From: a virus
Length of the DNA: 64,000 bases
Reading direction: 5' to 3' (one strand)
Virus record (IMG/VR): IMGVR_UViG_3300027852_000809
Location: 19,743-83,742 of that record
Shown: piece after piece, positions 1 through 64,000 of the stretch
Numbering within the stretch: position 1 is the first letter of the stretch
Layout: every line of letters begins with the position of its first letter
Program-made: the position numbers and the translations under genes
Notes under the pieces: model-generated
Seen by the model: only the letters and a program-made list of their open reading frames with translations
Told to the model about the DNA's origin: nothing
Databases searched by the model: none

Positions 1-99
1 TACAGTTTTTATTGCCATGCTTTTTTTATTTTTTATGGCATATTTATTAATTTTTAGCTTAATTCAGCAACTTTTCATATTACTATCCGTTGTAAAACA

Positions 100-390
100 T
101 TAAATGCTTTGTAAATATGTATTGTATATTTTTAAGACCTCTGTTTCACTAAAAGTCTTTCCGTCTCTTTTATATCCTTCAAAGCATTTAGTGTACTTGT
201 TAATTTCTGCAAAAACGTGAAAGGCTATTCTATCTTTAGTCTTTAACGTGTTACAACAACGTATAACCTCAATAGCTTGTATAGTGTCTTTTAACAAATT
301 ATCTACAAACCATTTATTATCGTCAGACTCTAGGTTTTCCCATCCAAAGTCTTTCTCTAATTTACTTTTTAATTGTTTTAATGTAATCAT
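100..390 (-). CDS. hypothetical protein, 96 aa
   Basis: Small soluble protein of unknown function, last intact gene at the left end of the minus-strand early operon. It begins MITLKQLKSKLEKDFGW and has charged helical segments with a pair of cysteines near residue 45 (RCCNTL). No family is recognised. The stop is TAA. The gap to the upstream gene is about 50 bp, so it is probably co-transcribed with it. Confidence 0.7.
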   Translation of the reverse strand: MITLKQLKSKLEKDFGWENLESDDNKWFVDNLLKDTIQAIEVIRCCNTLKTKDRIAFHVFAEINKYTKCFEGYKRDGKTFSETEVLKIYNTYLQSI

Positions 391-442
391 TTTTTACTAA
401 TTTTTAGGTTATCTAATCGCAACTAATCTTACACATTTACCG

Positions 443-787
443 TTATACACAAGCATTATAATCTCGGTCTATAACAATCATACCTTTTTGCGGATGGTAC
501 TCAATCGCACATTTGTATTCTTCTGCCAACTTATAGAACTTTTTTAGAAACTCTTTGTTTTTACCTTCTGGCGTGTTGTTGTTTAATTCAATAACCTGTC
601 CTTGTATGCTAGTGCGATTTAAACCTATCTCTATTCCGTGTTTTATACCTTTATGCCAAGTTTCTCGCATATCCATATCACTATAACTACTTCTTCCAAA
701 TAATCGGCTTAAACCGCTTCCTTTATCTAAAAAAGAGGTATCACCTTGCATTTCTTCCTCAAAAATATTTTCAATTCTAATATCCAT
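443..787 (-). CDS. hypothetical protein, 114 aa
   Basis: Unrecognised soluble protein. The N-terminal half is acidic and glycine/serine rich, and the C-terminal half (about 75-114) looks like a compact alpha/beta domain ending in IVIDRDYNACV. The start follows an AT-rich leader shared with the upstream 32-aa gene. Early-operon context suggests an accessory or host-takeover role, which is inference only. Confidence 0.7.
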   Translation of the reverse strand: MDIRIENIFEEEMQGDTSFLDKGSGLSRLFGRSSYSDMDMRETWHKGIKHGIEIGLNRTSIQGQVIELNNNTPEGKNKEFLKKFYKLAEEYKCAIEYHPQKGMIVIDRDYNACV

Positions 788-801
788 AATATTTAAAGTT
801 T

Positions 802-900
802 TTAGTTTTTAATCCGTGCCATATGTATAACAAAGTGTATATCACATTGCTTGGCTTCTGCTTCTTTTCTACCTTCTTCATACATTTGAAAATCATTCAT
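802..900 (-). CDS. small hypothetical protein, 32 aa
   Basis: Short ORF starting MNDFQMYEEGRKEAEAK and ending in TAA. It fills the gap between two larger early genes and is preceded by a short hairpin (931-936 pairing with 946-951). Codon pattern and close packing support it. Function unknown. Confidence 0.5.
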   Translation of the reverse strand: MNDFQMYEEGRKEAEAKQCDIHFVIHMARIKN

Positions 901-963
901 AATTTATATTTTTAAGTTATTAATCCCGCAACGTGGCATACACAACCACGTAGCAAACATTTA

Positions 964-1284
964 CTAATCACTTTTCATTTTGTTTATTTTTGCAAATAAT
1001 TCACCTCTCAATTTTCTAAGTTCACTTACTTGCTTACGCAGCTTTTTATTTTGTGCCATAGAATTTTGGAAGAGTTTATTTTTCCGTGCTTCTATTCTTG
1101 CTAATTTTTGTTCTTCTTGCTTATTTATACTTCCTAACAACTTATATTCTAAATGGTCTAATTCAGCACTTAACTTTCCGTTTTCAATTTCTGCTTCTTT
1201 TAGTTTTTTAGTCAAAGCTGCTACTGTTTCATCTTTACTGTATTGTCTTTTTAATTTAATAAGTACTTTATCTATATATTCCAT
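964..1284 (-). CDS. coiled-coil protein, 106 aa
   Basis: Almost entirely charged alpha-helix (Lys, Glu, Leu, Arg rich) with heptad-like spacing from about residue 20 to 100, predicting a long coiled coil. No signal peptide or catalytic motif is visible. The stop is a tandem TAG-TAA. Possible dimeric adaptor or DNA-associated protein, not assignable further. Confidence 0.7.
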   Translation of the reverse strand: MEYIDKVLIKLKRQYSKDETVAALTKKLKEAEIENGKLSAELDHLEYKLLGSINKQEEQKLARIEARKNKLFQNSMAQNKKLRKQVSELRKLRGELFAKINKMKSD

Positions 1285-1308
1285 CTTAAAAACGTTTGCT
1301 AACTACAC

Positions 1309-1374
1309 CTATAATTCAGCTTTGCAGTTGGTTAATAATTCAAAGGTTCGTTTTTTAAAAGGCACAAACCACAT
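1309..1374 (-). CDS. possible very small ORF, 21 aa
   Basis: ATG to TAG ORF beginning MWFVPFKKRTFELL in the leader between two early genes. It overlaps potential RNA hairpins, so it could be a leader peptide or chance. Only length and position support it. Confidence 0.25.
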   Translation of the reverse strand: MWFVPFKKRTFELLTNCKAEL

Positions 1375-1398
1375 ACCTATTTGTAGTTGTGCTTAATA

Positions 1399-1776
1399 CT
1401 ACTTTAGTTCTATTAAAAAAGCCCCTTTTTCATTTGGCTTATCAGCAACAGCAAAAAAATAAGTGCTTTTATCCATATCAATATTAAAGCAATCAATAAA
1501 GTGGTTTGCAAGGTCTTTGCTTGTAAATCTGAGTCCGTTATCATTTACAGATTTTGTTCTTAACATAAAAGCATCAGGCTCATCATCTTTAAACATATAG
1601 GCTTTTTTTTGCTTATAATTGAAGCCAAACATTACACCATCATCATTTTTTAACTTAGTGTTTTCTTGTGCCTTTTCACTTAATATAAATCTATTGCCAT
1701 TTATTTCAAGTTTTAGGGTAGGGCTTTTTCTTCGGAAACGTCCGTTTGTTCTTCTAACGTATAGTAATTCTTCCAT
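1399..1776 (-). CDS. hypothetical protein, 125 aa
   Basis: Unrecognised protein with a basic N-terminus (VRRTNGRFRRKSPTLKLEI) followed by mixed alpha/beta sequence. The stop TAG is followed one codon later by an in-frame TAA. A leader hairpin (1799-1804 pairing with 1827-1832, CTAAGC/GCTTAG) precedes the start. The basic N-terminus would suit nucleic-acid binding, as inference. Confidence 0.7.
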   Translation of the reverse strand: MEELLYVRRTNGRFRRKSPTLKLEINGNRFILSEKAQENTKLKNDDGVMFGFNYKQKKAYMFKDDEPDAFMLRTKSVNDNGLRFTSKDLANHFIDCFNIDMDKSTYFFAVADKPNEKGAFLIELK

Positions 1777-1963
1777 AGTCTTTGCTTATTTAACCGTACT
1801 AAGCACAACAATATGTATATTGCATAGCTTAGGTAGTTGTTTATTAATTAAATTATACCTCATTTTATAAGTAGTTTTATGCTTGTATAGTAAGGGGTTT
1901 TTACGCTACGACACCATACATTTTGCCGTTGTAGTTAATATATTTTTCTCCATCTACACTGAT

Positions 1964-2044
1964 TTAAGAGCATTTAGAGCATTGCACTTTACCTATTCTA
2001 ACTATTTGCATTGTTTCATTTTTGCAAGTTGGACATTTAGCATT
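1964..2044 (-). pseudogene. zinc-ribbon segment without its own start codon, in frame after a TAG
   Basis: A 25-residue segment encodes a clear zinc ribbon, CPTC then about 15 residues then CSKC, ending in TAA. It has no in-frame ATG. It is in frame with the upstream gene (2045-2218) across that gene's TAG stop. The sequence upstream of CPTC reads AATGCTAAATGT; one extra G would give ATG-GCT-AAA-TGT, a normal start. It is therefore a gene that lost its start, a readthrough extension of the upstream gene, or a base-calling error. Confidence 0.45.
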
Positions 2045-2218
2045 CTATCTTCCACCATGACCGTCTTCAATAATTCTTCCTTGCTTTTTTTCCTGTAATT
2101 CATTCCATTTCCTCAAATGTTGGTCTAATTTGTCAACAGAATATTCGGTATTTAAAAGTCCGTTTCTGCACCAATCAGCAAATGACTTCATATCTTTTTT
2201 TGTAAAATTTTCTTTCAT
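2045..2218 (-). CDS. hypothetical protein, 57 aa
   Basis: I take the start at MKENFTKKDMKSFADWC rather than the longer ORF, which would run into the end of the upstream gene. Small helical protein with Trp and Cys in the first third and a Gly/Arg-rich end. The stop is TAG, and reading through it would append the zinc ribbon at 1964-2044. Function unknown. Confidence 0.6.
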   Translation of the reverse strand: MKENFTKKDMKSFADWCRNGLLNTEYSVDKLDQHLRKWNELQEKKQGRIIEDGHGGR

Positions 2219-2286
2219 AATATTATATTTACTTTGCTTCGTTCCTCGCAATTTGCCAACGCTAAAATAACAGCAGTTAACAATGT

Positions 2287-2421
2287 TTATATTGCATATT
2301 TTCCTATCGGAAAAATATGACGGCATAGCCTTTCCGTTCTTTCTGCTACAGCTTTAACGTTTTCGGGTCTTTCGTTAAGCCATTTTTTCCATATTTCTTT
2401 TTGCTCTTTATTAAAAGCCAT
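2287..2421 (-). CDS. small hypothetical protein, 44 aa
   Basis: Begins MAFNKEQKEIWKKWLNERPE and ends in TAA. The sequence is amphipathic helical with clean flavobacterial-like codon use. It is spaced 2 bp from the upstream zinc-binding gene and clearly lies in the same operon. No family recognised. Confidence 0.6.
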   Translation of the reverse strand: MAFNKEQKEIWKKWLNERPENVKAVAERTERLCRHIFPIGKYAI

Positions 2422-2423
2422 AA

Positions 2424-2591
2424 TTATTCGGTTTTACTTGGGTTACGTTCTTGTTCTCTCGCTTTATCATAAATGATAGGCGGTACATCTTGGTTGAGGT
2501 CATGGTATTGACGCTCGATATAAATTTCTTCGTGGCAGTTTACACAATGTCCACCATAGACCTTGCAACCGCAGTCTTCACATCTTGCCAT
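2424..2591 (-). CDS. small zinc-binding protein, 55 aa
   Basis: Begins MARCEDCGCKVYGGHCVNCH: a CxxCxC...CxxCH cluster in the first 20 residues typical of a structural zinc knuckle. The rest is charged and probably disordered. Such small zinc proteins are common in phage early regions and can bind nucleic acid or host proteins; its target is unknown. Confidence 0.65.
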   Translation of the reverse strand: MARCEDCGCKVYGGHCVNCHEEIYIERQYHDLNQDVPPIIYDKAREQERNPSKTE

Positions 2592-2597
2592 CTTTAA

Positions 2598-2760
2598 CTA
2601 TTTTTTGGTTTCATTTATATAGTCAACAAGTCCTGTTGCTACATTAGAGTCTAAATACGCTACTACATTTTAGATGGTGATTAACAGCTATTGCTATTTG
2701 AAATCCATCGAATGAAACATATAGTCCGTCTCCTAAATATTTTGGTGCTACTTTTGCCAT
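2598..2760 (-). pseudogene. frameshifted small gene, about 53 aa if repaired
   Basis: The ORF starts MAKVAPKYLGDGLYVSF and stops early at 2644. Dropping one A from the AAAA run near 2670 restores a continuous frame whose end reads ATGLVDYINETKK then TAG at 2598. Both halves look like real coding sequence and the full frame abuts the next gene. A homopolymer indel is therefore likely, either a true mutation or a sequencing error. Confidence 0.5.
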
Positions 2761-2762
2761 GG

Positions 2763-2957
2763 TTAACTTTTATAAACTTTAATTATTCTTCCTTTTAAAG
2801 TGTCAAATTTATTTCCATAAGGAAATCTTATTTCAGTTTTTCCATCTACAATTTCGATAGATATTGCAGTATCTTTATCTATTTTAAGATGTAAATGATT
2901 TTTAGATTCTTTTAACGCTAGTTCTTCTAACGTATATGAAGCTACAGTTGTTGGCAT
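2763..2957 (-). CDS. hypothetical protein, 64 aa
   Basis: Small beta-rich protein beginning MPTTVASYTLEELAL, with an alternating hydrophobic/charged pattern. It is separated by 2 bp from the exported barrel-like protein upstream. No recognised family. Confidence 0.65.
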   Translation of the reverse strand: MPTTVASYTLEELALKESKNHLHLKIDKDTAISIEIVDGKTEIRFPYGNKFDTLKGRIIKVYKS

Positions 2958-2959
2958 AA

Positions 2960-3559
2960 TTATTCGTTTTTACGGTTAAATATTTCTACTCCAATAATGA
3001 AGTAAGCTTCTTTATTTTCCCAAAGAGCAGGAAAAAGACCTTTTGGATCAACGTCTCTGCCCCAAAGATTATATTTGTCGCTACGGTATTGCATAGCAAG
3101 TCCTAATTCAAAAAACCATGGGCTTCCTTTAAATAATTCATCCAACTGGAAGTCTAAAGCTAAGCCCCAATTTCCCGAAGCTGAACCTTGGTATCTTTCT
3201 GTATGAAGTTCTTTATCTCTCCACACCCATTCACCTTGTATGGAAGGAATAATTGCTAAATCTGTATCACCTCTAAAAACATCTTCAAAAGTAATCGTGT
3301 AGCCTATTTTTCCACCAAACGACCTGTAGCCTATTTCATTGAATTCTGTGATATAAGCGCCCCATTTCATTTTATTGGTAGTAAGGGTTGCTCCAACCTT
3401 TAAAGCGATTGCTTGCTCGTTTCTACGCTCTCCATTGTCAAGTTTTTTACCTCCAATGATGGCGTTTGCAATGTCTACACCTGCGTAAACATCAATTTTC
3501 TTTACTTCTTGTGCGTATGCTATTGTTACAAATAGCATTAATAAAATTGTTTTTTTCAT
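2960..3559 (-). CDS. exported outer-membrane beta-barrel-like protein, 199 aa
   Basis: A cleavable signal peptide is clear (MKKTILLMLFVTIAYAQ, cleavage after AYA). The mature part alternates aromatic/hydrophobic and polar residues with Gly-rich turns, as in small outer-membrane barrels, with segments such as GGKIGYTITFEDVF, GNWGLALDFQL and WFFELGLAMQYR, ending in a strand-like AYFIIGVEIF. A phage-borne outer-membrane protein in an early operon suggests receptor masking or superinfection exclusion, by analogy with Lom/Cor-type proteins. Function is inferred; the export signal is direct. Confidence 0.7.
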   Translation of the reverse strand: MKKTILLMLFVTIAYAQEVKKIDVYAGVDIANAIIGGKKLDNGERRNEQAIALKVGATLTTNKMKWGAYITEFNEIGYRSFGGKIGYTITFEDVFRGDTDLAIIPSIQGEWVWRDKELHTERYQGSASGNWGLALDFQLDELFKGSPWFFELGLAMQYRSDKYNLWGRDVDPKGLFPALWENKEAYFIIGVEIFNRKNE

Positions 3560-3561
3560 AA

Positions 3562-3903
3562 TTATAAATGTTTATCGGTTACTTGTTTAAAATTTTTATA
3601 TCTCTCTAGGAGTTTTTTTCCACCATTTAATTTTGAAATGAAATAACTAGCGTTACTATACTTAGGAAGCAATACATCTACAAGTTCAAATAAACGTGGT
3701 TCATCATTCGTAACCTTAAAATAATTCTCAAGAAAATCAGGTTTAGAAATGTATGAGGGTTTTGCGTTGTAATTGATCGTGTTAAATTTCACGTCAGGAT
3801 TTTTTCTAATAAAATCATAACATTCTGAATACTCTTTGGTTGTAAATATTGACATATTCGTTTTACTTGTTAGGATTATATATTCTTCTAAAGGCTTGTT
3901 CAT
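3562..3903 (-). CDS. hypothetical protein, 113 aa
   Basis: Soluble alpha/beta protein beginning MNKPLEEYIILTSKTN, with no recognisable motif. It directly precedes the exported protein with a 2-bp gap, indicating co-translation. Role unknown. Confidence 0.65.
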   Translation of the reverse strand: MNKPLEEYIILTSKTNMSIFTTKEYSECYDFIRKNPDVKFNTINYNAKPSYISKPDFLENYFKVTNDEPRLFELVDVLLPKYSNASYFISKLNGGKKLLERYKNFKQVTDKHL

Positions 3904-3913
3904 TGGTATATTT

Positions 3914-4057
3914 TTAATTCCACATAATTATTAGTCTTTCCTTCAAAATTTTTGAGGGTCTTATCACTCCGACAACTGGTTTCCATAAGTTCCCATTTTC
4001 AATACAAACAGTCGTAACATTTGGAAGGTGGCTTTGTAATTCTACTATTTCAATCAT
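3914..4057 (-). CDS. small hypothetical protein, 47 aa
   Basis: ORF from MIEIVELQSHLPNVTTV to TAA, packed between two well-supported genes. Mixed beta/alpha composition. No family recognised. Confidence 0.55.
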   Translation of the reverse strand: MIEIVELQSHLPNVTTVCIENGNLWKPVVGVIRPSKILKERLIIMWN

Positions 4058-4067
4058 TGTTGAGGTT

Positions 4068-4421
4068 TTAGTGTTTTTTATCCCATTCATTTTGATGGTG
4101 TTCTGTCATTTCCCATACATCAGAAAAATGATCGGCATAGTCAATTTCTATTTCAGAATTTTCTTCTGTACCATTAACTAAATGTTGCATCGCATGGAAG
4201 CCCGCACAAGTCAATGATTTTTCTCCCCGTACAATTTCATTTTGTCGGTCTTCATCAGGATGGTCTTCGTGAACTACTCCTGTTTTATGACAAACAAAAT
4301 CTGTAAAAGGATTGTCTGCTTGATAGGCAAATTCCTCTGCTCTTTCGGGGTGTATAAACAAGGTGTTTTTCCTTGAATAAGGACAAAGTCCACAACATTT
4401 TTTAACTACTGTTACACTCAT
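4068..4421 (-). CDS. cysteine-rich protein, DUF6283-like, 117 aa
   Basis: The N-terminal CCGLCPYSRKN, a central FVCHKTG and a C-terminal TCAGFHAM give a four-cysteine arrangement resembling DUF6283 proteins of phages, which are probably metal-binding. The C-terminal third is acidic and His-rich. The biochemical role of the family is not known, so the name is by pattern only. Confidence 0.6.
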   Translation of the reverse strand: MSVTVVKKCCGLCPYSRKNTLFIHPERAEEFAYQADNPFTDFVCHKTGVVHEDHPDEDRQNEIVRGEKSLTCAGFHAMQHLVNGTEENSEIEIDYADHFSDVWEMTEHHQNEWDKKH

Positions 4422-4427
4422 AGGATA

Positions 4428-4607
4428 TTAATTTAATTCATTCAACTTTTGTTCAATTTCTTTTTTATAACCATAAAATATTTTAGGTTTAATAAAGAAC
4501 TTACCTTCTTCTTTTCGGTAGCCGACAGCCCAACTATATTTTGATTGGATTAGCTTGTACTGGCTTTCGTTGACCTCAACTTGGACATTTACTACTAAAG
4601 TTATCAT
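4428..4607 (-). CDS. hypothetical protein, 59 aa
   Basis: ORF from MITLVVNVQVEVNESQYKL to TAA, filling the space between neighbours with 2-6 bp gaps. A beta-rich start is followed by a Lys/Glu helix. No family recognised. Confidence 0.6.
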   Translation of the reverse strand: MITLVVNVQVEVNESQYKLIQSKYSWAVGYRKEEGKFFIKPKIFYGYKKEIEQKLNELN

Positions 4608-4609
4608 GA

Positions 4610-5110
4610 CTATTCTCCTTTAAGAAATTTAACAAGTGTTTTTTCGCTTTTAAAATAAGCTGAATGAGTAAAGTCTTCATCCCATCCAAGTTTATCTTTA
4701 ATAAAAGCAGTTCTTTCTTCTTCTGTGAGTGGTATTTTTTCAACCATTTCTTGAAGCCAATCAGAAGTTAAGGTTTCGACATATTCCATATCTTTATTTT
4801 TCAATCTGTGGACTGTTTCTTCTAAAAAGAATCGATCTGTAATTTTAGTGTCTTTTTCACGAAAGAAAGAAAAATTACTTTCTATTTTCTCACATACGAT
4901 TACAAATTGTTGATAAAGTTTTTCCTCTCCTTTATGGAAAGTAATATTAACTCTTTGTGTTCCGTCCTTTTCTCCGACTGCGGATTTAACTTTTTCGATA
5001 AGTGCTTCGGTGTAATCGTCATTGTCGCCACATATTTTAGGCGTGTTGTTTGGATCGATAAAACAAAGTATCGCTCTCAAAATTGCTGATGTTAATGTAA
5101 TTAACTTCAT
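4610..5110 (-). CDS. hypothetical protein, 166 aa
   Basis: Unrecognised largely helical protein. The hydrophobic first 20 residues (MKLITLTSAILRAILCF) are not a convincing signal peptide because no cleavage motif follows. The rest is charged. The stop is TAG, followed after one codon by TGA-TAA. Function unknown. Confidence 0.65.
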   Translation of the reverse strand: MKLITLTSAILRAILCFIDPNNTPKICGDNDDYTEALIEKVKSAVGEKDGTQRVNITFHKGEEKLYQQFVIVCEKIESNFSFFREKDTKITDRFFLEETVHRLKNKDMEYVETLTSDWLQEMVEKIPLTEEERTAFIKDKLGWDEDFTHSAYFKSEKTLVKFLKGE

Positions 5111-5115
5111 GGGTT

Positions 5116-5352
5116 TTATATTATTTTGGTTAAATATCTTAATGGCACTTCTCTAAAATCTGTGCCGTTTAACATTGGTTTTTCAACTAATGCTCTTGGT
5201 TCTTGGTATTCAACACCTGACTTTCCATTCTCGAATATAGGATAATAGGCGATTTTCCAAATATCACTATCGCCCTGCATATTATATGTGTCGCCAATAT
5301 TATGTGCAATCCATTTAGGATTATGCAGGGCTTTATTTAATCGTTTAGACAT
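5116..5352 (-). CDS. hypothetical protein, 78 aa
   Basis: Begins MSKRLNKALHNPKWIAH and overlaps the stop of the TOPRIM gene by 1 bp, implying translational coupling. It could be a small partner of that protein. No motif recognised. Confidence 0.6.
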   Translation of the reverse strand: MSKRLNKALHNPKWIAHNIGDTYNMQGDSDIWKIAYYPIFENGKSGVEYQEPRALVEKPMLNGTDFREVPLRYLTKII

Positions 5353-6467
5353 TATTCTTTATTTAAGGAATCAATCATTTTTACGATGGTATTCTTCTCT
5401 TGTGATTCTTTATCTAATAGCGCATTAAATACATCTAAGTCCATAAAATTATTAATAGCGTTATTCACTATTGATAACATAATTGATGGCTTTAAAGCAT
5501 CAACCTCCCAACTCACAGCACCATACTTTTGAATGTATTTTTTTGCTCTTGGGTCTGTCATTTTTGCAGGATTATGTGGAGGTTTATATTCTTTTATTTG
5601 CTCCATTGTAAGACCTACTGGAATAACTTCAAATAAATCGTGTCTTTCTATAAATAACCTTCTTCTTCCTGCTTCAAATAAATTATCAAGTTTTTCGCTT
5701 TCTTCATGAATTATTTTAGCAACATCTTCGTAACCTTCCATATCGCATACATCATAAAGAGTCATTTCTTCTTCCTCCCACCATTGTTGAATACGATCAT
5801 CTATATTTTCAAATTGCCAACCATTTAAAAACATAAACATAATTCTTTCTCGAATATCTCTTATCATATCCATACCTGACGGATCGTGGTCGCCAAAATA
5901 TAGAATTTTAATTTTCTTACCATTTTCAATTTCCTCAATAAAACGCTCATAAGCACCGTAAATAGCAGTAGACGAAGTGTACCCTTTATTAACAACTAAA
6001 CGTATAGTTTTTGGGTTGGTCGCTCTTTTTAAGATGCTTGAAATAGCGTCTTTTTCAGTCCATACTTCAATATGATTGGTTTGCCCTACTTGACGGTCTA
6101 AGAAATAATTTTGAACAGTTCTTTGTAAAGCGTCTTTAACATTGTGTTCAAAATATGCTCTTGATGGCACTCGCCCTCTATCTTCAAACACAGCCCAATC
6201 AACAAGCCCTGAATAAACAACATCGTCTTTAATAGATGAAATTTTAGCATAAACCTTATCGTGATTAGGAATAATATCTCTAGCTACTAATTGATAATAA
6301 AGCTGTCTTAATGTTAGAACGTAATTATCATTTAGGTATTCTTCGGCAATTTGTATAATGTTGGTAACGACTGTTCTTTTATCTCCATTCCAATAGCCTT
6401 TAGCATCATCCATTCTAATGTTGATAGCTCCGTCAATTCTTCTGCTTGTAAATTTTTCTTTACTCAT
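5352..6467 (-). CDS. TOPRIM-domain protein, Spo11/TopoVI-A-like, 371 aa
   Basis: An N-terminal winged-helix-like region (LRQLYYQLVARD, about 53-64) is followed by a TOPRIM core: the acidic-residue motif VWTEKDAIS (about 135) and the metal-binding motif YFGDHDPSGMDM (about 191). This order resembles topoisomerase VI subunit A/Spo11, but the catalytic tyrosine cannot be assigned confidently. Such proteins cleave or rejoin DNA, or act as TOPRIM nucleases. It sits in the early operon, so a role in replication, host DNA breakage or defence is possible. The domain call is well supported; the activity is inferred. Confidence 0.7.
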   Translation of the reverse strand: MSKEKFTSRRIDGAINIRMDDAKGYWNGDKRTVVTNIIQIAEEYLNDNYVLTLRQLYYQLVARDIIPNHDKVYAKISSIKDDVVYSGLVDWAVFEDRGRVPSRAYFEHNVKDALQRTVQNYFLDRQVGQTNHIEVWTEKDAISSILKRATNPKTIRLVVNKGYTSSTAIYGAYERFIEEIENGKKIKILYFGDHDPSGMDMIRDIRERIMFMFLNGWQFENIDDRIQQWWEEEEMTLYDVCDMEGYEDVAKIIHEESEKLDNLFEAGRRRLFIERHDLFEVIPVGLTMEQIKEYKPPHNPAKMTDPRAKKYIQKYGAVSWEVDALKPSIMLSIVNNAINNFMDLDVFNALLDKESQEKNTIVKMIDSLNKE

Positions 6468-6469
6468 AA

Positions 6470-6820
6470 TTATAATATTATAGGTTCAATAATTTTTAAT
6501 AGTTCTTCTGAATACTCTATAGTTTTATAAGAGTAATAAGAATCCGAAGAATCCATGTTAAATATGATTTTTCCTTCTTTCCAAATGGTAATTTTAAAAC
6601 CTTTCTTACCTACTTTGTTATTAGGATTATTATATTTTTTCTTAGTCTGATGCTTAAAAGTGTTTACCAACTCATTGAATTCATGAGGAACTTTAAGTTC
6701 AGTTAATAAGCCATGAATTGCTCTCATGGTTGGCATCCTTACTTTTTCCCAATCTCGCTTATCTCTAAGTACTTCGATTACCTTCTCGCTTTTATCTGTA
6801 AGTTGAATATTTTTACTCAT
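6470..6820 (-). CDS. hypothetical protein, 116 aa
   Basis: Basic protein with Lys/Asn-rich middle (KKKYNNPNNKVGKKG) and a beta-rich end. It lies 2 bp upstream of the TOPRIM gene and overlaps the next gene by 8 bp. It may be a partner of the TOPRIM protein, on context alone. Confidence 0.6.
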   Translation of the reverse strand: MSKNIQLTDKSEKVIEVLRDKRDWEKVRMPTMRAIHGLLTELKVPHEFNELVNTFKHQTKKKYNNPNNKVGKKGFKITIWKEGKIIFNMDSSDSYYSYKTIEYSEELLKIIEPIIL

Positions 6821-7187
6821 AACTCAATTTATTATTAGTTTTTTCAATTAGGTCTTGTACTAAAGTCCAATCAATACAAGTATTATCAATAGGAGAAGTA
6901 TTTGTGTGGTTTAAATCTTGTCTTTCAAAACCTCCTTTTGCTGAAAAGTCGCAAACCATTACATGAATACCGTTGCCCTGAATAGTGATACAGGTTTTAG
7001 TATTAATCATAGGCTTTACCTCGTCTTCTTTCAACAAACTTCTTTTAACTTGGGTTATCGTTGGCATAACTTCGCCACGCGCTCCTGATTTCGGTTTGTA
7101 ATAATAATTACCTTCATCATTGCTTTTAATGTGTCCAACGATTTTACCGTCTAATCTTACTGGAATATTAGTATCAAATGTTATCAT
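6813..7187 (-). CDS. hypothetical protein, 124 aa
   Basis: Starts MITFDTNIPVRLDGKIVGHI, which reads like a small beta domain recurring in phage proteins. Three cysteines occur in the C-terminal half without a clear metal motif. It overlaps its downstream neighbour, indicating one transcription unit. No function assigned. Confidence 0.65.
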   Translation of the reverse strand: MITFDTNIPVRLDGKIVGHIKSNDEGNYYYKPKSGARGEVMPTITQVKRSLLKEDEVKPMINTKTCITIQGNGIHVMVCDFSAKGGFERQDLNHTNTSPIDNTCIDWTLVQDLIEKTNNKLSYE

Positions 7188-7190
7188 AAT

Positions 7191-7574
7191 TTAAAGTATT
7201 ACGTTATAAATAGTTTTTAGGTTAATAGATGCGAGATTTATATAAAGGTTTTTTTCGGGGTATTTTTTAGCAACTTCGATTGGGGTTTTTGAAGCAAAAA
7301 ATAAACTGATTTGCTCTTTACCTTGAGTACCCCAAACATGAAATATTCTAAGTCCTTTTTTTGTAACGTTCTCGCCTTTTACAGTAGCAAAAAAATCATC
7401 TTCTTTACCGTTTAGTGTCTGCATATCACTATGGGTTAAAGCAATCCTGTTGTCTCCTTTATTACCTTCGATAAAAAAACCGATTTTTGGATCGTGCTTA
7501 ACTTGATAATTAGAATTTTTCCAATTAACAGTTAGCCCGTTCATTACTGCGTCTTTAATTTTTTGAGTTTTCAT
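7191..7574 (-). CDS. hypothetical protein, 127 aa
   Basis: Beta-rich soluble protein (MKTQKIKDAVMNGLTVNWKN) with no recognisable motif and no signal peptide. Close spacing to both neighbours. Function unknown. Confidence 0.65.
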   Translation of the reverse strand: MKTQKIKDAVMNGLTVNWKNSNYQVKHDPKIGFFIEGNKGDNRIALTHSDMQTLNGKEDDFFATVKGENVTKKGLRIFHVWGTQGKEQISLFFASKTPIEVAKKYPEKNLYINLASINLKTIYNVIL

Positions 7575-7585
7575 AATATATCTTT

Positions 7586-8062
7586 TTAGATTGCTGTTGT
7601 TAATTTGTCTTGGTATGCGTTATGCGCATCAATTTCTTTATCAAAATATCCGAGATGTTTTTTCTTTCCATTAATCCATATATAACCCTTCCATTTATTT
7701 TTACTATTAACAAAACAAACGCCAGTATATTTACTAGATTTATTTTTAACACTTTTTGCTTTAGAAGAATTTAATCTATGTGATAGTTCTTGAAGATTAT
7801 CAAGTCTATTGTTGTTTTTATTACCTTCTAAAATATGGTCTATTTCAATGCCTTTAGGTGGTATTCTCTTGAAATTATAGTAAACTAATTGGTGTACGCG
7901 AAAGGTTTTTTTCTTCCCATTCTTGGAAAGGTTAACTCTTAAATATCCGTCTTTATCTTTAGCTTGTTTTAATATTATATTTTTAGAAATAGATTTAATA
8001 TTTCCTAAATTACTCACTTGATAAAGTGATTCATAGTCTTTAATATCTTTCCAAATTTCCAT
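7586..8062 (-). CDS. HNH homing endonuclease (NUMOD4-HNH-AP2), 158 aa
   Basis: The domain order is typical of free-standing phage homing endonucleases: NUMOD4 (EIWKDIKDYESLYQVSNLG, residues 2-20), an HNH_3 core (IDHILEGNKNNNRLDNLQ, about 75-95) and a C-terminal AP2-like DNA-binding segment ending LGYFDKEIDAHNAY. I start at MEIWKD just after the upstream gene's TAG; the longer ORF runs into that gene. It is a mobile intruder in the early operon and probably nicks cognate phages that lack it. HNH identity is firm; the target is unknown. Confidence 0.85.
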   Translation of the reverse strand: MEIWKDIKDYESLYQVSNLGNIKSISKNIILKQAKDKDGYLRVNLSKNGKKKTFRVHQLVYYNFKRIPPKGIEIDHILEGNKNNNRLDNLQELSHRLNSSKAKSVKNKSSKYTGVCFVNSKNKWKGYIWINGKKKHLGYFDKEIDAHNAYQDKLTTAI

Positions 8063-8064
8063 GG

Positions 8065-8382
8065 CTACCATTTTAATTGTTGATATTGCGGGCAATTAAC
8101 TTCATTACCTCCACATATTTCTCTTGCAAGACCTAATTGTCCGTTGACTAAAGCCTCAAGCATTGTTATTTTAGACTTATCAATTTCAATTTTTTCAGGG
8201 ATAGCATATTTAGGTAAATTATCTTTTACTTCATCCCAATTTGAAATACTAATTTTAGCATTCCAATTTCCGCTTTCAGTTCCAAGAAATTTTATGTCTT
8301 TAAAATATTTTTTCACAAATGGCTTAAATTCATTTTTAGTAAATAAGTTTCTTGTGTGTTTGTATGTTAGAATAAGTTTCAT
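8065..8382 (-). CDS. hypothetical protein, 105 aa
   Basis: Starts MKLILTYKHTRNLFTKNEF and is basic with central beta/alpha segments. It ends in TAG directly before the homing endonuclease start, one of the few TAG stops here, so the 3' end may have been trimmed when the endonuclease inserted. Function unknown. Confidence 0.65.
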   Translation of the reverse strand: MKLILTYKHTRNLFTKNEFKPFVKKYFKDIKFLGTESGNWNAKISISNWDEVKDNLPKYAIPEKIEIDKSKITMLEALVNGQLGLAREICGGNEVNCPQYQQLKW

Positions 8383-8460
8383 AAATATAAATTATTAGGT
8401 TTCGTTAATTTGTTGTTGAGGTTTTGAAGTTATCGCCACCCCATAACAACAAATAATATT

Positions 8461-8658
8461 TTATAAAATGTCCGCTTGTTTCTCCCATTGCGAAATATTA
8501 TGAATTCCGTTTGTAAGGGTTTTATATTTTTTTACCTTGTCTTCGTTTCTTAAATTTGTAAGAGTTCTAAAGAATCGTTTCTTTTGGCTACGATTAGCAC
8601 AATATATTCTATAAATACTACCGTCATTTAATTCTATTTCAAAAACTGCTGTTTCCAT
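8461..8658 (-). CDS. hypothetical protein, 65 aa
   Basis: Small basic protein (METAVFEIELNDGSIYRIY, then KKRFFRTL). Gap of 2 bp to the upstream gene. No known family. Confidence 0.6.
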   Translation of the reverse strand: METAVFEIELNDGSIYRIYCANRSQKKRFFRTLTNLRNEDKVKKYKTLTNGIHNISQWEKQADIL

Positions 8659-8660
8659 AA

Positions 8661-8957
8661 TTATACTAATTTTAATTTATCAATGTGGCAAATATCTTCA
8701 TGCCCGTATTGGCTGTGGTTATCGTTATATTTTTTCTGTGTAAAGGTTTTACCAATCTCAACGCCTAACTTGTTGAGGGTTGGAATAAAGCGTTTTACTG
8801 GCTTGTAAGATTGACTTTGTTCATCCCAACCCTTCGCGCGTTGAACCACTTTAATATTGACCTTTGTACGGCTACCGTTGACAGCAGAAATAACTTCGAC
8901 TGCTCCCAAATCTGCGTGAATTGCTTCCTTACCTAATAACTTGCTAATTTTACTCAT
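8661..8957 (-). CDS. hypothetical protein, 98 aa
   Basis: Starts MSKISKLLGKEAIHADLG. Basic, beta-rich protein. Its ATG overlaps (ATGA) the stop of the interrupted gene upstream, a normal coupling arrangement. No motif recognised. Confidence 0.65.
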   Translation of the reverse strand: MSKISKLLGKEAIHADLGAVEVISAVNGSRTKVNIKVVQRAKGWDEQSQSYKPVKRFIPTLNKLGVEIGKTFTQKKYNDNHSQYGHEDICHIDKLKLV

Positions 8958-9136
8958 ACCAAAATATTTTTAGATTCATAATTCATCCATAAGTCAAAAA
9001 AACTTTTACTTTCTTCGACCTGTTCACGGGTGCGGGTTACACTCTACCAACCGTCGCCAGTATAATGCAATTCAAAATTGCCGTTTTCAAGTTCTTCAAG
9101 TTGGTAGTTGCCAACTGTTATATTGATTGCTTTCAT
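8954..9136 (-). pseudogene. 60-codon gene interrupted by an in-frame TAG at codon 31
   Basis: The ORF starts MKAINITVGNYQLEELENG and meets TAG at 9044-9046 after 30 residues (...HYTGDGW). The same frame then continues protein-like (SVTRTREQVEESKSFFDLW) to a TGA that overlaps the next gene's ATG as ATGA. That end junction shows the full frame was one gene. Either a nonsense mutation or a suppressed or readthrough amber codon is present. Function unknown. Confidence 0.55.
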
Positions 9137-9140
9137 GTAT

Positions 9141-9491
9141 TTAGTTATATAAAAATTGTTTAATTTGCGGATAAACATCTTTAATTTTTATCCGTATTGG
9201 TTCGGCTTGTTTAATAAGATTAACGGCTTCTTTGAAATATAAAATACCTAAAGAATTATATATTTTATCGTCTAAATGTTTAACACCAAAATAATGGCTT
9301 ATCGCACTCATTATTTTATTTCTTATACGGTGGCAAATATCACACCCATAAGGCTCTAATTCAAAACCTAAATAAGTTTGCCAATCATTTATATCTGTGC
9401 TTCTACTGTCGAACTTATCGAACCAGTTTTTTATTTTTTTCTTGTCTTGGTCTTCAAGTAAATCAATTAAATAAATAGCTTCTTGTGTCAT
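9141..9491 (-). CDS. hypothetical protein, 116 aa
   Basis: Helical protein beginning MTQEAIYLIDLLEDQDKK, with a CDICHR motif near the middle that could be half of a metal site. Translation begins just after structured leader element A (9505-9576), so expression may be controlled by RNA structure. Function unknown. Confidence 0.65.
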   Translation of the reverse strand: MTQEAIYLIDLLEDQDKKKIKNWFDKFDSRSTDINDWQTYLGFELEPYGCDICHRIRNKIMSAISHYFGVKHLDDKIYNSLGILYFKEAVNLIKQAEPIRIKIKDVYPQIKQFLYN

Positions 9492-9504
9492 AATCTTGTT
9501 GATT

Positions 9505-9576
9505 TGTTGTTAACCTCCCGCCCAATATGAGCGGGAACGCTTGCGACTTAATAACCTTTTTTAAGAGGTCGCAACC
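9505..9576 (-). ncRNA. repeated two-hairpin leader RNA, copy A
   Basis: On the minus strand, hairpin 1 has stem TTGCGAC/GTCGCAA (9568-9574 and 9541-9547), then linker GCGTT, then hairpin 2 with stem CCCGC/GCGGG (9531-9535 and 9517-9521), then GGTTAACAAC and the gene start. The same layout recurs at 10731-10808 and 11318-11388 with different but still complementary stems, which argues for conserved RNA structure. Confidence 0.65.
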
Positions 9577-9584
9577 TCTTTCAA

Positions 9585-9989
9585 TTATCGTTCTTGGCAG
9601 TAATTTATTTTAACGTCTTTTGGTTGTGCTATATAACTGCCTTCCGTATCTAAACCTCTGTAAATACCCCTTTTTAATGCTTTAGATATATCCTTAATAC
9701 TTTTTGAAGTTTTAATGTCTATTGAAATAATTAGCTCGGCGGTTCTTTCTAAATTGAAATTCTTAATTAACTCGCTTTTGGTTTGTGTTGGTAGTCCAAA
9801 CAATTTAAAGAAGGCGTTTATATGTCTTCCAGTTGTGACTGAATGATAGCCGAAAACTTGCATTTCGTTTGTTTTAGTGTCGTATTCTGCTACTTTGGTG
9901 TTGTATGAATACAAAGTATTTTTAGTGCCTTCTACGTGATTTTTTGCTTTCGCTCCTGTTCCTGAAATATCTGTTATTTGTAATGTCAT
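9585..9989 (-). CDS. hypothetical phage protein, DUF8033-like pattern, 134 aa
   Basis: Contains YSYNTKVAEYD (about 28) and SVTTGRHINAFFKLFG (about 50), a pattern reminiscent of small phage domains in which a Y(S/Q)YxTxVA strand is followed by TT(S/G)RHIN. That family has no known activity. The gene lies between two copies of the leader RNA element. The assignment is tentative. Confidence 0.6.
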   Translation of the reverse strand: MTLQITDISGTGAKAKNHVEGTKNTLYSYNTKVAEYDTKTNEMQVFGYHSVTTGRHINAFFKLFGLPTQTKSELIKNFNLERTAELIISIDIKTSKSIKDISKALKRGIYRGLDTEGSYIAQPKDVKINYCQER

Positions 9990-10000
9990 AATAAAATATT

Positions 10001-10714
10001 TTAAAGATGTGAATAACTTGTGTTTTTATATTTTTCGTTGTCAGTATATGGAAGACTTAACCAAAGAGGCATCCAATGTTGAGCGTAAAAAGAATACCCG
10101 CAACCACTAACGAAAAGAGTCGTATTAAAGTCGTCCATTCCTTCTATAATTCCGAATCCTGCATCTATACAAGATTGTATTATTTCTTCGGAAGGTTCGC
10201 TTCTAAATTCAAATAAAGTATTCCACATCGGGTAATTGTCTTGCTCTTGGTCGTTTACATAACTATCGAAAGAGGTTGTTTCATCTTCTGAAAATGTTTT
10301 TCTTACTTCTTCGCTGTCTTCTTCTTCATTATCTTTTAAATACTGCTTAAATTCATCCCACAGTCCGTAATTATCAAAATAATCACTATAAAAATCGTTG
10401 TCTTGCTCTGATTGTCTTATATACTCGTACAATCCACACTCTAAAGTTTTTTCGTAAACGTCTTTTTGAATAAAATTAAATGATTTATTAACCCAAGTTT
10501 CAGTATTAGAGGTTAATTCTCTTTCAAGTTCTTGTGTTGTTGGTGGTGCTTTAAATTGTGAAAGCCATTCTATAAAAACAGGCGCGCTTTCTTCGTTTAC
10601 ATCCATGTAATTAGTTTTTCCATGTTCGTTGCTTAATACAATAGTAGGCGCGAAATTACTTTTCTTACTAACTGCTTTTAATTGATTGTTGTAATAATTT
10701 GTTTTTGTTGTCAT
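10001..10714 (-). CDS. acidic hypothetical protein, 237 aa
   Basis: Strongly acidic protein with a central run rich in Glu and Asp (about 125-165) and many aromatic residues. No catalytic motif or export signal. Highly acidic early phage proteins sometimes mimic DNA to block host enzymes, but here that is speculation from composition. It is preceded by leader RNA copy B. Confidence 0.65.
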   Translation of the reverse strand: MTTKTNYYNNQLKAVSKKSNFAPTIVLSNEHGKTNYMDVNEESAPVFIEWLSQFKAPPTTQELERELTSNTETWVNKSFNFIQKDVYEKTLECGLYEYIRQSEQDNDFYSDYFDNYGLWDEFKQYLKDNEEEDSEEVRKTFSEDETTSFDSYVNDQEQDNYPMWNTLFEFRSEPSEEIIQSCIDAGFGIIEGMDDFNTTLFVSGCGYSFYAQHWMPLWLSLPYTDNEKYKNTSYSHL

Positions 10715-10730
10715 GATATTATTATTTATT

Positions 10731-10808
10731 TTGTTGTTACAACCTGCGGACTAGGGAGAAATCGTCCGCAACGCTTCGGGCTTAATGCCTGTTTAATGTC
10801 GCCCGACC
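10731..10808 (-). ncRNA. repeated two-hairpin leader RNA, copy B
   Basis: Minus strand: hairpin 1 CGGGC/GCCCG (10801-10805 with 10777-10781) whose loop contains TTAAACAGGCATTA; linker AAGCGT; hairpin 2 TGCGGAC/GTCCGCA (10764-10770 with 10745-10751); then GGTTGTAACAAC and the start of the acidic protein. Loop, linker and tail match copy C closely while the stems differ with compensating changes. Confidence 0.7.
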
Positions 10809-10811
10809 GAC

Positions 10812-11108
10812 TTATATATCTAAAACATTAATTTCTTTAGTGTTTTCATTGAAACAATTATCGTCATAATCTGTAATAGGTTCGTCAAAATTTACGTTAA
10901 AACATTCTGTTAAAATTTCTCTGACTTCTTTACTACACAATAATTCTAATAATTTAAAATAGTCTTTGTGTTTTTCAAGTGGGCAAGTTTTAGAAACTTT
11001 ATCCAATACTTCTAAACCAATAGTATTATGTATTTCTTCTTTTATCTCTTGTAAGGAATTATACTCTTTACCTTTAAAGATATATTTTGTTATAGCGTTT
11101 ACTTTCAT
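10812..11108 (-). CDS. hypothetical protein, 98 aa
   Basis: Helical protein starting MKVNAITKYIFKGKEYNS, with a TCPLEKH segment and a Cys-containing C-terminal part. Preceded by a strong leader hairpin (11131-11179). Function unknown. Confidence 0.65.
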   Translation of the reverse strand: MKVNAITKYIFKGKEYNSLQEIKEEIHNTIGLEVLDKVSKTCPLEKHKDYFKLLELLCSKEVREILTECFNVNFDEPITDYDDNCFNENTKEINVLDI

Positions 11109-11130
11109 GATAAATATTTTTTGTTATTAG

Positions 11131-11179
11131 TTGCTTGCGCCCTTTTGAAAGGTAGCATCGTACTACAGCACGCAAGCAA
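11131..11179 (-). promoter_or_regulatory. leader hairpin with perfect 9-bp stem
   Basis: TTGCTTGCG and CGCAAGCAA (11131-11139 and 11171-11179) form a perfect stem around a 31-nt loop that can itself pair (GTAG/CTAC and CCTTT/AAAGG). It lies in the leader of the gene starting at 11108, like the other structured leaders of this operon, but lacks the conserved loop of copies A to C. Confidence 0.55.
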
Positions 11180-11191
11180 GTAGGGAGTTAA

Positions 11192-11302
11192 TTAATGTTT
11201 AAGGGTTGAACTTCGCGCTCCGTTTGTGAAACCATATTTAACAGCCAATGAAACAACAGCAATAATAAAAACGATAGTTAATAAAGGTAATAATGAAGTC
11301 AT
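11192..11302 (-). CDS. small single-pass membrane protein, 36 aa
   Basis: One hydrophobic helix (PLLTIVFIIAVVSLAV, residues 6-21) followed by a short basic tail. Start chosen at the ATG just after leader RNA copy C. Small membrane proteins made early can modify the host envelope or block superinfection. No family match is claimed. Confidence 0.6.
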   Translation of the reverse strand: MTSLLPLLTIVFIIAVVSLAVKYGFTNGARSSTLKH

Positions 11303-11317
11303 GATAATTAATTTTAA

Positions 11318-11388
11318 GATTGTTACAACCCCGCACCAAAGTAGTGCGGACGCTCTAAGCCTAATGCCTGTTTAACCTCGCTTAGTCG
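11318..11388 (-). ncRNA. repeated two-hairpin leader RNA, copy C
   Basis: Minus strand: hairpin 1 CTAAGC/GCTTAG (11380-11385 with 11355-11360) with loop GAGGTTAAACAGGCATTAG; linker AGCGT; hairpin 2 CCGCAC/GTGCGG (11344-11349 with 11331-11336); then GGTTGTAACAA and the start of the small membrane protein. The outer stem includes the stop codon of the upstream gene. Confidence 0.7.
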
Positions 11389-11663
11389 AGTTTTAAATAC
11401 TGCTTGTATTCCTTGCCCGTCTTCTTGCTCACGCGCTTAATGAAGTAGCCACCCTTCGCACCTTTGTACACTGGATAAACTACACCCTTAATCGTATGAG
11501 TGTATTCTGTCTTCACTGGCGCAACCTTCACGCGCTCCGTTGAGGTCTTAACTATCTCACTGCCTACAATTTTGTACGCAGGTTCTTGCGCCGTTGCTGA
11601 ATAAGTGAAGCCGAAAAGAATCACTACTAAAAATAATAATCTAAGTTTGTTTGTAAATGTCAT
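11382..11663 (-). CDS. exported small basic protein with PBCV-adaptor-like C-terminus, 93 aa
   Basis: Signal peptide in residues 1-25 (LLFLVVILFGFTYSATAQ). The C-terminal VYKGAKGGYFIKRVSKKTG and KEYKQYL follow the VYxGxxGGxYY...SGKKxYL pattern of PBCV-specific basic adaptor-type modules. It is the first gene after the main early promoter, so it should be made early and at high level, and acts in the periplasm or outer membrane. Role not known. Confidence 0.65.
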   Translation of the reverse strand: MTFTNKLRLLFLVVILFGFTYSATAQEPAYKIVGSEIVKTSTERVKVAPVKTEYTHTIKGVVYPVYKGAKGGYFIKRVSKKTGKEYKQYLKLD

Positions 11664-11687
11664 AATATATATTGTTTAAATCCACTA

Positions 11688-11718
11688 CAAATATACATAT
11701 CTTTCTGAATATACCAAA
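11688..11718 (-). promoter_or_regulatory. early promoter, canonical Bacteroidetes type
   Basis: On the minus strand TTTG (11715-11718), exactly 19 nt, then TATATTTG (11688-11695), matching the Bacteroidetes sigma consensus TTTG-N19-TAnnTTTG. The first gene starts 24 nt downstream. It drives the leftward early operon with host RNA polymerase. Confidence 0.85.
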
Positions 11719-12645
11719 CAATTAAGAAAGAAAAATACATTTATTTTCAACACCAACACACAACACCCCGAAAACACTCACACTCACGACATAAGCACAA
11801 TGCAATAAATCTACACCATAAAACACCATCACACCACCGCTAGCCGTTTGTAAACGACTACAAACGTTTGTACGCAACAAATCCCGCGCGCGCGTACATA
11901 TAACACAATCTACACCCGCAACCCATCCACACTACCAACCGCAACAACAAAGCAACACCAACACGCAAACAGCTTAACCGCTCCCGCTCTTAGCGCACGC
12001 ACGTACACAAGTGTAAGTGTACACTTTCCGCACAGAATCACAGCAGGAGAGCGCAACAGCGCGCACAATGGTACACTCGCTCCCGAATAACGCAACCACA
12101 ACAAGCAGGAGCGCACCATTCACACGAATTCCCTCGCGTTGAGGTACACACGCCACGCAAAAGAGTACGCACAGCAGAAGCGCGCAAAATAGCGTTTCCC
12201 CTGACACGTCAAACTGATTCACCTCAACGGAGCGCAACCTCAACACTATCTACAGAATAGCTTGTCAACCGCACGCCCAAAAACAGCGTACACAAAAAGC
12301 GAAAAGTTTTGAAGGCACGCCCGCGAAAATACAAGGGGAGGGGGTAAACCAAACGGTTTCCCCTCGCGACAAACACGCGCCACACCCACTGCTAAGCCGT
12401 GGCGTAGACAGGTGTGCAAAATATGGTTGTAGTCGCCTGCGCAGTAGCTTGGCTTTTTTTTTGGTGTTGTGTGATCGTGAACCTCAACGAATCGTTGCGG
12501 GAATTATCCGTTTGTAAACGGCTACGGGGTTGTTACGGAGACGTGTTTTGTGTGCTTGTGTTGTAATTATATATATAACTATAATATAGATTTGTGTGTT
12601 TTAGGGGTTATATAGTTGTGTGTCAGCTTGTTGCGTCAAAAAAAG
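11719..12645. other. non-coding divergent control region, possible replication origin
   Basis: Over 900 bp without a credible gene between the leftward and rightward early operons. It is far richer in GC than its surroundings, and base composition switches: to about 12400 the plus strand is rich in A and C, afterwards rich in G and T. It holds two direct 18-bp repeats differing at one base (11844-11861 and 12508-12525, core CGTTTGTAAACG), a palindrome CAAACGTTTG (11861-11870), a strong hairpin (12341-12363, GGGG/CCCC plus AAACC/GGTTT), an outer CGCGA/TCGCG pair, and four of five ACCTCAAC/GTTGAGGT copies between 12138 and 12801. Iterons plus a skew switch suggest an origin; packaging site is the alternative. 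Confidence 0.5.
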
Positions 12646-12720
12646 ACTATTCCTATGTGGAGTTTTTTCGTAAAAAAGTGGCAAATACTATTCCTGTGTG
12701 CAGTTTTTTGTGTACCTTTG
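12646..12720 (+). promoter_or_regulatory. rightward early promoter with tandem 23-bp repeats
   Basis: Two copies of ACTATTCCTRTGTGNAG followed by six T (12646-12668 and 12687-12709) are 41 bp apart and identical at 21 of 23 positions. A -7 box TACCTTTG (12713-12720) follows directly. No TTTG lies 19 nt upstream, so the repeats may bind an activator or repressor instead of sigma contacting a -33 element. Confidence 0.6.
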
Positions 12721-12784
12721 GGCTACAATGAATGGTAATACTTTTTTCATAAAGTGTTTAAGTTTTTATGTTAATAATTAATTT

Positions 12785-12844
12785 TACCCTCCTGTTGAGG
12801 TTGTTACAGACCTAGTGATGGTTAGAAACGGCGGGAGGGTTTTT
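12785..12844 (+). terminator. leader terminator or attenuator
   Basis: ACCCTCC (12785-12791) pairs with GGAGGGT (12834-12840), followed by a T run, in the leader of the rightward operon. It sits before the chosen start of the first gene, so it may attenuate that operon. A GTG/ATG at 12815-12818 lies inside the loop. Confidence 0.5.
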
Positions 12845-12856
12845 AAAACAGAAAGA

Positions 12857-13087
12857 ATGGCTAAGGAGTTTAAAATACCTGTTAAGGAAGTAGTTTTAAG
12901 TGTGGAAACGTATAATGAACTAGAGGAAAAATTAGAGAGTGCTGAAATGTTTAAGGAAAAGATAACTCGTTTTTTTGAAAATCTAACAAAATCAAATGTT
13001 AGGGTTCATGAGGATATTTTAGATTTTACTGAAATACATATTAATACAAGTGGATTACATGGTGAGGTATTAATATCAGGAAGATAA
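12857..13087 (+). CDS. hypothetical helical protein, 76 aa
   Basis: I start at MAKEFKIPVKEVVLSVETY, downstream of the leader hairpin, rather than at the GTG/ATG inside it. The central part is a Glu/Lys-rich helix likely to form a coiled coil (about 18-45). First gene of the rightward early operon. No family recognised. Confidence 0.6.
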   Translation: MAKEFKIPVKEVVLSVETYNELEEKLESAEMFKEKITRFFENLTKSNVRVHEDILDFTEIHINTSGLHGEVLISGR

Positions 13088-13089
13088 TT

Positions 13090-13260
13090 ATGTGCTTGAG
13101 TATTGAAATGTTTATGATCCGTGCGTTCGATTCTTTTTTGGAGTTGTTCGTGTTGAGAAGTACGTGTTGCGATGCTCCGATGGTGAATGATAATTGTCAT
13201 GATGCTTTTGGCGATATGCCAATTTATAGTTGTGTGAATTGTAATACTGAATATATATAG
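13090..13260 (+). CDS. small cysteine-rich protein, 56 aa
   Basis: The C-terminal half contains TCCDAPMVNDNCHDAFG and YSCVNCNTEY, a CC...C...CxxC arrangement typical of a small zinc ribbon. Its start overlaps the stop region of the preceding gene (TAATTATG). Probably a metal-binding regulator or adaptor; target unknown. Confidence 0.6.
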   Translation: MCLSIEMFMIRAFDSFLELFVLRSTCCDAPMVNDNCHDAFGDMPIYSCVNCNTEYI

Positions 13261-13262
13261 AT

Positions 13263-13520
13263 ATGGCAGAAAAAGCAGAAAATGAATTGGATTGGAAATT
13301 AAAAATGAAAAGGTTTCCTGATGTTGAAGGAGTTTCAATATTTGAAAAGGAGTTGGAAGGGTTGTTGAATAAGCACTCTCAAGAGAACGGTAGTGATACT
13401 CCTGATTTTATATTGGCGCAGTATTTAACTGGCTGTTTAGAGGTATTTAATAATACTGTACGTAGACGTAGTGATTGGTATAAACGTGATGGATTTGTTT
13501 ACTATACTCTACAGGAATGA
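13263..13520 (+). CDS. hypothetical protein, 85 aa
   Basis: Soluble, charged, helical protein beginning MAEKAENELDWKLKM and ending YYTLQE. It is coupled to the next small ORF by an ATGA-type overlap. No domain recognised. Confidence 0.65.
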   Translation: MAEKAENELDWKLKMKRFPDVEGVSIFEKELEGLLNKHSQENGSDTPDFILAQYLTGCLEVFNNTVRRRSDWYKRDGFVYYTLQE

Positions 13521-13588
13521 TGGGTAATGTATTTAATTTGACAGATGAAATTGAAAAAGAACTAAAAGAATATTTTAGTAATGAATAG
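13517..13588 (+). CDS. very small ORF, 23 aa
   Basis: MMGNVFNLTDEIEKELKEY..., overlapping its upstream neighbour by an ATGA junction and its downstream neighbour by 8 bp. The tight coupling supports translation. Acidic amphipathic helix of unknown role. Confidence 0.45.
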   Translation: MMGNVFNLTDEIEKELKEYFSNE

Positions 13589-13910
13589 GAGAAAATTTAT
13601 AAAAAGACTAGGGTTGTCTGTCGGCGTGGTCGCAGTTGCTCCAATATTGCTTTCTGCTAAATCCGAACCTCAACCTATAGTTGTTGAAGAAGCACCTTTT
13701 GAAGGAACTGATGGTCTTTTTGCACAGATACAAAATAACCCGAAAGAATTTACTGTTCATGGCGATCAACAACAAATTGATAAATTCCATGAACTATTAT
13801 CGGATATTTGTGATGGTGAAGAAACTATTTTTTCTACAAAATATAGACCTTTAAAAAGTAAATCTCAAATTATAATAGGTGATAAAATAAAGTATGGTTA
13901 TTATAAATAA
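13581..13910 (+). CDS. Tat-signal exported protein, 109 aa
   Basis: The N-terminus MNRRKFIKRLGLSVGVVAVA is a textbook twin-arginine signal (RRKFIK, then a hydrophobic stretch and a small-residue site near LLSAKS). The mature 80 residues are soluble, without cysteines or known catalytic motifs. The protein would be exported folded to the host periplasm early in infection, an unusual route for a phage protein. Function unknown; the signal is directly visible. Confidence 0.7.
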   Translation: MNRRKFIKRLGLSVGVVAVAPILLSAKSEPQPIVVEEAPFEGTDGLFAQIQNNPKEFTVHGDQQQIDKFHELLSDICDGEETIFSTKYRPLKSKSQIIIGDKIKYGYYK

Positions 13911-13982
13911 GGCGAAATGGTGAAGTGGAAACACGGCGGTCTGCAAAACCGCTATGCAAGGGTTCGATTCCCTTTCTCGCTT
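13911..13982 (+). tRNA. tRNA-Cys (anticodon GCA)
   Basis: Cloverleaf: acceptor GGCGAAA/TCTCGCT, short D stem GTG/CAC, anticodon arm GCGGT-CTGCAAA-ACCGC with GCA, variable TATGC, T arm AAGGG-TTCGATT-CCCTT. The acceptor has one A-C mismatch and a terminal G-T pair, and CCA is not encoded. Very like flavobacterial tRNA-Cys, so probably captured from the host. Confidence 0.9.
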
Positions 13983-14004
13983 CTAGTAAGATAGAAATAA
14001 TGGT

Positions 14005-14077
14005 ATGCACCGTCATACAGTTTATTAGATAGGTTTAAATTACCTTGACGTTATCCTGTTTCGCGGTGCATTTTTTT
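14005..14077 (+). promoter_or_regulatory. attenuator-like structured RNA between tRNA-Cys and the next gene
   Basis: ATGCACCG (14005-14012) pairs with CGGTGCAT (14064-14071), followed by seven T, a terminator shape with a 51-nt loop. Inside, GATAGGT can pair with ACC...TATC. A competing hairpin GTATG/CATAC overlaps the 5' arm. The next start codon is four bases after the T run, so it may switch downstream expression. Confidence 0.5.
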
Positions 14078-14080
14078 AGG

Positions 14081-14290
14081 ATGGAAAGATTTGAAACTAC
14101 AATACTGGCGATTATAAAAGGACATAGTAAAGTTCGTTATCGATTACGTTATGTCGATTATTCAGTAAATCAATGGACTGTTCCTGCGTACCTCAACGAT
14201 GTTGGATTAAAAAACATTCTTTCAGATAATTCTATAGATGGTTTAGATATTATTTTGAAAGATTATTCCGTTACTATCAATGACCGATAA
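14081..14290 (+). CDS. hypothetical protein, 69 aa
   Basis: I start at MERFETTILAIIKGHSKVRY, directly after the attenuator-like hairpin, because the longer ORF begins inside it. Basic N-terminus, compact alpha/beta pattern. It overlaps the next gene by 11 bp. No family recognised. Confidence 0.65.
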   Translation: MERFETTILAIIKGHSKVRYRLRYVDYSVNQWTVPAYLNDVGLKNILSDNSIDGLDIILKDYSVTINDR

Positions 14291-14705
14291 CGAAAAACTT
14301 ATTAATTGGGTAGAGGACTTCTACTATAATATAAAAAAAACCTCAACAATTAGTGGTATATCATTTTCGTATTATAAAAGCCTACGAGGATATTTTAAGC
14401 ACTCTATTTTACTTACCGATATAAAACAAAGGGAATTCACATTAAACGATTACCGTGTATGGGAACGTATGCTAACAAACATTAAAGGCTCACATAATCC
14501 TGTTGAAAGCGGTGGGTTGTATTTTCGGTATAATGATTATGCGGATATATGTGGTGAAAGCGCTTTTTATAAAACTAAAAAAAAATTCACTGATCTTAAA
14601 TTACTTCTTGAGACTCCTTTTAAATTTTACTTCATATTGAACCCGCTCTACATAGTGAAGGTTTATAACCCTACCTCTAAAAAAGACGAAACTCCTGAAT
14701 CATGA
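14280..14705 (+). CDS. hypothetical protein, possible winged-helix, 141 aa
   Basis: Last gene of the rightward operon. The segment from GGLYFRYNDYADICGESAF to FILNPLYIVKVYNP reads like a winged-helix module in small DNA-binding or replication proteins, but no catalytic motif is present. Next to a putative origin it could be a replication initiator or regulator. That is inference; otherwise unassigned. Confidence 0.6.
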   Translation: MTDNEKLINWVEDFYYNIKKTSTISGISFSYYKSLRGYFKHSILLTDIKQREFTLNDYRVWERMLTNIKGSHNPVESGGLYFRYNDYADICGESAFYKTKKKFTDLKLLLETPFKFYFILNPLYIVKVYNPTSKKDETPES

Positions 14706-14722
14706 CAATCAGGAGTTTCTTT
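14689..14722 (+). terminator. intrinsic terminator of the rightward operon
   Basis: AAACTCCTGA (14689-14698) pairs perfectly with TCAGGAGTTT (14709-14718), followed by CTTTCT. It overlaps the last codons of the preceding gene. Confidence 0.8.
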
Positions 14723-14799
14723 CTAGTTATGGCAACTAAAAGCTCAAAAAAGAGTTTTCTTTTGTGGGAATTAATAATTCGCATCCACAAGATACTAAA

Positions 14800-15060
14800 T
14801 TATTCTTGCTTCTCAAGAGGTATTTTAGTAAAATCTAAATAATAATGTCTTCCTGCTTTAAAAAATTTATGAGCAGGTGCATCTTTTGATATAGATATTG
14901 TTAACTGTCCTGACGGTGTAGCTTTTGAGAAAGATTTATTTTCTTCATTTTCAGTACCATCGTCGTTTGCGAAAACAGCACTAAGGTACGCCACACTATC
15001 ATAATGCTCTGTTGCAGGAATTACCGTATCACAACGGAATTTCGCTTTAATAGTACGCAT
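14800..15060 (-). CDS. hypothetical protein, 86 aa
   Basis: Small beta-rich soluble protein starting MRTIKAKFRCDTVIPATE. It has its own promoter and sits between terminators, so it is expressed as a single gene. No domain recognised. Confidence 0.7.
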   Translation of the reverse strand: MRTIKAKFRCDTVIPATEHYDSVAYLSAVFANDDGTENEENKSFSKATPSGQLTISISKDAPAHKFFKAGRHYYLDFTKIPLEKQE

Positions 15061-15105
15061 ATATAAAAAGTTTATGGATTATGTCAGGTTTCACGCTCGA
15101 CAAAC

Positions 15106-15143
15106 CAAAGATAATAAAAAAAGAGGGCGATCGCCCTCTTTTA
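15106..15143 (-). promoter_or_regulatory. back-to-back terminator and promoter
   Basis: A perfect palindrome AAGAGGGCGATCGCCCTCTT (15121-15140) flanked by A and T runs is a bidirectional terminator closing the upstream minus gene. A -7 box TATCTTTG (minus strand, 15106-15113) follows at once for the gene at 15060. No -33 element at the usual distance. Confidence 0.7.
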
Positions 15144-15167
15144 ATATTTTTAGTTTCCTGACCTCAT

Positions 15168-15503
15168 TCAGACGAAGTATGTCAACGCATCACGGGCATT
15201 AGGAAACCTTTTTATTTTAGTAAAGCTTTGTTCTTTAATCTCAATCAAGATTCCACCATAAGGAACATAAGGATCAAGAAAGTATTGATAACTCGCTACT
15301 GACTTTTTTACCTGTTTGTTTTCGGTAGATTTGAAATTGATTACGTCAACTAAGACTGTACTAAAATCTGCAACTTCTAAAGAAACACTAATAAAAGTGT
15401 TATCTACAGTGGTCGATTTGTCGGTAATGGTTGGATTTGCAGACCAACTCATTGCAGTAATAAAGAATACCAATACAACTGCTAAGAACCTTAAAGATTT
15501 CAT
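15168..15503 (-). CDS. exported hypothetical protein, 111 aa
   Basis: Start at MKSLRFLAVVLVFFITAMSW, a clear signal peptide with cleavage likely near SANP. The mature domain is beta-rich. The ATG lies 6 nt after a TATATTTG -7 box, so the mRNA is probably leaderless. It stands alone between two terminators. Third exported protein of the window; role unknown. Confidence 0.7.
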   Translation of the reverse strand: MKSLRFLAVVLVFFITAMSWSANPTITDKSTTVDNTFISVSLEVADFSTVLVDVINFKSTENKQVKKSVASYQYFLDPYVPYGGILIEIKEQSFTKIKRFPNARDALTYFV

Positions 15504-15509
15504 ACAAAC

Positions 15510-15553
15510 CAAATATACAAAAAAAATCCCTAATTGTTAAACAAAAAGGGATT
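15510..15553 (-). promoter_or_regulatory. terminator of the middle operon followed by a promoter
   Basis: On the minus strand AATCCC...GGGATT (15548-15553 with 15525-15530) followed by a T run is an intrinsic terminator for the operon ending at 15629. The -7 box TATATTTG (15510-15517) comes directly after it and serves the gene at 15503. Confidence 0.75.
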
Positions 15554-15628
15554 ATTGGATGAAAACAAGATAATGACGGGCATCTTGTAGATGGAACAAA
15601 AGTAGTTAAAACTTAATAAACATACAAC

Positions 15629-16006
15629 CTAATTTAAGTTTTCTGCCAATTTATTAAATAAGTCTATTGGATTCATTAGGAGCTGTTCACAAACTCTATT
15701 AATCACTACAGCTTGATTTTGTGGCTTTAAATAACCTAATTCTTTTTCTATCCAGTTAAAAAAATCAAAACCTTCTTTTAAGTTTTTATAGAAATTAACG
15801 ATATTAACGTGTCCATCAGTGATTTCTTGCGCCCAAAAATAAGCTCTCTTTTCATCAGGTAAAGCATTATATATTCTTTTTATCGTATAAATATTAGAAT
15901 ATACAATACCTACTTGAGACTCTATTCTAGGAAGGAGAGCAGATTTCCCTTCAACATCTAAGGCGTTCATTGCTCCAAGAGAGCATAAATAATATGAATT
16001 GTTCAT
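15629..16006 (-). CDS. hypothetical protein, 125 aa
   Basis: Helical soluble protein starting MNNSYYLCSLGAMNALD. Ends the middle operon with TAG, about 75 bp before the terminator. No recognisable domain. Confidence 0.65.
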   Translation of the reverse strand: MNNSYYLCSLGAMNALDVEGKSALLPRIESQVGIVYSNIYTIKRIYNALPDEKRAYFWAQEITDGHVNIVNFYKNLKEGFDFFNWIEKELGYLKPQNQAVVINRVCEQLLMNPIDLFNKLAENLN

Positions 16007-16029
16007 TGTTTTATTTTAATTAATATTTT

Positions 16030-16632
16030 TTATGATACGCTTTCGGCAAAATCTAATGCCATTTCTTTAGCTTCCTCTAAAGTGGTTGCTGTCCATTCAC
16101 CCTTACCCCAAGTTTTAGGATATGGTGAAAATGCTGTTCCTATTGTTCCTCGTAATTTTTCATTAGGATGATCTTTCTTATAAATCCAAGCAACTGAAAC
16201 CCCTGTTGTACCATCTTGAATTGTTTCGGTAGCTGTAACCTTATCTTTACCTGTTTTTTCCATATCTAAATCACCATAAAATACTCTACATGATTCAATA
16301 TAATCTTCCTTATTAGAAGGTCTATAACCACTATTATCTTTTTTACAAGTGCTTCCAATTCCGAAACCAAATATAGCCCTATGACTTCTGCCATACCATT
16401 TTTGTTCTACTGGATTAAAACCAAGCAAGTTAGTTACCTGTTCAGTAATTCCTTTTCTTAATAGAAATTTTAAATTTTCTTCTAATCCTACAAATGTTAA
16501 ATAAGACCCGTCAACTTTTGATACATAAGATTGTAGTGCATCTTCCAAGCCTTCCTTATCTGTATCAACAACATTTGCGATTGAATCAATAAACGATTGT
16601 AATTTCTTTTTAGATATTCTTGTTTTTTTCAT
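16030..16632 (-). CDS. hypothetical phage protein, 200 aa
   Basis: A basic helical N-terminus (MKKTRISKKKLQSFIDSI) is followed by a distinctive motif KWYGRSHRAIFGFGIGS (about 78-94) and a beta-rich C-terminal half. I do not recognise the family. The Gly-rich GFGIGS is not a P-loop (no GKS/T). Position suggests nucleic-acid metabolism, unproven. Confidence 0.65.
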   Translation of the reverse strand: MKKTRISKKKLQSFIDSIANVVDTDKEGLEDALQSYVSKVDGSYLTFVGLEENLKFLLRKGITEQVTNLLGFNPVEQKWYGRSHRAIFGFGIGSTCKKDNSGYRPSNKEDYIESCRVFYGDLDMEKTGKDKVTATETIQDGTTGVSVAWIYKKDHPNEKLRGTIGTAFSPYPKTWGKGEWTATTLEEAKEMALDFAESVS

Positions 16633-16633
16633 C

Positions 16634-17341
16634 TTACTTCTTTTTTAAATTATCAGATTCTTTTAAACTCCTAAACCAATCGATATTACCATCAGAAAGA
16701 GCGTCGCCCCAATTAATGTAATCACTGTCTTCTTCAAAGCGTTCCTGAAAATTATGTTCCCATTCTTTATCTATAAGACCATCAGCAGTTCTTTGTCGCC
16801 TGTAATATTCTTTCCACCAATCTACTTTTTTAATAGTAGTATAGTCAGGGATTATTCCGATTTCGCCGTTCCTTTTTGGGTCAACTAGCGCAGGCATACC
16901 GTAATAATAAATTTTACGATTTTTTTCTGAATCTTGATCTAAGAAATTAAAAGGATGTTCAGGTAGCACAATCATAAGATATTGCGCTTTACTCATTGCA
17001 AATTCAATATTGTGAGTTGAAAAAGAATGAATTAACTTTTTATCACAAAGCAATTTAACTCTATATCCATTTCGGAAATGATAATCATCCCATTTAATTT
17101 TAGTAGTTTGATAACTCTCAATTAATACATCCCACATATTACGCTTCATACTAACATGGTAAGCTAACCAATGTTCTGAATCTAAAGGAGGTAATGTGCC
17201 TTCGGGAAGACTATCAGAATAATAAAGCCACCAAGTATCAACTTCTCCGTTAAGTGCTTTATGTTTTTTATTTGGGATGTTCCAAACATCGTATTCTTTT
17301 TTATTTACTAAAATTGTAAATGCTTTTTTAGCTGTAGTCAT
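16634..17341 (-). CDS. hypothetical protein, 235 aa
   Basis: Trp- and Tyr-rich alpha/beta protein beginning MTTAKKAFTILVNKKEYDVW. No motif recognised. It is spaced 11 bp from the kinase-like gene upstream and the pair may act together. It reads as an intact conserved coding sequence without frameshift. Confidence 0.65.
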   Translation of the reverse strand: MTTAKKAFTILVNKKEYDVWNIPNKKHKALNGEVDTWWLYYSDSLPEGTLPPLDSEHWLAYHVSMKRNMWDVLIESYQTTKIKWDDYHFRNGYRVKLLCDKKLIHSFSTHNIEFAMSKAQYLMIVLPEHPFNFLDQDSEKNRKIYYYGMPALVDPKRNGEIGIIPDYTTIKKVDWWKEYYRRQRTADGLIDKEWEHNFQERFEEDSDYINWGDALSDGNIDWFRSLKESDNLKKK

Positions 17342-17352
17342 AATCTATATTT

Positions 17353-17847
17353 TTAAAAAATCCATTCTACTTTCTTCATTTTTTTTGAATAGTGAATCAT
17401 ATTGTAAAATTGTCCGTAATCATGGCAGACAAGATTTTTCCCAATCCATCCAAAATTATCTACCTTAACATCCCAAAGGAAATCAGGAACTTTTTCAGGT
17501 CTATCAAAGTGAGGTTTCTCAATGGTTTTTTTCATAACCAAAAGTCTTCCGTTTGGAGAAATCCACTTTACAGGAGCAAACCAATCTTTTACCCATTCCA
17601 TGTCGCCAGTTAAATATTGAACCTCATTCCAAATCATCCACTCTATTGTATTCTGATTTGTATTGTTTGGCTCAACTTTTATAACATACTTGTCGTCTAA
17701 GGAATATTCAAAAACGTTTCTATGTATTCCTGATCCAATAAATTTACTACAAAGAGAAGTTATGAAATCATATCCAACAGCAGGAATTTTAAGCATCTCA
17801 TTTGCCCGCTCCATATCTAACAATGTATCTTCAATTATATATGCCAT
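17353..17847 (-). CDS. protein-kinase-like fold protein, 164 aa
   Basis: The sequence follows a reduced kinase fold: a glycine-loop-like GSGIHRNVFEY (about 38-48), a lysine in YVIKVEP (about 54), a helix-C glutamate in WNEVQYL, a hinge-like RLLVMKKT, then DNFGWIGKN and HDYGQ resembling the catalytic and DFG loops. It is shorter than an active kinase, and the catalytic Asp assignment is uncertain, so it may be a pseudokinase. Such proteins occur in several large phages. Role unknown. Confidence 0.5.
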   Translation of the reverse strand: MAYIIEDTLLDMERANEMLKIPAVGYDFITSLCSKFIGSGIHRNVFEYSLDDKYVIKVEPNNTNQNTIEWMIWNEVQYLTGDMEWVKDWFAPVKWISPNGRLLVMKKTIEKPHFDRPEKVPDFLWDVKVDNFGWIGKNLVCHDYGQFYNMIHYSKKMKKVEWIF

Positions 17848-17850
17848 AGT

Positions 17851-18297
17851 CTAAAAATCTCCGTCGGCTACCTGCAAACAAGTTAATCCTATTTCTCTCC
17901 ATTGCTGAACCATACTTCTTCTATCTTCTAAAACGAAAAGAATTTCATCAAGCTTTATCCCTGCCTTTTCTAATTGTTCAGGTTTAACAGCAATATCGTG
18001 TCTAAAATCTCCATCTGGACGCATCAACAAATTTCCTTTATGAGTTCTAATCCCTAAGTGCTTCATTATCCATTCTTGGGTTTGCTCTCTAACACTTTCA
18101 CGTCTTCCTGTGCAAAAAATGATATGGTAATGATTTATAAATTGTTCTAGCAATTTAATAATATCATCCATTGGCTCGTCTTCAAAACAAGCGTTGTAGA
18201 AATCATCCCAATTTTTAGGGTCTTGTTGAAGATATTTTAATCTATCTCCTACTTTTGATATAGTACCGTCTATATCTACGATTATAGTTGTTTTCAT
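17851..18297 (-). CDS. HAD-superfamily phosphatase, PNKP 3'-phosphatase-like, 148 aa
   Basis: HAD motif I is DIDGTIS (residues 8-14), motif II is FCTGRRE (about 60), and the acidic motif is VLEDRRSMVQQWRE (about 125-138), as in the phosphatase half of T4 polynucleotide kinase. It should remove 3' phosphates from nucleic acid ends or act on a nucleotide. There is no kinase domain. Together with tRNA or RNA repair it may counter host nucleases; that link is inference. Confidence 0.8.
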   Translation of the reverse strand: MKTTIIVDIDGTISKVGDRLKYLQQDPKNWDDFYNACFEDEPMDDIIKLLEQFINHYHIIFCTGRRESVREQTQEWIMKHLGIRTHKGNLLMRPDGDFRHDIAVKPEQLEKAGIKLDEILFVLEDRRSMVQQWREIGLTCLQVADGDF

Positions 18298-18926
18298 AAT
18301 TTTGGAATATATAGATTTGTTGGATTGTTTTTTTGAATATCTATACTTGGGAAGTTCATTTTAAATATTTGTAAATTAAAAGGGCTTGTAATTAAATGAA
18401 TTCCTGTTTTTGAAGGAATTTCGCAAAAAACTTTATTAGGAATTAAATCATTAATAGGTTCTATTAAATTTATGCAGGTTTTTATTCTCTCTAATAAATG
18501 AATTTCTTCTGAATCTATATCAATTATCCATTTTTTGTTTTTATCATGTGAAAATTTGCCGACAGCAGATGAATATGATTTATAAATTTTATCATAATTC
18601 TTATTAATAAGATTATCTGTAACAAGTTTTAAATGCTGTAAAGCAGTCTTTTCAAATGAACGTTTATTTAAGTTAATTCCTGCTCTAGCATTAAATATTT
18701 CACAAAGTTGAATGATTTCTTTTTCTATAAAATCTAAATATTCTATAGAATTTACATAATAAGCTTTAATTAAACGAGAATTATTATTTGTTCCATTTAC
18801 TTTCTGACCTTCTTTTGCATCTTTTTTTCTTTGCAAAACTTGAATGAAATAAAATTCATCATTTAACTTAAAGTCTAGCAAAGGGCGAATTAAATTAAAA
18901 TTATTAGTAGGCTTATCCATTATCAT
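18294..18926 (-). CDS. possible AEP-like primase-fold protein, 210 aa
   Basis: Shows a run like RAGINLNKRSFEKTAL (about 81-96), a DxD-type WIIDIDSEE (about 133) and PSKTGIHLITSPFN (about 171), an order that recalls archaeo-eukaryotic primase-like catalytic cores. It overlaps the HAD gene by 4 bp. The similarity is judged by eye and may be wrong; otherwise a nucleic-acid enzyme of unknown class. Confidence 0.45.
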   Translation of the reverse strand: MIMDKPTNNFNLIRPLLDFKLNDEFYFIQVLQRKKDAKEGQKVNGTNNNSRLIKAYYVNSIEYLDFIEKEIIQLCEIFNARAGINLNKRSFEKTALQHLKLVTDNLINKNYDKIYKSYSSAVGKFSHDKNKKWIIDIDSEEIHLLERIKTCINLIEPINDLIPNKVFCEIPSKTGIHLITSPFNLQIFKMNFPSIDIQKNNPTNLYIPKL

Positions 18927-19197
18927 CTTCTTTTGGCATTGTTAGTTCTATTTTAACTCCATGAACACCTTTAAGAGCATTTTCGATATTTTCTTTAACA
19001 TCAGCATTTAATGTGTTGGGCGAAACCATGTCTTCTGTTACGGTAATTTTTCGATTAATGATTGGTTTTTGAAATAATGTATCAGGAAGTTCTATTTCCA
19101 TTCCAATACTTACTTCGTCAATATGTAGTGCAACTTTATTTTTAGTTACTCTAGCGCTCCCGTTTTCTCTTACGTTTAAATAAAATTTTGTTTTCAT
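18913..19197 (-). CDS. hypothetical protein, 94 aa
   Basis: Beta-rich protein (MKTKFYLNVRENGSARVTKN) overlapping both neighbours, so translationally coupled. The alternating pattern suits an OB or beta-barrel-like fold. No family recognised. Confidence 0.65.
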   Translation of the reverse strand: MKTKFYLNVRENGSARVTKNKVALHIDEVSIGMEIELPDTLFQKPIINRKITVTEDMVSPNTLNADVKENIENALKGVHGVKIELTMPKEDDNG

Positions 19198-19478
19198 AAG
19201 TATTCTTTAAATGCGTTAATGAAATAATCTTCTCCGAATTCTTTTTCGGATATATATCCGTTTATATTGTCAACTTTTCCATTTGAATCAAAATAATTAT
19301 TTCCAATCTTTGTAATTATATGCCAAGAATTAGAATACATTTCTCCTGAAAATTGCTTTATTAAATGAACGGAAAACTTGTAACAACTTCCGTTAAAATT
19401 TTCAAGTTTACCAAATATCTTATAAAGAGAAGTAATGTAATTTATCACCTCTGCGTCAATCTGCGGTTGTGTTTTCAA
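19194..19478 (-). CDS. hypothetical protein, 94 aa
   Basis: Small alpha/beta protein starting MKTQPQIDAEVINYITSLY, with GSCYKFSVHL and SWHIITKI segments giving a spaced Cys/His pair that could be a papain-like reduced core. That is weak. First gene after the tRNA-like RNA. Confidence 0.6.
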   Translation of the reverse strand: MKTQPQIDAEVINYITSLYKIFGKLENFNGSCYKFSVHLIKQFSGEMYSNSWHIITKIGNNYFDSNGKVDNINGYISEKEFGEDYFINAFKEYL

Positions 19479-19492
19479 TATTATATTATTTG

Positions 19493-19717
19493 ACCGTTGA
19501 GGGGGAGTCGAACCCCCGTGAACTATAATTGATGTTAGTCAGCACTCTATCATTTTTTCAAATGCTTAGTAAGGATAATCGTTCGTATTTACATACATTT
19601 TCATCAATTTTATTGGATAGTATTGAGTGTCGGTTATTTATCTGACTTGTGTATCTCAATCTTTTACCCTATCCCTTCTCACCCGATAAGCTTAGCGCCC
19701 CAATGCGCGTCCAACGA
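19493..19717 (-). ncRNA. structured RNA with tRNA-like 3' end (tmRNA-like?)
   Basis: A 247-bp gap in a densely packed operon. The 3' end has a perfect T arm (GGGGG-TTCGACT-CCCCC, 19517-19501) followed by TCAACGG, which pairs with TCGTTGG (19717-19711) as a 7-bp acceptor with two G-U pairs. Next to the 5' arm, GCGC-ATTGGG-GCGC forms a D-like arm. The interior pairs GATAG, AGTG and CTGACT with upstream partners, and AATTGATG with CATCAATT, giving a pseudoknot. It has a tRNA-like domain plus pseudoknot as tmRNA does, but no recognisable ALAA-type tag and no G3-U70 pair. Confidence 0.6.
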
Positions 19718-19725
19718 ACCCTAGG

Positions 19726-20487
19726 TTATCGGTATAGCACCGTTACTTTCTCTTTGATTTCTTCAACTTCTTTGTCAACTAATGTTTCAAAAGCAGTTTC
19801 GATAAGGTCAGCACCATCTACACTTTCAAGGTAGCACATAATACGCCCACCCTCTAATTCTAAAAGAACCTGAACTTCAATATCAACAGGTTCTTCACCT
19901 TCGATAATAGGAATTCTTAAATTAAATGATTTAGGAATATTACTGGTAACAGTTTGTTGGTGTCTGAAAGTATGATTTGCTCTATCATCTTTATTCTCCT
20001 GCATTTCTTTATCAATTTTAGCTTCCACACTTGAAAGAACAGCTAACAAATTAGTGTGATCCGTGTTTGATTTAAAAATAGACCTTCTAAGTCTTAATTT
20101 TTTTACAAGGTTAAGAGGTTCAATACCGTTAGCAAAGTTATTGATATTTAATTCTTTGAATTTTTTACCAACTTCTACTTGACCTGTGATAGTGTATTTT
20201 TCACAAACGGTTTGTTCGTTAATTACCACCACCATTTTACCATCAGTTCTTGACACAAGACAATGAGCGGTTTTCGGGTAGAATTCACCTACTCTTTTTT
20301 CTAAGAATAATCTTGGAGCAGATATTGTACCTGAAATATCTACAGGCTTATCATTATGCTGTTCAGGGGCGCTTCCTTCAAGCCAAGTTACATGAACTTG
20401 CTCGGCATCACCACCTTCTTCAAGAATATTCTTGATAATTGTTCTTTTTGATTCTATTTTAGAATCTACTGGTTTTGTTTTTTCCAT
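19726..20487 (-). CDS. hypothetical protein, 253 aa
   Basis: Soluble alpha/beta protein, start MEKTKPVDSKIESKRTI. The N-terminal half has a beta domain around HVTWLEGSAPEQHND; the C-terminal part is acidic with a helical end. It sits with DNA metabolism genes and its stop is just upstream of the structured RNA. No family recognised. Confidence 0.65.
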   Translation of the reverse strand: MEKTKPVDSKIESKRTIIKNILEEGGDAEQVHVTWLEGSAPEQHNDKPVDISGTISAPRLFLEKRVGEFYPKTAHCLVSRTDGKMVVVINEQTVCEKYTITGQVEVGKKFKELNINNFANGIEPLNLVKKLRLRRSIFKSNTDHTNLLAVLSSVEAKIDKEMQENKDDRANHTFRHQQTVTSNIPKSFNLRIPIIEGEEPVDIEVQVLLELEGGRIMCYLESVDGADLIETAFETLVDKEVEEIKEKVTVLYR

Positions 20488-20518
20488 GATTGTTTAATGT
20501 ATTAAAAATTAATTATTA

Positions 20519-20977
20519 TTATGATCCAAGCTTTCTTACACCTGATTCATCGCTAATTCCATATTGTCTTTCTTTTGGAGATAACGGTCGTGCGTCAACA
20601 CAAATAGCATCTTCATCAAAAGAAAACATAAGACCTGCTTCGTGGTCGGCAAATAAATACAAAAGACCTTCTTTACGAACTGTTTTGAATTTGATTGTAT
20701 CAATAAGTTCTTTATGTAATAATTTTGGAGATTTTTCAAGAAGCTTAAATTCTTCCATTACTGCTTTTTTCTCGTCAGCAATTTTAGCTAGCTTAATACT
20801 TACATCTGCAAGTTCAGATTTTGCAATACCAACTTCATCTTGAGTAAGACTTTTAGTGTATTCGCCATCAATAATTTTTGATGCAGATTGCAGATTAGCG
20901 GTCAATTCAGACTTTGACATTCCTTCAAAAGAGGGATCAAAGATTTTTCCGATTTCAAATTGTGGTTTGTTTTCCAT
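20519..20977 (-). CDS. hypothetical protein, 152 aa
   Basis: N-terminal helical region with coiled-coil potential (about 30-85) followed by a beta-rich end (LLYLFADHEAGLMFSF). Begins MENKPQFEIGKIFDP. Probably co-translated with the 253-aa gene. Unknown function. Confidence 0.65.
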   Translation of the reverse strand: MENKPQFEIGKIFDPSFEGMSKSELTANLQSASKIIDGEYTKSLTQDEVGIAKSELADVSIKLAKIADEKKAVMEEFKLLEKSPKLLHKELIDTIKFKTVRKEGLLYLFADHEAGLMFSFDEDAICVDARPLSPKERQYGISDESGVRKLGS

Positions 20978-20997
20978 GAGATTTATATTAATAGTTA

Positions 20998-21189
20998 TTA
21001 AAATTTTAATCGTTTATATACTTTTACTCCATCGGTAAAATATTCTTCTTGTTCTTCCCAACATTTCGGGCAATCACCTCTTTTCAATATGTGAACAAGT
21101 ACAGCTTTTTTCACCAACCCGTTTGGGGTGTATAAATATTTTTTTGGCTCAACATTTTCTTGATTTCCTATAAGTTCTTTTTTAGCCAT
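20998..21189 (-). CDS. hypothetical protein, 63 aa
   Basis: Small basic protein with one CPKC motif and a tyrosine-rich end. It overlaps the NinG-like gene by 8 bp, so it is translationally coupled to it. No function assigned. Confidence 0.6.
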   Translation of the reverse strand: MAKKELIGNQENVEPKKYLYTPNGLVKKAVLVHILKRGDCPKCWEEQEEYFTDGVKVYKRLKF

Positions 21190-21880
21190 AAACTAAATAC
21201 TCTTTATCATATATTTCTAACTCAACATTAACTCTATTTCTCATTTCAATACGCTCCGAGAGTGAGTAAATTCTATCTGCTTCTTTAAGTAATTTAAGGA
21301 TGTTTCTAGCTAAATATGTTAATTCACGATATTCCTTATTGTTAAATGTTAACATTGGAGTTCTTCGTAATTGACTAATGAAATCCATGTATTCCTGTCC
21401 ATACTCGTTAATTAACCCTTCTCTTAATTTACCGTCGTCATTCTGATAATGATTAGATTGAGCGTTTTGGCGATGAATATTATGAAGGTTATATTTTATA
21501 GTACTATTTCCTCCCCTTGCATAAACGTGTCCTGCGTGCATCTGACCTCTTTTGTTCCTAGCTAAACACGGCAACCCTTTATCAATAGTCCTGACTATTT
21601 TGTTAATTTCGTCTTGTAATTTCTTACTCCAATCGTAACTAAGAGATTTTTCTTCATTACTTTTTGCTTTTTCCTCTTTCGCCACAGTCTTTTTAGCTTT
21701 CGGAATAATGTTACCATTTATAAATTCATCACTTGCATCTGATTTAAGCCACTCCTTCCAACAATCACATTTTCCGTCTGTAGCAATACCAAATTTTCTT
21801 TTACTGGCTTCTACCAATCTCCCGCATCCTAATCCGAATGTGTATCTGTGTGTACCTTTACATTTTTTTTCTTGGATCAT
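21182..21880 (-). CDS. NinG/Rap-like recombination nuclease, 232 aa
   Basis: N-terminal zinc-type segment CKGTHRYTFGLGCGRLVEAS and CDCWKEWLKSD, a helical linker, then the core with GQMHAGHVYARGGNS and NLHNIHRQNAQSNHYQ, which fits the GHF..R.....NI..Q...CN pattern of lambda NinG (Rap). The family is thought to act on branched DNA during recombination. The usual CN is SN here, which may affect metal binding. Annotation is solid at family level. Confidence 0.75.
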   Translation of the reverse strand: MIQEKKCKGTHRYTFGLGCGRLVEASKRKFGIATDGKCDCWKEWLKSDASDEFINGNIIPKAKKTVAKEEKAKSNEEKSLSYDWSKKLQDEINKIVRTIDKGLPCLARNKRGQMHAGHVYARGGNSTIKYNLHNIHRQNAQSNHYQNDDGKLREGLINEYGQEYMDFISQLRRTPMLTFNNKEYRELTYLARNILKLLKEADRIYSLSERIEMRNRVNVELEIYDKEYLVYG

Positions 21881-22011
21881 TTTCTTTTTGAGCGCTTTTT
21901 TCGTTTCTTTTTCTTAGGAGTTAAATGACTTCCTTCACGTAAACGAACACGTTGACGTATTTCTTTTGGGTTTTGGTTTTCGTCTGCTGAATATGAACTA
22001 TCTGATCCCAT
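21877..22011 (-). CDS. small highly basic protein, 44 aa
   Basis: Begins MGSDSSYSADENQNPKEI and ends in a Lys/Arg tail (KKKKRKKRSKRK) likely to bind nucleic acid. Its stop overlaps the start of the NinG-like gene as ATGA, so it is translated with it. Confidence 0.6.
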   Translation of the reverse strand: MGSDSSYSADENQNPKEIRQRVRLREGSHLTPKKKKRKKRSKRK

Positions 22012-22013
22012 AA

Positions 22014-22211
22014 TTATCTAATAAACTTATCAATTATACTATTTTTTACTTGTTCTGCGTAACTTTCAATATCTTTTTTAGAAAAATTATCTAAATAAAT
22101 TACTTGCCCGTCAGAAATACGCACTGCATAATTAACAACAATTTTTGGCGGTCTAACTTCTGATAATTTTATGTTAGGAAACTTTTTATTTTTTTTTATT
22201 TTTTTAGCCAT
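22014..22211 (-). CDS. hypothetical protein, 65 aa
   Basis: I start at MAKKIKKNKKFPNIKLSEVR; upstream codons of the longer ORF overlap another gene. Basic N-terminus, beta-rich middle (YAVRISDGQVIYLDNF) and a helical end. No known family. Confidence 0.6.
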   Translation of the reverse strand: MAKKIKKNKKFPNIKLSEVRPPKIVVNYAVRISDGQVIYLDNFSKKDIESYAEQVKNSIIDKFIR

Positions 22212-22213
22212 AT

Positions 22214-22375
22214 CTAAAATATTTCCATTTCTATTGCTTGACACTCTGTTGGAGTGAGAATGTTATGAGGATTTTCAGGATATAATATTTCTCCATTAGC
22301 AATCCAAACATCTTTATAATTATCGTCTTTATAAACTCTATATAATCTATTTTTTGCGATCTCTATTATCCGCAT
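22214..22375 (-). CDS. hypothetical protein, 53 aa
   Basis: ORF MRIIEIAKNRLYRVYKDDN... to TAG, starting 29 nt inside the 3' end of the upstream gene in another frame. Small alpha/beta protein, unrecognised. Confidence 0.55.
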   Translation of the reverse strand: MRIIEIAKNRLYRVYKDDNYKDVWIANGEILYPENPHNILTPTECQAIEMEIF

Positions 22376-22706
22376 TTGCTATTCCTTTAAAGTATCTAAA
22401 CCCTTGAAACCCTTTCATTGGTATAGGCTCTACTTTGTGGAATAATCCTGAACGCTGAATAAACTTTCCTTTCCAACATTCTCCTGTTGTGGAGCAAGTG
22501 AAATATCCTTCACTAAAATTTACAATCTTCATCCATCCGACAACGAACCCATTATGACAAAGATAACATTTGTCTCCTACTTTCGTCTTTACAGGAAAAT
22601 TAGGAACTTTAAAATTTATAACTTGTTTCCCGTCCTTAACAGCTTCCAGTTCTTTTTCGTAATCAGTCCAAGAAACTGTTTTAGGTAATGTTATTACAAT
22701 ATCCAT
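22347..22706 (-). CDS. hypothetical protein, 119 aa
   Basis: Contains DKCYLCHNGFVVGWMKI and a later CSTTGECWKGKF segment, a Cys/Trp-rich beta fold that loosely resembles ASCH/PUA-like nucleic-acid modules. The likeness is weak. Overlaps both neighbours. Confidence 0.6.
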   Translation of the reverse strand: MDIVITLPKTVSWTDYEKELEAVKDGKQVINFKVPNFPVKTKVGDKCYLCHNGFVVGWMKIVNFSEGYFTCSTTGECWKGKFIQRSGLFHKVEPIPMKGFQGFRYFKGIANADNRDRKK

Positions 22707-23158
22707 TATTTCTTTGTAAGTGGCATTAAAGCGTTTTTAAAATTTTGCTTTTTCATTATAACCGTTCCTGCAACAAATGACATACTATCAATATCTTCCC
22801 CTATATATTCCGAATGTTTATCCCATAGATCATCAATTACTTCTTCATGGATAAGAGCGTCTTTAGTTTTAGAAACAGCTTTAAAACTATCTAATCCATT
22901 AAGGAATATTGTTTTTATAGCGTTTTGCAAAAGACGTTCTGTAACTATCTTTGCTCCTGTTTCTTTTAAAGAAGCCATATTCATCGACTCTTTAAATATC
23001 ATTATCTCAATTCCACCTTTTACTATGGTTAATTCTCTAGTAAATTTATTATTATCAGGAATAGTATTTAATCCAAAAGTTATTCTATCTCTTTCTTTCA
23101 CTAACGCACCATTAAAAAGGCTTATTATCTCATTGAATACTTGTTCAGGGTTGTTCAT
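22706..23158 (-). CDS. hypothetical protein, 150 aa
   Basis: Alpha/beta protein starting MNNPEQVFNEIISLFNG. No motif is evident. The overlapping start/stop with its neighbour shows a single transcript. Function unknown. Confidence 0.65.
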   Translation of the reverse strand: MNNPEQVFNEIISLFNGALVKERDRITFGLNTIPDNNKFTRELTIVKGGIEIMIFKESMNMASLKETGAKIVTERLLQNAIKTIFLNGLDSFKAVSKTKDALIHEEVIDDLWDKHSEYIGEDIDSMSFVAGTVIMKKQNFKNALMPLTKK

Positions 23159-23163
23159 AATAG

Positions 23164-23670
23164 TTATTTTACTAATTGATAATTAACATTTTTATTGTAC
23201 TCTACAAAAATAAACCCTGATGTTACAATAAATGAAAGGTGTTTATTTCTAGTATCAAGATATTTACCTGTCTGCTTAACTTTAAAAATTCTTCGTTCAA
23301 CATCTAACTCAATTAACCGATGAAATGCTTTGTGATCCTTTTTATCCATCAACACAACATCTTTTAGTTTAAAATAATTCCAATGATGTGCCGATATGCC
23401 TTTTGGAATCTTTAAATCACGATGGAGATTTTTATAAGTTGAGGTGTTTTTCCAAACCTTATCTTTATCCCATTCATATTGCTTGCCTTTGTAACCAAGC
23501 CTATGATATTTTTCACGACACCTTTCACGTTCTTTCTCAACCCATTCAGGATTTTCTCTTTTCTTTTTAGTGTTCTCACGAATTAATTTTTTTCTGCAAG
23601 CTTTACAAGTTTTATCATTACTATAAAACTCACTATCATCTTTATCTGTATTACATCTCTTACAATCCAT
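23164..23670 (-). CDS. putative HNH-family endonuclease with zinc finger, 168 aa
   Basis: Start at MDCKRC, as earlier codons come from a TTG. N-terminal CxxC zinc motifs (CKRCNTDKDD...CKACRKK, residues 2-29), then a Lys/Arg-rich helical middle, then SAHHWNYFKLKDVVLMDKKD and HKAFHRL, an H..H pattern like HNH or restriction-type nucleases (about 96-125). It may be a homing or DNA-processing endonuclease. The HNH call is moderate, without an obvious classical HNH triad. Confidence 0.6.
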   Translation of the reverse strand: MDCKRCNTDKDDSEFYSNDKTCKACRKKLIRENTKKKRENPEWVEKERERCREKYHRLGYKGKQYEWDKDKVWKNTSTYKNLHRDLKIPKGISAHHWNYFKLKDVVLMDKKDHKAFHRLIELDVERRIFKVKQTGKYLDTRNKHLSFIVTSGFIFVEYNKNVNYQLVK

Positions 23671-23725
23671 ATACAAATACAATACAAATTTTTAATATAA
23701 AGGTAAAAACAACAGAAAACTACCG

Positions 23726-24079
23726 TTAAAATGGGAGATCATCATGTTCTTCTTCATTAAGATCGTTTGCGGGTTCAAATGCATCATTCTGACTTGTATT
23801 ACTGTCTAAAGACTCGATTCTCCATCCTTGAATAGAATTAAAATATTTAGTTTCTCCTTGAGGGTTTACCCATTCGCGACCTCTTAGATTAATAGATATT
23901 TTTACATTTTCGCCCTCTAAAAATTTATCTAATAAATCACATTTTGCCTGAACAAATTCAATCAATAGTTTTTGAGGATATTCATCTTCTGTTTCAATAA
24001 CAACTTCTCTTTTTTGAAAGTTATTATTTCCTATTTGCTGTGTGTCATTTATGACAACTATTCTACCTTCTACTTCCAT
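23726..24079 (-). CDS. single-stranded DNA-binding protein, DUF3127-like, 117 aa
   Basis: The N-terminal 90 residues form an OB-fold-like pattern (MEVEGRIVVINDTQQIGNN, FVQAKCDLLDKFLEGENVKI) matching DUF3127 of Bacteroidetes, followed by the acidic tail EEEHDDLPF that mimics the SSB C-terminal tip (DDIPF). It should coat single-stranded phage DNA and recruit partners through the tip. It lies near NinG-like and nuclease genes, consistent with replication and recombination. Confidence 0.75.
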   Translation of the reverse strand: MEVEGRIVVINDTQQIGNNNFQKREVVIETEDEYPQKLLIEFVQAKCDLLDKFLEGENVKISINLRGREWVNPQGETKYFNSIQGWRIESLDSNTSQNDAFEPANDLNEEEHDDLPF

Positions 24080-24080
24080 A

Positions 24081-24578
24081 TTAATAACGTATTTTTTCGT
24101 TAGATTTTAAATCATTGTCTTCGGGTACGAAGATAACTTTCACTTCTTTTTTTGGACTATAAACTAATTTGTCAAAACGCATAGATTGTCTGATTTTAGC
24201 TCTTTTCACTCCTGTCATGGATTCCGCTTGTCGATAAGAAGCATACGTGCCAAGATAAATATAATCCATTCCTTGCTCTATAGGCTTATCATCTTTAGTA
24301 ACTAATCTGTACATTGAGACTGGAATAGGTTTTCCTTGAGCGCTTTTTTGATTGATTTTATCAAGTTTAGACCTCAACCTATTAATGCGTTCTTCCTGTC
24401 TTTTTATAGTGTTATCTTTATTTAAAATAGCAAGAGATTGTTGGTTTCTTTCACCATTTAATATAGATATTTTAGATTTATTTTCTTTAATAGTTTTATT
24501 CTTTAATGATAAATAGAATAAAAGAAAAAATACTAAAAGAATAAGTAACCCGTCGATAATTATTAATGTGTTTTCCAT
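24081..24578 (-). CDS. membrane-anchored coiled-coil protein, 165 aa
   Basis: I start at MENTLIIIDG; the longer ORF overlaps the upstream gene. A transmembrane helix (LLILLVFFLLFYLSL, about 11-25) is followed by a long charged coiled coil (about 30-85) and a basic C-terminal domain. Possibly tethers nucleic acid or virion factors to the inner membrane. Unknown family. Confidence 0.6.
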   Translation of the reverse strand: MENTLIIIDGLLILLVFFLLFYLSLKNKTIKENKSKISILNGERNQQSLAILNKDNTIKRQEERINRLRSKLDKINQKSAQGKPIPVSMYRLVTKDDKPIEQGMDYIYLGTYASYRQAESMTGVKRAKIRQSMRFDKLVYSPKKEVKVIFVPEDNDLKSNEKIRY

Positions 24579-24585
24579 TGTAAAT

Positions 24586-24960
24586 TTATTTAGAACTTTC
24601 GTGAATATAAATTGTTCCGTGAACAAAAGGTTTGTCCACTGATTTTTGCATAGTAACAATAACAGCAAATCGATTTGCATCATCCAAAACAGCAAAAAGC
24701 CTAGCGTCTTTATTTATAAGAATATTATTTTTAGTTTTACTGATAATTCCTTGATTGCTAGTGTATTTTATTCTGTAATAATACGTGTATGTGTCCGCAG
24801 GAGTAACCTTTATCCACTTACATATTAATCTCTGAAACCAATTATATTGTGTGTGTTTCTCTGTCTTTATTAATTCAGAAGATTGAACCGATATAGACTT
24901 TCTTTTTACACGTTTTTTATTTGTGGTTGTTTTATTGATAGGAATTACGTCTTCGCTCAT
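24586..24960 (-). CDS. hypothetical protein, 124 aa
   Basis: Basic disordered start (NKKRVKRKSISV) and a beta-rich C-terminal half with repeated Tyr (TYTYYYRIKYTSN). No domain recognised. The start overlaps the stop of the ribbon-helix-helix gene by 1 bp. Confidence 0.6.
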   Translation of the reverse strand: MSEDVIPINKTTTNKKRVKRKSISVQSSELIKTEKHTQYNWFQRLICKWIKVTPADTYTYYYRIKYTSNQGIISKTKNNILINKDARLFAVLDDANRFAVIVTMQKSVDKPFVHGTIYIHESSK

Positions 24961-25097
24961 TATTTACTTCTTTTTGTTAAAATCATTCTAATATATGGAG
25001 CTAGCTTTAATCCTAAAGCTTTAGCTTCTGTTTCAAGAGTAAGCTTGAAGTCTTCATTAACCCTAACTCTAATATCATCATTAAGTATATCACTCAT
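24960..25097 (-). CDS. ribbon-helix-helix-like protein, 45 aa
   Basis: MSDILNDDIRVRVNEDFKLT..., with a beta strand (DDIRVRVNE) then two helices, the length and order of CopG/Arc-type DNA-binding proteins. It is the first gene of the middle operon and adjacent to its promoter, suiting an autoregulator. Fold call by pattern. Confidence 0.6.
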   Translation of the reverse strand: MSDILNDDIRVRVNEDFKLTLETEAKALGLKLAPYIRMILTKRSK

Positions 25098-25116
25098 TTG
25101 TGTGTCTTTAAGACTA

Positions 25117-25147
25117 CAAATGTACTGCAATTATTTTATTATCCAAA
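25117..25147 (-). promoter_or_regulatory. middle-operon promoter, canonical Bacteroidetes type
   Basis: Minus strand TTTG (25144-25147), 19 nt, TACATTTG (25117-25124). Exact match to TTTG-N19-TAnnTTTG. Twenty bases upstream of the ribbon-helix-helix gene, which may bind here. Confidence 0.85.
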
Positions 25148-25154
25148 AATAAAT

Positions 25155-25162
25155 TACCTTTG
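25155..25162 (+). promoter_or_regulatory. -7 box for the divergent plus genes
   Basis: TACCTTTG, 20 nt before the ATG at 25183. No TTTG at 19 nt upstream. Divergent from and close to the middle-operon promoter. Confidence 0.6.
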
Positions 25163-25182
25163 TTTTAAAATATATTTTATAA

Positions 25183-25551
25183 ATGGATCATGAAAATAGG
25201 AATAACGGTTTTTTGATTCAAGACAATAAATTGTATGATACTACAATACAGTCGTTTGAGTTAAAAAAAACCATTGAAGGAGATATTATTCTATATTCCA
25301 TGAAACCACTGTATTACAAAAGATTGTATTTATTTGAAGCTTTATTATCTATATATGATAAAGAAAAAGTGTTTAGAATTCTTAATTTTAATAAGCACTT
25401 ATCGAATGAAAGAAAAAAAGACAACTTAGATAAAAAACTACACTATATAAGTAATATGACAGTGGTTTATAATTATCCTGTTATGTACTTGACTAAAAGA
25501 AAATTTAACCTTTACAAGCTATGCAAAGCACTGGAAAAAAAATTAGACTAA
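25183..25551 (+). CDS. hypothetical protein, 122 aa
   Basis: Basic alpha/beta protein on the plus strand between two minus operons. Starts MDHENRNNGFLIQDNKLYD and ends in a Lys-rich helix. It overlaps the next gene by 31 bp in another frame. It could be a regulator of the junction, on position only. Confidence 0.65.
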   Translation: MDHENRNNGFLIQDNKLYDTTIQSFELKKTIEGDIILYSMKPLYYKRLYLFEALLSIYDKEKVFRILNFNKHLSNERKKDNLDKKLHYISNMTVVYNYPVMYLTKRKFNLYKLCKALEKKLD

Positions 25552-25862
25552 TAGCTACTGATATAGAATTTAAAACAACATCAATTATTTATACTGTTAA
25601 GACAGAAAATAATGAAATAATTGAAGGACAGGTATTTTGTTTACCTAATATAAACGATAAAGATTTAGTCTTAAAATCAAATTATATTTCTAAAGATAAT
25701 ATGACAATTAGTTTTATACCTATAAACGTAACTACACCCTTTTACTTAAAGCTTTTAAATGGAAGTCTTAAGAATTTAGATGAATATGAAATAGAAAAAC
25801 AAGCTGTCTATTTAAAAGGTGAAGCTGTTGGATTTATTGTTGATTCAAAGGAACAACTATAG
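25521..25862 (+). CDS. hypothetical protein, 113 aa
   Basis: Starts MQSTGKKIRLIATDIEFKT; beta-rich with no motif. The stop TAG is followed after four codons by TAA. The last 29 bp overlap the converging minus gene, so the two transcripts are antisense at their 3' ends. Confidence 0.6.
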   Translation: MQSTGKKIRLIATDIEFKTTSIIYTVKTENNEIIEGQVFCLPNINDKDLVLKSNYISKDNMTISFIPINVTTPFYLKLLNGSLKNLDEYEIEKQAVYLKGEAVGFIVDSKEQL

Positions 25863-26049
25863 ATGTTGGGTTTCTAATAGGACTATTTGGATCAACAACT
25901 ATATTCAGCTTACGTTTTGAAAGTATAGCGTTTATCTCTTTTTGTCCATCAATTAAATTTTTTTCCTGAATTCTTTTCTCTTTAATAATAGCTTGTTCAC
26001 TTTCAGAAAGTGAAACATTTTTAGATTTTTCTTGATTTTTATTGTCCAT
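25834..26049 (-). CDS. hypothetical protein, 71 aa
   Basis: Highly charged Lys/Glu helical protein, MDNKNQEKSKNVSLSESEQA. It has its own -7 box (TATCTTTG at 26066-26073) and converges on a plus gene. Function unknown. Confidence 0.6.
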   Translation of the reverse strand: MDNKNQEKSKNVSLSESEQAIIKEKRIQEKNLIDGQKEINAILSKRKLNIVVDPNSPIRNPTSIVVPLNQQ

Positions 26050-26065
26050 TATAAGTGTTTTTTTT

Positions 26066-26073
26066 CAAAGATA
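26066..26073 (-). promoter_or_regulatory. -7 box
   Basis: TATCTTTG on the minus strand, 16 nt before the ATG at 26049. Lacks both the host -33 and the phage upstream element. Confidence 0.5.
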
Positions 26074-26085
26074 ATAATAATTTTA

Positions 26086-29000
26086 TTAAACCATCCCTAA
26101 TATAAATTTATATATATTTTGTATAGTAATATTAGCTGTACTTGTAATATTTGTTGCTTTTAATTGTAAAGTATCACTTGTAGATAGCATAACATCTGCA
26201 TGAATAGAAGCTGAACCTATATCTGTACCTGTAGTGATTCTTCTTTCCATAGGAATTTGTAATTCTAAACCATTTTTAAACCATTTAAATTTTAATGTTT
26301 GATTATTAGAAACACAAAGCATATCTAAATTACATACTATATGAAAATGTCTGTCTGCTGAACCCGTATAAGTTAATAGTCCTGATGCATTTGCCGTAAC
26401 CTCACTTAAAGATGCATTTGCTACAAATGTTCCTGTGATATTTTCATATACCCCCGCAGTATTAATAACTGTCTCTGTTGCATTTCCAATCATTCCACAT
26501 CCACCGAAAGCTTGAGTTGGATTTGCATAATTAGTATCTCCATATTCTTTAGTAACTAAAGCTTTATCTCCTGCGGTATCTATTAATGCTGTAGTTAAAG
26601 ATGGTGCTGTTATTGTTCCATCTTTATATATTGTAAAAGCATCTGCTCTAGCGAAGGCGCTAGAACCACACCCTACAACAAATAATTTATCTGACGAATC
26701 CCAAGATGTTGAAGATGTAGGAGCGTAAATTGTTTGAAACCTGCCTATAACAACTTCTGCATAAGAATAAGCTGTTGCATTATATCCTGCTAAAACAGCA
26801 GAGTAACTTCCTTCTGCAATACTTGTTTGACTTCCAATAACGCTAGAACCAATTCCGTTAGCAAAATTTCCATACCCACCTCCAACAAATGATGCTTCAC
26901 CTATAGCTCTTATGTCTTGTCCTCCTAAAGCTACGGAGTTAAGACCTTGTGCTAAAACATTAAAACCTACTGCAAAACTATTTTCTCCTATAGCTCCATA
27001 AAATTCAGAAGCAACGTTTTGACTAAAATCAACAGCATTTAATCCAATATCTCTATGTTTTGTTGGGTCTTTTCCAATTAATCTCCATCCTATTCCGTTT
27101 CCTTCATCAATTTCCTCTAAACCACCCGCTTTAGGCACAGCAATAATATATCCACTAGCATCAACACCTAAACCAAATGTTTGTGTTCCAAGAGTTGTTT
27201 CTGTTGTACCTGTTTTTGCAAGAGTATCTGTATGAACATAATTAGAGGTAAAAGTACCATCACCATAACTTGATCCTATTTTAAATAAATTATCAGTTGA
27301 AAATAAATGTGGAGATATTAAAAATTCAGAATCATCACCTTCATTATTTTTTACATAAAAATGGTGAAGTGGTTCATTTGCAAATCCTAATATGGGAAGT
27401 TGTGATTTATATCCTTTAGAATTAAGATGATAATAAGCAAAATCACCATCAACACTTAAAGATTTAAATTTTAACTGGTGTTCATCTTCATTATCTTCAA
27501 CTAATGCTTGAGCAAACATCAAGGCGTATGCTGATGCGTCTGCTTTTGCAAGACCCATTGTTAATCCAAAATTCTTTTGAGCGCCTAATAAATCATAATC
27601 TCCTAAAGCAACATAAGTAGTAGTAGTAGGGTAATTCGTGTCTCCTGAATATCGTGCTATCATTCCTGAAACTCCTGATGCAGGAATAGAAAGATCACTT
27701 AATTGGTCTTCACCTCCAAGGGAAAGTTCAATAATTCTACCATTTGTTTGAGTGTATTTAAGATTTACTCCACCCGTAGTACCTGTTTCATTTCCATCAA
27801 CTTCAAACAATTCGTTAACAGTAGTTTTTCCAATAGCAATTTTTCCTAAACGATATGCGTCTTTTTCAGGAACTTGATTGTATGTTCCTGTACCAACATT
27901 TAAGAAAGATGTTCCTCTCATGTAATATGGAGTAGTGTCGTCATTTACTTCGGTAACTTCTTCAAAATCACCATTCACAACAGTTACACCTCCACTACCA
28001 ATCGATTGAATTGCTCCAATGTATTTATATATTTTATAATCTAAAGAGGTGATATTTTCATTATAAATAACAAAATAAAAGTCTTCTGTAGCAGATATAA
28101 TATAAGTAGCTGATGCATTATTTAAAGCAACTTCGGGAAGATTAATATCTACTGTTGGAACAGGATTAACTTGTGGTGTTTCTGTTTTATCTGTTGGAAG
28201 TTCCGCAATAGCTTTCTTTTCAAAATCAAGATCAAAATCAGCTAAAACGGTATCTGAATCAATTAAATTTGTTCTACCCATCCATCTATATTTTTCAAGA
28301 AGCAAGGTAGAATCTTTTGAATCAGAATCAGTTATTTTTCTATGAGCTTCAAAAATTAAAAGCTCGTCAGGATTTATTTTTATTTGACTTCTAAAACTTC
28401 TATTTATAGCTTTAGAAATATCATCATTTACTATGTCTGTTCCATTAATAACTGAACCAACAATTATTCTTCTAACTTTTAATATTCCTTCGGAAGTAGT
28501 TGGAGGGTTAGAAACGTCTCCAATAGTATCTATAAGTTCAAAATCACCATTCACGGCAGCATTCCCTGAACTTGCCCCGTATGTTGTGGGAACGCCTGTA
28601 TATTTATATAGATTATATATATCAGAAAGCGTATCGTCATAAACCCTAGATAAAACATAAATATTAGAATCATCGCTATCAAAAAGAAGATCAGGAACGT
28701 TTAAGTTTAGCCCAACTTCGGGAGTTGCTTTATCTGTACTAAATACATTATATATTTTAGTATCTCCATTTTTTGTATCTGTTTCAAGAGATATTTTACC
28801 TATAGATTCTTTGTAATCTACTTCAAAATCAGAAGGCTCACAGTCTGCTGTGATATTTTCTGCTTTACCGTTTTTCCAATAATATTGTTCAAAAATTAAA
28901 GTGTTTCCTATTTTTCTAAATACTTTAAATAAAACAATTTCATCACTTTCTATATTTAATATTCCTCTAAAGCCATCCTTAAGAGCTTCCGAAATATTTT

Positions 29001-29811
29001 CTATAGAGGTGCCTTTTTCAATGACAGAAGCTATATTCACGGTTCTAATGGTAGTTCCTATAGGTGTTTCTCCAACAGCTTCAACAAGTTCAAAGTCTGT
29101 GGAAAATGTACTGTCTCCACCAATAGTTCCGTAATTACCTTCGCCCCCTATAAATCTATAAAGATGATAAGGATAGTCAGGAATATCAGGCGCTCTTGCT
29201 CCATCAAGAGTATATATTTTAAAATAATAATCTTTAGTATTAACAACTTCAAAATCTTGATCTTCTGTATTAACGCAAAGATGTGGAATTTCATAATCTT
29301 CTTCTGTGTATATATCATAAATAACAGGAGGTTCAGGAGTATTTGAAGAAATAACTATTGTTTGTGTTGTTCTAAGAAAAAGAAAATTATTAGCAACAAC
29401 ATGAGTATCACCACCTCCACCATAAGTGCCTTTTCCAACTTCTTTTAATAAATAATAATCAAATACTTCAAGCGCTCTATTTCCAGTTCTACTACTTCGT
29501 GGAACTTTAACAATAAGAGATTCTATTTCAGAAACAGTAAATCTTGGTTGATCGGCTGTGTGGTCTGATGATAAAGGTAAGAATTGAGAATTATTAATTA
29601 AGTCGTGGACATTATAATTTTGACTTCCTTGACCGAAAGTAGTAACAATTCTACGAATATTGTCTTGTAAAGTAAAACCTTCTTCACTTGCGATAACTTC
29701 TAAAGGAATTTGAATTGTTTTCCCTGCAATATGATCCCAAGCAAGGATTCTATTTTTAGCGTGAGGATTTTCTACTATTGGGTATCTGTTGTCGTTTCCG
29801 TGAATAGGCAT
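26086..29811 (-). CDS. large tail fibre / receptor-binding protein, 1241 aa
   Basis: Begins MPIHGNDNRYPIVENP. The middle holds two or three copies of a roughly 170-residue module ending in patterns like GDFELIDTIGD and GDFEEVTEVND, a sign of internal duplication. Around residues 955-1035 a YadA-head-like repeat appears (SFAVGFNVLAQGLNSVALGG, GEASFVGGGYGNFANGIGSS), and the C-terminal end is beta-rich. Such repeats form trimeric beta-rolls in adhesins and phage fibres. Expected to bind the host receptor. It has its own late promoter. Confidence 0.8.
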   Translation of the reverse strand: MPIHGNDNRYPIVENPHAKNRILAWDHIAGKTIQIPLEVIASEEGFTLQDNIRRIVTTFGQGSQNYNVHDLINNSQFLPLSSDHTADQPRFTVSEIESLIVKVPRSSRTGNRALEVFDYYLLKEVGKGTYGGGGDTHVVANNFLFLRTTQTIVISSNTPEPPVIYDIYTEEDYEIPHLCVNTEDQDFEVVNTKDYYFKIYTLDGARAPDIPDYPYHLYRFIGGEGNYGTIGGDSTFSTDFELVEAVGETPIGTTIRTVNIASVIEKGTSIENISEALKDGFRGILNIESDEIVLFKVFRKIGNTLIFEQYYWKNGKAENITADCEPSDFEVDYKESIGKISLETDTKNGDTKIYNVFSTDKATPEVGLNLNVPDLLFDSDDSNIYVLSRVYDDTLSDIYNLYKYTGVPTTYGASSGNAAVNGDFELIDTIGDVSNPPTTSEGILKVRRIIVGSVINGTDIVNDDISKAINRSFRSQIKINPDELLIFEAHRKITDSDSKDSTLLLEKYRWMGRTNLIDSDTVLADFDLDFEKKAIAELPTDKTETPQVNPVPTVDINLPEVALNNASATYIISATEDFYFVIYNENITSLDYKIYKYIGAIQSIGSGGVTVVNGDFEEVTEVNDDTTPYYMRGTSFLNVGTGTYNQVPEKDAYRLGKIAIGKTTVNELFEVDGNETGTTGGVNLKYTQTNGRIIELSLGGEDQLSDLSIPASGVSGMIARYSGDTNYPTTTTYVALGDYDLLGAQKNFGLTMGLAKADASAYALMFAQALVEDNEDEHQLKFKSLSVDGDFAYYHLNSKGYKSQLPILGFANEPLHHFYVKNNEGDDSEFLISPHLFSTDNLFKIGSSYGDGTFTSNYVHTDTLAKTGTTETTLGTQTFGLGVDASGYIIAVPKAGGLEEIDEGNGIGWRLIGKDPTKHRDIGLNAVDFSQNVASEFYGAIGENSFAVGFNVLAQGLNSVALGGQDIRAIGEASFVGGGYGNFANGIGSSVIGSQTSIAEGSYSAVLAGYNATAYSYAEVVIGRFQTIYAPTSSTSWDSSDKLFVVGCGSSAFARADAFTIYKDGTITAPSLTTALIDTAGDKALVTKEYGDTNYANPTQAFGGCGMIGNATETVINTAGVYENITGTFVANASLSEVTANASGLLTYTGSADRHFHIVCNLDMLCVSNNQTLKFKWFKNGLELQIPMERRITTGTDIGSASIHADVMLSTSDTLQLKATNITSTANITIQNIYKFILGMV

Positions 29812-29831
29812 GATTCATGTTTTAAGTAATT

Positions 29832-29878
29832 CAAAAATAACTCAAAAAAATATTTAAACAGGTTATAACAGGTAATAT
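29832..29878 (-). promoter_or_regulatory. phage late promoter P6
   Basis: Minus strand ATATTACCT (29870-29878), exactly 30 nt, then TATTTTTG (29832-29839), 20 nt before the fibre start. One of six sites sharing this architecture. Confidence 0.75.
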
Positions 29879-29881
29879 TAA

Positions 29882-30436
29882 TTAAAATCTAAATAAAGTG
29901 TAGCTAACAACTACTCCTGCGTTAAATCCTGTTCCATTATTACTAAATCCGTAACATCCTCCTAAGCCAATATTTATTCTTTTAGATTTGAATTTTTGTA
30001 ATTCCATTTCTTCTCGCTCAAGACGGATAGCAAACAATTCTTTTTCTTTTTTAAGTTCTATTTGAAATTGTAAATTTTGATAGTTCAAAGAAGCTATTTC
30101 TTTTTCAAAAGTTGGAATAATTATATTTTCATAACTATTGATAATTGAATCTTGTGATTTAATAATATTATTCTGTTGCTTAATTTTTATATTTTGCAAA
30201 CTATCTTGCTCCACTAAGTTATTATACGCTTTTGCATATTTAAGCATTTCATTGATTTCACGATAGCGAACAGACCTATATTCTTTGAAGAAACTTGGTT
30301 CAAAATCTATACTTATATCAAGGTCAAAATTATCAGCGCTGAACTCTTGCGTTGTCTGCGAACGAATCGAGTTCGCGTTTAGTAAACTGGCTACTATAAA
30401 TAGAACGAATACTGTCTTTAAGTTTAGTGATTTCAT
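29882..30436 (-). CDS. exported coiled-coil protein, candidate outer spanin with C-terminal beta hairpin, 184 aa
   Basis: Signal peptide in residues 1-27 (TVFVLFIVASLLNANS), then a long periplasmic coiled coil (about 75-155), then a Gly-rich two-strand end (RINIGLGGCYGFS, GFNAGVVVSYTLFRF) closing in Phe like outer-membrane barrel strands. It overlaps the inner-membrane coiled-coil gene by 104 bp in another frame, as Rz1 overlaps Rz. There is no lipobox Cys, so anchoring may be by beta strands, perhaps in a trimer. Spanin function is inferred. Confidence 0.6.
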   Translation of the reverse strand: MKSLNLKTVFVLFIVASLLNANSIRSQTTQEFSADNFDLDISIDFEPSFFKEYRSVRYREINEMLKYAKAYNNLVEQDSLQNIKIKQQNNIIKSQDSIINSYENIIIPTFEKEIASLNYQNLQFQIELKKEKELFAIRLEREEMELQKFKSKRINIGLGGCYGFSNNGTGFNAGVVVSYTLFRF

Positions 30437-30752
30437 CTTCTGCTTTATTAAATTTATATTTGTAATTAGGAATATTGTTTTTTATCATATCGATATTAAC
30501 ATATTCTTCTTCACGCTCTTGTTGAATACAAGCCATACTATCTATAGATTTAAGTCTATTTGACTCTGCAAGTTCAATGTCAGCTTGTTTTTCTTTTTCT
30601 AAAGCATCTAAATGATCTCCGTACATATTCCACCCTTTACTCCCACCAAAACCTAATAACGCTAATCCTAGCGCTGTTAGAGCGAGAATAATCACCCATT
30701 TTTTCATTCCTGTTTTTTCTTCAATAATCTGAAATATTTGCTTTTTGTCCAT
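30333..30752 (-). CDS. candidate inner spanin (Rz-like), 139 aa
   Basis: One transmembrane helix (WVIILALTALGLALLGFG, about 19-36) with the bulk of the protein, rich in charged helix (KAEDEITKLKDSI), on the periplasmic side. The layout matches an i-spanin, and the gene overlaps an exported coiled-coil gene directly downstream of the amidase and holin candidates. It should span the periplasm and fuse membranes at lysis. Sequence similarity to known Rz is not claimed. Confidence 0.65.
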   Translation of the reverse strand: MDKKQIFQIIEEKTGMKKWVIILALTALGLALLGFGGSKGWNMYGDHLDALEKEKQADIELAESNRLKSIDSMACIQQEREEEYVNIDMIKNNIPNYKYKFNKAEDEITKLKDSIRSIYSSQFTKRELDSFADNARVQR

Positions 30753-30860
30753 TTTATCCTATATTTGCCGTGTCAGGAGTAATACAACCCTGATTATTTA
30801 AAAGTTGCGCTATGTATAATTTATTCTGAAAACTCTCTGTTCACGCAGGGAGTTTTTTAT
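30737..30860 (+). ncRNA. predicted antisense small RNA with own promoter and terminator
   Basis: Plus strand TTTG (30737-30740), 19 nt, TATATTTG (30760-30767) is a perfect Bacteroidetes promoter inside the first codons of the minus-strand inner-spanin gene. About 60 nt later the hairpin AAAACTCTCTG/CAGGGAGTTTT (30829-30839 and 30846-30856) ends in a T run, a terminator whose single U-G pair fits plus-strand RNA only. The roughly 85-nt transcript (from about 30773) has no useful ORF and is antisense to the spanin leader. Confidence 0.65.
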
Positions 30861-30882
30861 TCGTAAATACTTTTAAATTCTG

Positions 30883-31125
30883 TCATAAAACCTTCGCCTT
30901 TTGGTCTATGCCCTTCTGCGTAGGATATATGAGCGTAAGTAGTTTTTGCCCGATACTCATATACCGATTCCATTCCAAAAAACTCACAAATCTTTTCGGC
31001 TTGTGCTTTATAATCATTTTTTTTAATATCTTTAAAAAGCCAATCTTTTTTAGTCCTTTAAAATCAAACATTTCTTCCATGAAATTTTTTAAAGTTCTGT
31101 CTTTTTCCTCTTGTGTTAATTTCAT
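30883..31125 (-). CDS. hypothetical protein, 80 aa
   Basis: Basic helical protein of the lysis cassette, MKLTQEEKDRTLKNFMEEM, overlapping nothing and sitting directly after the amidase. No transmembrane segment. Possibly a lysis accessory. Confidence 0.6.
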   Translation of the reverse strand: MKLTQEEKDRTLKNFMEEMFDFKGLKKIGFLKILKKMIIKHKPKRFVSFLEWNRYMSIGQKLLTLIYPTQKGIDQKAKVL

Positions 31126-31779
31126 TTATAGTCTTTTTAATGCTTCAATAAGTGGCGGGTAAGGGTGACAATCGCTCTTGTCAGGTCTGAAACTAACATG
31201 AGTCCAAACACCTGCTTTTCCTTTTAATGCTTCTTCACTTAAATTCCACATTTCAGGATTATAATTAATTGGAATGCCATATTTATCATTCCAGTACTTT
31301 AATAAATAAACTGTGGTGTTAATTTGAGCTTGCGTGTATTTTTCGTAGTATCTGAAACCTCTAATTTCTCTACCGTAATCAATTACTTTATCTGCCGATA
31401 TTTTTCTATCTCCTGAACGATAAAAATTACCGTTTCTTTTTACAATACCTCCCCAAGAATCAATTTCAAGACCGATTGCGCCTTGATTCAATTTCTTGTT
31501 TGCTCCGTAATTTGGAATATTAAACTTATTGAATATATACTTCTTAATACCTAAATGATGCGCCCAATGTTCTGAACTAAATAAAGTGTGGATTGTTCCA
31601 TCACGATCTACTATAATACAAGTAGCGACATGTTGAGGTGTTTGTTTCCACCAATTAATATCTCCATCAACATTATCTCCTGAAACTGTATGATGTAATA
31701 CGATTTGTTTCTTTTCAGTATTAATAGGATAATATTGATCTTCGGGGAATACGTGGTTTATTACTTTTGGCTTTGTCAT
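31126..31779 (-). CDS. N-acetylmuramoyl-L-alanine amidase (endolysin), 217 aa
   Basis: Amidase_2 fold: the zinc-binding His in KQIVLHHTVSG (residues 24-34), the second metal-site region HVSFRPDKSDCHPYPP near 197-212 and the EIDSWGG motif in the middle match T7-lysozyme-like amidases. No signal peptide, so it needs a holin or other export. It cleaves the bond between muramic acid and the stem peptide. Lies among holin candidates and spanins. Confidence 0.85.
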   Translation of the reverse strand: MTKPKVINHVFPEDQYYPINTEKKQIVLHHTVSGDNVDGDINWWKQTPQHVATCIIVDRDGTIHTLFSSEHWAHHLGIKKYIFNKFNIPNYGANKKLNQGAIGLEIDSWGGIVKRNGNFYRSGDRKISADKVIDYGREIRGFRYYEKYTQAQINTTVYLLKYWNDKYGIPINYNPEMWNLSEEALKGKAGVWTHVSFRPDKSDCHPYPPLIEALKRL

Positions 31780-32180
31780 AACTCTTTATTATTGTCTTTA
31801 TTTTTATTTTCTAACTTAGCTTGTTTTCTAACTATTTCTTTACCTATAGAAGGTAAGTCTTCTATAATAAATTTAATAATGTCTATGCTTATAATTCCTC
31901 CAAGAATAGAGATAAGACCTATAAAGTTACGATGCTTGTATATTGTTGTGAATTCATATATTCCATAACTTACTGCTAAAGAGCAAATAAGAATAAATAA
32001 TATTCTATTTGAACTTACTTTTTTACTTTGTTTTTCATAAGCAACTCTTACGCCTGACCCTATTATTCCTGTTATTATAGCAATAGTTAAAAAAACAAAA
32101 TCAATGTTTTCTTTTTCATTAGCAACAACTTGAAATAAATCAACTATTGATGGGGTATAAAATAAAAATCTAATATTCAT
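31776..32180 (-). CDS. putative holin, 134 aa
   Basis: Three predicted transmembrane segments (FVFLTIAIITGIIGSGV, ILFILICSLAVSYGIY and FIGLISILGGIISI) and a highly charged C-terminal tail, a typical holin arrangement. It overlaps the amidase start by 4 bp. Would permeabilise the inner membrane at a set time. Family not identified, so holin is inferred from topology and position. Confidence 0.6.
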   Translation of the reverse strand: MNIRFLFYTPSIVDLFQVVANEKENIDFVFLTIAIITGIIGSGVRVAYEKQSKKVSSNRILFILICSLAVSYGIYEFTTIYKHRNFIGLISILGGIISIDIIKFIIEDLPSIGKEIVRKQAKLENKNKDNNKEL

Positions 32181-32431
32181 TATATTATTTTATATAAAAA
32201 AATTTTAATCTGTCTTTTCAACAACTTGAATAAACCACACTTAAATTCATTCCAAATAGAAATTAATCCTGCGGTAAACACAAAAGAAAAAAATAACAAC
32301 CAAAATATTTCATACAAAACATAAACGTTTGTAATATTTCCTGTTATGTTCGCGACTATGTAACCGCTTACATATACAATCATGCAAACTATAATAAATC
32401 TAATAATTGAAGGTTTTGAATTAAATAACAT
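32180..32431 (-). CDS. small membrane protein, 83 aa
   Basis: Two hydrophobic segments (IIRFIIVCMIVYVSGYIV and IFWLLFFSFVFTAGLIS) and a basic C-terminus. Start shares one base with the holin-like gene's stop region. Could be a second holin or antiholin. Unassigned. Confidence 0.6.
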   Translation of the reverse strand: MLFNSKPSIIRFIIVCMIVYVSGYIVANITGNITNVYVLYEIFWLLFFSFVFTAGLISIWNEFKCGLFKLLKRQIKIFLYKII

Positions 32432-32771
32432 TCTTTAATTTTTTAAAATAAATTTCTCTTGCTATAAATAAAGCTCCTAAAGCCACAAATATATCGTGAA
32501 TATGATAATCATTAATTCCCCTAGCTTTATCTATTACACTACAACCTACAAATATTAATACAATTAAAATAGCAATATAAGACCAAAATGTTTTATTGCA
32601 TAAAGAAATTAATAGACCTATAAAAAATATTAATTCATTTACTTTCTTTTTTCCCGCATCCCATTTATACCATTCAGCTTCAATCGTTCCGCTATCAGGA
32701 TAATACCAATCCCAAAAAGGAGTATTCCCAACAAATAATATAAAGAAAAATATAGTTAAAACAAACCTCAT
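32421..32771 (-). CDS. membrane protein, 116 aa
   Basis: An N-terminal hydrophobic helix (VLTIFFFILFVG) and two further ones (FFIGLLISLCN, IAILIVLIFVG) with an amphipathic end. Part of the lysis or envelope cluster. No family recognised. Confidence 0.6.
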   Translation of the reverse strand: MRFVLTIFFFILFVGNTPFWDWYYPDSGTIEAEWYKWDAGKKKVNELIFFIGLLISLCNKTFWSYIAILIVLIFVGCSVIDKARGINDYHIHDIFVALGALFIAREIYFKKLKNVI

Positions 32772-32902
32772 GTTTTAGGTGGTTTTGGCTTGTCAGGATT
32801 GACAGTTCTGTTAGTATTGCTTTCTTTTAACAAAATCTCTACAACTTCATTTTGGTAAATTGCGGATTTAACTAGATACTCTAATATTTTTTTCTTTTTC
32901 AT
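32768..32902 (-). CDS. small hypothetical protein, 44 aa
   Basis: MKKKKILEYLVKSAIYQNE... to a TGA overlapping the next ATG as ATGA. Basic helix then a Pro-rich tail. Supported mainly by the coupled junction. Confidence 0.55.
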   Translation of the reverse strand: MKKKKILEYLVKSAIYQNEVVEILLKESNTNRTVNPDKPKPPKT

Positions 32903-32904
32903 AA

Positions 32905-33255
32905 TTATAAATCTTTCTTAATAATTTTATTTTTGTCTTCATCAGATAATTTATCTTTTTCCATACTAGCACATAACGCATATCCAAGAGTTAAAAACGA
33001 AGCTATTTCATTAGAAACAGATAGTCCAGTTGCAGATTGAATAGCTGTAGCTGTATTAGGAATTAAATTTATAATAGTAGCAATTATCCCGCATATTAAG
33101 AATGAATAAAGCCAAGTAAATATGTTTTCTCTTAAAAATATTTTAATGGAGAAAATCTTAGGTTTAAAGTATTTTTTTGCGTCAATTACCGAATAAAGTA
33201 ATGATCCTAAAAGACTAATTCCAATCATGGATAATATAGAAATAATTATAGTCAT
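32905..33255 (-). CDS. membrane protein, 116 aa
   Basis: Hydrophobic N-terminal helix (IIISILSMIGISLLGSLL) and a later membrane segment (FLICGIIATIINLI), with a charged C-terminus (KDKLSDEDKNKIIKK). Likely holin-associated or envelope-modifying, since it sits in the lysis cluster. Unassigned. Confidence 0.55.
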   Translation of the reverse strand: MTIIISILSMIGISLLGSLLYSVIDAKKYFKPKIFSIKIFLRENIFTWLYSFLICGIIATIINLIPNTATAIQSATGLSVSNEIASFLTLGYALCASMEKDKLSDEDKNKIIKKDL

Positions 33256-33260
33256 AACTA

Positions 33261-33509
33261 TTAAGCTCCTGTATTAGTCATTAACCATGTAATAAGTCCT
33301 CCTGTAAGACCCGAACCAACCGCATCTGTAGCTGTTGTAGGGTTAACAATAATTTCGTGGTTTTGACGTTGTTTAGTTGTCTCTGTGTAAATTCTAACTT
33401 TAGAAGTAGAAATTTCTTCTAGTCTTATAAGTTTTGATGGAGCGCGAAACAAGAAATCGTCATTATCTTCCGTAACTTCTAAATAATTTGCTGTTATAAA
33501 TACTTTCAT
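33261..33509 (-). CDS. hypothetical virion-region protein, 82 aa
   Basis: Beta-rich start (MKVFITANYLEVTEDND) and a Gly-rich hydrophobic end (GSGLTGGLITWLMTNTG). First gene after late promoter P5. Could be a small virion protein; function unknown. Confidence 0.6.
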   Translation of the reverse strand: MKVFITANYLEVTEDNDDFLFRAPSKLIRLEEISTSKVRIYTETTKQRQNHEIIVNPTTATDAVGSGLTGGLITWLMTNTGA

Positions 33510-33527
33510 AATAAAAATGATTTATAT

Positions 33528-33574
33528 CAAAAATACTATTTACAAGAAGAATAATCCTTTTATTTGAGTAATAT
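33528..33574 (-). promoter_or_regulatory. phage late promoter P5
   Basis: Minus strand ATATTACTC (33566-33574), exactly 30 nt, then TATTTTTG (33528-33535), 18 nt before the start at 33509. Drives the lysis cluster. Confidence 0.65.
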
Positions 33575-33580
33575 ATAAAA

Positions 33581-35779
33581 TTAAGCTAATCCTGAACCTG
33601 TTACCCAAGCCCCATTTTCATAAAAATTAAAAGCATTTAAAGTAGTATTGTAAATAATCATACCATTAGTTGCTGTTAAAGCGTCTCTTTCAGTAGTAGT
33701 CATTCGAGAAGGTAAGAACGCTCCTATAGATTTATCTACCTCTAATCCTACATCTGTTGTAAGGGTTGTTGAACCTATTACTATAGGGCTAGCAAAATGA
33801 TTTTTAATATTTTCTTCTTTTTGATAAACCCCCCAAAGATTAGTTATAGTGCCATTATTTAAAGAATTTTCAATAAACACTCCATAAGCATTAGTGATTG
33901 TACCTCCTACAACAAGATTTTGAATTTTAAACCAACCTGCGTAAGCTTGATTAACTGTTCCTGTGCTTTGATTGTATGCTAAAAACTGACCTCCAACAAG
34001 ATAAGTATAAACTCCTGTTCCTGATGTTTGACCTGTAAATTCCCCTCCAACTATTCTGCCTGTAGAATCAAAAGCTGAAACAGTAGTACCCGCAGTAAAA
34101 ACACCGCCAGTTATTTTTCTAGCATTATTAGAGGTCATTTGTAGAGTTCTAGTAATGTTAGCTCCCGAAGCATTAACTGTAGGATTTAAAGTGTTTTTTG
34201 CTATTTGTAATAAAGTATTAGTATTAATAGCAGTACCTCCCATTGAAACGAATCCATCAAACTTAGCATTAAGAGAAGAATCAACATGAAATCCTTCTGT
34301 AGGAGTTATACCTATACCAAAATAACCCGAAGCAGGTAAAAGTTCTATTAAATTAGTACCTGAACCTGTGCCTGCTAAAATATTGGCTTTAGTATCTTTA
34401 GCTATAGCAAACGGAAGTGTTTGGTCAAACTTAAGTTGAGCTTGACCTGTGCCTGCTTTTAAGCTAGCAGTAGACCCATCAGTTACATTTACAACAAAAT
34501 TAGCACCTCCTGTAGTATTTTCTACAACAAGTACTGATGAAGAATAAGCAAGTTTTGGATCGCTTTTTATTTCTGTAGAAGAATGAAATAAAGCTAATTC
34601 GTTTAGCGCAGGAGTTCCAATAACACTTGTAGCACCTCCTGCTCCTGTATCGCCTGTAGCACCTCTAACACCTGTTTCTTCTCTGATAATTAAAACAGTA
34701 CCCGCATTTAATCCTGTACAAGCTCCATCTGTATCTCCAAATCCTGTAAACTTAATTTTATCTCCATCGTTTAAATCAAAAGAATATACAAGAGTTACTG
34801 CCCCTGTATCTTGGTCAGTATCTCTTGATATGTAATCAGAAACAACAGCATCGGTATCTTCTACCCATCCTGAACCAGTATCTATATAGGTTTTTATAAA
34901 TAATTCTGTACGGTTATCACTAGCTGTTCTTAAAGTAACAATGAAAGAAAAAACACCATCTGCATTTATAGTAATAGCTTCGGTTGCTATACTGACAGAA
35001 GCTCCCGATATAGATGTAGTAGTCCAAGCTAAATCATTTTCTACATCATCAAAACTTACTCCTAAAATATCTCCAATAGCTTGAGTAAGAGAAGAACCAA
35101 ATGGAAGTGCTGTATATTTTAACCCTGTAGGTTGTGTGCTGTCAGCTTGTAAAAATGTATCATCAGCTCCTACAGGTAGTCTAGCGTTTAAAGTACTATA
35201 AGTATATAAATCTCCTTTAGTAGTTAATGGCGATGAATCTCCAACTATTTCAACCCAAGCATTATTATTTCTACCGTAATCTTTTCCGTCTGCGGGAGCA
35301 TCACCTATTTTTAGGTTTAAAGCAGTTTGTGTTGCTATAGATATAGGCTTATTTGCGTCAGAAGTATTATCAACTTTATTTAAACCAACTTCTGTTTTTG
35401 TTACATTATGTGGGTTTCCTGTAATGATAAGTGAATGATCGTACCCAATTTTTCCTCTATCACCTCGATATGCAGTTGAGGAAGTTTCTCCCAAAGTTAA
35501 TCCACTCACTACTATTTCAGACCATCCTTCGTTTATTCTTCCGTAATATTTCCCGTTAATAGGAGCTTCTCCAATATGAAAATCATTAATAGCGTGTTGA
35601 TAAGCAATTAAACCATGGTCGCCACGATAAGCGGTTGTTGAGGTTTCTCCAAGTTTTAAGATAACAGGATTGAATCCAACTTGTACTCCAACAACTTTTG
35701 TAGTTTTTTTAACTTCAACAGTTACATTAGTAATGGAAGGAAATACCTCAACGCCTATTGGTTCATTTGTGCTACTCAT
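33581..35779 (-). CDS. tail fibre / side-tail protein, 732 aa
   Basis: Beta-rich fibre-like protein. Near the start two similar motifs occur (AYRGDHGLIAYQHA and AYRGDRGKIGYDHS), a repeated N-terminal module, then a Gly/Ala/Thr-rich shaft, and a C-terminal domain with PSRMTTTERDAL and FYENGAWVTGSG, a widely shared fibre end. Second receptor-facing protein besides the 1,241-aa fibre. Precise adhesin role inferred. Confidence 0.7.
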   Translation of the reverse strand: MSSTNEPIGVEVFPSITNVTVEVKKTTKVVGVQVGFNPVILKLGETSTTAYRGDHGLIAYQHAINDFHIGEAPINGKYYGRINEGWSEIVVSGLTLGETSSTAYRGDRGKIGYDHSLIITGNPHNVTKTEVGLNKVDNTSDANKPISIATQTALNLKIGDAPADGKDYGRNNNAWVEIVGDSSPLTTKGDLYTYSTLNARLPVGADDTFLQADSTQPTGLKYTALPFGSSLTQAIGDILGVSFDDVENDLAWTTTSISGASVSIATEAITINADGVFSFIVTLRTASDNRTELFIKTYIDTGSGWVEDTDAVVSDYISRDTDQDTGAVTLVYSFDLNDGDKIKFTGFGDTDGACTGLNAGTVLIIREETGVRGATGDTGAGGATSVIGTPALNELALFHSSTEIKSDPKLAYSSSVLVVENTTGGANFVVNVTDGSTASLKAGTGQAQLKFDQTLPFAIAKDTKANILAGTGSGTNLIELLPASGYFGIGITPTEGFHVDSSLNAKFDGFVSMGGTAINTNTLLQIAKNTLNPTVNASGANITRTLQMTSNNARKITGGVFTAGTTVSAFDSTGRIVGGEFTGQTSGTGVYTYLVGGQFLAYNQSTGTVNQAYAGWFKIQNLVVGGTITNAYGVFIENSLNNGTITNLWGVYQKEENIKNHFASPIVIGSTTLTTDVGLEVDKSIGAFLPSRMTTTERDALTATNGMIIYNTTLNAFNFYENGAWVTGSGLA

Positions 35780-36131
35780 TGACTGATTTTCTATTTTCTA
35801 CCGTCATAGTTCCTGCTACATAAGTTTTTTCTTCTTCATTAGGGAAGAATATTTTTATTTCATATTGGTAAGTATCTGCTTCAAGATCATTCTTAAAAGT
35901 ATCTATCCGAACAATCCCATCCGAAGCGTCTGTAATAGTAAGTCCATCACCTAATGTAAGTGTTTTTTTAATTTCATTAAATTCATATCCCCCATAAAAA
36001 TATAATTCTATTTTTATATTTCCTGATAGAATAATACCTTCTTTAGTGTCTGAATCAAAAAAGCGAAAAGAAAGCTCGTCAAAAGTATCTCCTTGATATT
36101 GATTTTCTATAGGGTAAAATTGCGGTGTCAT
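35772..36131 (-). CDS. small tail or baseplate-associated protein, 119 aa
   Basis: Beta-sandwich-like pattern (NIKIELYFYGGYEFNEIKKT, DGIVRIDTFKNDLEADTYQY), resembling N-terminal domains of phage baseplate upper proteins. Overlaps the fibre gene start by 8 bp, suggesting it helps attach the fibre. Family not confirmed. Confidence 0.55.
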   Translation of the reverse strand: MTPQFYPIENQYQGDTFDELSFRFFDSDTKEGIILSGNIKIELYFYGGYEFNEIKKTLTLGDGLTITDASDGIVRIDTFKNDLEADTYQYEIKIFFPNEEEKTYVAGTMTVENRKSVNE

Positions 36132-36146
36132 AATCTTAAGCTCTAT

Positions 36147-38564
36147 TTAATTGTCTTGATTAGCTAATATTTCATTGTCTTTAAATATATCATCTAATTC
36201 ATTCTCGAAATTAATTGGTTCAGTTTGATTTTGTCTTTGATATATTTTTTTAGATTCATTGGTGTCCTGTTTATCAACTCTTTCGTCCTTTCTGTCTTCT
36301 TTAAATTCTTCTTTAGCTGTTATATTTTGACCTTCAATAGATTTAACCTCAAGGTTTCGACCATGATCTAATTTTTTGCCAAGCTCTTGAATTTTAGCTT
36401 TTTTAAGCAACATATCAGTTTCTAATTTGTCTTTTAATAACATTTCTTTTTCCTTTACACTCCAAGTAACACTTAGAGTTTCTTGTTTAGCTCTTTCAGA
36501 AACAACAGTTGTTTGAGCTTGTGCTTCGGCTTGAACTCTTATGCTTTGATTTTTTAATTCCTGTGCTTTTTTAACATTTTGTTCAACAACAAACTCAAGA
36601 TATTTAATAGCGCTCTTAGTGTTTCTAATTTGACGCGATTTATTATATTGAGCAACGTTTATTTCATTAGAAGCTTTAGAATCTATAAGTGATTGTTCAA
36701 AAGCTAAACGTTCTTCATTATCAGGTTTGAAATCAAAGTATATAGCGAAAGTATGTGCAGTGATATTTTTGATTTCATCGAGAATTTCAATATTATCAGT
36801 ACCTATTTTACTTATAAATTGTTCTTTTAAATCTTCATCGTCCAGTATATCTTTTAATCTATACGAAACACATTCACACATTTTTAAAGACATAGCAAAA
36901 CTACCTTTAACAATATGATTTGTAGCGTTATTTGAACTAGCAAGAAGTATTTTTTGAACAGCTACAGCAGTTTTTGAGTTAGGTACTGTTGTTCCATCTC
37001 TTAATTCGTTAATACCTATTAATTGACGTAATTTGTCGTAGCTTGCTGTAAACTCTTTTGACAAGAAAACCATAGCGTTTGTTACGCCATCATTTCCTGT
37101 TTCGGTAACAGCCTTTCCAATTTCATCACCATCTTCTGAATATCTCTTTTTAAGAAGCACACCACGTCCGAAAAATAAATCAAGTATATCTTTGGGAGAT
37201 ACAGGCACACCATTAAGAGAAACTTCATTAATAGCATCCACATCGATTTCAATACTTTGTGGGCGAAGCTCCATTTTAAGTTGTTGAAATTTATAAAAAT
37301 CTTTGTGAATGTCGTCTATAATTGGAATAGCTCTTTCGACTAAACTATCAAATCTAACATATCCTTCTTCCGAAAGATTCTTAACGTTAGGAGCATAAAT
37401 AATAAATGGGCTTACAGGTTCTCCAACATTATCAACAACCTGATTTTCCATTTCATCCCAAGAAACTAAAATATCAGCAGTTGGAATATAAATACCTTCA
37501 TACCAAACTTTGTAAGGAATGTCAAATCGCTTACTTGCTTTTGGAGGGTTATATTCTTTATCATCATTAGTTTTGTCAATAGCTTTAAAGCTTCCGTTTT
37601 TATATGCTTTTTTATAAATACTTTGTTTACGTGTTAAATATGAGAAATGAATATACTCCACTAACCTATTTCCATCCATGTCAGCCGAATAAGGATCAAT
37701 AGTTTCTGTAGTATTCAAAGATAGCTTCTTTAAACTATCAAGCTCGTCTTGAGTTAATGGTCTTTTTGCTTGTTTTTCAATTTCTGATATTGTTGCTTTT
37801 AAAATAACTCCATGATAACGAATATCTTTTCCGTCTTCATCTTGAAAATCATTATGAATCCACCCATTAGGATCAACATATTTTAGTTTTATACCTTCTG
37901 TAGGGTCTGTGAAGTGGCGCATAACACCAACTCCTAAATCAAACAAGTCTTTATCAATCTTATCTTTAACGGCTTCAAATTTTTCCGCTTGAATAACGCT
38001 TTCTATAGCAACTTCATTTGCTATTTCAATAAGAGGTTTATATTCAAGCTTTTTTATTTTTAATTCATCTTCTGTTTCAGGAAGATCATCTATTCTCATA
38101 TTCACCCCTGTACCCGATTGAATAATTGAAGCAAAGTCTTTAGTGTAAAAATTATCTTCTAGTTTTTTGAAAAAATTACGTTTTTTATCTACAGCCGTTA
38201 TGTCAATCGCTTCGGCTTTTGGTTTAAATAAGCTTTCGTCAATAGCATTAACAAGAATATTTTTGAAGTTTGGCATTATTTTTAATGGCAAATAATCAAT
38301 CTTATGAGTTTTAAAATGAGGGTTTGAACCATCACCTCCTTGACTACGCTTTGAACTACCTTCTATTATTTTTTTATAAGGATCGGTGCTTTGTTCTCCC
38401 CGTGAATATTGTCTCATTTTATTGATCCAATTTCTACGTTGGTATAAATTACCTCCCCACCATTGCGAAGTTATTGCTTCGGCTACCTCTTTTCCCCAAG
38501 CGTAACCATTTTTTATATGATTAGGAGCTAAATCGTCAGGGAATATTTTATTATTTTCAAGCAT
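36147..38564 (-). CDS. portal protein, 805 aa
   Basis: Large portal-type protein. The length and order (an alpha/beta N-terminal region with ITSQWWGG, RNWINKMRQYSRGEQSTD, KIMPNFKNILVNAIDESL; a long helical C-terminal half with coiled coil to the end) suit a podovirus/crAss-like portal. It forms the dodecameric DNA channel at the capsid vertex. It directly follows terminase. The start codon is only 4 nt downstream of its -7 box, so the mRNA is probably leaderless. Confidence 0.8.
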   Translation of the reverse strand: MLENNKIFPDDLAPNHIKNGYAWGKEVAEAITSQWWGGNLYQRRNWINKMRQYSRGEQSTDPYKKIIEGSSKRSQGGDGSNPHFKTHKIDYLPLKIMPNFKNILVNAIDESLFKPKAEAIDITAVDKKRNFFKKLEDNFYTKDFASIIQSGTGVNMRIDDLPETEDELKIKKLEYKPLIEIANEVAIESVIQAEKFEAVKDKIDKDLFDLGVGVMRHFTDPTEGIKLKYVDPNGWIHNDFQDEDGKDIRYHGVILKATISEIEKQAKRPLTQDELDSLKKLSLNTTETIDPYSADMDGNRLVEYIHFSYLTRKQSIYKKAYKNGSFKAIDKTNDDKEYNPPKASKRFDIPYKVWYEGIYIPTADILVSWDEMENQVVDNVGEPVSPFIIYAPNVKNLSEEGYVRFDSLVERAIPIIDDIHKDFYKFQQLKMELRPQSIEIDVDAINEVSLNGVPVSPKDILDLFFGRGVLLKKRYSEDGDEIGKAVTETGNDGVTNAMVFLSKEFTASYDKLRQLIGINELRDGTTVPNSKTAVAVQKILLASSNNATNHIVKGSFAMSLKMCECVSYRLKDILDDEDLKEQFISKIGTDNIEILDEIKNITAHTFAIYFDFKPDNEERLAFEQSLIDSKASNEINVAQYNKSRQIRNTKSAIKYLEFVVEQNVKKAQELKNQSIRVQAEAQAQTTVVSERAKQETLSVTWSVKEKEMLLKDKLETDMLLKKAKIQELGKKLDHGRNLEVKSIEGQNITAKEEFKEDRKDERVDKQDTNESKKIYQRQNQTEPINFENELDDIFKDNEILANQDN

Positions 38565-38568
38565 AATT

Positions 38569-38615
38569 CAAAAATAGTTTAAAAAAACATTATTGATATT
38601 CTTTATAGGTAATAT
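38569..38615 (-). promoter_or_regulatory. phage late promoter P4 (portal)
   Basis: Minus strand ATATTACCT (38607-38615), exactly 30 nt, then TATTTTTG (38569-38576), 4 nt before the portal ATG. In the terminase-portal gap. Confidence 0.75.
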
Positions 38616-38616
38616 G

Positions 38617-40950
38617 TTAAGCTGAAAAGTCAGACATTGCTAAACCTCCTTTTTGAGATATTTCAACAGACTTTCTTTTTTTTACTTTATATTGAGCGCC
38701 CATGATAGCCATACCCGAAGCAACTCCTAAATCAAATAGCTTACGTTTGTTAGGATTAATGTCAATCCATTCTTGGATTAAATCAATAAACCAAACTTTA
38801 CAATCGTCTTCTAAATTAATTCCTACGTTATCAAATATATAATTTTTTAATAGATTCATTTGATCTTCTATTACTGGCGTAGAACTTGGGATTCCTCCCC
38901 ACTTTTGTTCAGCATCAGTTAATTTATTGTAAGGTTTATCTTGACGACGCAGAACATATCCTGTAAATCCTTTATCATACATATACTCAAGAAGCCTTGC
39001 TTTGTTACTTTCAATTAAAGCATTAAAACCCCAAAACTGACAAGCCATAATTACATCATCGTAAAAATCATCCCTTTTATTAGGTCTTTCTTTATATTTT
39101 AAAAAGAAAGAATGTGAGGGCGCACCTGCCATATTAAAGTTAGTATATCCTGCAATAGCTCCATCTGAACCATTACCGTCTCCTGTATTTCCTATAATAT
39201 CATAACTATCAACTCCAAAGCATCCAATACCTTGATTATCAGGTGTTTGTAGTTTTCTTCCGTAAAATAATTTTATTGAATGTTTATTTTGTTTGTCAGG
39301 GTCAGGAATCCATGTTGTGTGAAATCTACCTTTTGGATTTGGTTTCCAAACTACATTTGAATTGTAAGGTTCAGCAGACCAAGCTAAGTTTCCTCTATAA
39401 ATGATTCTTTCATTTAACATATCAGGAGTGTACTTATCTAAATGATCTACATGATTGTTTAAATTATCAATTTCAAAATCATTATTTACTCCTCCTTCAT
39501 TTCTAAACATGTGTTCAGGAGTTCTAGGCATATCTCGAAGAAAAGCATTTAAACTTTTTTTGTCGTCTAATTTTTTATATGTATCAAAAGTAATTTGCCA
39601 ATCTGTTATAGCCCCATGTTCAACTATTTTACCTATTTCATTTTTAATAGGCTCTTTAGGGTCATAGACAATAGAATAACCCCATTCATCAAAATAACTT
39701 ATAGGTTGGGTCATTGTATAGCAAACATCTATAAATAAAGAAGCTAGACCGTTTTGAGTTCTTCCAAGCTTATTTCTTTGTGTTATATCAGCTTTTTCAA
39801 ATTCATCTTTAAATTCTTTTCCTCCACCTTTTTTGTATTCTCCTGCCGTACTTCCAAATCTTCCAGTAGCACCTCCTTCTGTATGACACCTCATGTGCCT
39901 AGTGATGAAATCAGTAAGACTTGCATCTTCCCATTTTCCTATTTCATCATTTATCGAGAAATATTTTACCTTCAAACTATCGTATGCAGTTGTCTTTGTA
40001 GGGTAATAATCGATAGTGGATATTTCCATATCATCTGTCTCAAAAGTAATTTGCAAACTACTTTTCACTTCTTCATTCGGAAGATCAATAACAGGTTTAA
40101 AATATAAAGGATAGTAATTAAAGGAATTTACTATTTTACCAGTAAATAATTTTTTAGCAAGGTCTTTTCTTTCAGAAACAATAGGAATCTCTGCATATTT
40201 AGTGATTGTAAGTTCGTCAAGTGCTAAACTTGCTGATTCAACAGACCAACTTGTTCTACGTGCTTTACCTCTAATTTCACCCCATACACGGGTATCAGCC
40301 TTACACGCTTCCCAGTGCCACCATGTTTCCATAGCTGTAACACGAAATAAAGGAAATATATTTGATTCTGTTAAGTAATAATGTTGCAGAAACATCCAAT
40401 TAGCTCCTGTGATATAATGGGTTTCGTTATCGATTTTAATGAACATTCCAAATTTTCGTTTAAAATATTCATCACGAATAAATTCGTTAAACTCATTATA
40501 AAGTTCTTGTCTTTTAGTAAGAAAATCTTTTTTAACTTTAGTTCTACCAACTCCACTTTTATTACGCTTCATTTCGCGTTTATACCAATTCCAAAGTCTT
40601 TTGAATTCTATAGGAGGTGGTTTTCTTACCCATTTTGCTTCATTAGGTTCAACATCTTTATTTACTATTTTTTTATCAAAATAATTTTTTGTGATTTCAG
40701 TTCCACTTTGTTTTATTCGTAAACCTTGTAGTGAGTGATTAGGTAAGCCAATTAAATAATCTCCTACTTTCCAAATATCCCCAAGAGTTCCGTCTTGAGA
40801 TATACAAACGAAATTATCATTGAATTCAGGATATTCTCGATATTCCCAAGAATGTTCTTTATTCTTTTTATCGTAAGTAGATTTAGGTATAATAGATTCT
40901 ATTTTTACCTTTTCTCCAATTCTTCCTCTATAGCTAGTGTCTCTTTCCAT
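38617..40950 (-). CDS. terminase large subunit, 777 aa
   Basis: Packaging ATPase/nuclease. The Walker A region is divergent (GEIRGKARRTSWSVES, about 222-237), Walker B with the catalytic acid is KYFSINDEIGKWED (about 325), and the nuclease half contains GCFGVDSYDI (about 603) and later acidic motifs near IMACQFWGFNALIES. Length and gene order (terminase then portal) match crAss-like and related Bacteroidetes podoviruses. The substitution in Walker A is unusual. Overlaps the 117-aa gene start by 1 bp. Confidence 0.8.
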   Translation of the reverse strand: MERDTSYRGRIGEKVKIESIIPKSTYDKKNKEHSWEYREYPEFNDNFVCISQDGTLGDIWKVGDYLIGLPNHSLQGLRIKQSGTEITKNYFDKKIVNKDVEPNEAKWVRKPPPIEFKRLWNWYKREMKRNKSGVGRTKVKKDFLTKRQELYNEFNEFIRDEYFKRKFGMFIKIDNETHYITGANWMFLQHYYLTESNIFPLFRVTAMETWWHWEACKADTRVWGEIRGKARRTSWSVESASLALDELTITKYAEIPIVSERKDLAKKLFTGKIVNSFNYYPLYFKPVIDLPNEEVKSSLQITFETDDMEISTIDYYPTKTTAYDSLKVKYFSINDEIGKWEDASLTDFITRHMRCHTEGGATGRFGSTAGEYKKGGGKEFKDEFEKADITQRNKLGRTQNGLASLFIDVCYTMTQPISYFDEWGYSIVYDPKEPIKNEIGKIVEHGAITDWQITFDTYKKLDDKKSLNAFLRDMPRTPEHMFRNEGGVNNDFEIDNLNNHVDHLDKYTPDMLNERIIYRGNLAWSAEPYNSNVVWKPNPKGRFHTTWIPDPDKQNKHSIKLFYGRKLQTPDNQGIGCFGVDSYDIIGNTGDGNGSDGAIAGYTNFNMAGAPSHSFFLKYKERPNKRDDFYDDVIMACQFWGFNALIESNKARLLEYMYDKGFTGYVLRRQDKPYNKLTDAEQKWGGIPSSTPVIEDQMNLLKNYIFDNVGINLEDDCKVWFIDLIQEWIDINPNKRKLFDLGVASGMAIMGAQYKVKKRKSVEISQKGGLAMSDFSA

Positions 40951-41303
40951 TATGATACGTTATCGTTCATAGGATTATTAGAAGTTTCATCTTCTTTTTG
41001 TTGAGGTTTTTTAACTTTATCAGAAGATTTTTCATCTTCTTTTTTCTCTAGTTCGTCAAGCTCTTGAATTTTAGATTTAATGTCTCTTAGTAAAGTATTA
41101 GCTGTTTCTGCTGACTTAGCAATTCCTTCTGAAAAACTTTTTACTTGAGCATCCGTAATTTTAAGTTCTTCTTTGTCAGGTTCATTGTCTTTAACTTCTT
41201 TTTTAGCTAAATCTCTATTTAGGAGAAGTATTTGTTTATCATACGCACTTATTAATGCAGAAATATGGTCTTCCAATCTCTGCTTGTAGTCAAAATCAAT
41301 CAT
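40950..41303 (-). CDS. possible small terminase subunit or head-associated coiled-coil protein, 117 aa
   Basis: Entirely helical with a Lys/Glu-rich C-terminal half (KIQELDELEKKEDEKSSD). Its place directly upstream of terminase large subunit is typical for a small subunit, but no DNA-binding helix-turn-helix is evident. Unproven. Confidence 0.45.
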   Translation of the reverse strand: MIDFDYKQRLEDHISALISAYDKQILLLNRDLAKKEVKDNEPDKEELKITDAQVKSFSEGIAKSAETANTLLRDIKSKIQELDELEKKEDEKSSDKVKKPQQKEDETSNNPMNDNVS

Positions 41304-44300
41304 TATTTCCGTTTTTTCTGTTCAGGGAGCAACTTAAAAAGTGGCTCTGTTTTTTTCTGTTTATTCTGTTTTTCCCATCGAATTATAGAATTTTCCCATT
41401 CTCTTTTTTCAGCTTCTTTCAATTTATCACTTTGCACTCTCGTTTTTCTTTGTCTTCGAGATTTAACAATAGTATAATCACTATATCCTAGTGCTTTATA
41501 GAATTTCACCCAATTATCTACATCATCATTCCAGTAAATATCATCCCAATCAAAAATAGCTTCTGAAACGATGGTAGGAAACCCAATTAAAAGTCTACTA
41601 ACCTCTTGAATCATTTCTTCGGTTTTAGCAACTTCTTCTTTTTTAGACTTTGCATCTGCAATCTCGTAAAATTTCTTCATAAATTCAGAAGAATTACTTA
41701 ATAAAGCACTGGAAACTATTTCGCCGTATGATTTATCCATTCCAAGAATAAACTTCTCAACCGTTCCTTGCATAGCTCCACCAATAAAAGGAATAGCTGT
41801 TGTGTTACCTAAAATAAATGCACTCAACATAGATTTATCAGTATCATCAGGTTCTTCTTCTCCTGCTCCAAGTGCTTTAAATATGCTACCTGCCATCATA
41901 TTAGCAATATATGTGTACAGCATAGGTTGTGCAAATTGGTAGTTTAAAAAACCATAAGCATTTTTCAAATAAGTTCCTTTCATACCCTTACCCTTAATAC
42001 CTCTACGCATTTCATTGAAGTGGTACATCGCGTTTTGCTGATTTTGAATAGGCGCGGTTGCAAACATGGCAAAATACCTTCCTATAGGGTCATTTTGAAG
42101 TTCACTTTTCCCGAAAGTAGATATAGTTTGTTGTGATCTATCTACAGCGTCTTCAAATTGTTTCATTGCTTTTTCTCTAGCAACTTCTTCGGAATATCTT
42201 TTTTTGTATCTATCGTAGTACGCATTATAAACTGGTAATGCGCCCATTACACCAACTTTATCACCAAAACGTACATTAATCATAGCATTATCAAGTGCTT
42301 CTTTGTAAAATCTAGCTATTTGCTTTCTTCTAGCGTCAACAGTATTATTTCCAGTACTAAACATAGGAGTTTCAATAAGTGTTGAAAGACCTGTTATAGC
42401 TTGGTCGAATCCTTCTTTCCCATATCTTCTTTTAATGTATTCAGAATTATTAACGACGTATTTATAAGATTCTATAAGTTTAGGGAAGTCAGCATAATAT
42501 CCTAAAAACTTATTAGGGCTTAACCCACTTGGCATATCAACAGAAGCATTTAAAATAGATATAGTTTGGGTAATACCAATTTTTGTTTTTAATGCAAGAG
42601 TAGCTTTATTTATATTCTTAGCAATCGAATTAACTATAGGATAACCTCTATGAAGTCCTTTTTCTAAGATACTTTCTTTATAAAATTTAAGAAACTTAAC
42701 AGCTAGATCACCTGTAAGAGGATTAGTAACATCAATAGCATCAGTTAATTTTTTATCAGCTATTAACTTAGTCATTGTTTGGTGTATTTCACCAAATGCA
42801 ACATAATGAGAAGTGTCGGTAATATGCTTTTTCATTAAAAAAGTGGTAGGAACTGCCATAATAGGCTTTGAGTTCTTAGTTCTGATTTTTTGACTACCAT
42901 GAGCTGTTGTTCTTAGAGTACCTTTACCTTTATTAAGGGCTTCGGTGTCTATATCTAAATCAACATTACCTCTATATAATTTCCCTGCATAATTCTCACT
43001 TTTTGGTAAAGTGTGGAAATTCATACGTTTGTAAACTTCATTTTCATCTTCCCATGAGTCTTCATAAAATTCTTCAACTTGCCATTTACCATACTCTTTA
43101 ACTGATTCAGGAAGAATATCGTCTATTTTTTTAATAACGTCTTCTGTAAATCCATTTGCTTCAAGACCTGAAAGATTATCTTCATTTTTAGCATTTAACC
43201 AAACAGAAAGCATTTCATCGTAAGTGAAATCGGTTTGTGTTGTTAAAGGCTCTTGACCTTCCTCAAGTGTAGGGTCAGGTAAAATAATATCAAGTTTTTC
43301 TCTTGTATTAAGCATTTTATCTGCTTTATATCTACTTCCAAAAAAACGTTTTTGAATATTAGTAATAGATTTAGATAAGCTTCCTATTCTTCTTTCTTTA
43401 AGAGTTTCTGCTCTTTTTAGTAAATTAGTAAATTGAACCCACGCACTATCATTACGATTGCCCGCTCCTTTTCTTGATAATACAGTAGCTAGCCTGTCCA
43501 TACTACCAATTAATTTTCTTTTGGTAATATTAAAATAAAGTCTAGCGAAATCAGCTTTAACACCTTCACGATTACTATCAACTTGTTCTTTTCTTTTTTT
43601 CTGAACTAATTCATCAGGATTAGTGTCTTCTACTAATTCGTCTCTATAATCTTTGTATTCGTTTGCTTTTGCTTCTTTTGCTGAAATTAATTGGCTTCTT
43701 CCTTGGTTATAAATAGATTCAATTTGTTCAAGACTACTTAGTAAAAACTTTTTTGTGTCAGAATTTAAAGCGCTTCTATATCCCATTAAAACATCTATGG
43801 AGATATTAATAGCTTCTTCATTTAATACATCTTCACGACTAGGCTCGGTTTTTAATTGTATTTCGTCTCTATTATCAAACAGTTTTGCTAATTTTTCTGT
43901 TATAGCATTATATTTTTTTTGAGTAGGTTTTTTAGTGGATTGAAGACCTTTAATATTAGATTTAACCGTTTTAAGAATAATAGATTCTTCCTCTGTAAGA
44001 AGATTAGCTTTTTGGCGACCACTTTCGATTTTAGTTAATTTTCTGTCAAGGATATTATTAATATTATCATTAATTATTTCACTATCTAGTCGATCTAAAA
44101 GATCATCAACTTTCTTAAGTTGTTTTAATAAATCATTTTTTGTTTTAGTAGTTTTTACAGCAGTAAGTATCTTAGAAAACTCGCCTTTTTTTAAAGCATT
44201 AAATCTTTTGCTTTTGATTTGATCTCTAATAAATTTTACTAAAGCGTCTTTAACTGCTTTGTCAATAGCTTTTTTATTATTTATTTGTTGGCGTAATATT

Positions 44301-47300
44301 TTTGATGCGTTCTGTGAAGCAATAGCTTCTGCCATAACAACCTCAATACTTGTTATATCAGAAGTATCTTGTCGTGATTTTTCAGTTTTTTTATTTTTAT
44401 TGGTAATTTGTTTTCCACTTAAAATTTCTCCACTCACTAAATTTGTGTATTTATCAAGAGTAAGGTTCGCTAATTGATTAGCATTAAAGCTTCTGATTCC
44501 TAATCCTTTTGCGATTTTTGTAAATAATGCTTTGAACCAAGAAGCGAATTTTGTTTTTTTAGATTCATTTAATATTTTAACTCCTTTTTCTCCAATAGCT
44601 TGAGCTAATGCTTCCTCAAGCTGTGCTTCTTCATTGAGGTTTTTGTATGCAGGATTATTTTTAACAGCTTCATGGTATTCCGTATCTTTTATAATCTCAA
44701 TCCCTTTATTGAAAACATCTTTATGATTTTCTTTTGCGAAAGAATTCCATAAGTGTCCAAATTCATGAATAGGAGTGTCTTTTTTAACTTTACTTCTATT
44801 AAGATAAACTATTCCATCGTGTACAAATCCATTAATGTTTTGTTGTTGCGTATTCTCAACACCTATTTTATTTAAAAGAGTGATTATTTGATTGTTACTA
44901 AGAACCTTAACATCATTTGCTAACCCTGTCTTTTTTAATCTATCAATAAGGCTTATAAGTTCTGAACCTGCTAATCTTGTTTGTGTACTTTCTGTTTGGA
45001 AAGGAATTTCTGAATCTTCTTCTCCTTCTGTTTTTTGTTTTGATTCGGTTTTCTTACCTGCGACTTTTTCAATGTTTTTAGGTGTTGGTTTTAATCCAGT
45101 TAAATCTTTAAATTTATCTTCAAGGTCAGAAGTGTTTGATGTTTCTGATTGTGAAAAATCTTTTGGGTTATTAAATTCTTTGATGAAGTTAGTAATGTCT
45201 TCAAGTGAAATATCTTCTCCCGTAAGTTCTTGTGCTGATTCTCTAATAGCATCAATATTTCCTGCTTTTCCTTTTAATGTTTTATGTAAAGGACTAAAGT
45301 AATGAGGATTTACGCTTGAAATATTGTTTGCGTCGTCAACTTTAGAGAAGCTCTCTTTATTTATTTGCACTCCATTAAGTGCTTGAGAAATAGCACCTTG
45401 TTTAGATACTTCTAAGGTTTTTTCCGAATCTTGATTTGAATCCTGTACTGAAATTATTTGTTGTGCTACTTCTTGAGGATTTTGACTTTCCTCAACTACA
45501 ACTTGCGATATTTGTTCAGGAGATAAATTTTCTTTTTTAGAAAAATCAGCTCTTTTTCCTTTATCAAAATTAGTTTCGGAAACATACTTTTCAGTTATTT
45601 TTTTGATTTCAGAAACACTAGGTTTTACATCACCTAATTTAGATTTTATTTGTAATTCTCCATTAACAACTTCAACGGAATATGTGTTAAGATTAGTTTC
45701 AAATTCAGTAGTTGATTTTTGTTCTTTCTTTTTTTGATTTGCTTTATCTATTTTTTCTTGAAATTTTCTTCTTCCGAATCCTTTAGGAGTTGATTTATTA
45801 AATTTTTGCTGTTGGCGAAAAGCATTGTCAAATTCTTTTTTCGCTTCTAAAAATTCAGGGGTTCTTTTTGATAATCCTAATTCTCCTTTTTCAAAGGATT
45901 GCACCTTATCACTTAATTTATCTGTATAATCATCCCATTTTTTAGATTCATTTTTCCATTCATCAAACGATAAGTTTTCAGCAGATTCTTTTAATTTAGG
46001 AATCGCTTCATTTTCTATTGAGGTTTCCGCTTCATCTATAACAGTATCTATATTATCAAGACCTTTTTTAGTGTCGGTATCAGTAGTTTCAGGCTTACGC
46101 ATCATAATCCCTCCATCATCTTTATCAAAATCTTTATCTTTAACAAATCCTACTTCTTCATACAACTTAATAAGACCTTTCTCTGTTGTTGTATTATCAA
46201 GTGGAACTACATTTAAGCGCAAATCTTTACCTTTCTCGTCTGCTAATTCAGTAATCTCTTGGATAGCTTTACGAGCGCTCCCTTGACCTCTTTGGTTTTT
46301 TGGCGTGCTTATACTTTCTATATTAATAACGCCTTCTTTTTCGCCTAATATAACATCAGTATTACCTATCTTAACTTTAGTTGCTCCTGTAACAAATTGA
46401 GATATATCTTCTTGTTCCCCAATAGCATCCGCAAACTCCTTAGTTTGTTCTGAAACAGTGGACTCAAAAACAGGTTGATCTAATATTTGTCCTTTTTCTT
46501 CATTAAGAATATTCATTCTGTCGCCGATCTCACTAAGTAGGGTTTTTTCAGAAGAAGTTTTATTTTTTTTATTTGTTAGTTTATCAAAAGAAATTTCAAG
46601 TCCTGCCATTTCATTAGAAATAGTAAGTATTCTCTCTTTATCGATTGGATCAAGATTATCAAAGCTTTCTATAGTTCTTCCTATAATTTCTTTATTTTTA
46701 GAAATAAGGTTATTAATTTTATTTTGCATTAAACCTGCTAAATCTGCGTCAATATCAATATTTGTAGATAATTGATTTTGAAGCTCTGTGATTTCCTTAA
46801 CATTACTATAAACAGCGTTTCTTTTTTTTCTGTCTGAAAAATGACTTATAAAACTACCTCCAATTCTAGGGGAAGCAGACATAACAGTACCCACAGATAA
46901 TCCACCTGCTATAGCATCGATAGAGTTATCAAATAGCCCCACAGATTCATCTTCTAAATAAAACTTTCTAATTCCATTGTGAGTGAAATTAGTAAGGAAT
47001 TCATCTAAAAACCCTTCTTCTGCTCCATCTTTTAGTACGGCAATCCCTCCTTTTTTTAAAGAAGACAACCTATCTTTAAACATATTTACGGTAGCTCTAT
47101 TTACTTCTCTTTTTAATTCTTCTTTCCCTGCGTTTTGTAATATACGTTTACCAATTTTAATTCTTTTTGCTTCACCAAATAGTCTACTAAAAGCTAATTC
47201 AGAAATCGCCATGGAACTTGAAGCAAAAAATATTTGAGTATCATTTAAGTTATCTAAAGATTTAGAAATACGATCTTGTTCACTTAAAAGTAAATTTCGT

Positions 47301-48955
47301 TCTTCTTCACCTAAATCAGAAAAATTAACAATACTACCTGAATCATTATCAAAAATTTTTTCGATTTCATTCAAGCGTTCTTTTTTATCTTTATTCTCAC
47401 CCTTTAAATCTAATTCACTTCCTGCCTGTTGGTTAATTAAAAAAAGTGATTGTCCGAAATAAGGAATGGCAAGTTGAGCTATAGTCGCTGTATTATCAGA
47501 TAATCCGTCTACAGTAAAGTTAATTACATCACCGAAACTATTAATATCATCTACAGAAATGTTTGAGCGTAATTTATCTCTTTGTTCGTCAACAATTCTT
47601 TTGTTTGTGAAATTAGAAGAAAGTAATTTATTAAACTCATTTTCAGTTTCAATATCAAATTCTTCCGAATCATATTGAAATGTCCTAACTCTATATTCTG
47701 CGGGTAATTCCTTATCAATGGCAGATGTATTTAATCCTTTAGTAAATAAATTTTCTCTTGCTTCTAAAAGATTTTTAATATTTTTTCTTTTGGATCGTAA
47801 AATTTGACGGTCATATTGATATTTTACATTAGCAAACATATCTGCAAAACCAATTCCTGCTCTCCCTTTTACATTATCAAAAAAACCGTAATTTCTTTTT
47901 AATAAATCAAGTTCTTGCTCCATTGAGCCTAAGTTCTCAATATTATCTTCAAGCTGATTGATTTTTTCTATCCTGTTTGTAAAAATAGATTCAGAACCTT
48001 CAACTGCGTTGTTTCTCTCTTTTAAAAACTTTTGTTGAGCATCAATTAAACTATTATAAGAATTTTCATCTTGAGGGGTAAGACCTTCGTTTTTAACTTT
48101 TGTTTTTAAAGCTGTTTTTTGATTTTCAATACTTAATATTTCAGCATCAATAGCTTCAACATTCTCTTTTATCTTAAAAAGATTTTCATCAATATTATCT
48201 AATTCAACTTCTAAATTTTCTCTTTTTAAATCAGCACGGAAATTTTTAACCTTTACTAGGTCTGTTAGCTTTTCCTTTTTACCTTTATCTAAATTTGATA
48301 TAAATTCTGTTCTTTTTTCATTAAGAAGTTTTTCAGTTAATTCTTCTTTGCTTTTAGGTGTAACAGAATTAGGGTTAAAAAAAGGATTTTTCTTTATGCC
48401 AAAAGCAGGTGTTGAGGTGATCGCTTTTTTAATATTTCCTAAAAAACCAAAATCCCCACCTTTTTGTTTATTATATTCTTCTTCAATACCTGCTAATTCA
48501 TCTTCTGATAGAGTTATGTTTTCTAACTCATTAAGCAGGTCTATATTTTCCTTGTTATCCCCTTGTAGTTCTTTTGGAATAGGTTGAAAAAATGGAATAT
48601 CACTATTTGTTTTTCCGTTATTAAGATTAGCTACCGTAGGTGCGGTTGATGAATTAATGCTTGCTCCTTGATTTGAAGGCAATTCCGAAGAAGCTGACTT
48701 TGTTTGAGGTAGTGAACCAACCGATTCTGACACACCCGAAGTCTCGATAGTATCTCCTTTTTTTTTTACTGGCGTAGAAAAATATTTATTCACAAATTCA
48801 TCTTTAGATTTTGTGTAATCACCTGTACTATTTAAACCATTATACAACGATGTTATGTTTTCATCAGTGCTATATTTTGATTTAAAATCCTCAAATGATT
48901 TTGTGTAATCACCTGATTCTATAAGTCCGTTATATAATTTTTCTAATTCGTCCAT
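41303..48955 (-). CDS. giant multidomain internal (polyvalent, ejected) virion protein, 2550 aa
   Basis: Very large protein. The N-terminus has two tandem repeats of LYNGLxxxGDYTKSxxxF (about 8-60), followed by coiled coils. A GNAT acetyltransferase-like domain lies near residues 855-945 (RGQGSARKAI and GLIKLYEEVGF), and a zinc metalloprotease motif HEFGHLWN at about 1396 after an activation-like linker. The C-terminal 280 residues resemble LPD38 of polyvalent proteins (SELQNDPIGRYFAMFATAPI). Such proteins travel inside the capsid and enter the cell with DNA. Length is the main oddity. Confidence 0.7.
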   Translation of the reverse strand: MDELEKLYNGLIESGDYTKSFEDFKSKYSTDENITSLYNGLNSTGDYTKSKDEFVNKYFSTPVKKKGDTIETSGVSESVGSLPQTKSASSELPSNQGASINSSTAPTVANLNNGKTNSDIPFFQPIPKELQGDNKENIDLLNELENITLSEDELAGIEEEYNKQKGGDFGFLGNIKKAITSTPAFGIKKNPFFNPNSVTPKSKEELTEKLLNEKRTEFISNLDKGKKEKLTDLVKVKNFRADLKRENLEVELDNIDENLFKIKENVEAIDAEILSIENQKTALKTKVKNEGLTPQDENSYNSLIDAQQKFLKERNNAVEGSESIFTNRIEKINQLEDNIENLGSMEQELDLLKRNYGFFDNVKGRAGIGFADMFANVKYQYDRQILRSKRKNIKNLLEARENLFTKGLNTSAIDKELPAEYRVRTFQYDSEEFDIETENEFNKLLSSNFTNKRIVDEQRDKLRSNISVDDINSFGDVINFTVDGLSDNTATIAQLAIPYFGQSLFLINQQAGSELDLKGENKDKKERLNEIEKIFDNDSGSIVNFSDLGEEERNLLLSEQDRISKSLDNLNDTQIFFASSSMAISELAFSRLFGEAKRIKIGKRILQNAGKEELKREVNRATVNMFKDRLSSLKKGGIAVLKDGAEEGFLDEFLTNFTHNGIRKFYLEDESVGLFDNSIDAIAGGLSVGTVMSASPRIGGSFISHFSDRKKRNAVYSNVKEITELQNQLSTNIDIDADLAGLMQNKINNLISKNKEIIGRTIESFDNLDPIDKERILTISNEMAGLEISFDKLTNKKNKTSSEKTLLSEIGDRMNILNEEKGQILDQPVFESTVSEQTKEFADAIGEQEDISQFVTGATKVKIGNTDVILGEKEGVINIESISTPKNQRGQGSARKAIQEITELADEKGKDLRLNVVPLDNTTTEKGLIKLYEEVGFVKDKDFDKDDGGIMMRKPETTDTDTKKGLDNIDTVIDEAETSIENEAIPKLKESAENLSFDEWKNESKKWDDYTDKLSDKVQSFEKGELGLSKRTPEFLEAKKEFDNAFRQQQKFNKSTPKGFGRRKFQEKIDKANQKKKEQKSTTEFETNLNTYSVEVVNGELQIKSKLGDVKPSVSEIKKITEKYVSETNFDKGKRADFSKKENLSPEQISQVVVEESQNPQEVAQQIISVQDSNQDSEKTLEVSKQGAISQALNGVQINKESFSKVDDANNISSVNPHYFSPLHKTLKGKAGNIDAIRESAQELTGEDISLEDITNFIKEFNNPKDFSQSETSNTSDLEDKFKDLTGLKPTPKNIEKVAGKKTESKQKTEGEEDSEIPFQTESTQTRLAGSELISLIDRLKKTGLANDVKVLSNNQIITLLNKIGVENTQQQNINGFVHDGIVYLNRSKVKKDTPIHEFGHLWNSFAKENHKDVFNKGIEIIKDTEYHEAVKNNPAYKNLNEEAQLEEALAQAIGEKGVKILNESKKTKFASWFKALFTKIAKGLGIRSFNANQLANLTLDKYTNLVSGEILSGKQITNKNKKTEKSRQDTSDITSIEVVMAEAIASQNASKILRQQINNKKAIDKAVKDALVKFIRDQIKSKRFNALKKGEFSKILTAVKTTKTKNDLLKQLKKVDDLLDRLDSEIINDNINNILDRKLTKIESGRQKANLLTEEESIILKTVKSNIKGLQSTKKPTQKKYNAITEKLAKLFDNRDEIQLKTEPSREDVLNEEAINISIDVLMGYRSALNSDTKKFLLSSLEQIESIYNQGRSQLISAKEAKANEYKDYRDELVEDTNPDELVQKKRKEQVDSNREGVKADFARLYFNITKRKLIGSMDRLATVLSRKGAGNRNDSAWVQFTNLLKRAETLKERRIGSLSKSITNIQKRFFGSRYKADKMLNTREKLDIILPDPTLEEGQEPLTTQTDFTYDEMLSVWLNAKNEDNLSGLEANGFTEDVIKKIDDILPESVKEYGKWQVEEFYEDSWEDENEVYKRMNFHTLPKSENYAGKLYRGNVDLDIDTEALNKGKGTLRTTAHGSQKIRTKNSKPIMAVPTTFLMKKHITDTSHYVAFGEIHQTMTKLIADKKLTDAIDVTNPLTGDLAVKFLKFYKESILEKGLHRGYPIVNSIAKNINKATLALKTKIGITQTISILNASVDMPSGLSPNKFLGYYADFPKLIESYKYVVNNSEYIKRRYGKEGFDQAITGLSTLIETPMFSTGNNTVDARRKQIARFYKEALDNAMINVRFGDKVGVMGALPVYNAYYDRYKKRYSEEVAREKAMKQFEDAVDRSQQTISTFGKSELQNDPIGRYFAMFATAPIQNQQNAMYHFNEMRRGIKGKGMKGTYLKNAYGFLNYQFAQPMLYTYIANMMAGSIFKALGAGEEEPDDTDKSMLSAFILGNTTAIPFIGGAMQGTVEKFILGMDKSYGEIVSSALLSNSSEFMKKFYEIADAKSKKEEVAKTEEMIQEVSRLLIGFPTIVSEAIFDWDDIYWNDDVDNWVKFYKALGYSDYTIVKSRRQRKTRVQSDKLKEAEKREWENSIIRWEKQNKQKKTEPLFKLLPEQKKRK

Positions 48956-48957
48956 GA

Positions 48958-50397
48958 TTAATCAAATCTACCTTTCTTGCTTGTGTTGCTAGTATTTTTC
49001 TCTAATAGTCCTTCCATAAATATAGAAGCTCCTTGTAAGTCATTAAAAGTATTTCCTTCTCCATCTTCAAGTTGTCTAACAATATTATTTATAACTCTAG
49101 GGCTATATTCTATAATATCAATAGCTTTCTCTCTAGTTTTGGTTTTTGGGGTAACGCCATCTTGTAAAAATAATGTTTTCCCATCTTCACCTCTAAGAGT
49201 TTCTTCTACTTTTTCAACCTGTTTCCCAATAGCAATAATTTTACCATCTTTCTGTTTAACAAGATCGGTGTAAGTTATGTTTGTGTTTGAGTTTCCTTTT
49301 ACACCAAAAGAAATAGGCTCACCTTTTAAATTAAAAACTCGATCACCTTCATTCATTACATAAGGAACTTCTGCATCAAGATTATTAACAAAATTACCTT
49401 CTTCATCTGTTGAAGGCGTTATTGTTGTAAAATCTTCTGTATCTTCTTTTTCTTCACGATTTAATTTTTTAAGTCTTGCATTTTTTATAGCTTTATCAAG
49501 ACTCTTATCAACTGTTTTCTGTTGAATATTAGGGAGAACATTTTCATTATAATAGCTCTCTGCTAATATAGTTTCCTCAATATCAGATAGTTCATTGAAT
49601 GGTTTATCAAAAGAAACTAAATTATTTTTAACAGCATTACCGTACCAACTTCTAGCTTCAACATCATCTTGAGCAAGAAGGCTTTTAATAACGCGTACTG
49701 CTCTTGTTTTTGTTCCTTTAGTTATAACTTGATTACCATCTTCATTATCAAGAAGGGTTTTAGCTATAGTAACACCATTTCCAGTAAAATTCGCTTTTTT
49801 ATGATATGTTGAATTAAGATAATCATTATTAAATAATTGACTAGGAGACATGGTAACAACCTCGTCTTTATCAGGAATATACATATCCATTCCCCAATCA
49901 TCATTCAATTTATACATTCCTTTGCTAAGAGAATCTTTTAATCCTTTATATGGACTGTCTAAAAATTCATTATATAATCCTTGTGATTCTTGAAGATCAA
50001 GTTCTTGTGCTTTTTCTCCGTAAGTTTTATTAAGATTTACAATCCCTGCGATTTTTTCTTTTTCTTCTGTAAGCGCTAATCCTGCTTGAAAATCACCATT
50101 TGCATATTTATTCGCAAGTTCTCTATAATAAGGTTTTTTCTTTTCAAAATTTTCAATGATTTGTGCGTTTAAAAACCCTGCGTTTTCTTCGGGGCGTAAT
50201 CCTTCATAAGCATCAATAGCTAATTTATTTTGACTAGCTTTAAACTTAGCTAAGTTTGCTTTTTTAGCATTTTCTTTATCTGCCTGATCCGCATTAAATC
50301 TTGTCCACCATCGATTATGTTCCTCAATAATAGCTCCTATATTATTATTTACAATAGGCTGTAGTTTAACAAACGCTCCTGAATTAGTATTTTGCAT
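48958..50397 (-). CDS. internal virion / ejected protein, 479 aa
   Basis: Helical, Asn/Lys-rich protein, MQNTNSGAFVKLQPIVNN..., sitting between the 260-aa protein and the giant polyvalent protein, the position of T7 gp15-like core proteins. The N-terminal third is a long helix with an AYEGLRPEENAGFLNA segment. No enzymatic motif. Function inferred from position. Confidence 0.6.
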   Translation of the reverse strand: MQNTNSGAFVKLQPIVNNNIGAIIEEHNRWWTRFNADQADKENAKKANLAKFKASQNKLAIDAYEGLRPEENAGFLNAQIIENFEKKKPYYRELANKYANGDFQAGLALTEEKEKIAGIVNLNKTYGEKAQELDLQESQGLYNEFLDSPYKGLKDSLSKGMYKLNDDWGMDMYIPDKDEVVTMSPSQLFNNDYLNSTYHKKANFTGNGVTIAKTLLDNEDGNQVITKGTKTRAVRVIKSLLAQDDVEARSWYGNAVKNNLVSFDKPFNELSDIEETILAESYYNENVLPNIQQKTVDKSLDKAIKNARLKKLNREEKEDTEDFTTITPSTDEEGNFVNNLDAEVPYVMNEGDRVFNLKGEPISFGVKGNSNTNITYTDLVKQKDGKIIAIGKQVEKVEETLRGEDGKTLFLQDGVTPKTKTREKAIDIIEYSPRVINNIVRQLEDGEGNTFNDLQGASIFMEGLLEKNTSNTSKKGRFD

Positions 50398-50400
50398 AAT

Positions 50401-51183
50401 TTAAAAGAATGAGGGTCTTGTGTTTGTATCTCTACCAAAAATAGAATCAAATAAGTTATCATCTTCTATTACTGTAGGAGTTCTTTTTACTTCAAATGCA
50501 GGTTTTTCATTAAATATACCTAAAGGATTTGTTGGAATAATGTTGCTGTGTTTTTGACCGAACCCAACATTACTTACCGATGTTTCTGTAGTCGTTCCTG
50601 TATTTGTTCCTGCGGATGTATTTTCTGTTCCAAAACCTGATTTACCTCCATTATCTGATCTTATAGCGCTATCAAAAGCAAGTAATCCTGACACTAAATT
50701 TGTTGCGCCTGACGCTTCATCTTGTCTTGCTACTTGATATTGTTGTCCTAAACCTTGAAGGGCTAAATTTTCTCGATCTTCTATAATTCTTTGATTATTT
50801 TCATCGCCTTTTGCAATTAAAATACTTCTTTCTTTAGCTTGTCTTGCTAAATCTTCGGATATAATATTTTGAAGAAGAATATTTGATTCGGTAACTTGTG
50901 GAACACCTGCGCTGATAGCTCTAACGCCACCCCTTTGAAGCGCGTCAATAGCTGTTGCTGAATTAGACAGGTTAGCTTGAGTTTGTTGTTCAGAAGCTAA
51001 TGTGTCTATAGTAATATTTTCGTAAGGATTTTTTAATTCCTGTGGGTCAAAATTTTCAATATCACCTTTAGCTTCTCTTTTAGCTTTATTTGCGCCAATT
51101 ATTTGACTCCCTGCTACTCCCAAAGCAATAACACTTGATGTGATTCCAGCTTGTCTTAATTCGTATCTTTGTAAATCAAACAT
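50401..51183 (-). CDS. internal virion protein, gp14-like, 260 aa
   Basis: The N-terminus is hydrophobic and Gly/Ala rich (GITSSVIALGVAGSQIIGANKAK), then a Gln/Ala-rich helix containing GDENNQRIIEDRENLAL and LGQQYQVARQDE, a pattern seen in podovirus ejection proteins that open the cell envelope. The C-terminal part is Ser/Gly/Thr-rich. Followed by the other two ejection-type proteins. Confidence 0.6.
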   Translation of the reverse strand: MFDLQRYELRQAGITSSVIALGVAGSQIIGANKAKREAKGDIENFDPQELKNPYENITIDTLASEQQTQANLSNSATAIDALQRGGVRAISAGVPQVTESNILLQNIISEDLARQAKERSILIAKGDENNQRIIEDRENLALQGLGQQYQVARQDEASGATNLVSGLLAFDSAIRSDNGGKSGFGTENTSAGTNTGTTTETSVSNVGFGQKHSNIIPTNPLGIFNEKPAFEVKRTPTVIEDDNLFDSIFGRDTNTRPSFF

Positions 51184-51195
51184 ATATATATTTAT

Positions 51196-51978
51196 TTAAG
51201 CGTAAATTAAACTTGTTTTATTTGGGTTTTGATTAGTGAGCATTGCTTGTAGTGTCCTTCTTTTCATATTTAATATTTGACTAGCTTCTGTAATACTTAA
51301 ATAAAAAACACCAGTTAATTCGTCTAAAATAATTTTTCTGTTTGCAGGAATACTTCCTTTAGAGCTTATAGACATTTTCTTTTTAGATTCTTCACTCCAT
51401 TTAATACCTTTATTCCAAACTTCTCTCCCTTTTAAAGCTTTTGAAAGTTTTTCTCTTGTTTTATTTGAAGGAGATATTCCTTTATTCCATGGAACTTGAC
51501 CTATACTAGACAGACTCATTTTCTTTTTGGATTCTTTTGAAAGTTTTTTTCCTTTTCTATGAGAAACACCATTTAACTTTAATCCTTTATTCCATGCAGG
51601 TTTCCCAGTTTTTTTTCCTTTCATTGGGGAGACTCTACCTGTTAATGACTTGCTTATTTTATCTTTTGTTTCATTTGATACTACATTATAATTTTCATTA
51701 TTTTTAGGTAGTTTTGAGTTAAGCCCTGCTTTTCTATCTAAAACATTATAAAATAATCCCCAATGAAGTTCCATAGATAACATTTCTTGAATATCACATT
51801 CTGTTATAATTTCAAATATATGGTTATCTACACCATATTTAATGAAGGAATTGTAAAGTCTAGTTTGTGATTTACAATTTAGGTATTGATAATCCTTAAA
51901 CCTTTTTGTTATGTTTTTAGAAGAACCTATATATATTCTTCCTTTAGGCGATGTTATTTTGTAAATTCCAATATTCAT
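51196..51978 (-). CDS. GIY-YIG homing endonuclease with NUMOD3 repeats, 260 aa
   Basis: I start at MNIGIYKITSPKGRIYIGSS, right behind the -7 box. GIY...YIG (residues 4-18) is followed by the conserved R and E of the nuclease core, then four or five NUMOD3-like repeats (PWNKGISPS, EVWNKGIKWSEESKKKM) that bind DNA and a C-terminal helix-turn-helix segment (ITEASQILNMKRRTLQAML). It has moved into the virion operon and carries the phage late promoter P3. Confidence 0.9.
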   Translation of the reverse strand: MNIGIYKITSPKGRIYIGSSKNITKRFKDYQYLNCKSQTRLYNSFIKYGVDNHIFEIITECDIQEMLSMELHWGLFYNVLDRKAGLNSKLPKNNENYNVVSNETKDKISKSLTGRVSPMKGKKTGKPAWNKGLKLNGVSHRKGKKLSKESKKKMSLSSIGQVPWNKGISPSNKTREKLSKALKGREVWNKGIKWSEESKKKMSISSKGSIPANRKIILDELTGVFYLSITEASQILNMKRRTLQAMLTNQNPNKTSLIYA

Positions 51979-51988
51979 TGTATAAATA

Positions 51989-52035
51989 CAAATATAGTAT
52001 ATTAAAATAAAAACTAATTTATTCATAGGTAATAT
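51989..52035 (-). promoter_or_regulatory. phage late promoter P3
   Basis: Minus strand ATATTACCT (52027-52035), exactly 30 nt, then TATATTTG (51989-51996). Precedes the homing endonuclease and then the internal virion genes and terminase. Overlaps the divergent GNAT promoter region. Confidence 0.75.
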
Positions 52036-52049
52036 ATTATCTTTGTTGT

Positions 52050-52469
52050 ATGAGTGAACTTCAACTACGACAAACAACATTACAAGATTATGAAATGCTT
52101 CTTGATTGGTGGAAGTGGTTTCGTTTTACGAGTCCATCCCAAAACTTACTTCCTAATCAAGGAAAAAATGGAATTATGATTATGCAAAATAATATTCCTA
52201 TCTGTTGTGGTTTTATGTACGCTACATCATCTCCTATATTATTTCATATAGAGTGGATTGTTAGTAACCCTAATGTTAAAGATAGATTATTAAGAAAAGA
52301 AGCTCTTAATGCTTTAATAAATTCTTTATTAGAAAATATAAAATCTTTAGGTGGAACTGTTGTTTATACTTCATTAAAAAATGAATCTCTCTTGAAAAGA
52401 TATGAGGATTGTGGCTTTAAAAAAGGAAGTACAAATGCAATAGAAATGGTTAGAGTTATTGAACATTAA
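52050..52469 (+). CDS. GNAT-like N-acetyltransferase, 139 aa
   Basis: Shows the GNAT beta-alpha pattern with a hydrophobic core (FHIEWIVSNPNVKDRLLRKE, LINSLLENIKSLGGTVVYTS) and LLKRYEDCGFKKGST near the end, where GNAT proteins have the Y.x.GF motif. Plus strand, alone among minus late genes. The ATG is 4 nt after TATCTTTG (52038-52045), so probably leaderless. It may modify a host or phage protein or small molecule. Confidence 0.7.
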   Translation: MSELQLRQTTLQDYEMLLDWWKWFRFTSPSQNLLPNQGKNGIMIMQNNIPICCGFMYATSSPILFHIEWIVSNPNVKDRLLRKEALNALINSLLENIKSLGGTVVYTSLKNESLLKRYEDCGFKKGSTNAIEMVRVIEH

Positions 52470-55400
52470 TTAAGAAGTTTCGGACTTTAATACCTCAAAA
52501 TTAACTGCTCTAAGTTCAACTTTTTTAGTACTTCTATTAGTCATTTCAACTTCAAGAACATCCCCTCTAATACTAGCCCCATCAATATCTTGATTTTTCT
52601 TATATAATAAGAAAGTAGCATTAGTGTTTAATGCAGTCTCTAATTTAATTGTTGTTGGAGTTATTTCTATAACCTTAGTTAAAGGAACATTAATATTTGA
52701 TGCGGGTGGGGTTGTAACGTGATCTCCAACCGATAATGAAGCAAAAAGCTTCGTGTCTACTGTTATTAATCCATTAACAATAGCAAGAGTGCCAAGCCCA
52801 AAAGTACTTTCTGCTTTTAAATTACCATTAGTATTTCCTTTAATAATAGAGTACCAATAATCTTCAATTTTTTCAAAACTTAGTTTATCTATTTTTCTTG
52901 AAGTTAGTTTTGTTTTTATAGAAACATCCCATGGCTCATTGCTTTCAATACTCATTGCTTGCCAAATTTTAACAATACTAGCTTCTTTGTTGGCATAGAA
53001 TTTAATTTTAGTTAAATATTGTTTGCCGTAAAAATTGTTACGAGTTAAGCTTACATTGTGCTGATACATCACTCCTTTGTGCCAAGAAAACATTTTGTTG
53101 TCAGCATGAATAATAAAGTCGGGGGTATATGGATATACAGTAGAAAATCCTTTACCATTATTTTTATCTTTAAAAGCTAGTGTTTTAGAGCTTTCTTTAG
53201 TTGTTTTTAGTATTGATGAATCACTCGGAATGATTAAGTTTAATAAATATTCTTCTGTGGTTGGCTCATAACCACCTATGATATGTTTCCCTTGGTTTTT
53301 ATCCATCACTTTAGAAAACCAATTACTACCTAAGTAATCGCTTAATGGGGTTACTCCGTCATTAGATATTCTTAATAAAACACCTCTTGCTTGGTCTACA
53401 ATATATTTTCTATTCCCCCAAGAAACGAAGCTTTCAGGGTGTTTTGTTCCAAATTTTCCATTAGCATACGAACGGAAACTTTTTTTATCTAAAATATTAG
53501 TGGAGATTCCTACTCTTTTATCTCCTTCTACATCATAAATAACACTTTTATTATAAGGAAGAATACCTATATCGTTTTCTTGAAACACAAGAAGATTGCC
53601 ATTAGCATTATGTATTCTACTAATTGCTCCTTCTTCTTGATCCATTTTAACAAAATTAGAAAGTCCAAAATTAAAAGAACTTAAGCCATTAAAGCTTAAT
53701 TCTTTTTCATAAACATCACTCCACGTAATATCAGATTTTCTATGAATTTGTTTGTATTCGTCTTTTATTACAGTTGAGGTTCTAATTCCTACATCAGTGC
53801 CTTTTCTATTAAATTCATCTTTTATTTTATAGCTTTCTATTGCATTTCCAAAACAAAAAGCATTGAAAAAATCTAATTTTACCCTTAAGTCTACGCCTAA
53901 AGATTGATCCACATCACCATCGACATCACTATCAGAAATATGATAATTATCAACTATATCGTATGTTTTCCCTATTTCATGGTAAATACCTACAGGTTGC
54001 TCTACTGGCTCTGTTTCAAGAATTAATAAATTTTCTTGATTATCGTTTTGAATTATCTCTGAATAAGATTCTACAAGTGGAGCAAATTCATGATTTTTTG
54101 ATTTAACACACATAGTCATAGTTCCTTCTGTGTCGTTTTGTTGTATAACAGTTCGATTCCCTTCGGATTCTCTCTCTATTAAAACACCTCTCATAAATCT
54201 AATGTTTTCTAACTCTAAGTCTGATTGAGAAATAATTAAAGAAATAATATTTTCTTTATAAAACCATTCTTGTATGTTGTCATATTGAGCGGTAGATATT
54301 TCATCTATTTCAAAAGATTCCCCTGCCCCTCCTGATTCATTGTAAGTTAATTTAATTCTAGCTCCTGCATAAATAATTTCGTCTTCAATATTCTCAAGTA
54401 AATCATCATGTTCATTTACGGTTCTAAAATATCCATAAGGTCGTCTATCGATGAAATTAATACTCCAAATAGCTCTTGCATTAACAGCCCATTGGTCGTT
54501 TAAAGAATGTCCAGTAGTAGATGAAAAGCTTATCTGAACACCATTAGATAAAGATATACTTCCTCCTGTAATATCAACATCATTTGTCCATGTTCCTCCA
54601 TTATCATTACTCCATCTAAAGGTGTCAACACCTCCTGAACCTCCAAGTTCGCTGTCAATTTCAACAATAAATCTGTGCCTTTCTTCGTTTGCTCCTGAAT
54701 ATGTACCGCTTGAAGACATATCGTTAACTCCTGTACCGTAAAAATGAGGATCACTAATATATGGAGCGCTATCAAATATAGAGTTTAAATATAAAGCATC
54801 TGAACATCTAAGGCTATATCTAATTAAGTCTGTTTCTTCTATTCTAAATCCTTCTGATATTATTTTGAAATAAAGACCTGCTTTTTCTCCAATTTCTCCT
54901 TCATTATCAGTGCTAATGAAATTAGCTTCTTGTTCTTTTATTTCTAAAACTTTAATCTTTGCGGGAGTTTCTAAAATACCATTAGAATCAGCTTTGACAA
55001 TTAAATAATCTCCTTCTTTTACTTTATCTTTATCTGCTCCTTCTAATTTCACCCATCTATAAACACCGTCTGTATAATAAATTAAAGGAAGTATTGTATC
55101 GTAATTCTTTTTAGATTGTTTGATGAAAAATCTATAGTATTTAGCCCATGCAGGAGGTTTGTTTTTTAATATGACATGAATAGAGTTTTCGGAAACACAA
55201 TTTATATTAGGAATAAATAAAGTGTTCGTTTTACTAACTAATACAGGGGTAGTTCTGCAAGGAGAATCTAAATAGACAATACCTACTTCATAATCTCTAT
55301 AACTCTTTACTGTTTTTTTGGGTATTAAAGTAGCTTCAAGATTCTCGTAAATTAAAAATAAAATAATATTATCTTCTTCCCCATTAAAAACAGGAAACGG

Positions 55401-56708
55401 TTCGTTATTTTTTTCTAAAACAAGAGAGTTATTAGTTTTAGAGATTATAGTATAAGCTCCTGCATTTTCTCCATTACCTATAGTTAAAGGATCGTTAACT
55501 AATAAATCAACATCTGACAATCCAGATGTTGTAATAATTAGTGTTAAAGAATCAGGAGCAGTTGAATGAATTGCGTTTAAAAGAATGTGTGAGCTTATAC
55601 CTGATGGTTCTCCTATAATTTGATTCTTTATAGATTCTAATTCAAGATTGTAGTCAATGTTTATTTTTTCTTCATCACTATCTAGTAAGTCATAGAATTC
55701 TTTATAATTTGCATATAAAAGTCTTCCGTCTATAATGGTTTGTGTTTTAACTGAAAGAGGTACGGTATTTCCGAAATTTCTAATCACATCATCACTTAAT
55801 ACTCTGTGCGCTTTATTGTTGTCAAAAAGAAATTCTCTTGTTTCATTATGTCCGTAACCAAGCTTTTCTTTGTTGAAATCATCAATAATCCATTCTGTAT
55901 TACTTTGACTTTCTTTAAAAATTAATCTAATTTCTGCTACTCTTTCGTTTCCAGTGTCAAACTCAATCTTAATTTGATTAAAATTATTAACCATAGCTCT
56001 ATTTGATTGAGTCGCATAATCATAATCAAAATTACTAGGAAAGAATCCTGCTTCTGAAAAAGGAGACACTATAGAATAATCTCCATCTAAATACCTCCAT
56101 TGATAAGCAAAATATAAAAGCTTTTCTTCGATATTATTTTCTTTTTCAGAACCAGTGCTTTGTAGTGTAATTTTTGGCTTTTGGTGGGGAGGAATTAAAA
56201 CTACTTGAATATCTTCTTCTGTAAATCCATTTAAGCCGTATGTTTTTGCTCTTTCAATATTTATTCTTCTTGGGTTTTTTTCCCATTCAGATATAAATAA
56301 CAAGCCGTCAATTTCATTAATTCCTGTAATATATTTATCAATAGAAAAATTATATTTACTTTGATTGTCGTGAGATATAATAGAAGACTCTTTTGTTAGA
56401 ATATTATAAGAACAAATCTTACTGATAATCCCGCTAGAAGAAGCTAAAAGATAATAAATAGTGCTGTTATCCTCGTTAAAGACACCTCCAACACATTTAA
56501 AAGCAGTGTCTTCATCATCACCTTCATAGATAGCGGTTTCATCTGCTACTTCAAGTGTTCCTTTTATATTTACACCAATACCATCATTTCCTCCATTTGA
56601 ATGAAAACGCATACATTCAGTACCTCTATTGAAGCCTTGTTCAATTAAAGCAGGATCACTTTCTTTATCTGTAATTCCTGCTACAAATATGCTTTTTATA
56701 CTAGCCAT
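52470..56708 (-). CDS. large tail tube / muzzle protein, 1412 aa
   Basis: Beta-rich multidomain tail protein, MASIKSIFVAGITDKESD..., matching in length and position the very long tail muzzle proteins of crAss-like podoviruses. Near 665-750 an inserted module reads GTYSGANEERHRFIVEID then SLSNGVQISFSSTTGHSLND, a domain shared with filament proteins. It probably forms the tail nozzle. Adjacent to the ring proteins. Confidence 0.7.
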   Translation of the reverse strand: MASIKSIFVAGITDKESDPALIEQGFNRGTECMRFHSNGGNDGIGVNIKGTLEVADETAIYEGDDEDTAFKCVGGVFNEDNSTIYYLLASSSGIISKICSYNILTKESSIISHDNQSKYNFSIDKYITGINEIDGLLFISEWEKNPRRINIERAKTYGLNGFTEEDIQVVLIPPHQKPKITLQSTGSEKENNIEEKLLYFAYQWRYLDGDYSIVSPFSEAGFFPSNFDYDYATQSNRAMVNNFNQIKIEFDTGNERVAEIRLIFKESQSNTEWIIDDFNKEKLGYGHNETREFLFDNNKAHRVLSDDVIRNFGNTVPLSVKTQTIIDGRLLYANYKEFYDLLDSDEEKINIDYNLELESIKNQIIGEPSGISSHILLNAIHSTAPDSLTLIITTSGLSDVDLLVNDPLTIGNGENAGAYTIISKTNNSLVLEKNNEPFPVFNGEEDNIILFLIYENLEATLIPKKTVKSYRDYEVGIVYLDSPCRTTPVLVSKTNTLFIPNINCVSENSIHVILKNKPPAWAKYYRFFIKQSKKNYDTILPLIYYTDGVYRWVKLEGADKDKVKEGDYLIVKADSNGILETPAKIKVLEIKEQEANFISTDNEGEIGEKAGLYFKIISEGFRIEETDLIRYSLRCSDALYLNSIFDSAPYISDPHFYGTGVNDMSSSGTYSGANEERHRFIVEIDSELGGSGGVDTFRWSNDNGGTWTNDVDITGGSISLSNGVQISFSSTTGHSLNDQWAVNARAIWSINFIDRRPYGYFRTVNEHDDLLENIEDEIIYAGARIKLTYNESGGAGESFEIDEISTAQYDNIQEWFYKENIISLIISQSDLELENIRFMRGVLIERESEGNRTVIQQNDTEGTMTMCVKSKNHEFAPLVESYSEIIQNDNQENLLILETEPVEQPVGIYHEIGKTYDIVDNYHISDSDVDGDVDQSLGVDLRVKLDFFNAFCFGNAIESYKIKDEFNRKGTDVGIRTSTVIKDEYKQIHRKSDITWSDVYEKELSFNGLSSFNFGLSNFVKMDQEEGAISRIHNANGNLLVFQENDIGILPYNKSVIYDVEGDKRVGISTNILDKKSFRSYANGKFGTKHPESFVSWGNRKYIVDQARGVLLRISNDGVTPLSDYLGSNWFSKVMDKNQGKHIIGGYEPTTEEYLLNLIIPSDSSILKTTKESSKTLAFKDKNNGKGFSTVYPYTPDFIIHADNKMFSWHKGVMYQHNVSLTRNNFYGKQYLTKIKFYANKEASIVKIWQAMSIESNEPWDVSIKTKLTSRKIDKLSFEKIEDYWYSIIKGNTNGNLKAESTFGLGTLAIVNGLITVDTKLFASLSVGDHVTTPPASNINVPLTKVIEITPTTIKLETALNTNATFLLYKKNQDIDGASIRGDVLEVEMTNRSTKKVELRAVNFEVLKSETS

Positions 56709-57559
56709 TATTTATATCTTAATGATAATGATTTTAATATTTGTTCTACAGATATTTTTTTACTAAGTAAAGGCTTACATCTTTTTCTTTCTAATTTATA
56801 CATATCCCAATAATCTCCCCAATCTGCTCTTGTAACATTTCTTTTTCCTTTAAGTAAAAAACATCTGATCCAATTTTCAACAGCAAGTTCAAGTACATCA
56901 GGAATTCTTACGTCAGCATCACTTAATTTTTCTAATCCTGTTGAAAGAAATTCAATAACAATGATTTCATCAACTAAATCTTCGCTAAATTCAAAATAAC
57001 TACCTTCTTTATTATCTTTAACCCAACTGTCTTTAAAACTATCATCTTGACAATCTCCACATTGATTGCAAGGAGATATGATACTATCTTTGCAATCACA
57101 AGAAAAAGAAATTTTAGTACAGTCTCCTGTTGAGTAATTAGCGTCTTCTGCTCTTAATATTGTTCCTGTTTCATCATATAAAAGTTCATAGGTTTCATCT
57201 TGAAGATAACTATGGATTGAAGGGCTATTATTAACGTTTAAAGTGGTTAGTTTTTTACAAGAATTAACTACAGATACTCTAGCCCAATTCATCATGTATC
57301 TAGGGTATGGAAAAGTTCTGCTTGGCGCTAATTGAACTTCAATAGCTTTGTATTCAGGAATAACGTGAATTTTTAATCTCTTTAGGCATTGTTTTCCAAA
57401 AATTGAAGCGCTTTTTCTGCTTGCTTTTTTAAAGAATGAATCATCATCGGCTGTAAGAATAATATTATCAATAATATTCTCAAGAGTCATATACCTTTCT
57501 TCTCCCCAATGTTCAGGGTCTTCATAATATTCTTTATCTGTAGTTGCGAATGAAGTCAT
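56708..57559 (-). CDS. head-tail connector / ring protein, 283 aa
   Basis: Has a Cys cluster CKDSIISPCNQCGDCQDDS (about 151-169), possibly a structural metal site, within a helical and beta context. Order between another ring candidate and the tail protein fits a connector ring. Overlaps the tail gene by 1 bp. Function by position. Confidence 0.6.
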   Translation of the reverse strand: MTSFATTDKEYYEDPEHWGEERYMTLENIIDNIILTADDDSFFKKASRKSASIFGKQCLKRLKIHVIPEYKAIEVQLAPSRTFPYPRYMMNWARVSVVNSCKKLTTLNVNNSPSIHSYLQDETYELLYDETGTILRAEDANYSTGDCTKISFSCDCKDSIISPCNQCGDCQDDSFKDSWVKDNKEGSYFEFSEDLVDEIIVIEFLSTGLEKLSDADVRIPDVLELAVENWIRCFLLKGKRNVTRADWGDYWDMYKLERKRCKPLLSKKISVEQILKSLSLRYK

Positions 57560-57561
57560 AA

Positions 57562-58305
57562 TTATTGTCTGTTATTTTCTTGAAAATCTTGTGATTGATT
57601 TTGATTAGCTACTTGCACACCTAATTCGTTTTTAAGCTCTGTAGAAGCGTTTTCATGAATATGGTGTATTAAAGCGTCGTAAGATGTTTCAGGAAGATCA
57701 AAATCTTGATAATCATCTGCTGTTCCATCAAAAAAAGCAACACCCGATTCATCATTGAAAGTCCATTTAGGGTCAAGAGGTTTTCTTAAAAAATGAATCT
57801 TAATTGTCTCAATGGTTTTAGGAGCAACTTTAATGTATTTACCAACTTTTGAACCGTATGGGTTTTTGTTTGTTGGAGGAACATATCTGTTTCTTGGTAA
57901 ATCAAGAAATTCACTGTAAGGAACTACTTCTATTCTAACATTGTTTTCTTCTAATTCTTCGGAAGTTTTAGTGCTTGTAGATTTGTTTATGTTATAGAAT
58001 ATATCCTCCACAAACTCAAGTTCATCAGGCAGTAAAAACTTCATTGGAATTAAAGCACCTGCTATTTCTGTTTCATCAGAAAAATGCTCTATTAGTTGCC
58101 TAGTGTGTTTAGGTAAATCTGCAAAATTTTTACCATCAAGCATCCAGTTTTGTTTTCTTACTTGTGATTTTAAATCAATAAAATAATCATTATAAATTTT
58201 TCGTTGAGCTAATCTAGCATATAAATTAAACCGAAGTGGTTTTAAATATCCTAGTTGTTCTTTATTTAATAAAGATTGAACCGTTTGGTATATTGCATCT
58301 ATCAT
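57562..58305 (-). CDS. head-tail connector / ring protein, 247 aa
   Basis: Starts MIDAIYQTVQSLLNKEQLGYL, alpha-helical first half, beta segment in the middle (IKVAPKTIETIKIHFLR) and a Gln/Asn-rich tail (QVANQNQSQDFQ). First gene after late promoter P2. By place in the gene order a ring or adaptor protein under the portal. Confidence 0.6.
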   Translation of the reverse strand: MIDAIYQTVQSLLNKEQLGYLKPLRFNLYARLAQRKIYNDYFIDLKSQVRKQNWMLDGKNFADLPKHTRQLIEHFSDETEIAGALIPMKFLLPDELEFVEDIFYNINKSTSTKTSEELEENNVRIEVVPYSEFLDLPRNRYVPPTNKNPYGSKVGKYIKVAPKTIETIKIHFLRKPLDPKWTFNDESGVAFFDGTADDYQDFDLPETSYDALIHHIHENASTELKNELGVQVANQNQSQDFQENNRQ

Positions 58306-58330
58306 TTTACCGCATTAATTAAAAGTATTT

Positions 58331-58377
58331 CAAATATAGTTAATTTAAAAATGAAGCCTTTTTATTATAAGTAATAA
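58331..58377 (-). promoter_or_regulatory. phage late promoter P2
   Basis: Minus strand TTATTACTT (58369-58377), exactly 30 nt, then TATATTTG (58331-58338). Upstream element degenerate at three positions but spacing identical. It abuts the preceding terminator. Confidence 0.6.
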
Positions 58378-58409
58378 AAAAAGCTCCTAATAACATTAGG
58401 AGCTTTTTA
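58374..58409 (-). terminator. bidirectional intrinsic terminator
   Basis: AAGCTCCTAA (58381-58390) pairs with TTAGGAGCTT (58396-58405), 10 bp perfect, loop 5, with A and T runs on both sides. Ends the capsid operon. Confidence 0.85.
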
Positions 58410-58427
58410 AATATAAATTATGTTTGT

Positions 58428-58895
58428 TTATTCTACTGAATCGTAACCTCTTTCAAACATTTCTGCCGATTGGTATGATCTAGTTCCATCTTCATAAATA
58501 ATAAAGTAACCGCCACCTCTAGGGCTTTGTTTTCTAACATAATGAGAATCTACATTAAGAACACCTAATTCTTTATTAATAAATTTAATATCAGCAGAAC
58601 CATTTGGCTTTCTTTTAACAGTTTCAATTTTTGCGCCAGTAACAACTTTATTGCTTTTATAAGAGGATAAGAAATTGTTATTAACCATAAATGGTAATTG
58701 TTTATCATAAACCATATCAGCTAAATCTTTCTGTTTTTTAAAATCAGCAGGATTTACTCCATAGCTTTTAGCTATTTCATCAAGTTCTTTTCTGTCCAAC
58801 TTTTTTAATTCCTTAGTGGAATATGCTTTATTCATATTGATTGTATTAGTGGGGTGTTTATTATCTAAGTTAAAAATTCTTTTAAATAAACTCAT
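58428..58895 (-). CDS. SAP/HeH-like protein of the head operon, 155 aa
   Basis: Contains a helix-extension-helix motif (TKELKKLDRKELDEIAKSYG then FKKQKDLADMV, about 27-60) typical of SAP/HeH domains that bind nucleic acid or a scaffold. The rest is beta-rich with GGGYFIIYEDGTRSYQ. It sits with the capsid genes, so it may be a head-completion or DNA-binding head protein. Confidence 0.6.
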   Translation of the reverse strand: MSLFKRIFNLDNKHPTNTINMNKAYSTKELKKLDRKELDEIAKSYGVNPADFKKQKDLADMVYDKQLPFMVNNNFLSSYKSNKVVTGAKIETVKRKPNGSADIKFINKELGVLNVDSHYVRKQSPRGGGYFIIYEDGTRSYQSAEMFERGYDSVE

Positions 58896-58903
58896 AATCT
58901 TTG

Positions 58904-59668
58904 CTATTTGATTTTTTCTGCAATTATTTTAGCAAATTCACGTCCTTCGGAATCATTCTTTAAGAAAAGACTGAAATCTCTAACGGAATCTTTTGCTTGT
59001 GCGGAAAGATAAATTGATTCTTCTCCGTCAGCCCATACAAATCTTCTTCCGTCAACAAGCGAAATAATATTTTTCGTCAGCGCAATAGAAATTAGTAGTT
59101 TTTCATCATTAGAATTTTCTAAGTTGAATTTATTTAATTGCTCTACAAAAGTAGGGCTTTGACATTTTCTTCGTAACTCTAATTTAAGGTCTTGAGGGTC
59201 GTCATTAATTTTAGAAGGATTAATAAACCACATAGCAATAGCTCTTAAATCTCTATCGCTTGCGTCCATAATAATAGCTGTTGCTTTATCATATTCTTCA
59301 AAAGCATTTAATTCTATTTCTTTTTCTTTAGAAACATCTACTTTACGAAATATTTTACCTCCATTAGCTTCGTTTTCTTTGCATTTTTCAAGAAATTCAA
59401 GAAGATAAATATCTTCTTTCGGGATTTTAAAAACTCCTTTACCCATATCAATCCATAAAGATACAGCTTGAGTATTTGGGTCAATTTTTTGTTGTGCTTT
59501 ATAATCGATAGTGTCGGCATCTTTAGCTAGTCTAATTTTTACTTTTGCTCTTACCTTGCCTTTCTTATCTCCTGTCTTGTATCTATCAATCCATAAAGTA
59601 GGATTTTCAAATATTACAATTTTATATTTTTTTAGTGTGCGGAAGAAAACATAATCGTTGGTATTCAT
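58904..59668 (-). CDS. head-operon protein, 254 aa
   Basis: Begins MNTNDYVFFRTLKKYKIVIF; beta-rich N-terminal half, helical C-terminal part with LRAIAMWFINPSKIND. No similarity is claimed. Between major capsid protein and SAP gene, so probably a virion or capsid auxiliary protein. Confidence 0.65.
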   Translation of the reverse strand: MNTNDYVFFRTLKKYKIVIFENPTLWIDRYKTGDKKGKVRAKVKIRLAKDADTIDYKAQQKIDPNTQAVSLWIDMGKGVFKIPKEDIYLLEFLEKCKENEANGGKIFRKVDVSKEKEIELNAFEEYDKATAIIMDASDRDLRAIAMWFINPSKINDDPQDLKLELRRKCQSPTFVEQLNKFNLENSNDEKLLISIALTKNIISLVDGRRFVWADGEESIYLSAQAKDSVRDFSLFLKNDSEGREFAKIIAEKIK

Positions 59669-59690
59669 TATTTCTGTATAAAAAGTTTAT

Positions 59691-59756
59691 CAAAGGTATA
59701 AAATAAATTCTAATAATTAGAAACGGCGCTCCGAAAAATTCCGAAAGCGCCGTTTC
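59691..59756 (-). promoter_or_regulatory. strong hairpin (terminator-like) followed by a promoter
   Basis: GAAACGGCGCT (59720-59730) pairs with AGCGCCGTTTC (59746-59756), 11 bp perfect. On the minus strand it follows the capsid gene but its T run is weak. The -7 box TACCTTTG (59691-59698) comes next and drives the gene at 59668. It lacks the 30-nt element. Confidence 0.6.
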
Positions 59757-59775
59757 AACAGAAATAATGGATCGT

Positions 59776-61164
59776 TTATTTCACATATACTATTGCTTCG
59801 GGGCAAGGGCAACCGATAGCAACTGTTGTTGATTTAGTAACTTTTAAATACTCACAGTCAGAACCATTTCCTTCTGCAAAACCACCACTAAAGAAAGTAC
59901 GAACAAGACCCGGCTTTAACTTCATGTTTTGGTAAGCTTTAAAGATATAAGGAACTTGAACTTCTGCTCCGTTAATCATAGTTTTAACCGTTCCTTTTGG
60001 CATAATTATTCCTTTTGGCATAGCGTCTTTAATTCTGTCTTTACCTAAAGGACTATTACCGTTTTTAAGTTCCCATTTAGAGAAGTAAAAAGTATAACCA
60101 TCTTTTTTCAAAGCAGAATAACCAAACATCATCTTGTTTTCAGTATTATTACTAAGAACTAAACTTAAATCAATACTTAGAGTAGTAGCTATTTCCGAAG
60201 CTATTTTTTCTAAATAACGATATTGTGCTGTATCACAGTGGAAAACAAATTCTTTTGTTTTAATGCCAAGATCATCATAATAATCAGTTATAGATTCAAG
60301 AGTAGCTTCGGTTGTAATGTAACCACTTTGAAGAACTCCATCTTGCTCTAATTTTTGGAAAAGACCTTTTGTACCATATTTACCTGCTGTATGAGCGCCT
60401 GAACCATCTATAGATTCAGTTTCTAAAAGCATTGTTTTAGCGACTTTATCATTTAATCTACGATCAAGTTCTAAAGTATTATCATCATACCAAGCAACTC
60501 TTTCTTTTTCTAAGTCGTATTTATATGCTTTACCACCTGTCCATTCCATTGCTTCTTTAACGATTTGAAGCTTAAGAATATGGGTTTTGGTTTTTCTTAA
60601 CTCAAGTAATCCTTCTGGACCGCAAGAAGCTCTGTCAAAATCTGACCCTGTTACGTCAATAGTTAAGTTAGTGGTTGCAACTGTCCAAGAAGCTCCTTCA
60701 CGACATTTAGCTGTGAAAGTGTTTGTTCCTGAATCCATTGAAGTGATAACACCCATTTCTTTTTTACCAGTATTATCAACAACCATAATTACGTCGTCAA
60801 TACGGAAGAACCAAGCATTTTGACCTGATACCCATCCTTCAACGTTAGCCCAAGTGATTGTAAAGTCTTCACCTGTTCTTGCAACTGCGCCATCGTCGTC
60901 AATTACATAGTCAGGAGTTTCATGTTCCACGAACTGAACAAAATCAGTTTCAAAAGGAATATTGTGTTGGTATTCGTCTAAGAAACCTGTCCAACTGTCT
61001 TGCCAAAGATCGGCACAATGGGAGATTACTCTGTCTAATACTTCATCAGGAACACCTTCTTTTGCTTGCATTTCTGCTAAAAGGTCTACTGGATTACGAT
61101 ACGTCTTGTCGTCTAAGAGGACAGGGGATGTATTGTTATGCGGATTTGCTGGGAATGTAGCCAT
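59776..61164 (-). CDS. major capsid protein, 462 aa
   Basis: HK97-fold-type length and context (next to scaffold, no protease domain). Starts MATFPANPHNNTSPVLLDD; contains Gly/Thr-rich beta segments (TSMDSGTNTFTAKCREGAS) and a C-terminal run GFAEGNGSDCEYLKVTKS. The gene order scaffold, then this, then connectors supports the call, although individual motifs are not diagnostic. Confidence 0.8.
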   Translation of the reverse strand: MATFPANPHNNTSPVLLDDKTYRNPVDLLAEMQAKEGVPDEVLDRVISHCADLWQDSWTGFLDEYQHNIPFETDFVQFVEHETPDYVIDDDGAVARTGEDFTITWANVEGWVSGQNAWFFRIDDVIMVVDNTGKKEMGVITSMDSGTNTFTAKCREGASWTVATTNLTIDVTGSDFDRASCGPEGLLELRKTKTHILKLQIVKEAMEWTGGKAYKYDLEKERVAWYDDNTLELDRRLNDKVAKTMLLETESIDGSGAHTAGKYGTKGLFQKLEQDGVLQSGYITTEATLESITDYYDDLGIKTKEFVFHCDTAQYRYLEKIASEIATTLSIDLSLVLSNNTENKMMFGYSALKKDGYTFYFSKWELKNGNSPLGKDRIKDAMPKGIIMPKGTVKTMINGAEVQVPYIFKAYQNMKLKPGLVRTFFSGGFAEGNGSDCEYLKVTKSTTVAIGCPCPEAIVYVK

Positions 61165-61187
61165 TCTATTATATTTTTATATTTTAT

Positions 61188-62438
61188 TTAACTTCGTTTT
61201 TTTATTAAAGGCTCACCGAAAGTAGAAGGATTACTGTCATTTACGACCTCAACTTTTACTGACGATTCAGGAGACGCTTTATCTTTAATTTTTTCAAGTT
61301 TCACGTTTCGTTGTTTCTTGGAAAGGTTTTCTAGTGTTAAAGTGTTTACTTGAGCGGAAATCTCCGTTATCATACGTTGTTTAATACTTGGAATCATCCA
61401 AGCTACATCTTGCACGGTTTGATTAGTGTTTATTCCTTTTTCTCCATCTTTCCATAAATTGAAGAAAGTTTCAGGAGTTTGGGTTAATTCTTTGATAGCT
61501 TTTTTATCGGCTTCGTTGATTTTAACACTTATATCGCCTAAAGACGTAGTGAAACTGAATTCATTGAATTCATTAAGGGAATTATCGCGTTTATCCCAAT
61601 ACGGCTGATACATTTTATTAAATTCATCATCCGTAAGCTTGCGTTGTTTAACGCTCTGATTTTGATTTGTAAGCGGAGTTTGAAGGTCTTTTTGCATTTT
61701 ATTAAGAAACGCAATAGCTTCTCTATGGGTTTTATTCCAATTAATTTTCCTTTGCTTAATCTCGCTATCAGTAAATTCGTCTTCGTTTTCTTCTGTAGGA
61801 ACTCTTAATAAGTCCATTTGTAATTCAATATCTTCATTAGATATATTCTTTTCAGAAAGCTTCAAAAATTCTACGATAGCTTTATCTTCTGATTCTTCTT
61901 TCCAATTACGATGTAGGTTGTAAAAATCTTCGATACCTCTACCTGTTTTGTTGTGGTATTCTTGAAACTTCTGTACAGGTTCAGAAAGCTCGACTTTAGT
62001 TGAAATATCAGATAAACTTTCAATATCTTTAAAAGAGGGATTTTTAGTTTTTAAGAATTCAAGAACTTTTTCTTCCGAGATAGAAGCAGATTCCTGCTTT
62101 TTTTCTTTCTCTTTAGGTTTAGGTGCTTCTTCTTTTTTGAAATTAACTGAAAATTCACTTGAATCTTCCTTATCCTTTTCTGATTTAGAACTCTGATTTT
62201 CAGTTTCTTTTTCTTTCTGAATTTCTTCCGCAGATTTATTTTTGTTTTCTTCTTCTGCGTTTTTTTCTTTTTCCTTAGATTTTTCTAAATTTTCCTTATC
62301 CTTTTCAGATTCCTGATCGGGATTAGGGTCGTTTTCTTTAGATTCCAATTCTTTTTCTTTCGCAGTATCAATAAGAGGGTTCGGGTTCTGCTTCCCTACT
62401 TCCTCAATAACAATTCCATTACCTTCTGTTGTTGACAT
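61188..62438 (-). CDS. scaffold protein, 416 aa
   Basis: I start at MSTTEGNGIVIEEVGKQNPN because the longer ORF begins inside the -7 box of promoter P1. The first 110 residues are extremely Lys/Glu/Ser-rich and disordered; the rest is helical with a Gln-rich middle. This composition and position directly before the major capsid gene are standard for an internal scaffold. It should direct capsid assembly and exit. Confidence 0.8.
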   Translation of the reverse strand: MSTTEGNGIVIEEVGKQNPNPLIDTAKEKELESKENDPNPDQESEKDKENLEKSKEKEKNAEEENKNKSAEEIQKEKETENQSSKSEKDKEDSSEFSVNFKKEEAPKPKEKEKKQESASISEEKVLEFLKTKNPSFKDIESLSDISTKVELSEPVQKFQEYHNKTGRGIEDFYNLHRNWKEESEDKAIVEFLKLSEKNISNEDIELQMDLLRVPTEENEDEFTDSEIKQRKINWNKTHREAIAFLNKMQKDLQTPLTNQNQSVKQRKLTDDEFNKMYQPYWDKRDNSLNEFNEFSFTTSLGDISVKINEADKKAIKELTQTPETFFNLWKDGEKGINTNQTVQDVAWMIPSIKQRMITEISAQVNTLTLENLSKKQRNVKLEKIKDKASPESSVKVEVVNDSNPSTFGEPLIKKRS

Positions 62439-62465
62439 ATTAATATATATTTTGTAATTACACCA

Positions 62466-62512
62466 CAAGTATAATACATAAAAATAATTTTGATAACGAT
62501 TTCAGGTAATAT
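62466..62512 (-). promoter_or_regulatory. phage late promoter P1 (scaffold/capsid)
   Basis: Minus strand ATATTACCT (62504-62512), exactly 30 nt, then TATACTTG (62466-62473), 27 nt before the scaffold start. Confidence 0.75.
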
Positions 62513-62550
62513 GGAATATTTTGAGAAATTAAATATTGTATATTTGGGTT

Positions 62551-63024
62551 ATGGCATCATATAAACCAATAGAATTAAAGTCTGAAAATGAAGTTGTAAT
62601 AACAAATGAAGAAAAACCGTATTTAACAAAAAGTGTCTTACTTGAAGAACCTGTTAGAGGAATATTGCCAGTATATTTCCTTGGTTTTCATTTAGATTAT
62701 GTTAGTGAGAAGTATGCTTTAGATCACAAACATATATTGAACCTGCTGTATTTTAAGGAATTAGGAGTTTTTAATTATAGAATTAAAAAACATAATACTA
62801 CAATTAATATTCAGAATTATCTTAATATGGGAATGGTTTCTAAAATCGTGGAAAGTAGAAATGAAAGTTTTAAATATATGCTTACCCCTTTTGGTGTAGA
62901 AATAGTGGATTGTTTTATTGATTCACTAAAGAATAATGATCGTTTTATGGTTTCTGATAATCTTGTTAGGAAAGATCATAAGAGAGAGTTGTCTTCTGTT
63001 CTTGAGGATTATTTTAATAAATAA
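62551..63024 (+). CDS. winged-helix-like regulator candidate, 157 aa
   Basis: Starts at MASYKPIELKSENE; the ATG is 4 nt after TATATTTG (62539-62546), so the mRNA is leaderless. The middle, LDHKHILNLLYFKELGV, and ESFKYMLTPFGVEIVDCFID fit the helix-turn-helix and wing of MarR-type proteins. It is divergent from promoter P1 and 38 bp from its upstream element, so it may be the predicted late activator. That link is inference. Confidence 0.6.
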   Translation: MASYKPIELKSENEVVITNEEKPYLTKSVLLEEPVRGILPVYFLGFHLDYVSEKYALDHKHILNLLYFKELGVFNYRIKKHNTTINIQNYLNMGMVSKIVESRNESFKYMLTPFGVEIVDCFIDSLKNNDRFMVSDNLVRKDHKRELSSVLEDYFNK

Positions 63025-63040
63025 TTAAAATCCTACAGTT

Positions 63041-63196
63041 TTAGTTACATTGTAAATACCAATTAAAATTTTGTTCAGCCTTACGATCTCTAATTTTACG
63101 TTCTTTTATTTTGTCTTGAAGTTTCTCTAATCCAGCAATTATTTCGCTTTGTGAAATTTGATTAGCTTCTTCTGTATTTATAAATGATTTTTTCAT
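63041..63196 (-). CDS. small hypothetical protein, 51 aa
   Basis: MKKSFINTEEANQISQSE... to TAA; Lys/Glu/Gln-rich helix. Convergent to the plus-strand regulator. No family recognised. Confidence 0.55.
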   Translation of the reverse strand: MKKSFINTEEANQISQSEIIAGLEKLQDKIKERKIRDRKAEQNFNWYLQCN

Positions 63197-63204
63197 AACT
63201 ACAG

Positions 63205-63345
63205 TTAAAATTTATACTCGGTTTCAGAACAAAAAATACAATTCCTAGTATCTTCCAAATCATCGAAAGGAATCCACTCGCTAAACTTGTGATTGTCCTC
63301 TTTACATTCTTTTTCCATTTTCTCGATAAATTTATCTTTTGCCAT
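63205..63345 (-). CDS. small hypothetical protein, 46 aa
   Basis: MAKDKFIEKMEKECKEDNHK... with a C-terminal NCIFCSET motif (a CxxC pair plus an earlier Cys and His that could bind zinc). 8 bp upstream of the 51-aa gene. Unknown role. Confidence 0.55.
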   Translation of the reverse strand: MAKDKFIEKMEKECKEDNHKFSEWIPFDDLEDTRNCIFCSETEYKF

Positions 63346-63426
63346 AATTACAGTTTGTTTTTAGTTAAAATTTGAACGTTCTACAACTTTATATAAAGCA
63401 CATTAAAACGATGCTTTATATCTTTT

Positions 63427-63876
63427 GTTAGAGGTCATTGTGCAAGCACCGCAAAAAGAAACAGTAATAATTTATAAAAAGGGTCGCTACGGCTAGGTAT
63501 CGCATACTTGGTAAGCTGCATAGCTGAACACTAGAGTTAGGTCTATCGGTTGACGTATTCGACCAGAACACGCCCCACGCTTTATATAAGACAAGATAGA
63601 TTATCCGTCTAGCCACTAAGTTGCAGGAAACAGGAGACAGATGCTCACTTGGTAACAAACCCTTTTTATAAATTATTAATATTTCTCTTTTTTTGCTCAA
63701 TGACCTCTAACTCGCAACGTATGTCTACGCATCGACTAAGGTCAGTGCTTGTTTAATTAATTATCTGCGTCTACGCTTACAAAACGCTCATCTAACAAGG
63801 TATATGCCTAATAGATGCGCAGCCATAGCCTCTTATGTGTATGCTGCGCATCCACGAGGCATATACGTTGCGAGTT
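63427..63876. ncRNA. large highly structured RNA region, novel
   Basis: A gap of 562 bp without a credible gene. Domain A: perfect 14-bp stem (63427-63440 with 63698-63711) and perfect 19-bp stem (63465-63483 with 63660-63678) around a 176-nt loop with its own hairpins. Domain B: perfect 14-bp stem (63709-63722 with 63863-63876) holding ATGCCT/AGGCAT and a 10-bp stem (63814-63823 with 63843-63852). A GGTTGA-TCGACC hairpin has a U-G pair only on the plus strand. It resembles ornate phage RNAs (GOLLD, ROOL) in style; no identity is claimed. Confidence 0.6.
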
Positions 63877-63907
63877 GGCAACAATTACGGAACGGAAACG
63901 AGAATGA

Positions 63908-64000
63908 TTATTTTTTCTTTTTGACTATATCTCTAATCACATATTTACTTCCAATCTTTACGACTTCTTTTTTTTGGTCGAGTATGGCGTGAAAATCTTT
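63908..64000 (-). CDS. partial hypothetical protein, C-terminal 30 aa
   Basis: Open frame from the right edge to TAA at 63908, ending KIGSKYVIRDIVKKKK. Its start lies outside the window. Basic C-terminus. The frame is continuous to the edge and uses normal codons. Confidence 0.5.
   Translation of the reverse strand, partial: KDFHAILDQKKEVVKIGSKYVIRDIVKKKK

Follow-up and report, generated by a model that had tools for sequence, protein, structure and literature searches.

A probable mobile, non-coding cassette of integron type in a phage of Flavobacteriaceae

Near the right end of the window (the whole stretch of 64,000 nucleotides analysed here, bases 19743-83742 of an 83742-base virus record) lies a feature that is probably a mobile, non-coding cassette of integron type, which forms hairpin DNA on its bottom strand, is inserted in a Flavobacteriaceae phage and is moved by a recombinase that we infer. 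The unit with a function is 63427-63873; the 14-bp repeat around its left part, domain A, is a boundary feature and no RNA domain. By sequence comparison, the element is established as running from GTT to GTT, with complementary ends, a cargo slot and a covarying, pseudoknotted site at its right end, and as occurring in many copies across arrays, chromosomes and phages. The family is undescribed and appears to move between Flavobacteriaceae genomes and their phages.

Results

Layout of the cassette

The limits of the cassette were set by comparing relatives and by an assembly branch point at GTTGGC (Table 1). Each copy begins with GTT and an arm, followed by a short hairpin, an A/T-rich stem and the cargo slot; to the right of the slot come the complementary arm ending in AAC, domain B and then the GTT of the insertion site. 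The GC content of the feature is 0.40-0.44 versus 0.31 across the window, in line with the original prediction of a composition unlike the flanks, and the stems that it described (14, about 20, 14 and 10 bp as measured here) are all present where it placed them, as are the direct repeats GTCTACGC at 63723 and 63769 and ACTTGGTAA within domain A at 63506 and 63647; the second copy of GTCTACGC is not kept in the aligned relatives. We also agree with it that the feature holds no credible open reading frame (ORF): a 90-aa frame on the minus strand (63428-63700), which exists because the inverted repeat generates it, was rejected as a protein, having no ATG near its start and being absent from the relatives.

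Table 1. Coordinates of the cassette, its parts and its neighbours in the window.
Feature	Position	Strand	Remark
Complete mobile cassette	63427..63873	+	447 nt; opens with its own GTT and stops immediately before the GTT that starts the next cassette
Short canonical-looking attC directly before the cassette	63381..63429	+	From sequence and fold
Left terminal arm GTTAGAGGTCATTG (R' box, extended)	63427..63440	+	Identical in L007-L012
Small hairpin GTGCAAGCAC after the left arm	63440..63449	+	From sequence comparison
Inner A/T-rich inverted repeat, left arm	63453..63484	+	91% complementary to 63659-63690
Cargo slot	63485..63658	.	174 nt, non-coding here, 46% GC
Inner inverted repeat, right arm	63659..63690	+	Pairs with 63453..63484
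Right arm CAATGACCTCTAAC (R'' box, extended)	63698..63711	+	From sequence comparison
Domain B, putative attC-like recombination site	63709..63876	-	Bottom-strand pairs tolerate wobble
Outer stem arm, AAC and variable 11 bp	63709..63722	-	Pairs with 63863-63876
Inner hairpin arm GATGCGCAGC	63814..63823	-	Pairs with 63843-63852
Pseudoknot arm GCCTC, in hairpin loop	63828..63832	-	Pairs with 63856-63860
Inner hairpin arm GCTGCGCATC	63843..63852	-	Pairs with 63814..63823
Pseudoknot arm GAGGC	63856..63860	-	Pairs with 63828..63832
Outer stem partner, ending in the insertion-site GTT	63863..63876	-	Pairs with 63709..63722
Next cassette start (GTTGGCAACAATT..)	63874..64000	+	Identical to G000:2181-2307

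The region 63400-63910 folds with a z-score of -6.9 on the plus strand and -8.3 on the minus strand, and 0 of 100 shuffles equalled it. This signal is that of the inverted repeats and domain B, because the domain A loop, taken by itself, scores at chance level (z +0.33 for 63485-63658 on the plus strand, +0.16 for 63490-63663 on the minus strand). Of the two structured domains originally predicted, domain B is thus conserved and covarying, whereas in domain A the loop does not outperform shuffles and what looks like structure is that of the inverted-repeat arms. A search of the window with Rfam at curated cut-offs returned no family at the feature, its matches being three Pistol ribozymes and a tRNA elsewhere; a permissive scan (E up to 5) returned two chance-level matches far below cut-off and nothing relevant.

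Domain A is bounded by the 14-bp stem of GTTAGAGGTCATTG and CAATGACCTCTAAC, in which the R' GTT end and the R'' end in AAC are complementary at 14 of 14 positions in the window and in most relatives. Wherever the left end of a copy could be placed, as in G137, such R'/R''-type ends are complementary; in Tenacibaculum phage JQ, 6 mismatches set the left arm apart. Other subfamilies carry the short hairpins GCGCATCGAGCGC, GGGCATCGAGCCC and GCCTTCGGC in place of GTGCAAGCAC, and loops such as C(TTCG)G are present in domain A of some copies. A stem of about 20 bp (63465-63484/63659-63678) sits within the 32-nt inner arms.

The cargo of this copy gave matches of 27-30 nt only in 400 genomes. In relatives, the same scaffold carries differing cargo ORFs: several copies hold an ORF of 41-62 aa on the minus strand and others almost nothing, near-empty slots leaving a domain A of 103-109 nt in four genomes (G005, G298, G369 and G137). 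Some cargo ORFs resemble small phage zinc-ribbon proteins, with no Pfam model above cut-off. Two contigs (L110 and L111) have one small cargo ORF in common and differ in their terminal arms, apparently implying exchange of cargo or arms. For non-coding cargo, the simplest interpretation is that selection acts on movement of the cassette as such, and this copy may be selfish.

Domain B is a conserved, covarying structure

Domain B, about 165 nt of which are conserved, is a covarying structure of a class absent from Rfam. The original prediction had named uncompensated stems in homologues as evidence against it, and in seven aligned copies the stems of domain B are compensated. Two-sided changes are found at 9 of the 14 pairs of the outer stem and at 7 of the 10 pairs of the inner hairpin. 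Across 22 distinct sequences, 95.4% of cells are paired and two-sided changes occur at 16 of 24 pairs, a level of covariation that 0 of 500 shuffles reached, for an alignment that was fitted to the structure and hence leans towards it. The third helix is a pseudoknot in which the hairpin loop pairs with sequence lying 5' of the hairpin; an unbroken run of five or more Watson-Crick pairs forms in 22 of 23 sequences, versus 21% when loops are swapped between sequences. Wobble pairs number 16 G-T (read on the bottom strand) against 1 A-C, in related sequences whose events are not independent, and on account of this excess we take the bottom strand to be the folding strand. Domain B ends at the insertion point in every copy, with an outer stem that extends into the target GTT. 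In one copy (L011 3466-3640), the outer stem is mismatched at its base, as if its halves came from different subfamilies.

Relatives and distribution

Pattern scans identified complete relatives in IMG/VR contigs and in Psychroserpens damuponensis; besides the present record, seven IMG/VR contigs carry relatives. BLAST located domain B in an intergenic region of the cultured Tenacibaculum phage JQ. When the cargo or the entire element served as query in pattern and BLAST searches, no full-length copy came up other than those listed here. A covariance model built from the seven aligned copies was used to search genomes for domain B. Of the 400 Flavobacteriaceae genomes sampled, at least 15 contained it, with as many as six scored copies in one genome; these rates are lower bounds, few candidates having been scored in each. 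A deep search of one genome, G213, gave ten copies. Beyond the Flavobacteriaceae, a phylum-wide sample of 396 genomes gave three matches, all of them known members of the family. The majority of the copies found sit in bacterial chromosomes.

Insertion sites

The insertion point lies exactly before GTT, and there is no duplication beyond the shared GTT. The logo of 35 sites consists of a TA-rich half-site and then C/GTTRGC..AAT (inserted at the slash), with the TA-rich stretch 8-12 bases before C/GTT and the AAT 9-11 bases after it, and it is the same as the cassette-start motif of ordinary, canonical neighbouring cassettes. In the integron-like arrays of G005, G298 and contig 2675903128, copies sit after attC-like 3' ends and before cassette starts; head-to-tail arrays of attC-bounded cassettes were found in these three and in G291. 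G005 contains eight near-identical non-coding copies among ordinary cassettes, oriented like their neighbours, and the ordinary cassettes there have R'/R'' pairs such as GTTATGTAGC...GCTACATAAC.

Outside arrays, G213 has four 317-nt copies that are 100% identical and lie at unrelated loci, and one more at 98.7%. For two of its copies, joining the flanks yields open frames of 128 and 159 codons, which restores an IS3-type transposase and a tyrosine recombinase with no loss or duplication beyond the shared GTT; the right-hand halves match HTH_21 and Phage_integrase, and the left-hand halves alone had no Pfam match.

Setting in the phage record

The virus record encodes a phage portal protein, a large terminase, and virion and tail proteins. 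The short attC before the cassette has the R'' box CTACAAC, a stem of ATATAAAGCA/TGCTTTATAT, the loop CATTAAAACGA and the R' GTT; its loop motif and layout are also seen before the element in L007, and in Polaribacter phage P12002L such sites adjoin the methyltransferase genes. Loops of the CATTAAAACGA type recur where phages or arrays of Flavobacteriaceae have very short attC-like sites (63401-63411 in the window; L007, L064, L010 and L111; P12002L 29960-30980).

The last 127 bases of the window equal record bases 2181-2307, and the two copies diverge immediately before GTTGGC; on the left branch another cassette end precedes the shared GTT at G000:2181, G000 being the record. Since the identity extends up to GTTGGC, the contig runs from its right end back into position 2181, and bases 1-2180 form the other assembly branch; the record probably describes a circle spanning 2181 to 83615. 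Re-entry at this cassette boundary may reflect an assembly branch or a population variant, and the branches may both be phage, or one may be host DNA. The left branch (1-2180) holds an OLD-like ATPase gene cassette bounded by GTTATGC...GCATAAC and then a canonical-looking attC. The cassette after 2181 contains two small minus-strand ORFs, is closed by GTTGCCAAC and ends with a canonical-looking attC-like site that extends to G000:3101, with GTTGTAG at 3102.

Several further features were observed. The OLD-like ATPase/TOPRIM gene (G000:145-1986; L006 145-1986) looks like a defence gene, and the two small ORFs (L006 2215-2895, minus strand) are HicA/HicB-like by eye, with no Pfam support. Three Pistol ribozymes lie within about 2 kb among small phage genes (window 9509-9579, 10738-10812 and 11324-11391, minus strand), and the phage has a lone tRNA-Cys gene (window 13911-13983, plus strand). 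A group II intron reverse transcriptase adjoins the cassette site of another contig (L011 1308-2588, minus strand); this is possibly an attC-targeting class C intron.

Candidate recombinases

The integron integrase, IntI, is distinguished by an IntI-specific additional domain. None of the 15 element-bearing genomes had a protein above the TIGR02249 cut-off for IntI, and no tyrosine recombinase was found in the phage itself. XerA-type integrases are located beside copies or arrays in four genomes (G005:C13:65567-66349, G291:C28:63328-64086, G356:C13:40278-41030 and G001:C17:90253-91377); the G005 gene sits close to the end of the array and is oriented divergently to the cassettes, and at least the G001 protein lacks the IntI-specific region. 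Beside the Psychroserpens copy (L012) is a 375-aa integrase that scores above the NF040815 cut-off and below integron-integrase models; in its alignment to IntI4 (2A3V), IntI4 residues 178-244 (67 residues of the IntI region) are unmatched. XerA-type integrases occur in 13 of the 15 genomes with the element versus 259 of 400 overall, and we rejected this co-occurrence as evidence since it does not discriminate; because related integrases are so widespread, the link that we infer between element and integrase is one of neighbourhood only.

Discussion

As far as its sequence tells, the element is cassette-like at the DNA level in its boundaries, arms, arrays, target and bottom-strand folding. 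We file it as a variant of integron type and not as a canonical member because its site departs from the attC stem rules and no canonical IntI was found; it may yet form a class of its own.

The original prediction was of a large phage RNA, either a new class or a distant relative of GOLLD or ROOL. A structured, non-coding and unlisted feature is there, but a large RNA is not supported: the relatives, mostly in bacterial genomes, point to a mobile cassette bounded in the manner of integrons. Its size, phage setting and strong predicted fold would suit the GOLLD, ROOL or HEARO kind, which nevertheless is very improbable: the Rfam models, including HEARO and OLE, gave nothing apart from the two chance-level matches, domain A lacks structure in its interior, and most copies are chromosomal. 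We also regard it as unlikely that the family is a transcribed, structured non-coding RNA carried on mobile DNA, with domain B as its RNA domain, for example a minus-strand 5' leader controlling the small ORF of the cargo slot. The pseudoknot and the covarying stems with bottom-strand wobble are what such an RNA would display, the cargo ORFs are encoded on the bottom strand, downstream of domain B, and some copies have C(TTCG)G-type loops in domain A; yet many copies have no ORF, the window copy among them with its domain B intact, domain B always stops at the insertion point with its outer stem entering the target's GTT, and Rfam holds no match.

That the element is an independent transposable element with an enzyme of its own (e.g., an HUH single-strand enzyme, as in IS200/IS605-like elements), targeting GTT and favouring integron junctions, appears quite unlikely. 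The identical copies scattered over non-array sites in G213 would be expected of it, as would the hairpin ends, the specific flank motif and the absence of any target duplication other than the shared GTT. However, no transposase-bearing copy was seen, the arms act as R'/R'' boxes, the G005 copies are oriented like neighbouring cassettes, and the target logo is the cassette-start motif of canonical neighbours.

For the integron-type cassette, we propose movement by a tyrosine recombinase. This would be a host integrase of integron type, probably XerA-like as are those encoded next to arrays; it would use domain B in its folded bottom-strand form and recombine it with GTT sites of the attC, attI or attG kind. 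In the excised circle, domain B would have the arms CAATGACCTCTAAC and GTTAGAGGTCATTG at its two sides, and their pairing would lengthen its stem to give a hairpin of about 28 bp, the circular form reading CCTCTAAC-domain B-GTTAGAGG. In this phage, the cassette would have entered a small cassette cluster adjoining the short canonical attC. More tentatively, and as something possible rather than probable, this may be a new kind of mobile element: a hairpin cassette that is non-coding or has a single small ORF, with a pseudoknotted, spacer-less site, a non-IntI recombinase of XerA type and an exchangeable cargo slot, spreading via arrays, genes and phages of Flavobacteriaceae. These findings point to a mobile element that is family-wide in the Flavobacteriaceae and connects lytic and temperate phages to the cassette arrays of chromosomes, and to a recombination site at odds with the structural rules accepted for attC. 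Should an integrase that lacks the IntI domain move it, the integron would have to be defined more widely, and phages would be shown to import and export cassettes by single-strand recombination.

Among known systems, GOLLD, ROOL and HEARO RNAs share the size class and phage occurrence of the element but not its sequence or structure, and the element is mobile as DNA with exact junctions. Like MITEs and IS200-IS605-type elements, it is small and non-coding, has hairpin ends and many identical copies, and makes no long target duplication; unlike them, it has integron-type arms and target, and no linked transposase was found. Integrase-less cassette clusters have been described in phages, including Polaribacter phage P12002L, and laboratory work showed that IntI1 recombines one attC of this phage (Qi et al., 2023; PMC9892861). 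The present phage resembles these clusters in its Flavobacteriaceae host and its attC-bounded cassettes without an integrase, and the short attC with loop CATTAAAACGA beside the element is of the P12002L type, but P12002L has no domain B element.

Compared with attC, the element's site is a perfect stem of 12-16 bp, uninterrupted from the AAC/GTT boxes, in place of an imperfect L''/L' stem with extrahelical bases and a central spacer, and it has a conserved pseudoknot and about 165 conserved nt. Defined attC sites need extrahelical bases and an unpaired central spacer, and it is their bottom strand that is folded for recombination, with which the 16:1 bottom-strand wobble excess would agree. 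We know of no attC requirement for a conserved pseudoknot, and an RNA could have one too. The attC consensus is RYYYAAC for R'' and GTTRRRY for R'; the element's CTCTAAC and GTTGGCA match it in part, and canonical-looking neighbours also use GTTRGC. From integron gene cassettes, the element differs in R''/R' arms extended to 14 bp and in cargo that is absent or a reverse-oriented ORF of 41-62 aa. It has in common with them a start at GTT and an end before the next cassette's GTT, complementary R'/R'' boxes, a site predicted to fold on the bottom strand, arrays in cassette orientation and secondary insertion elsewhere in the genome, as for attG sites.
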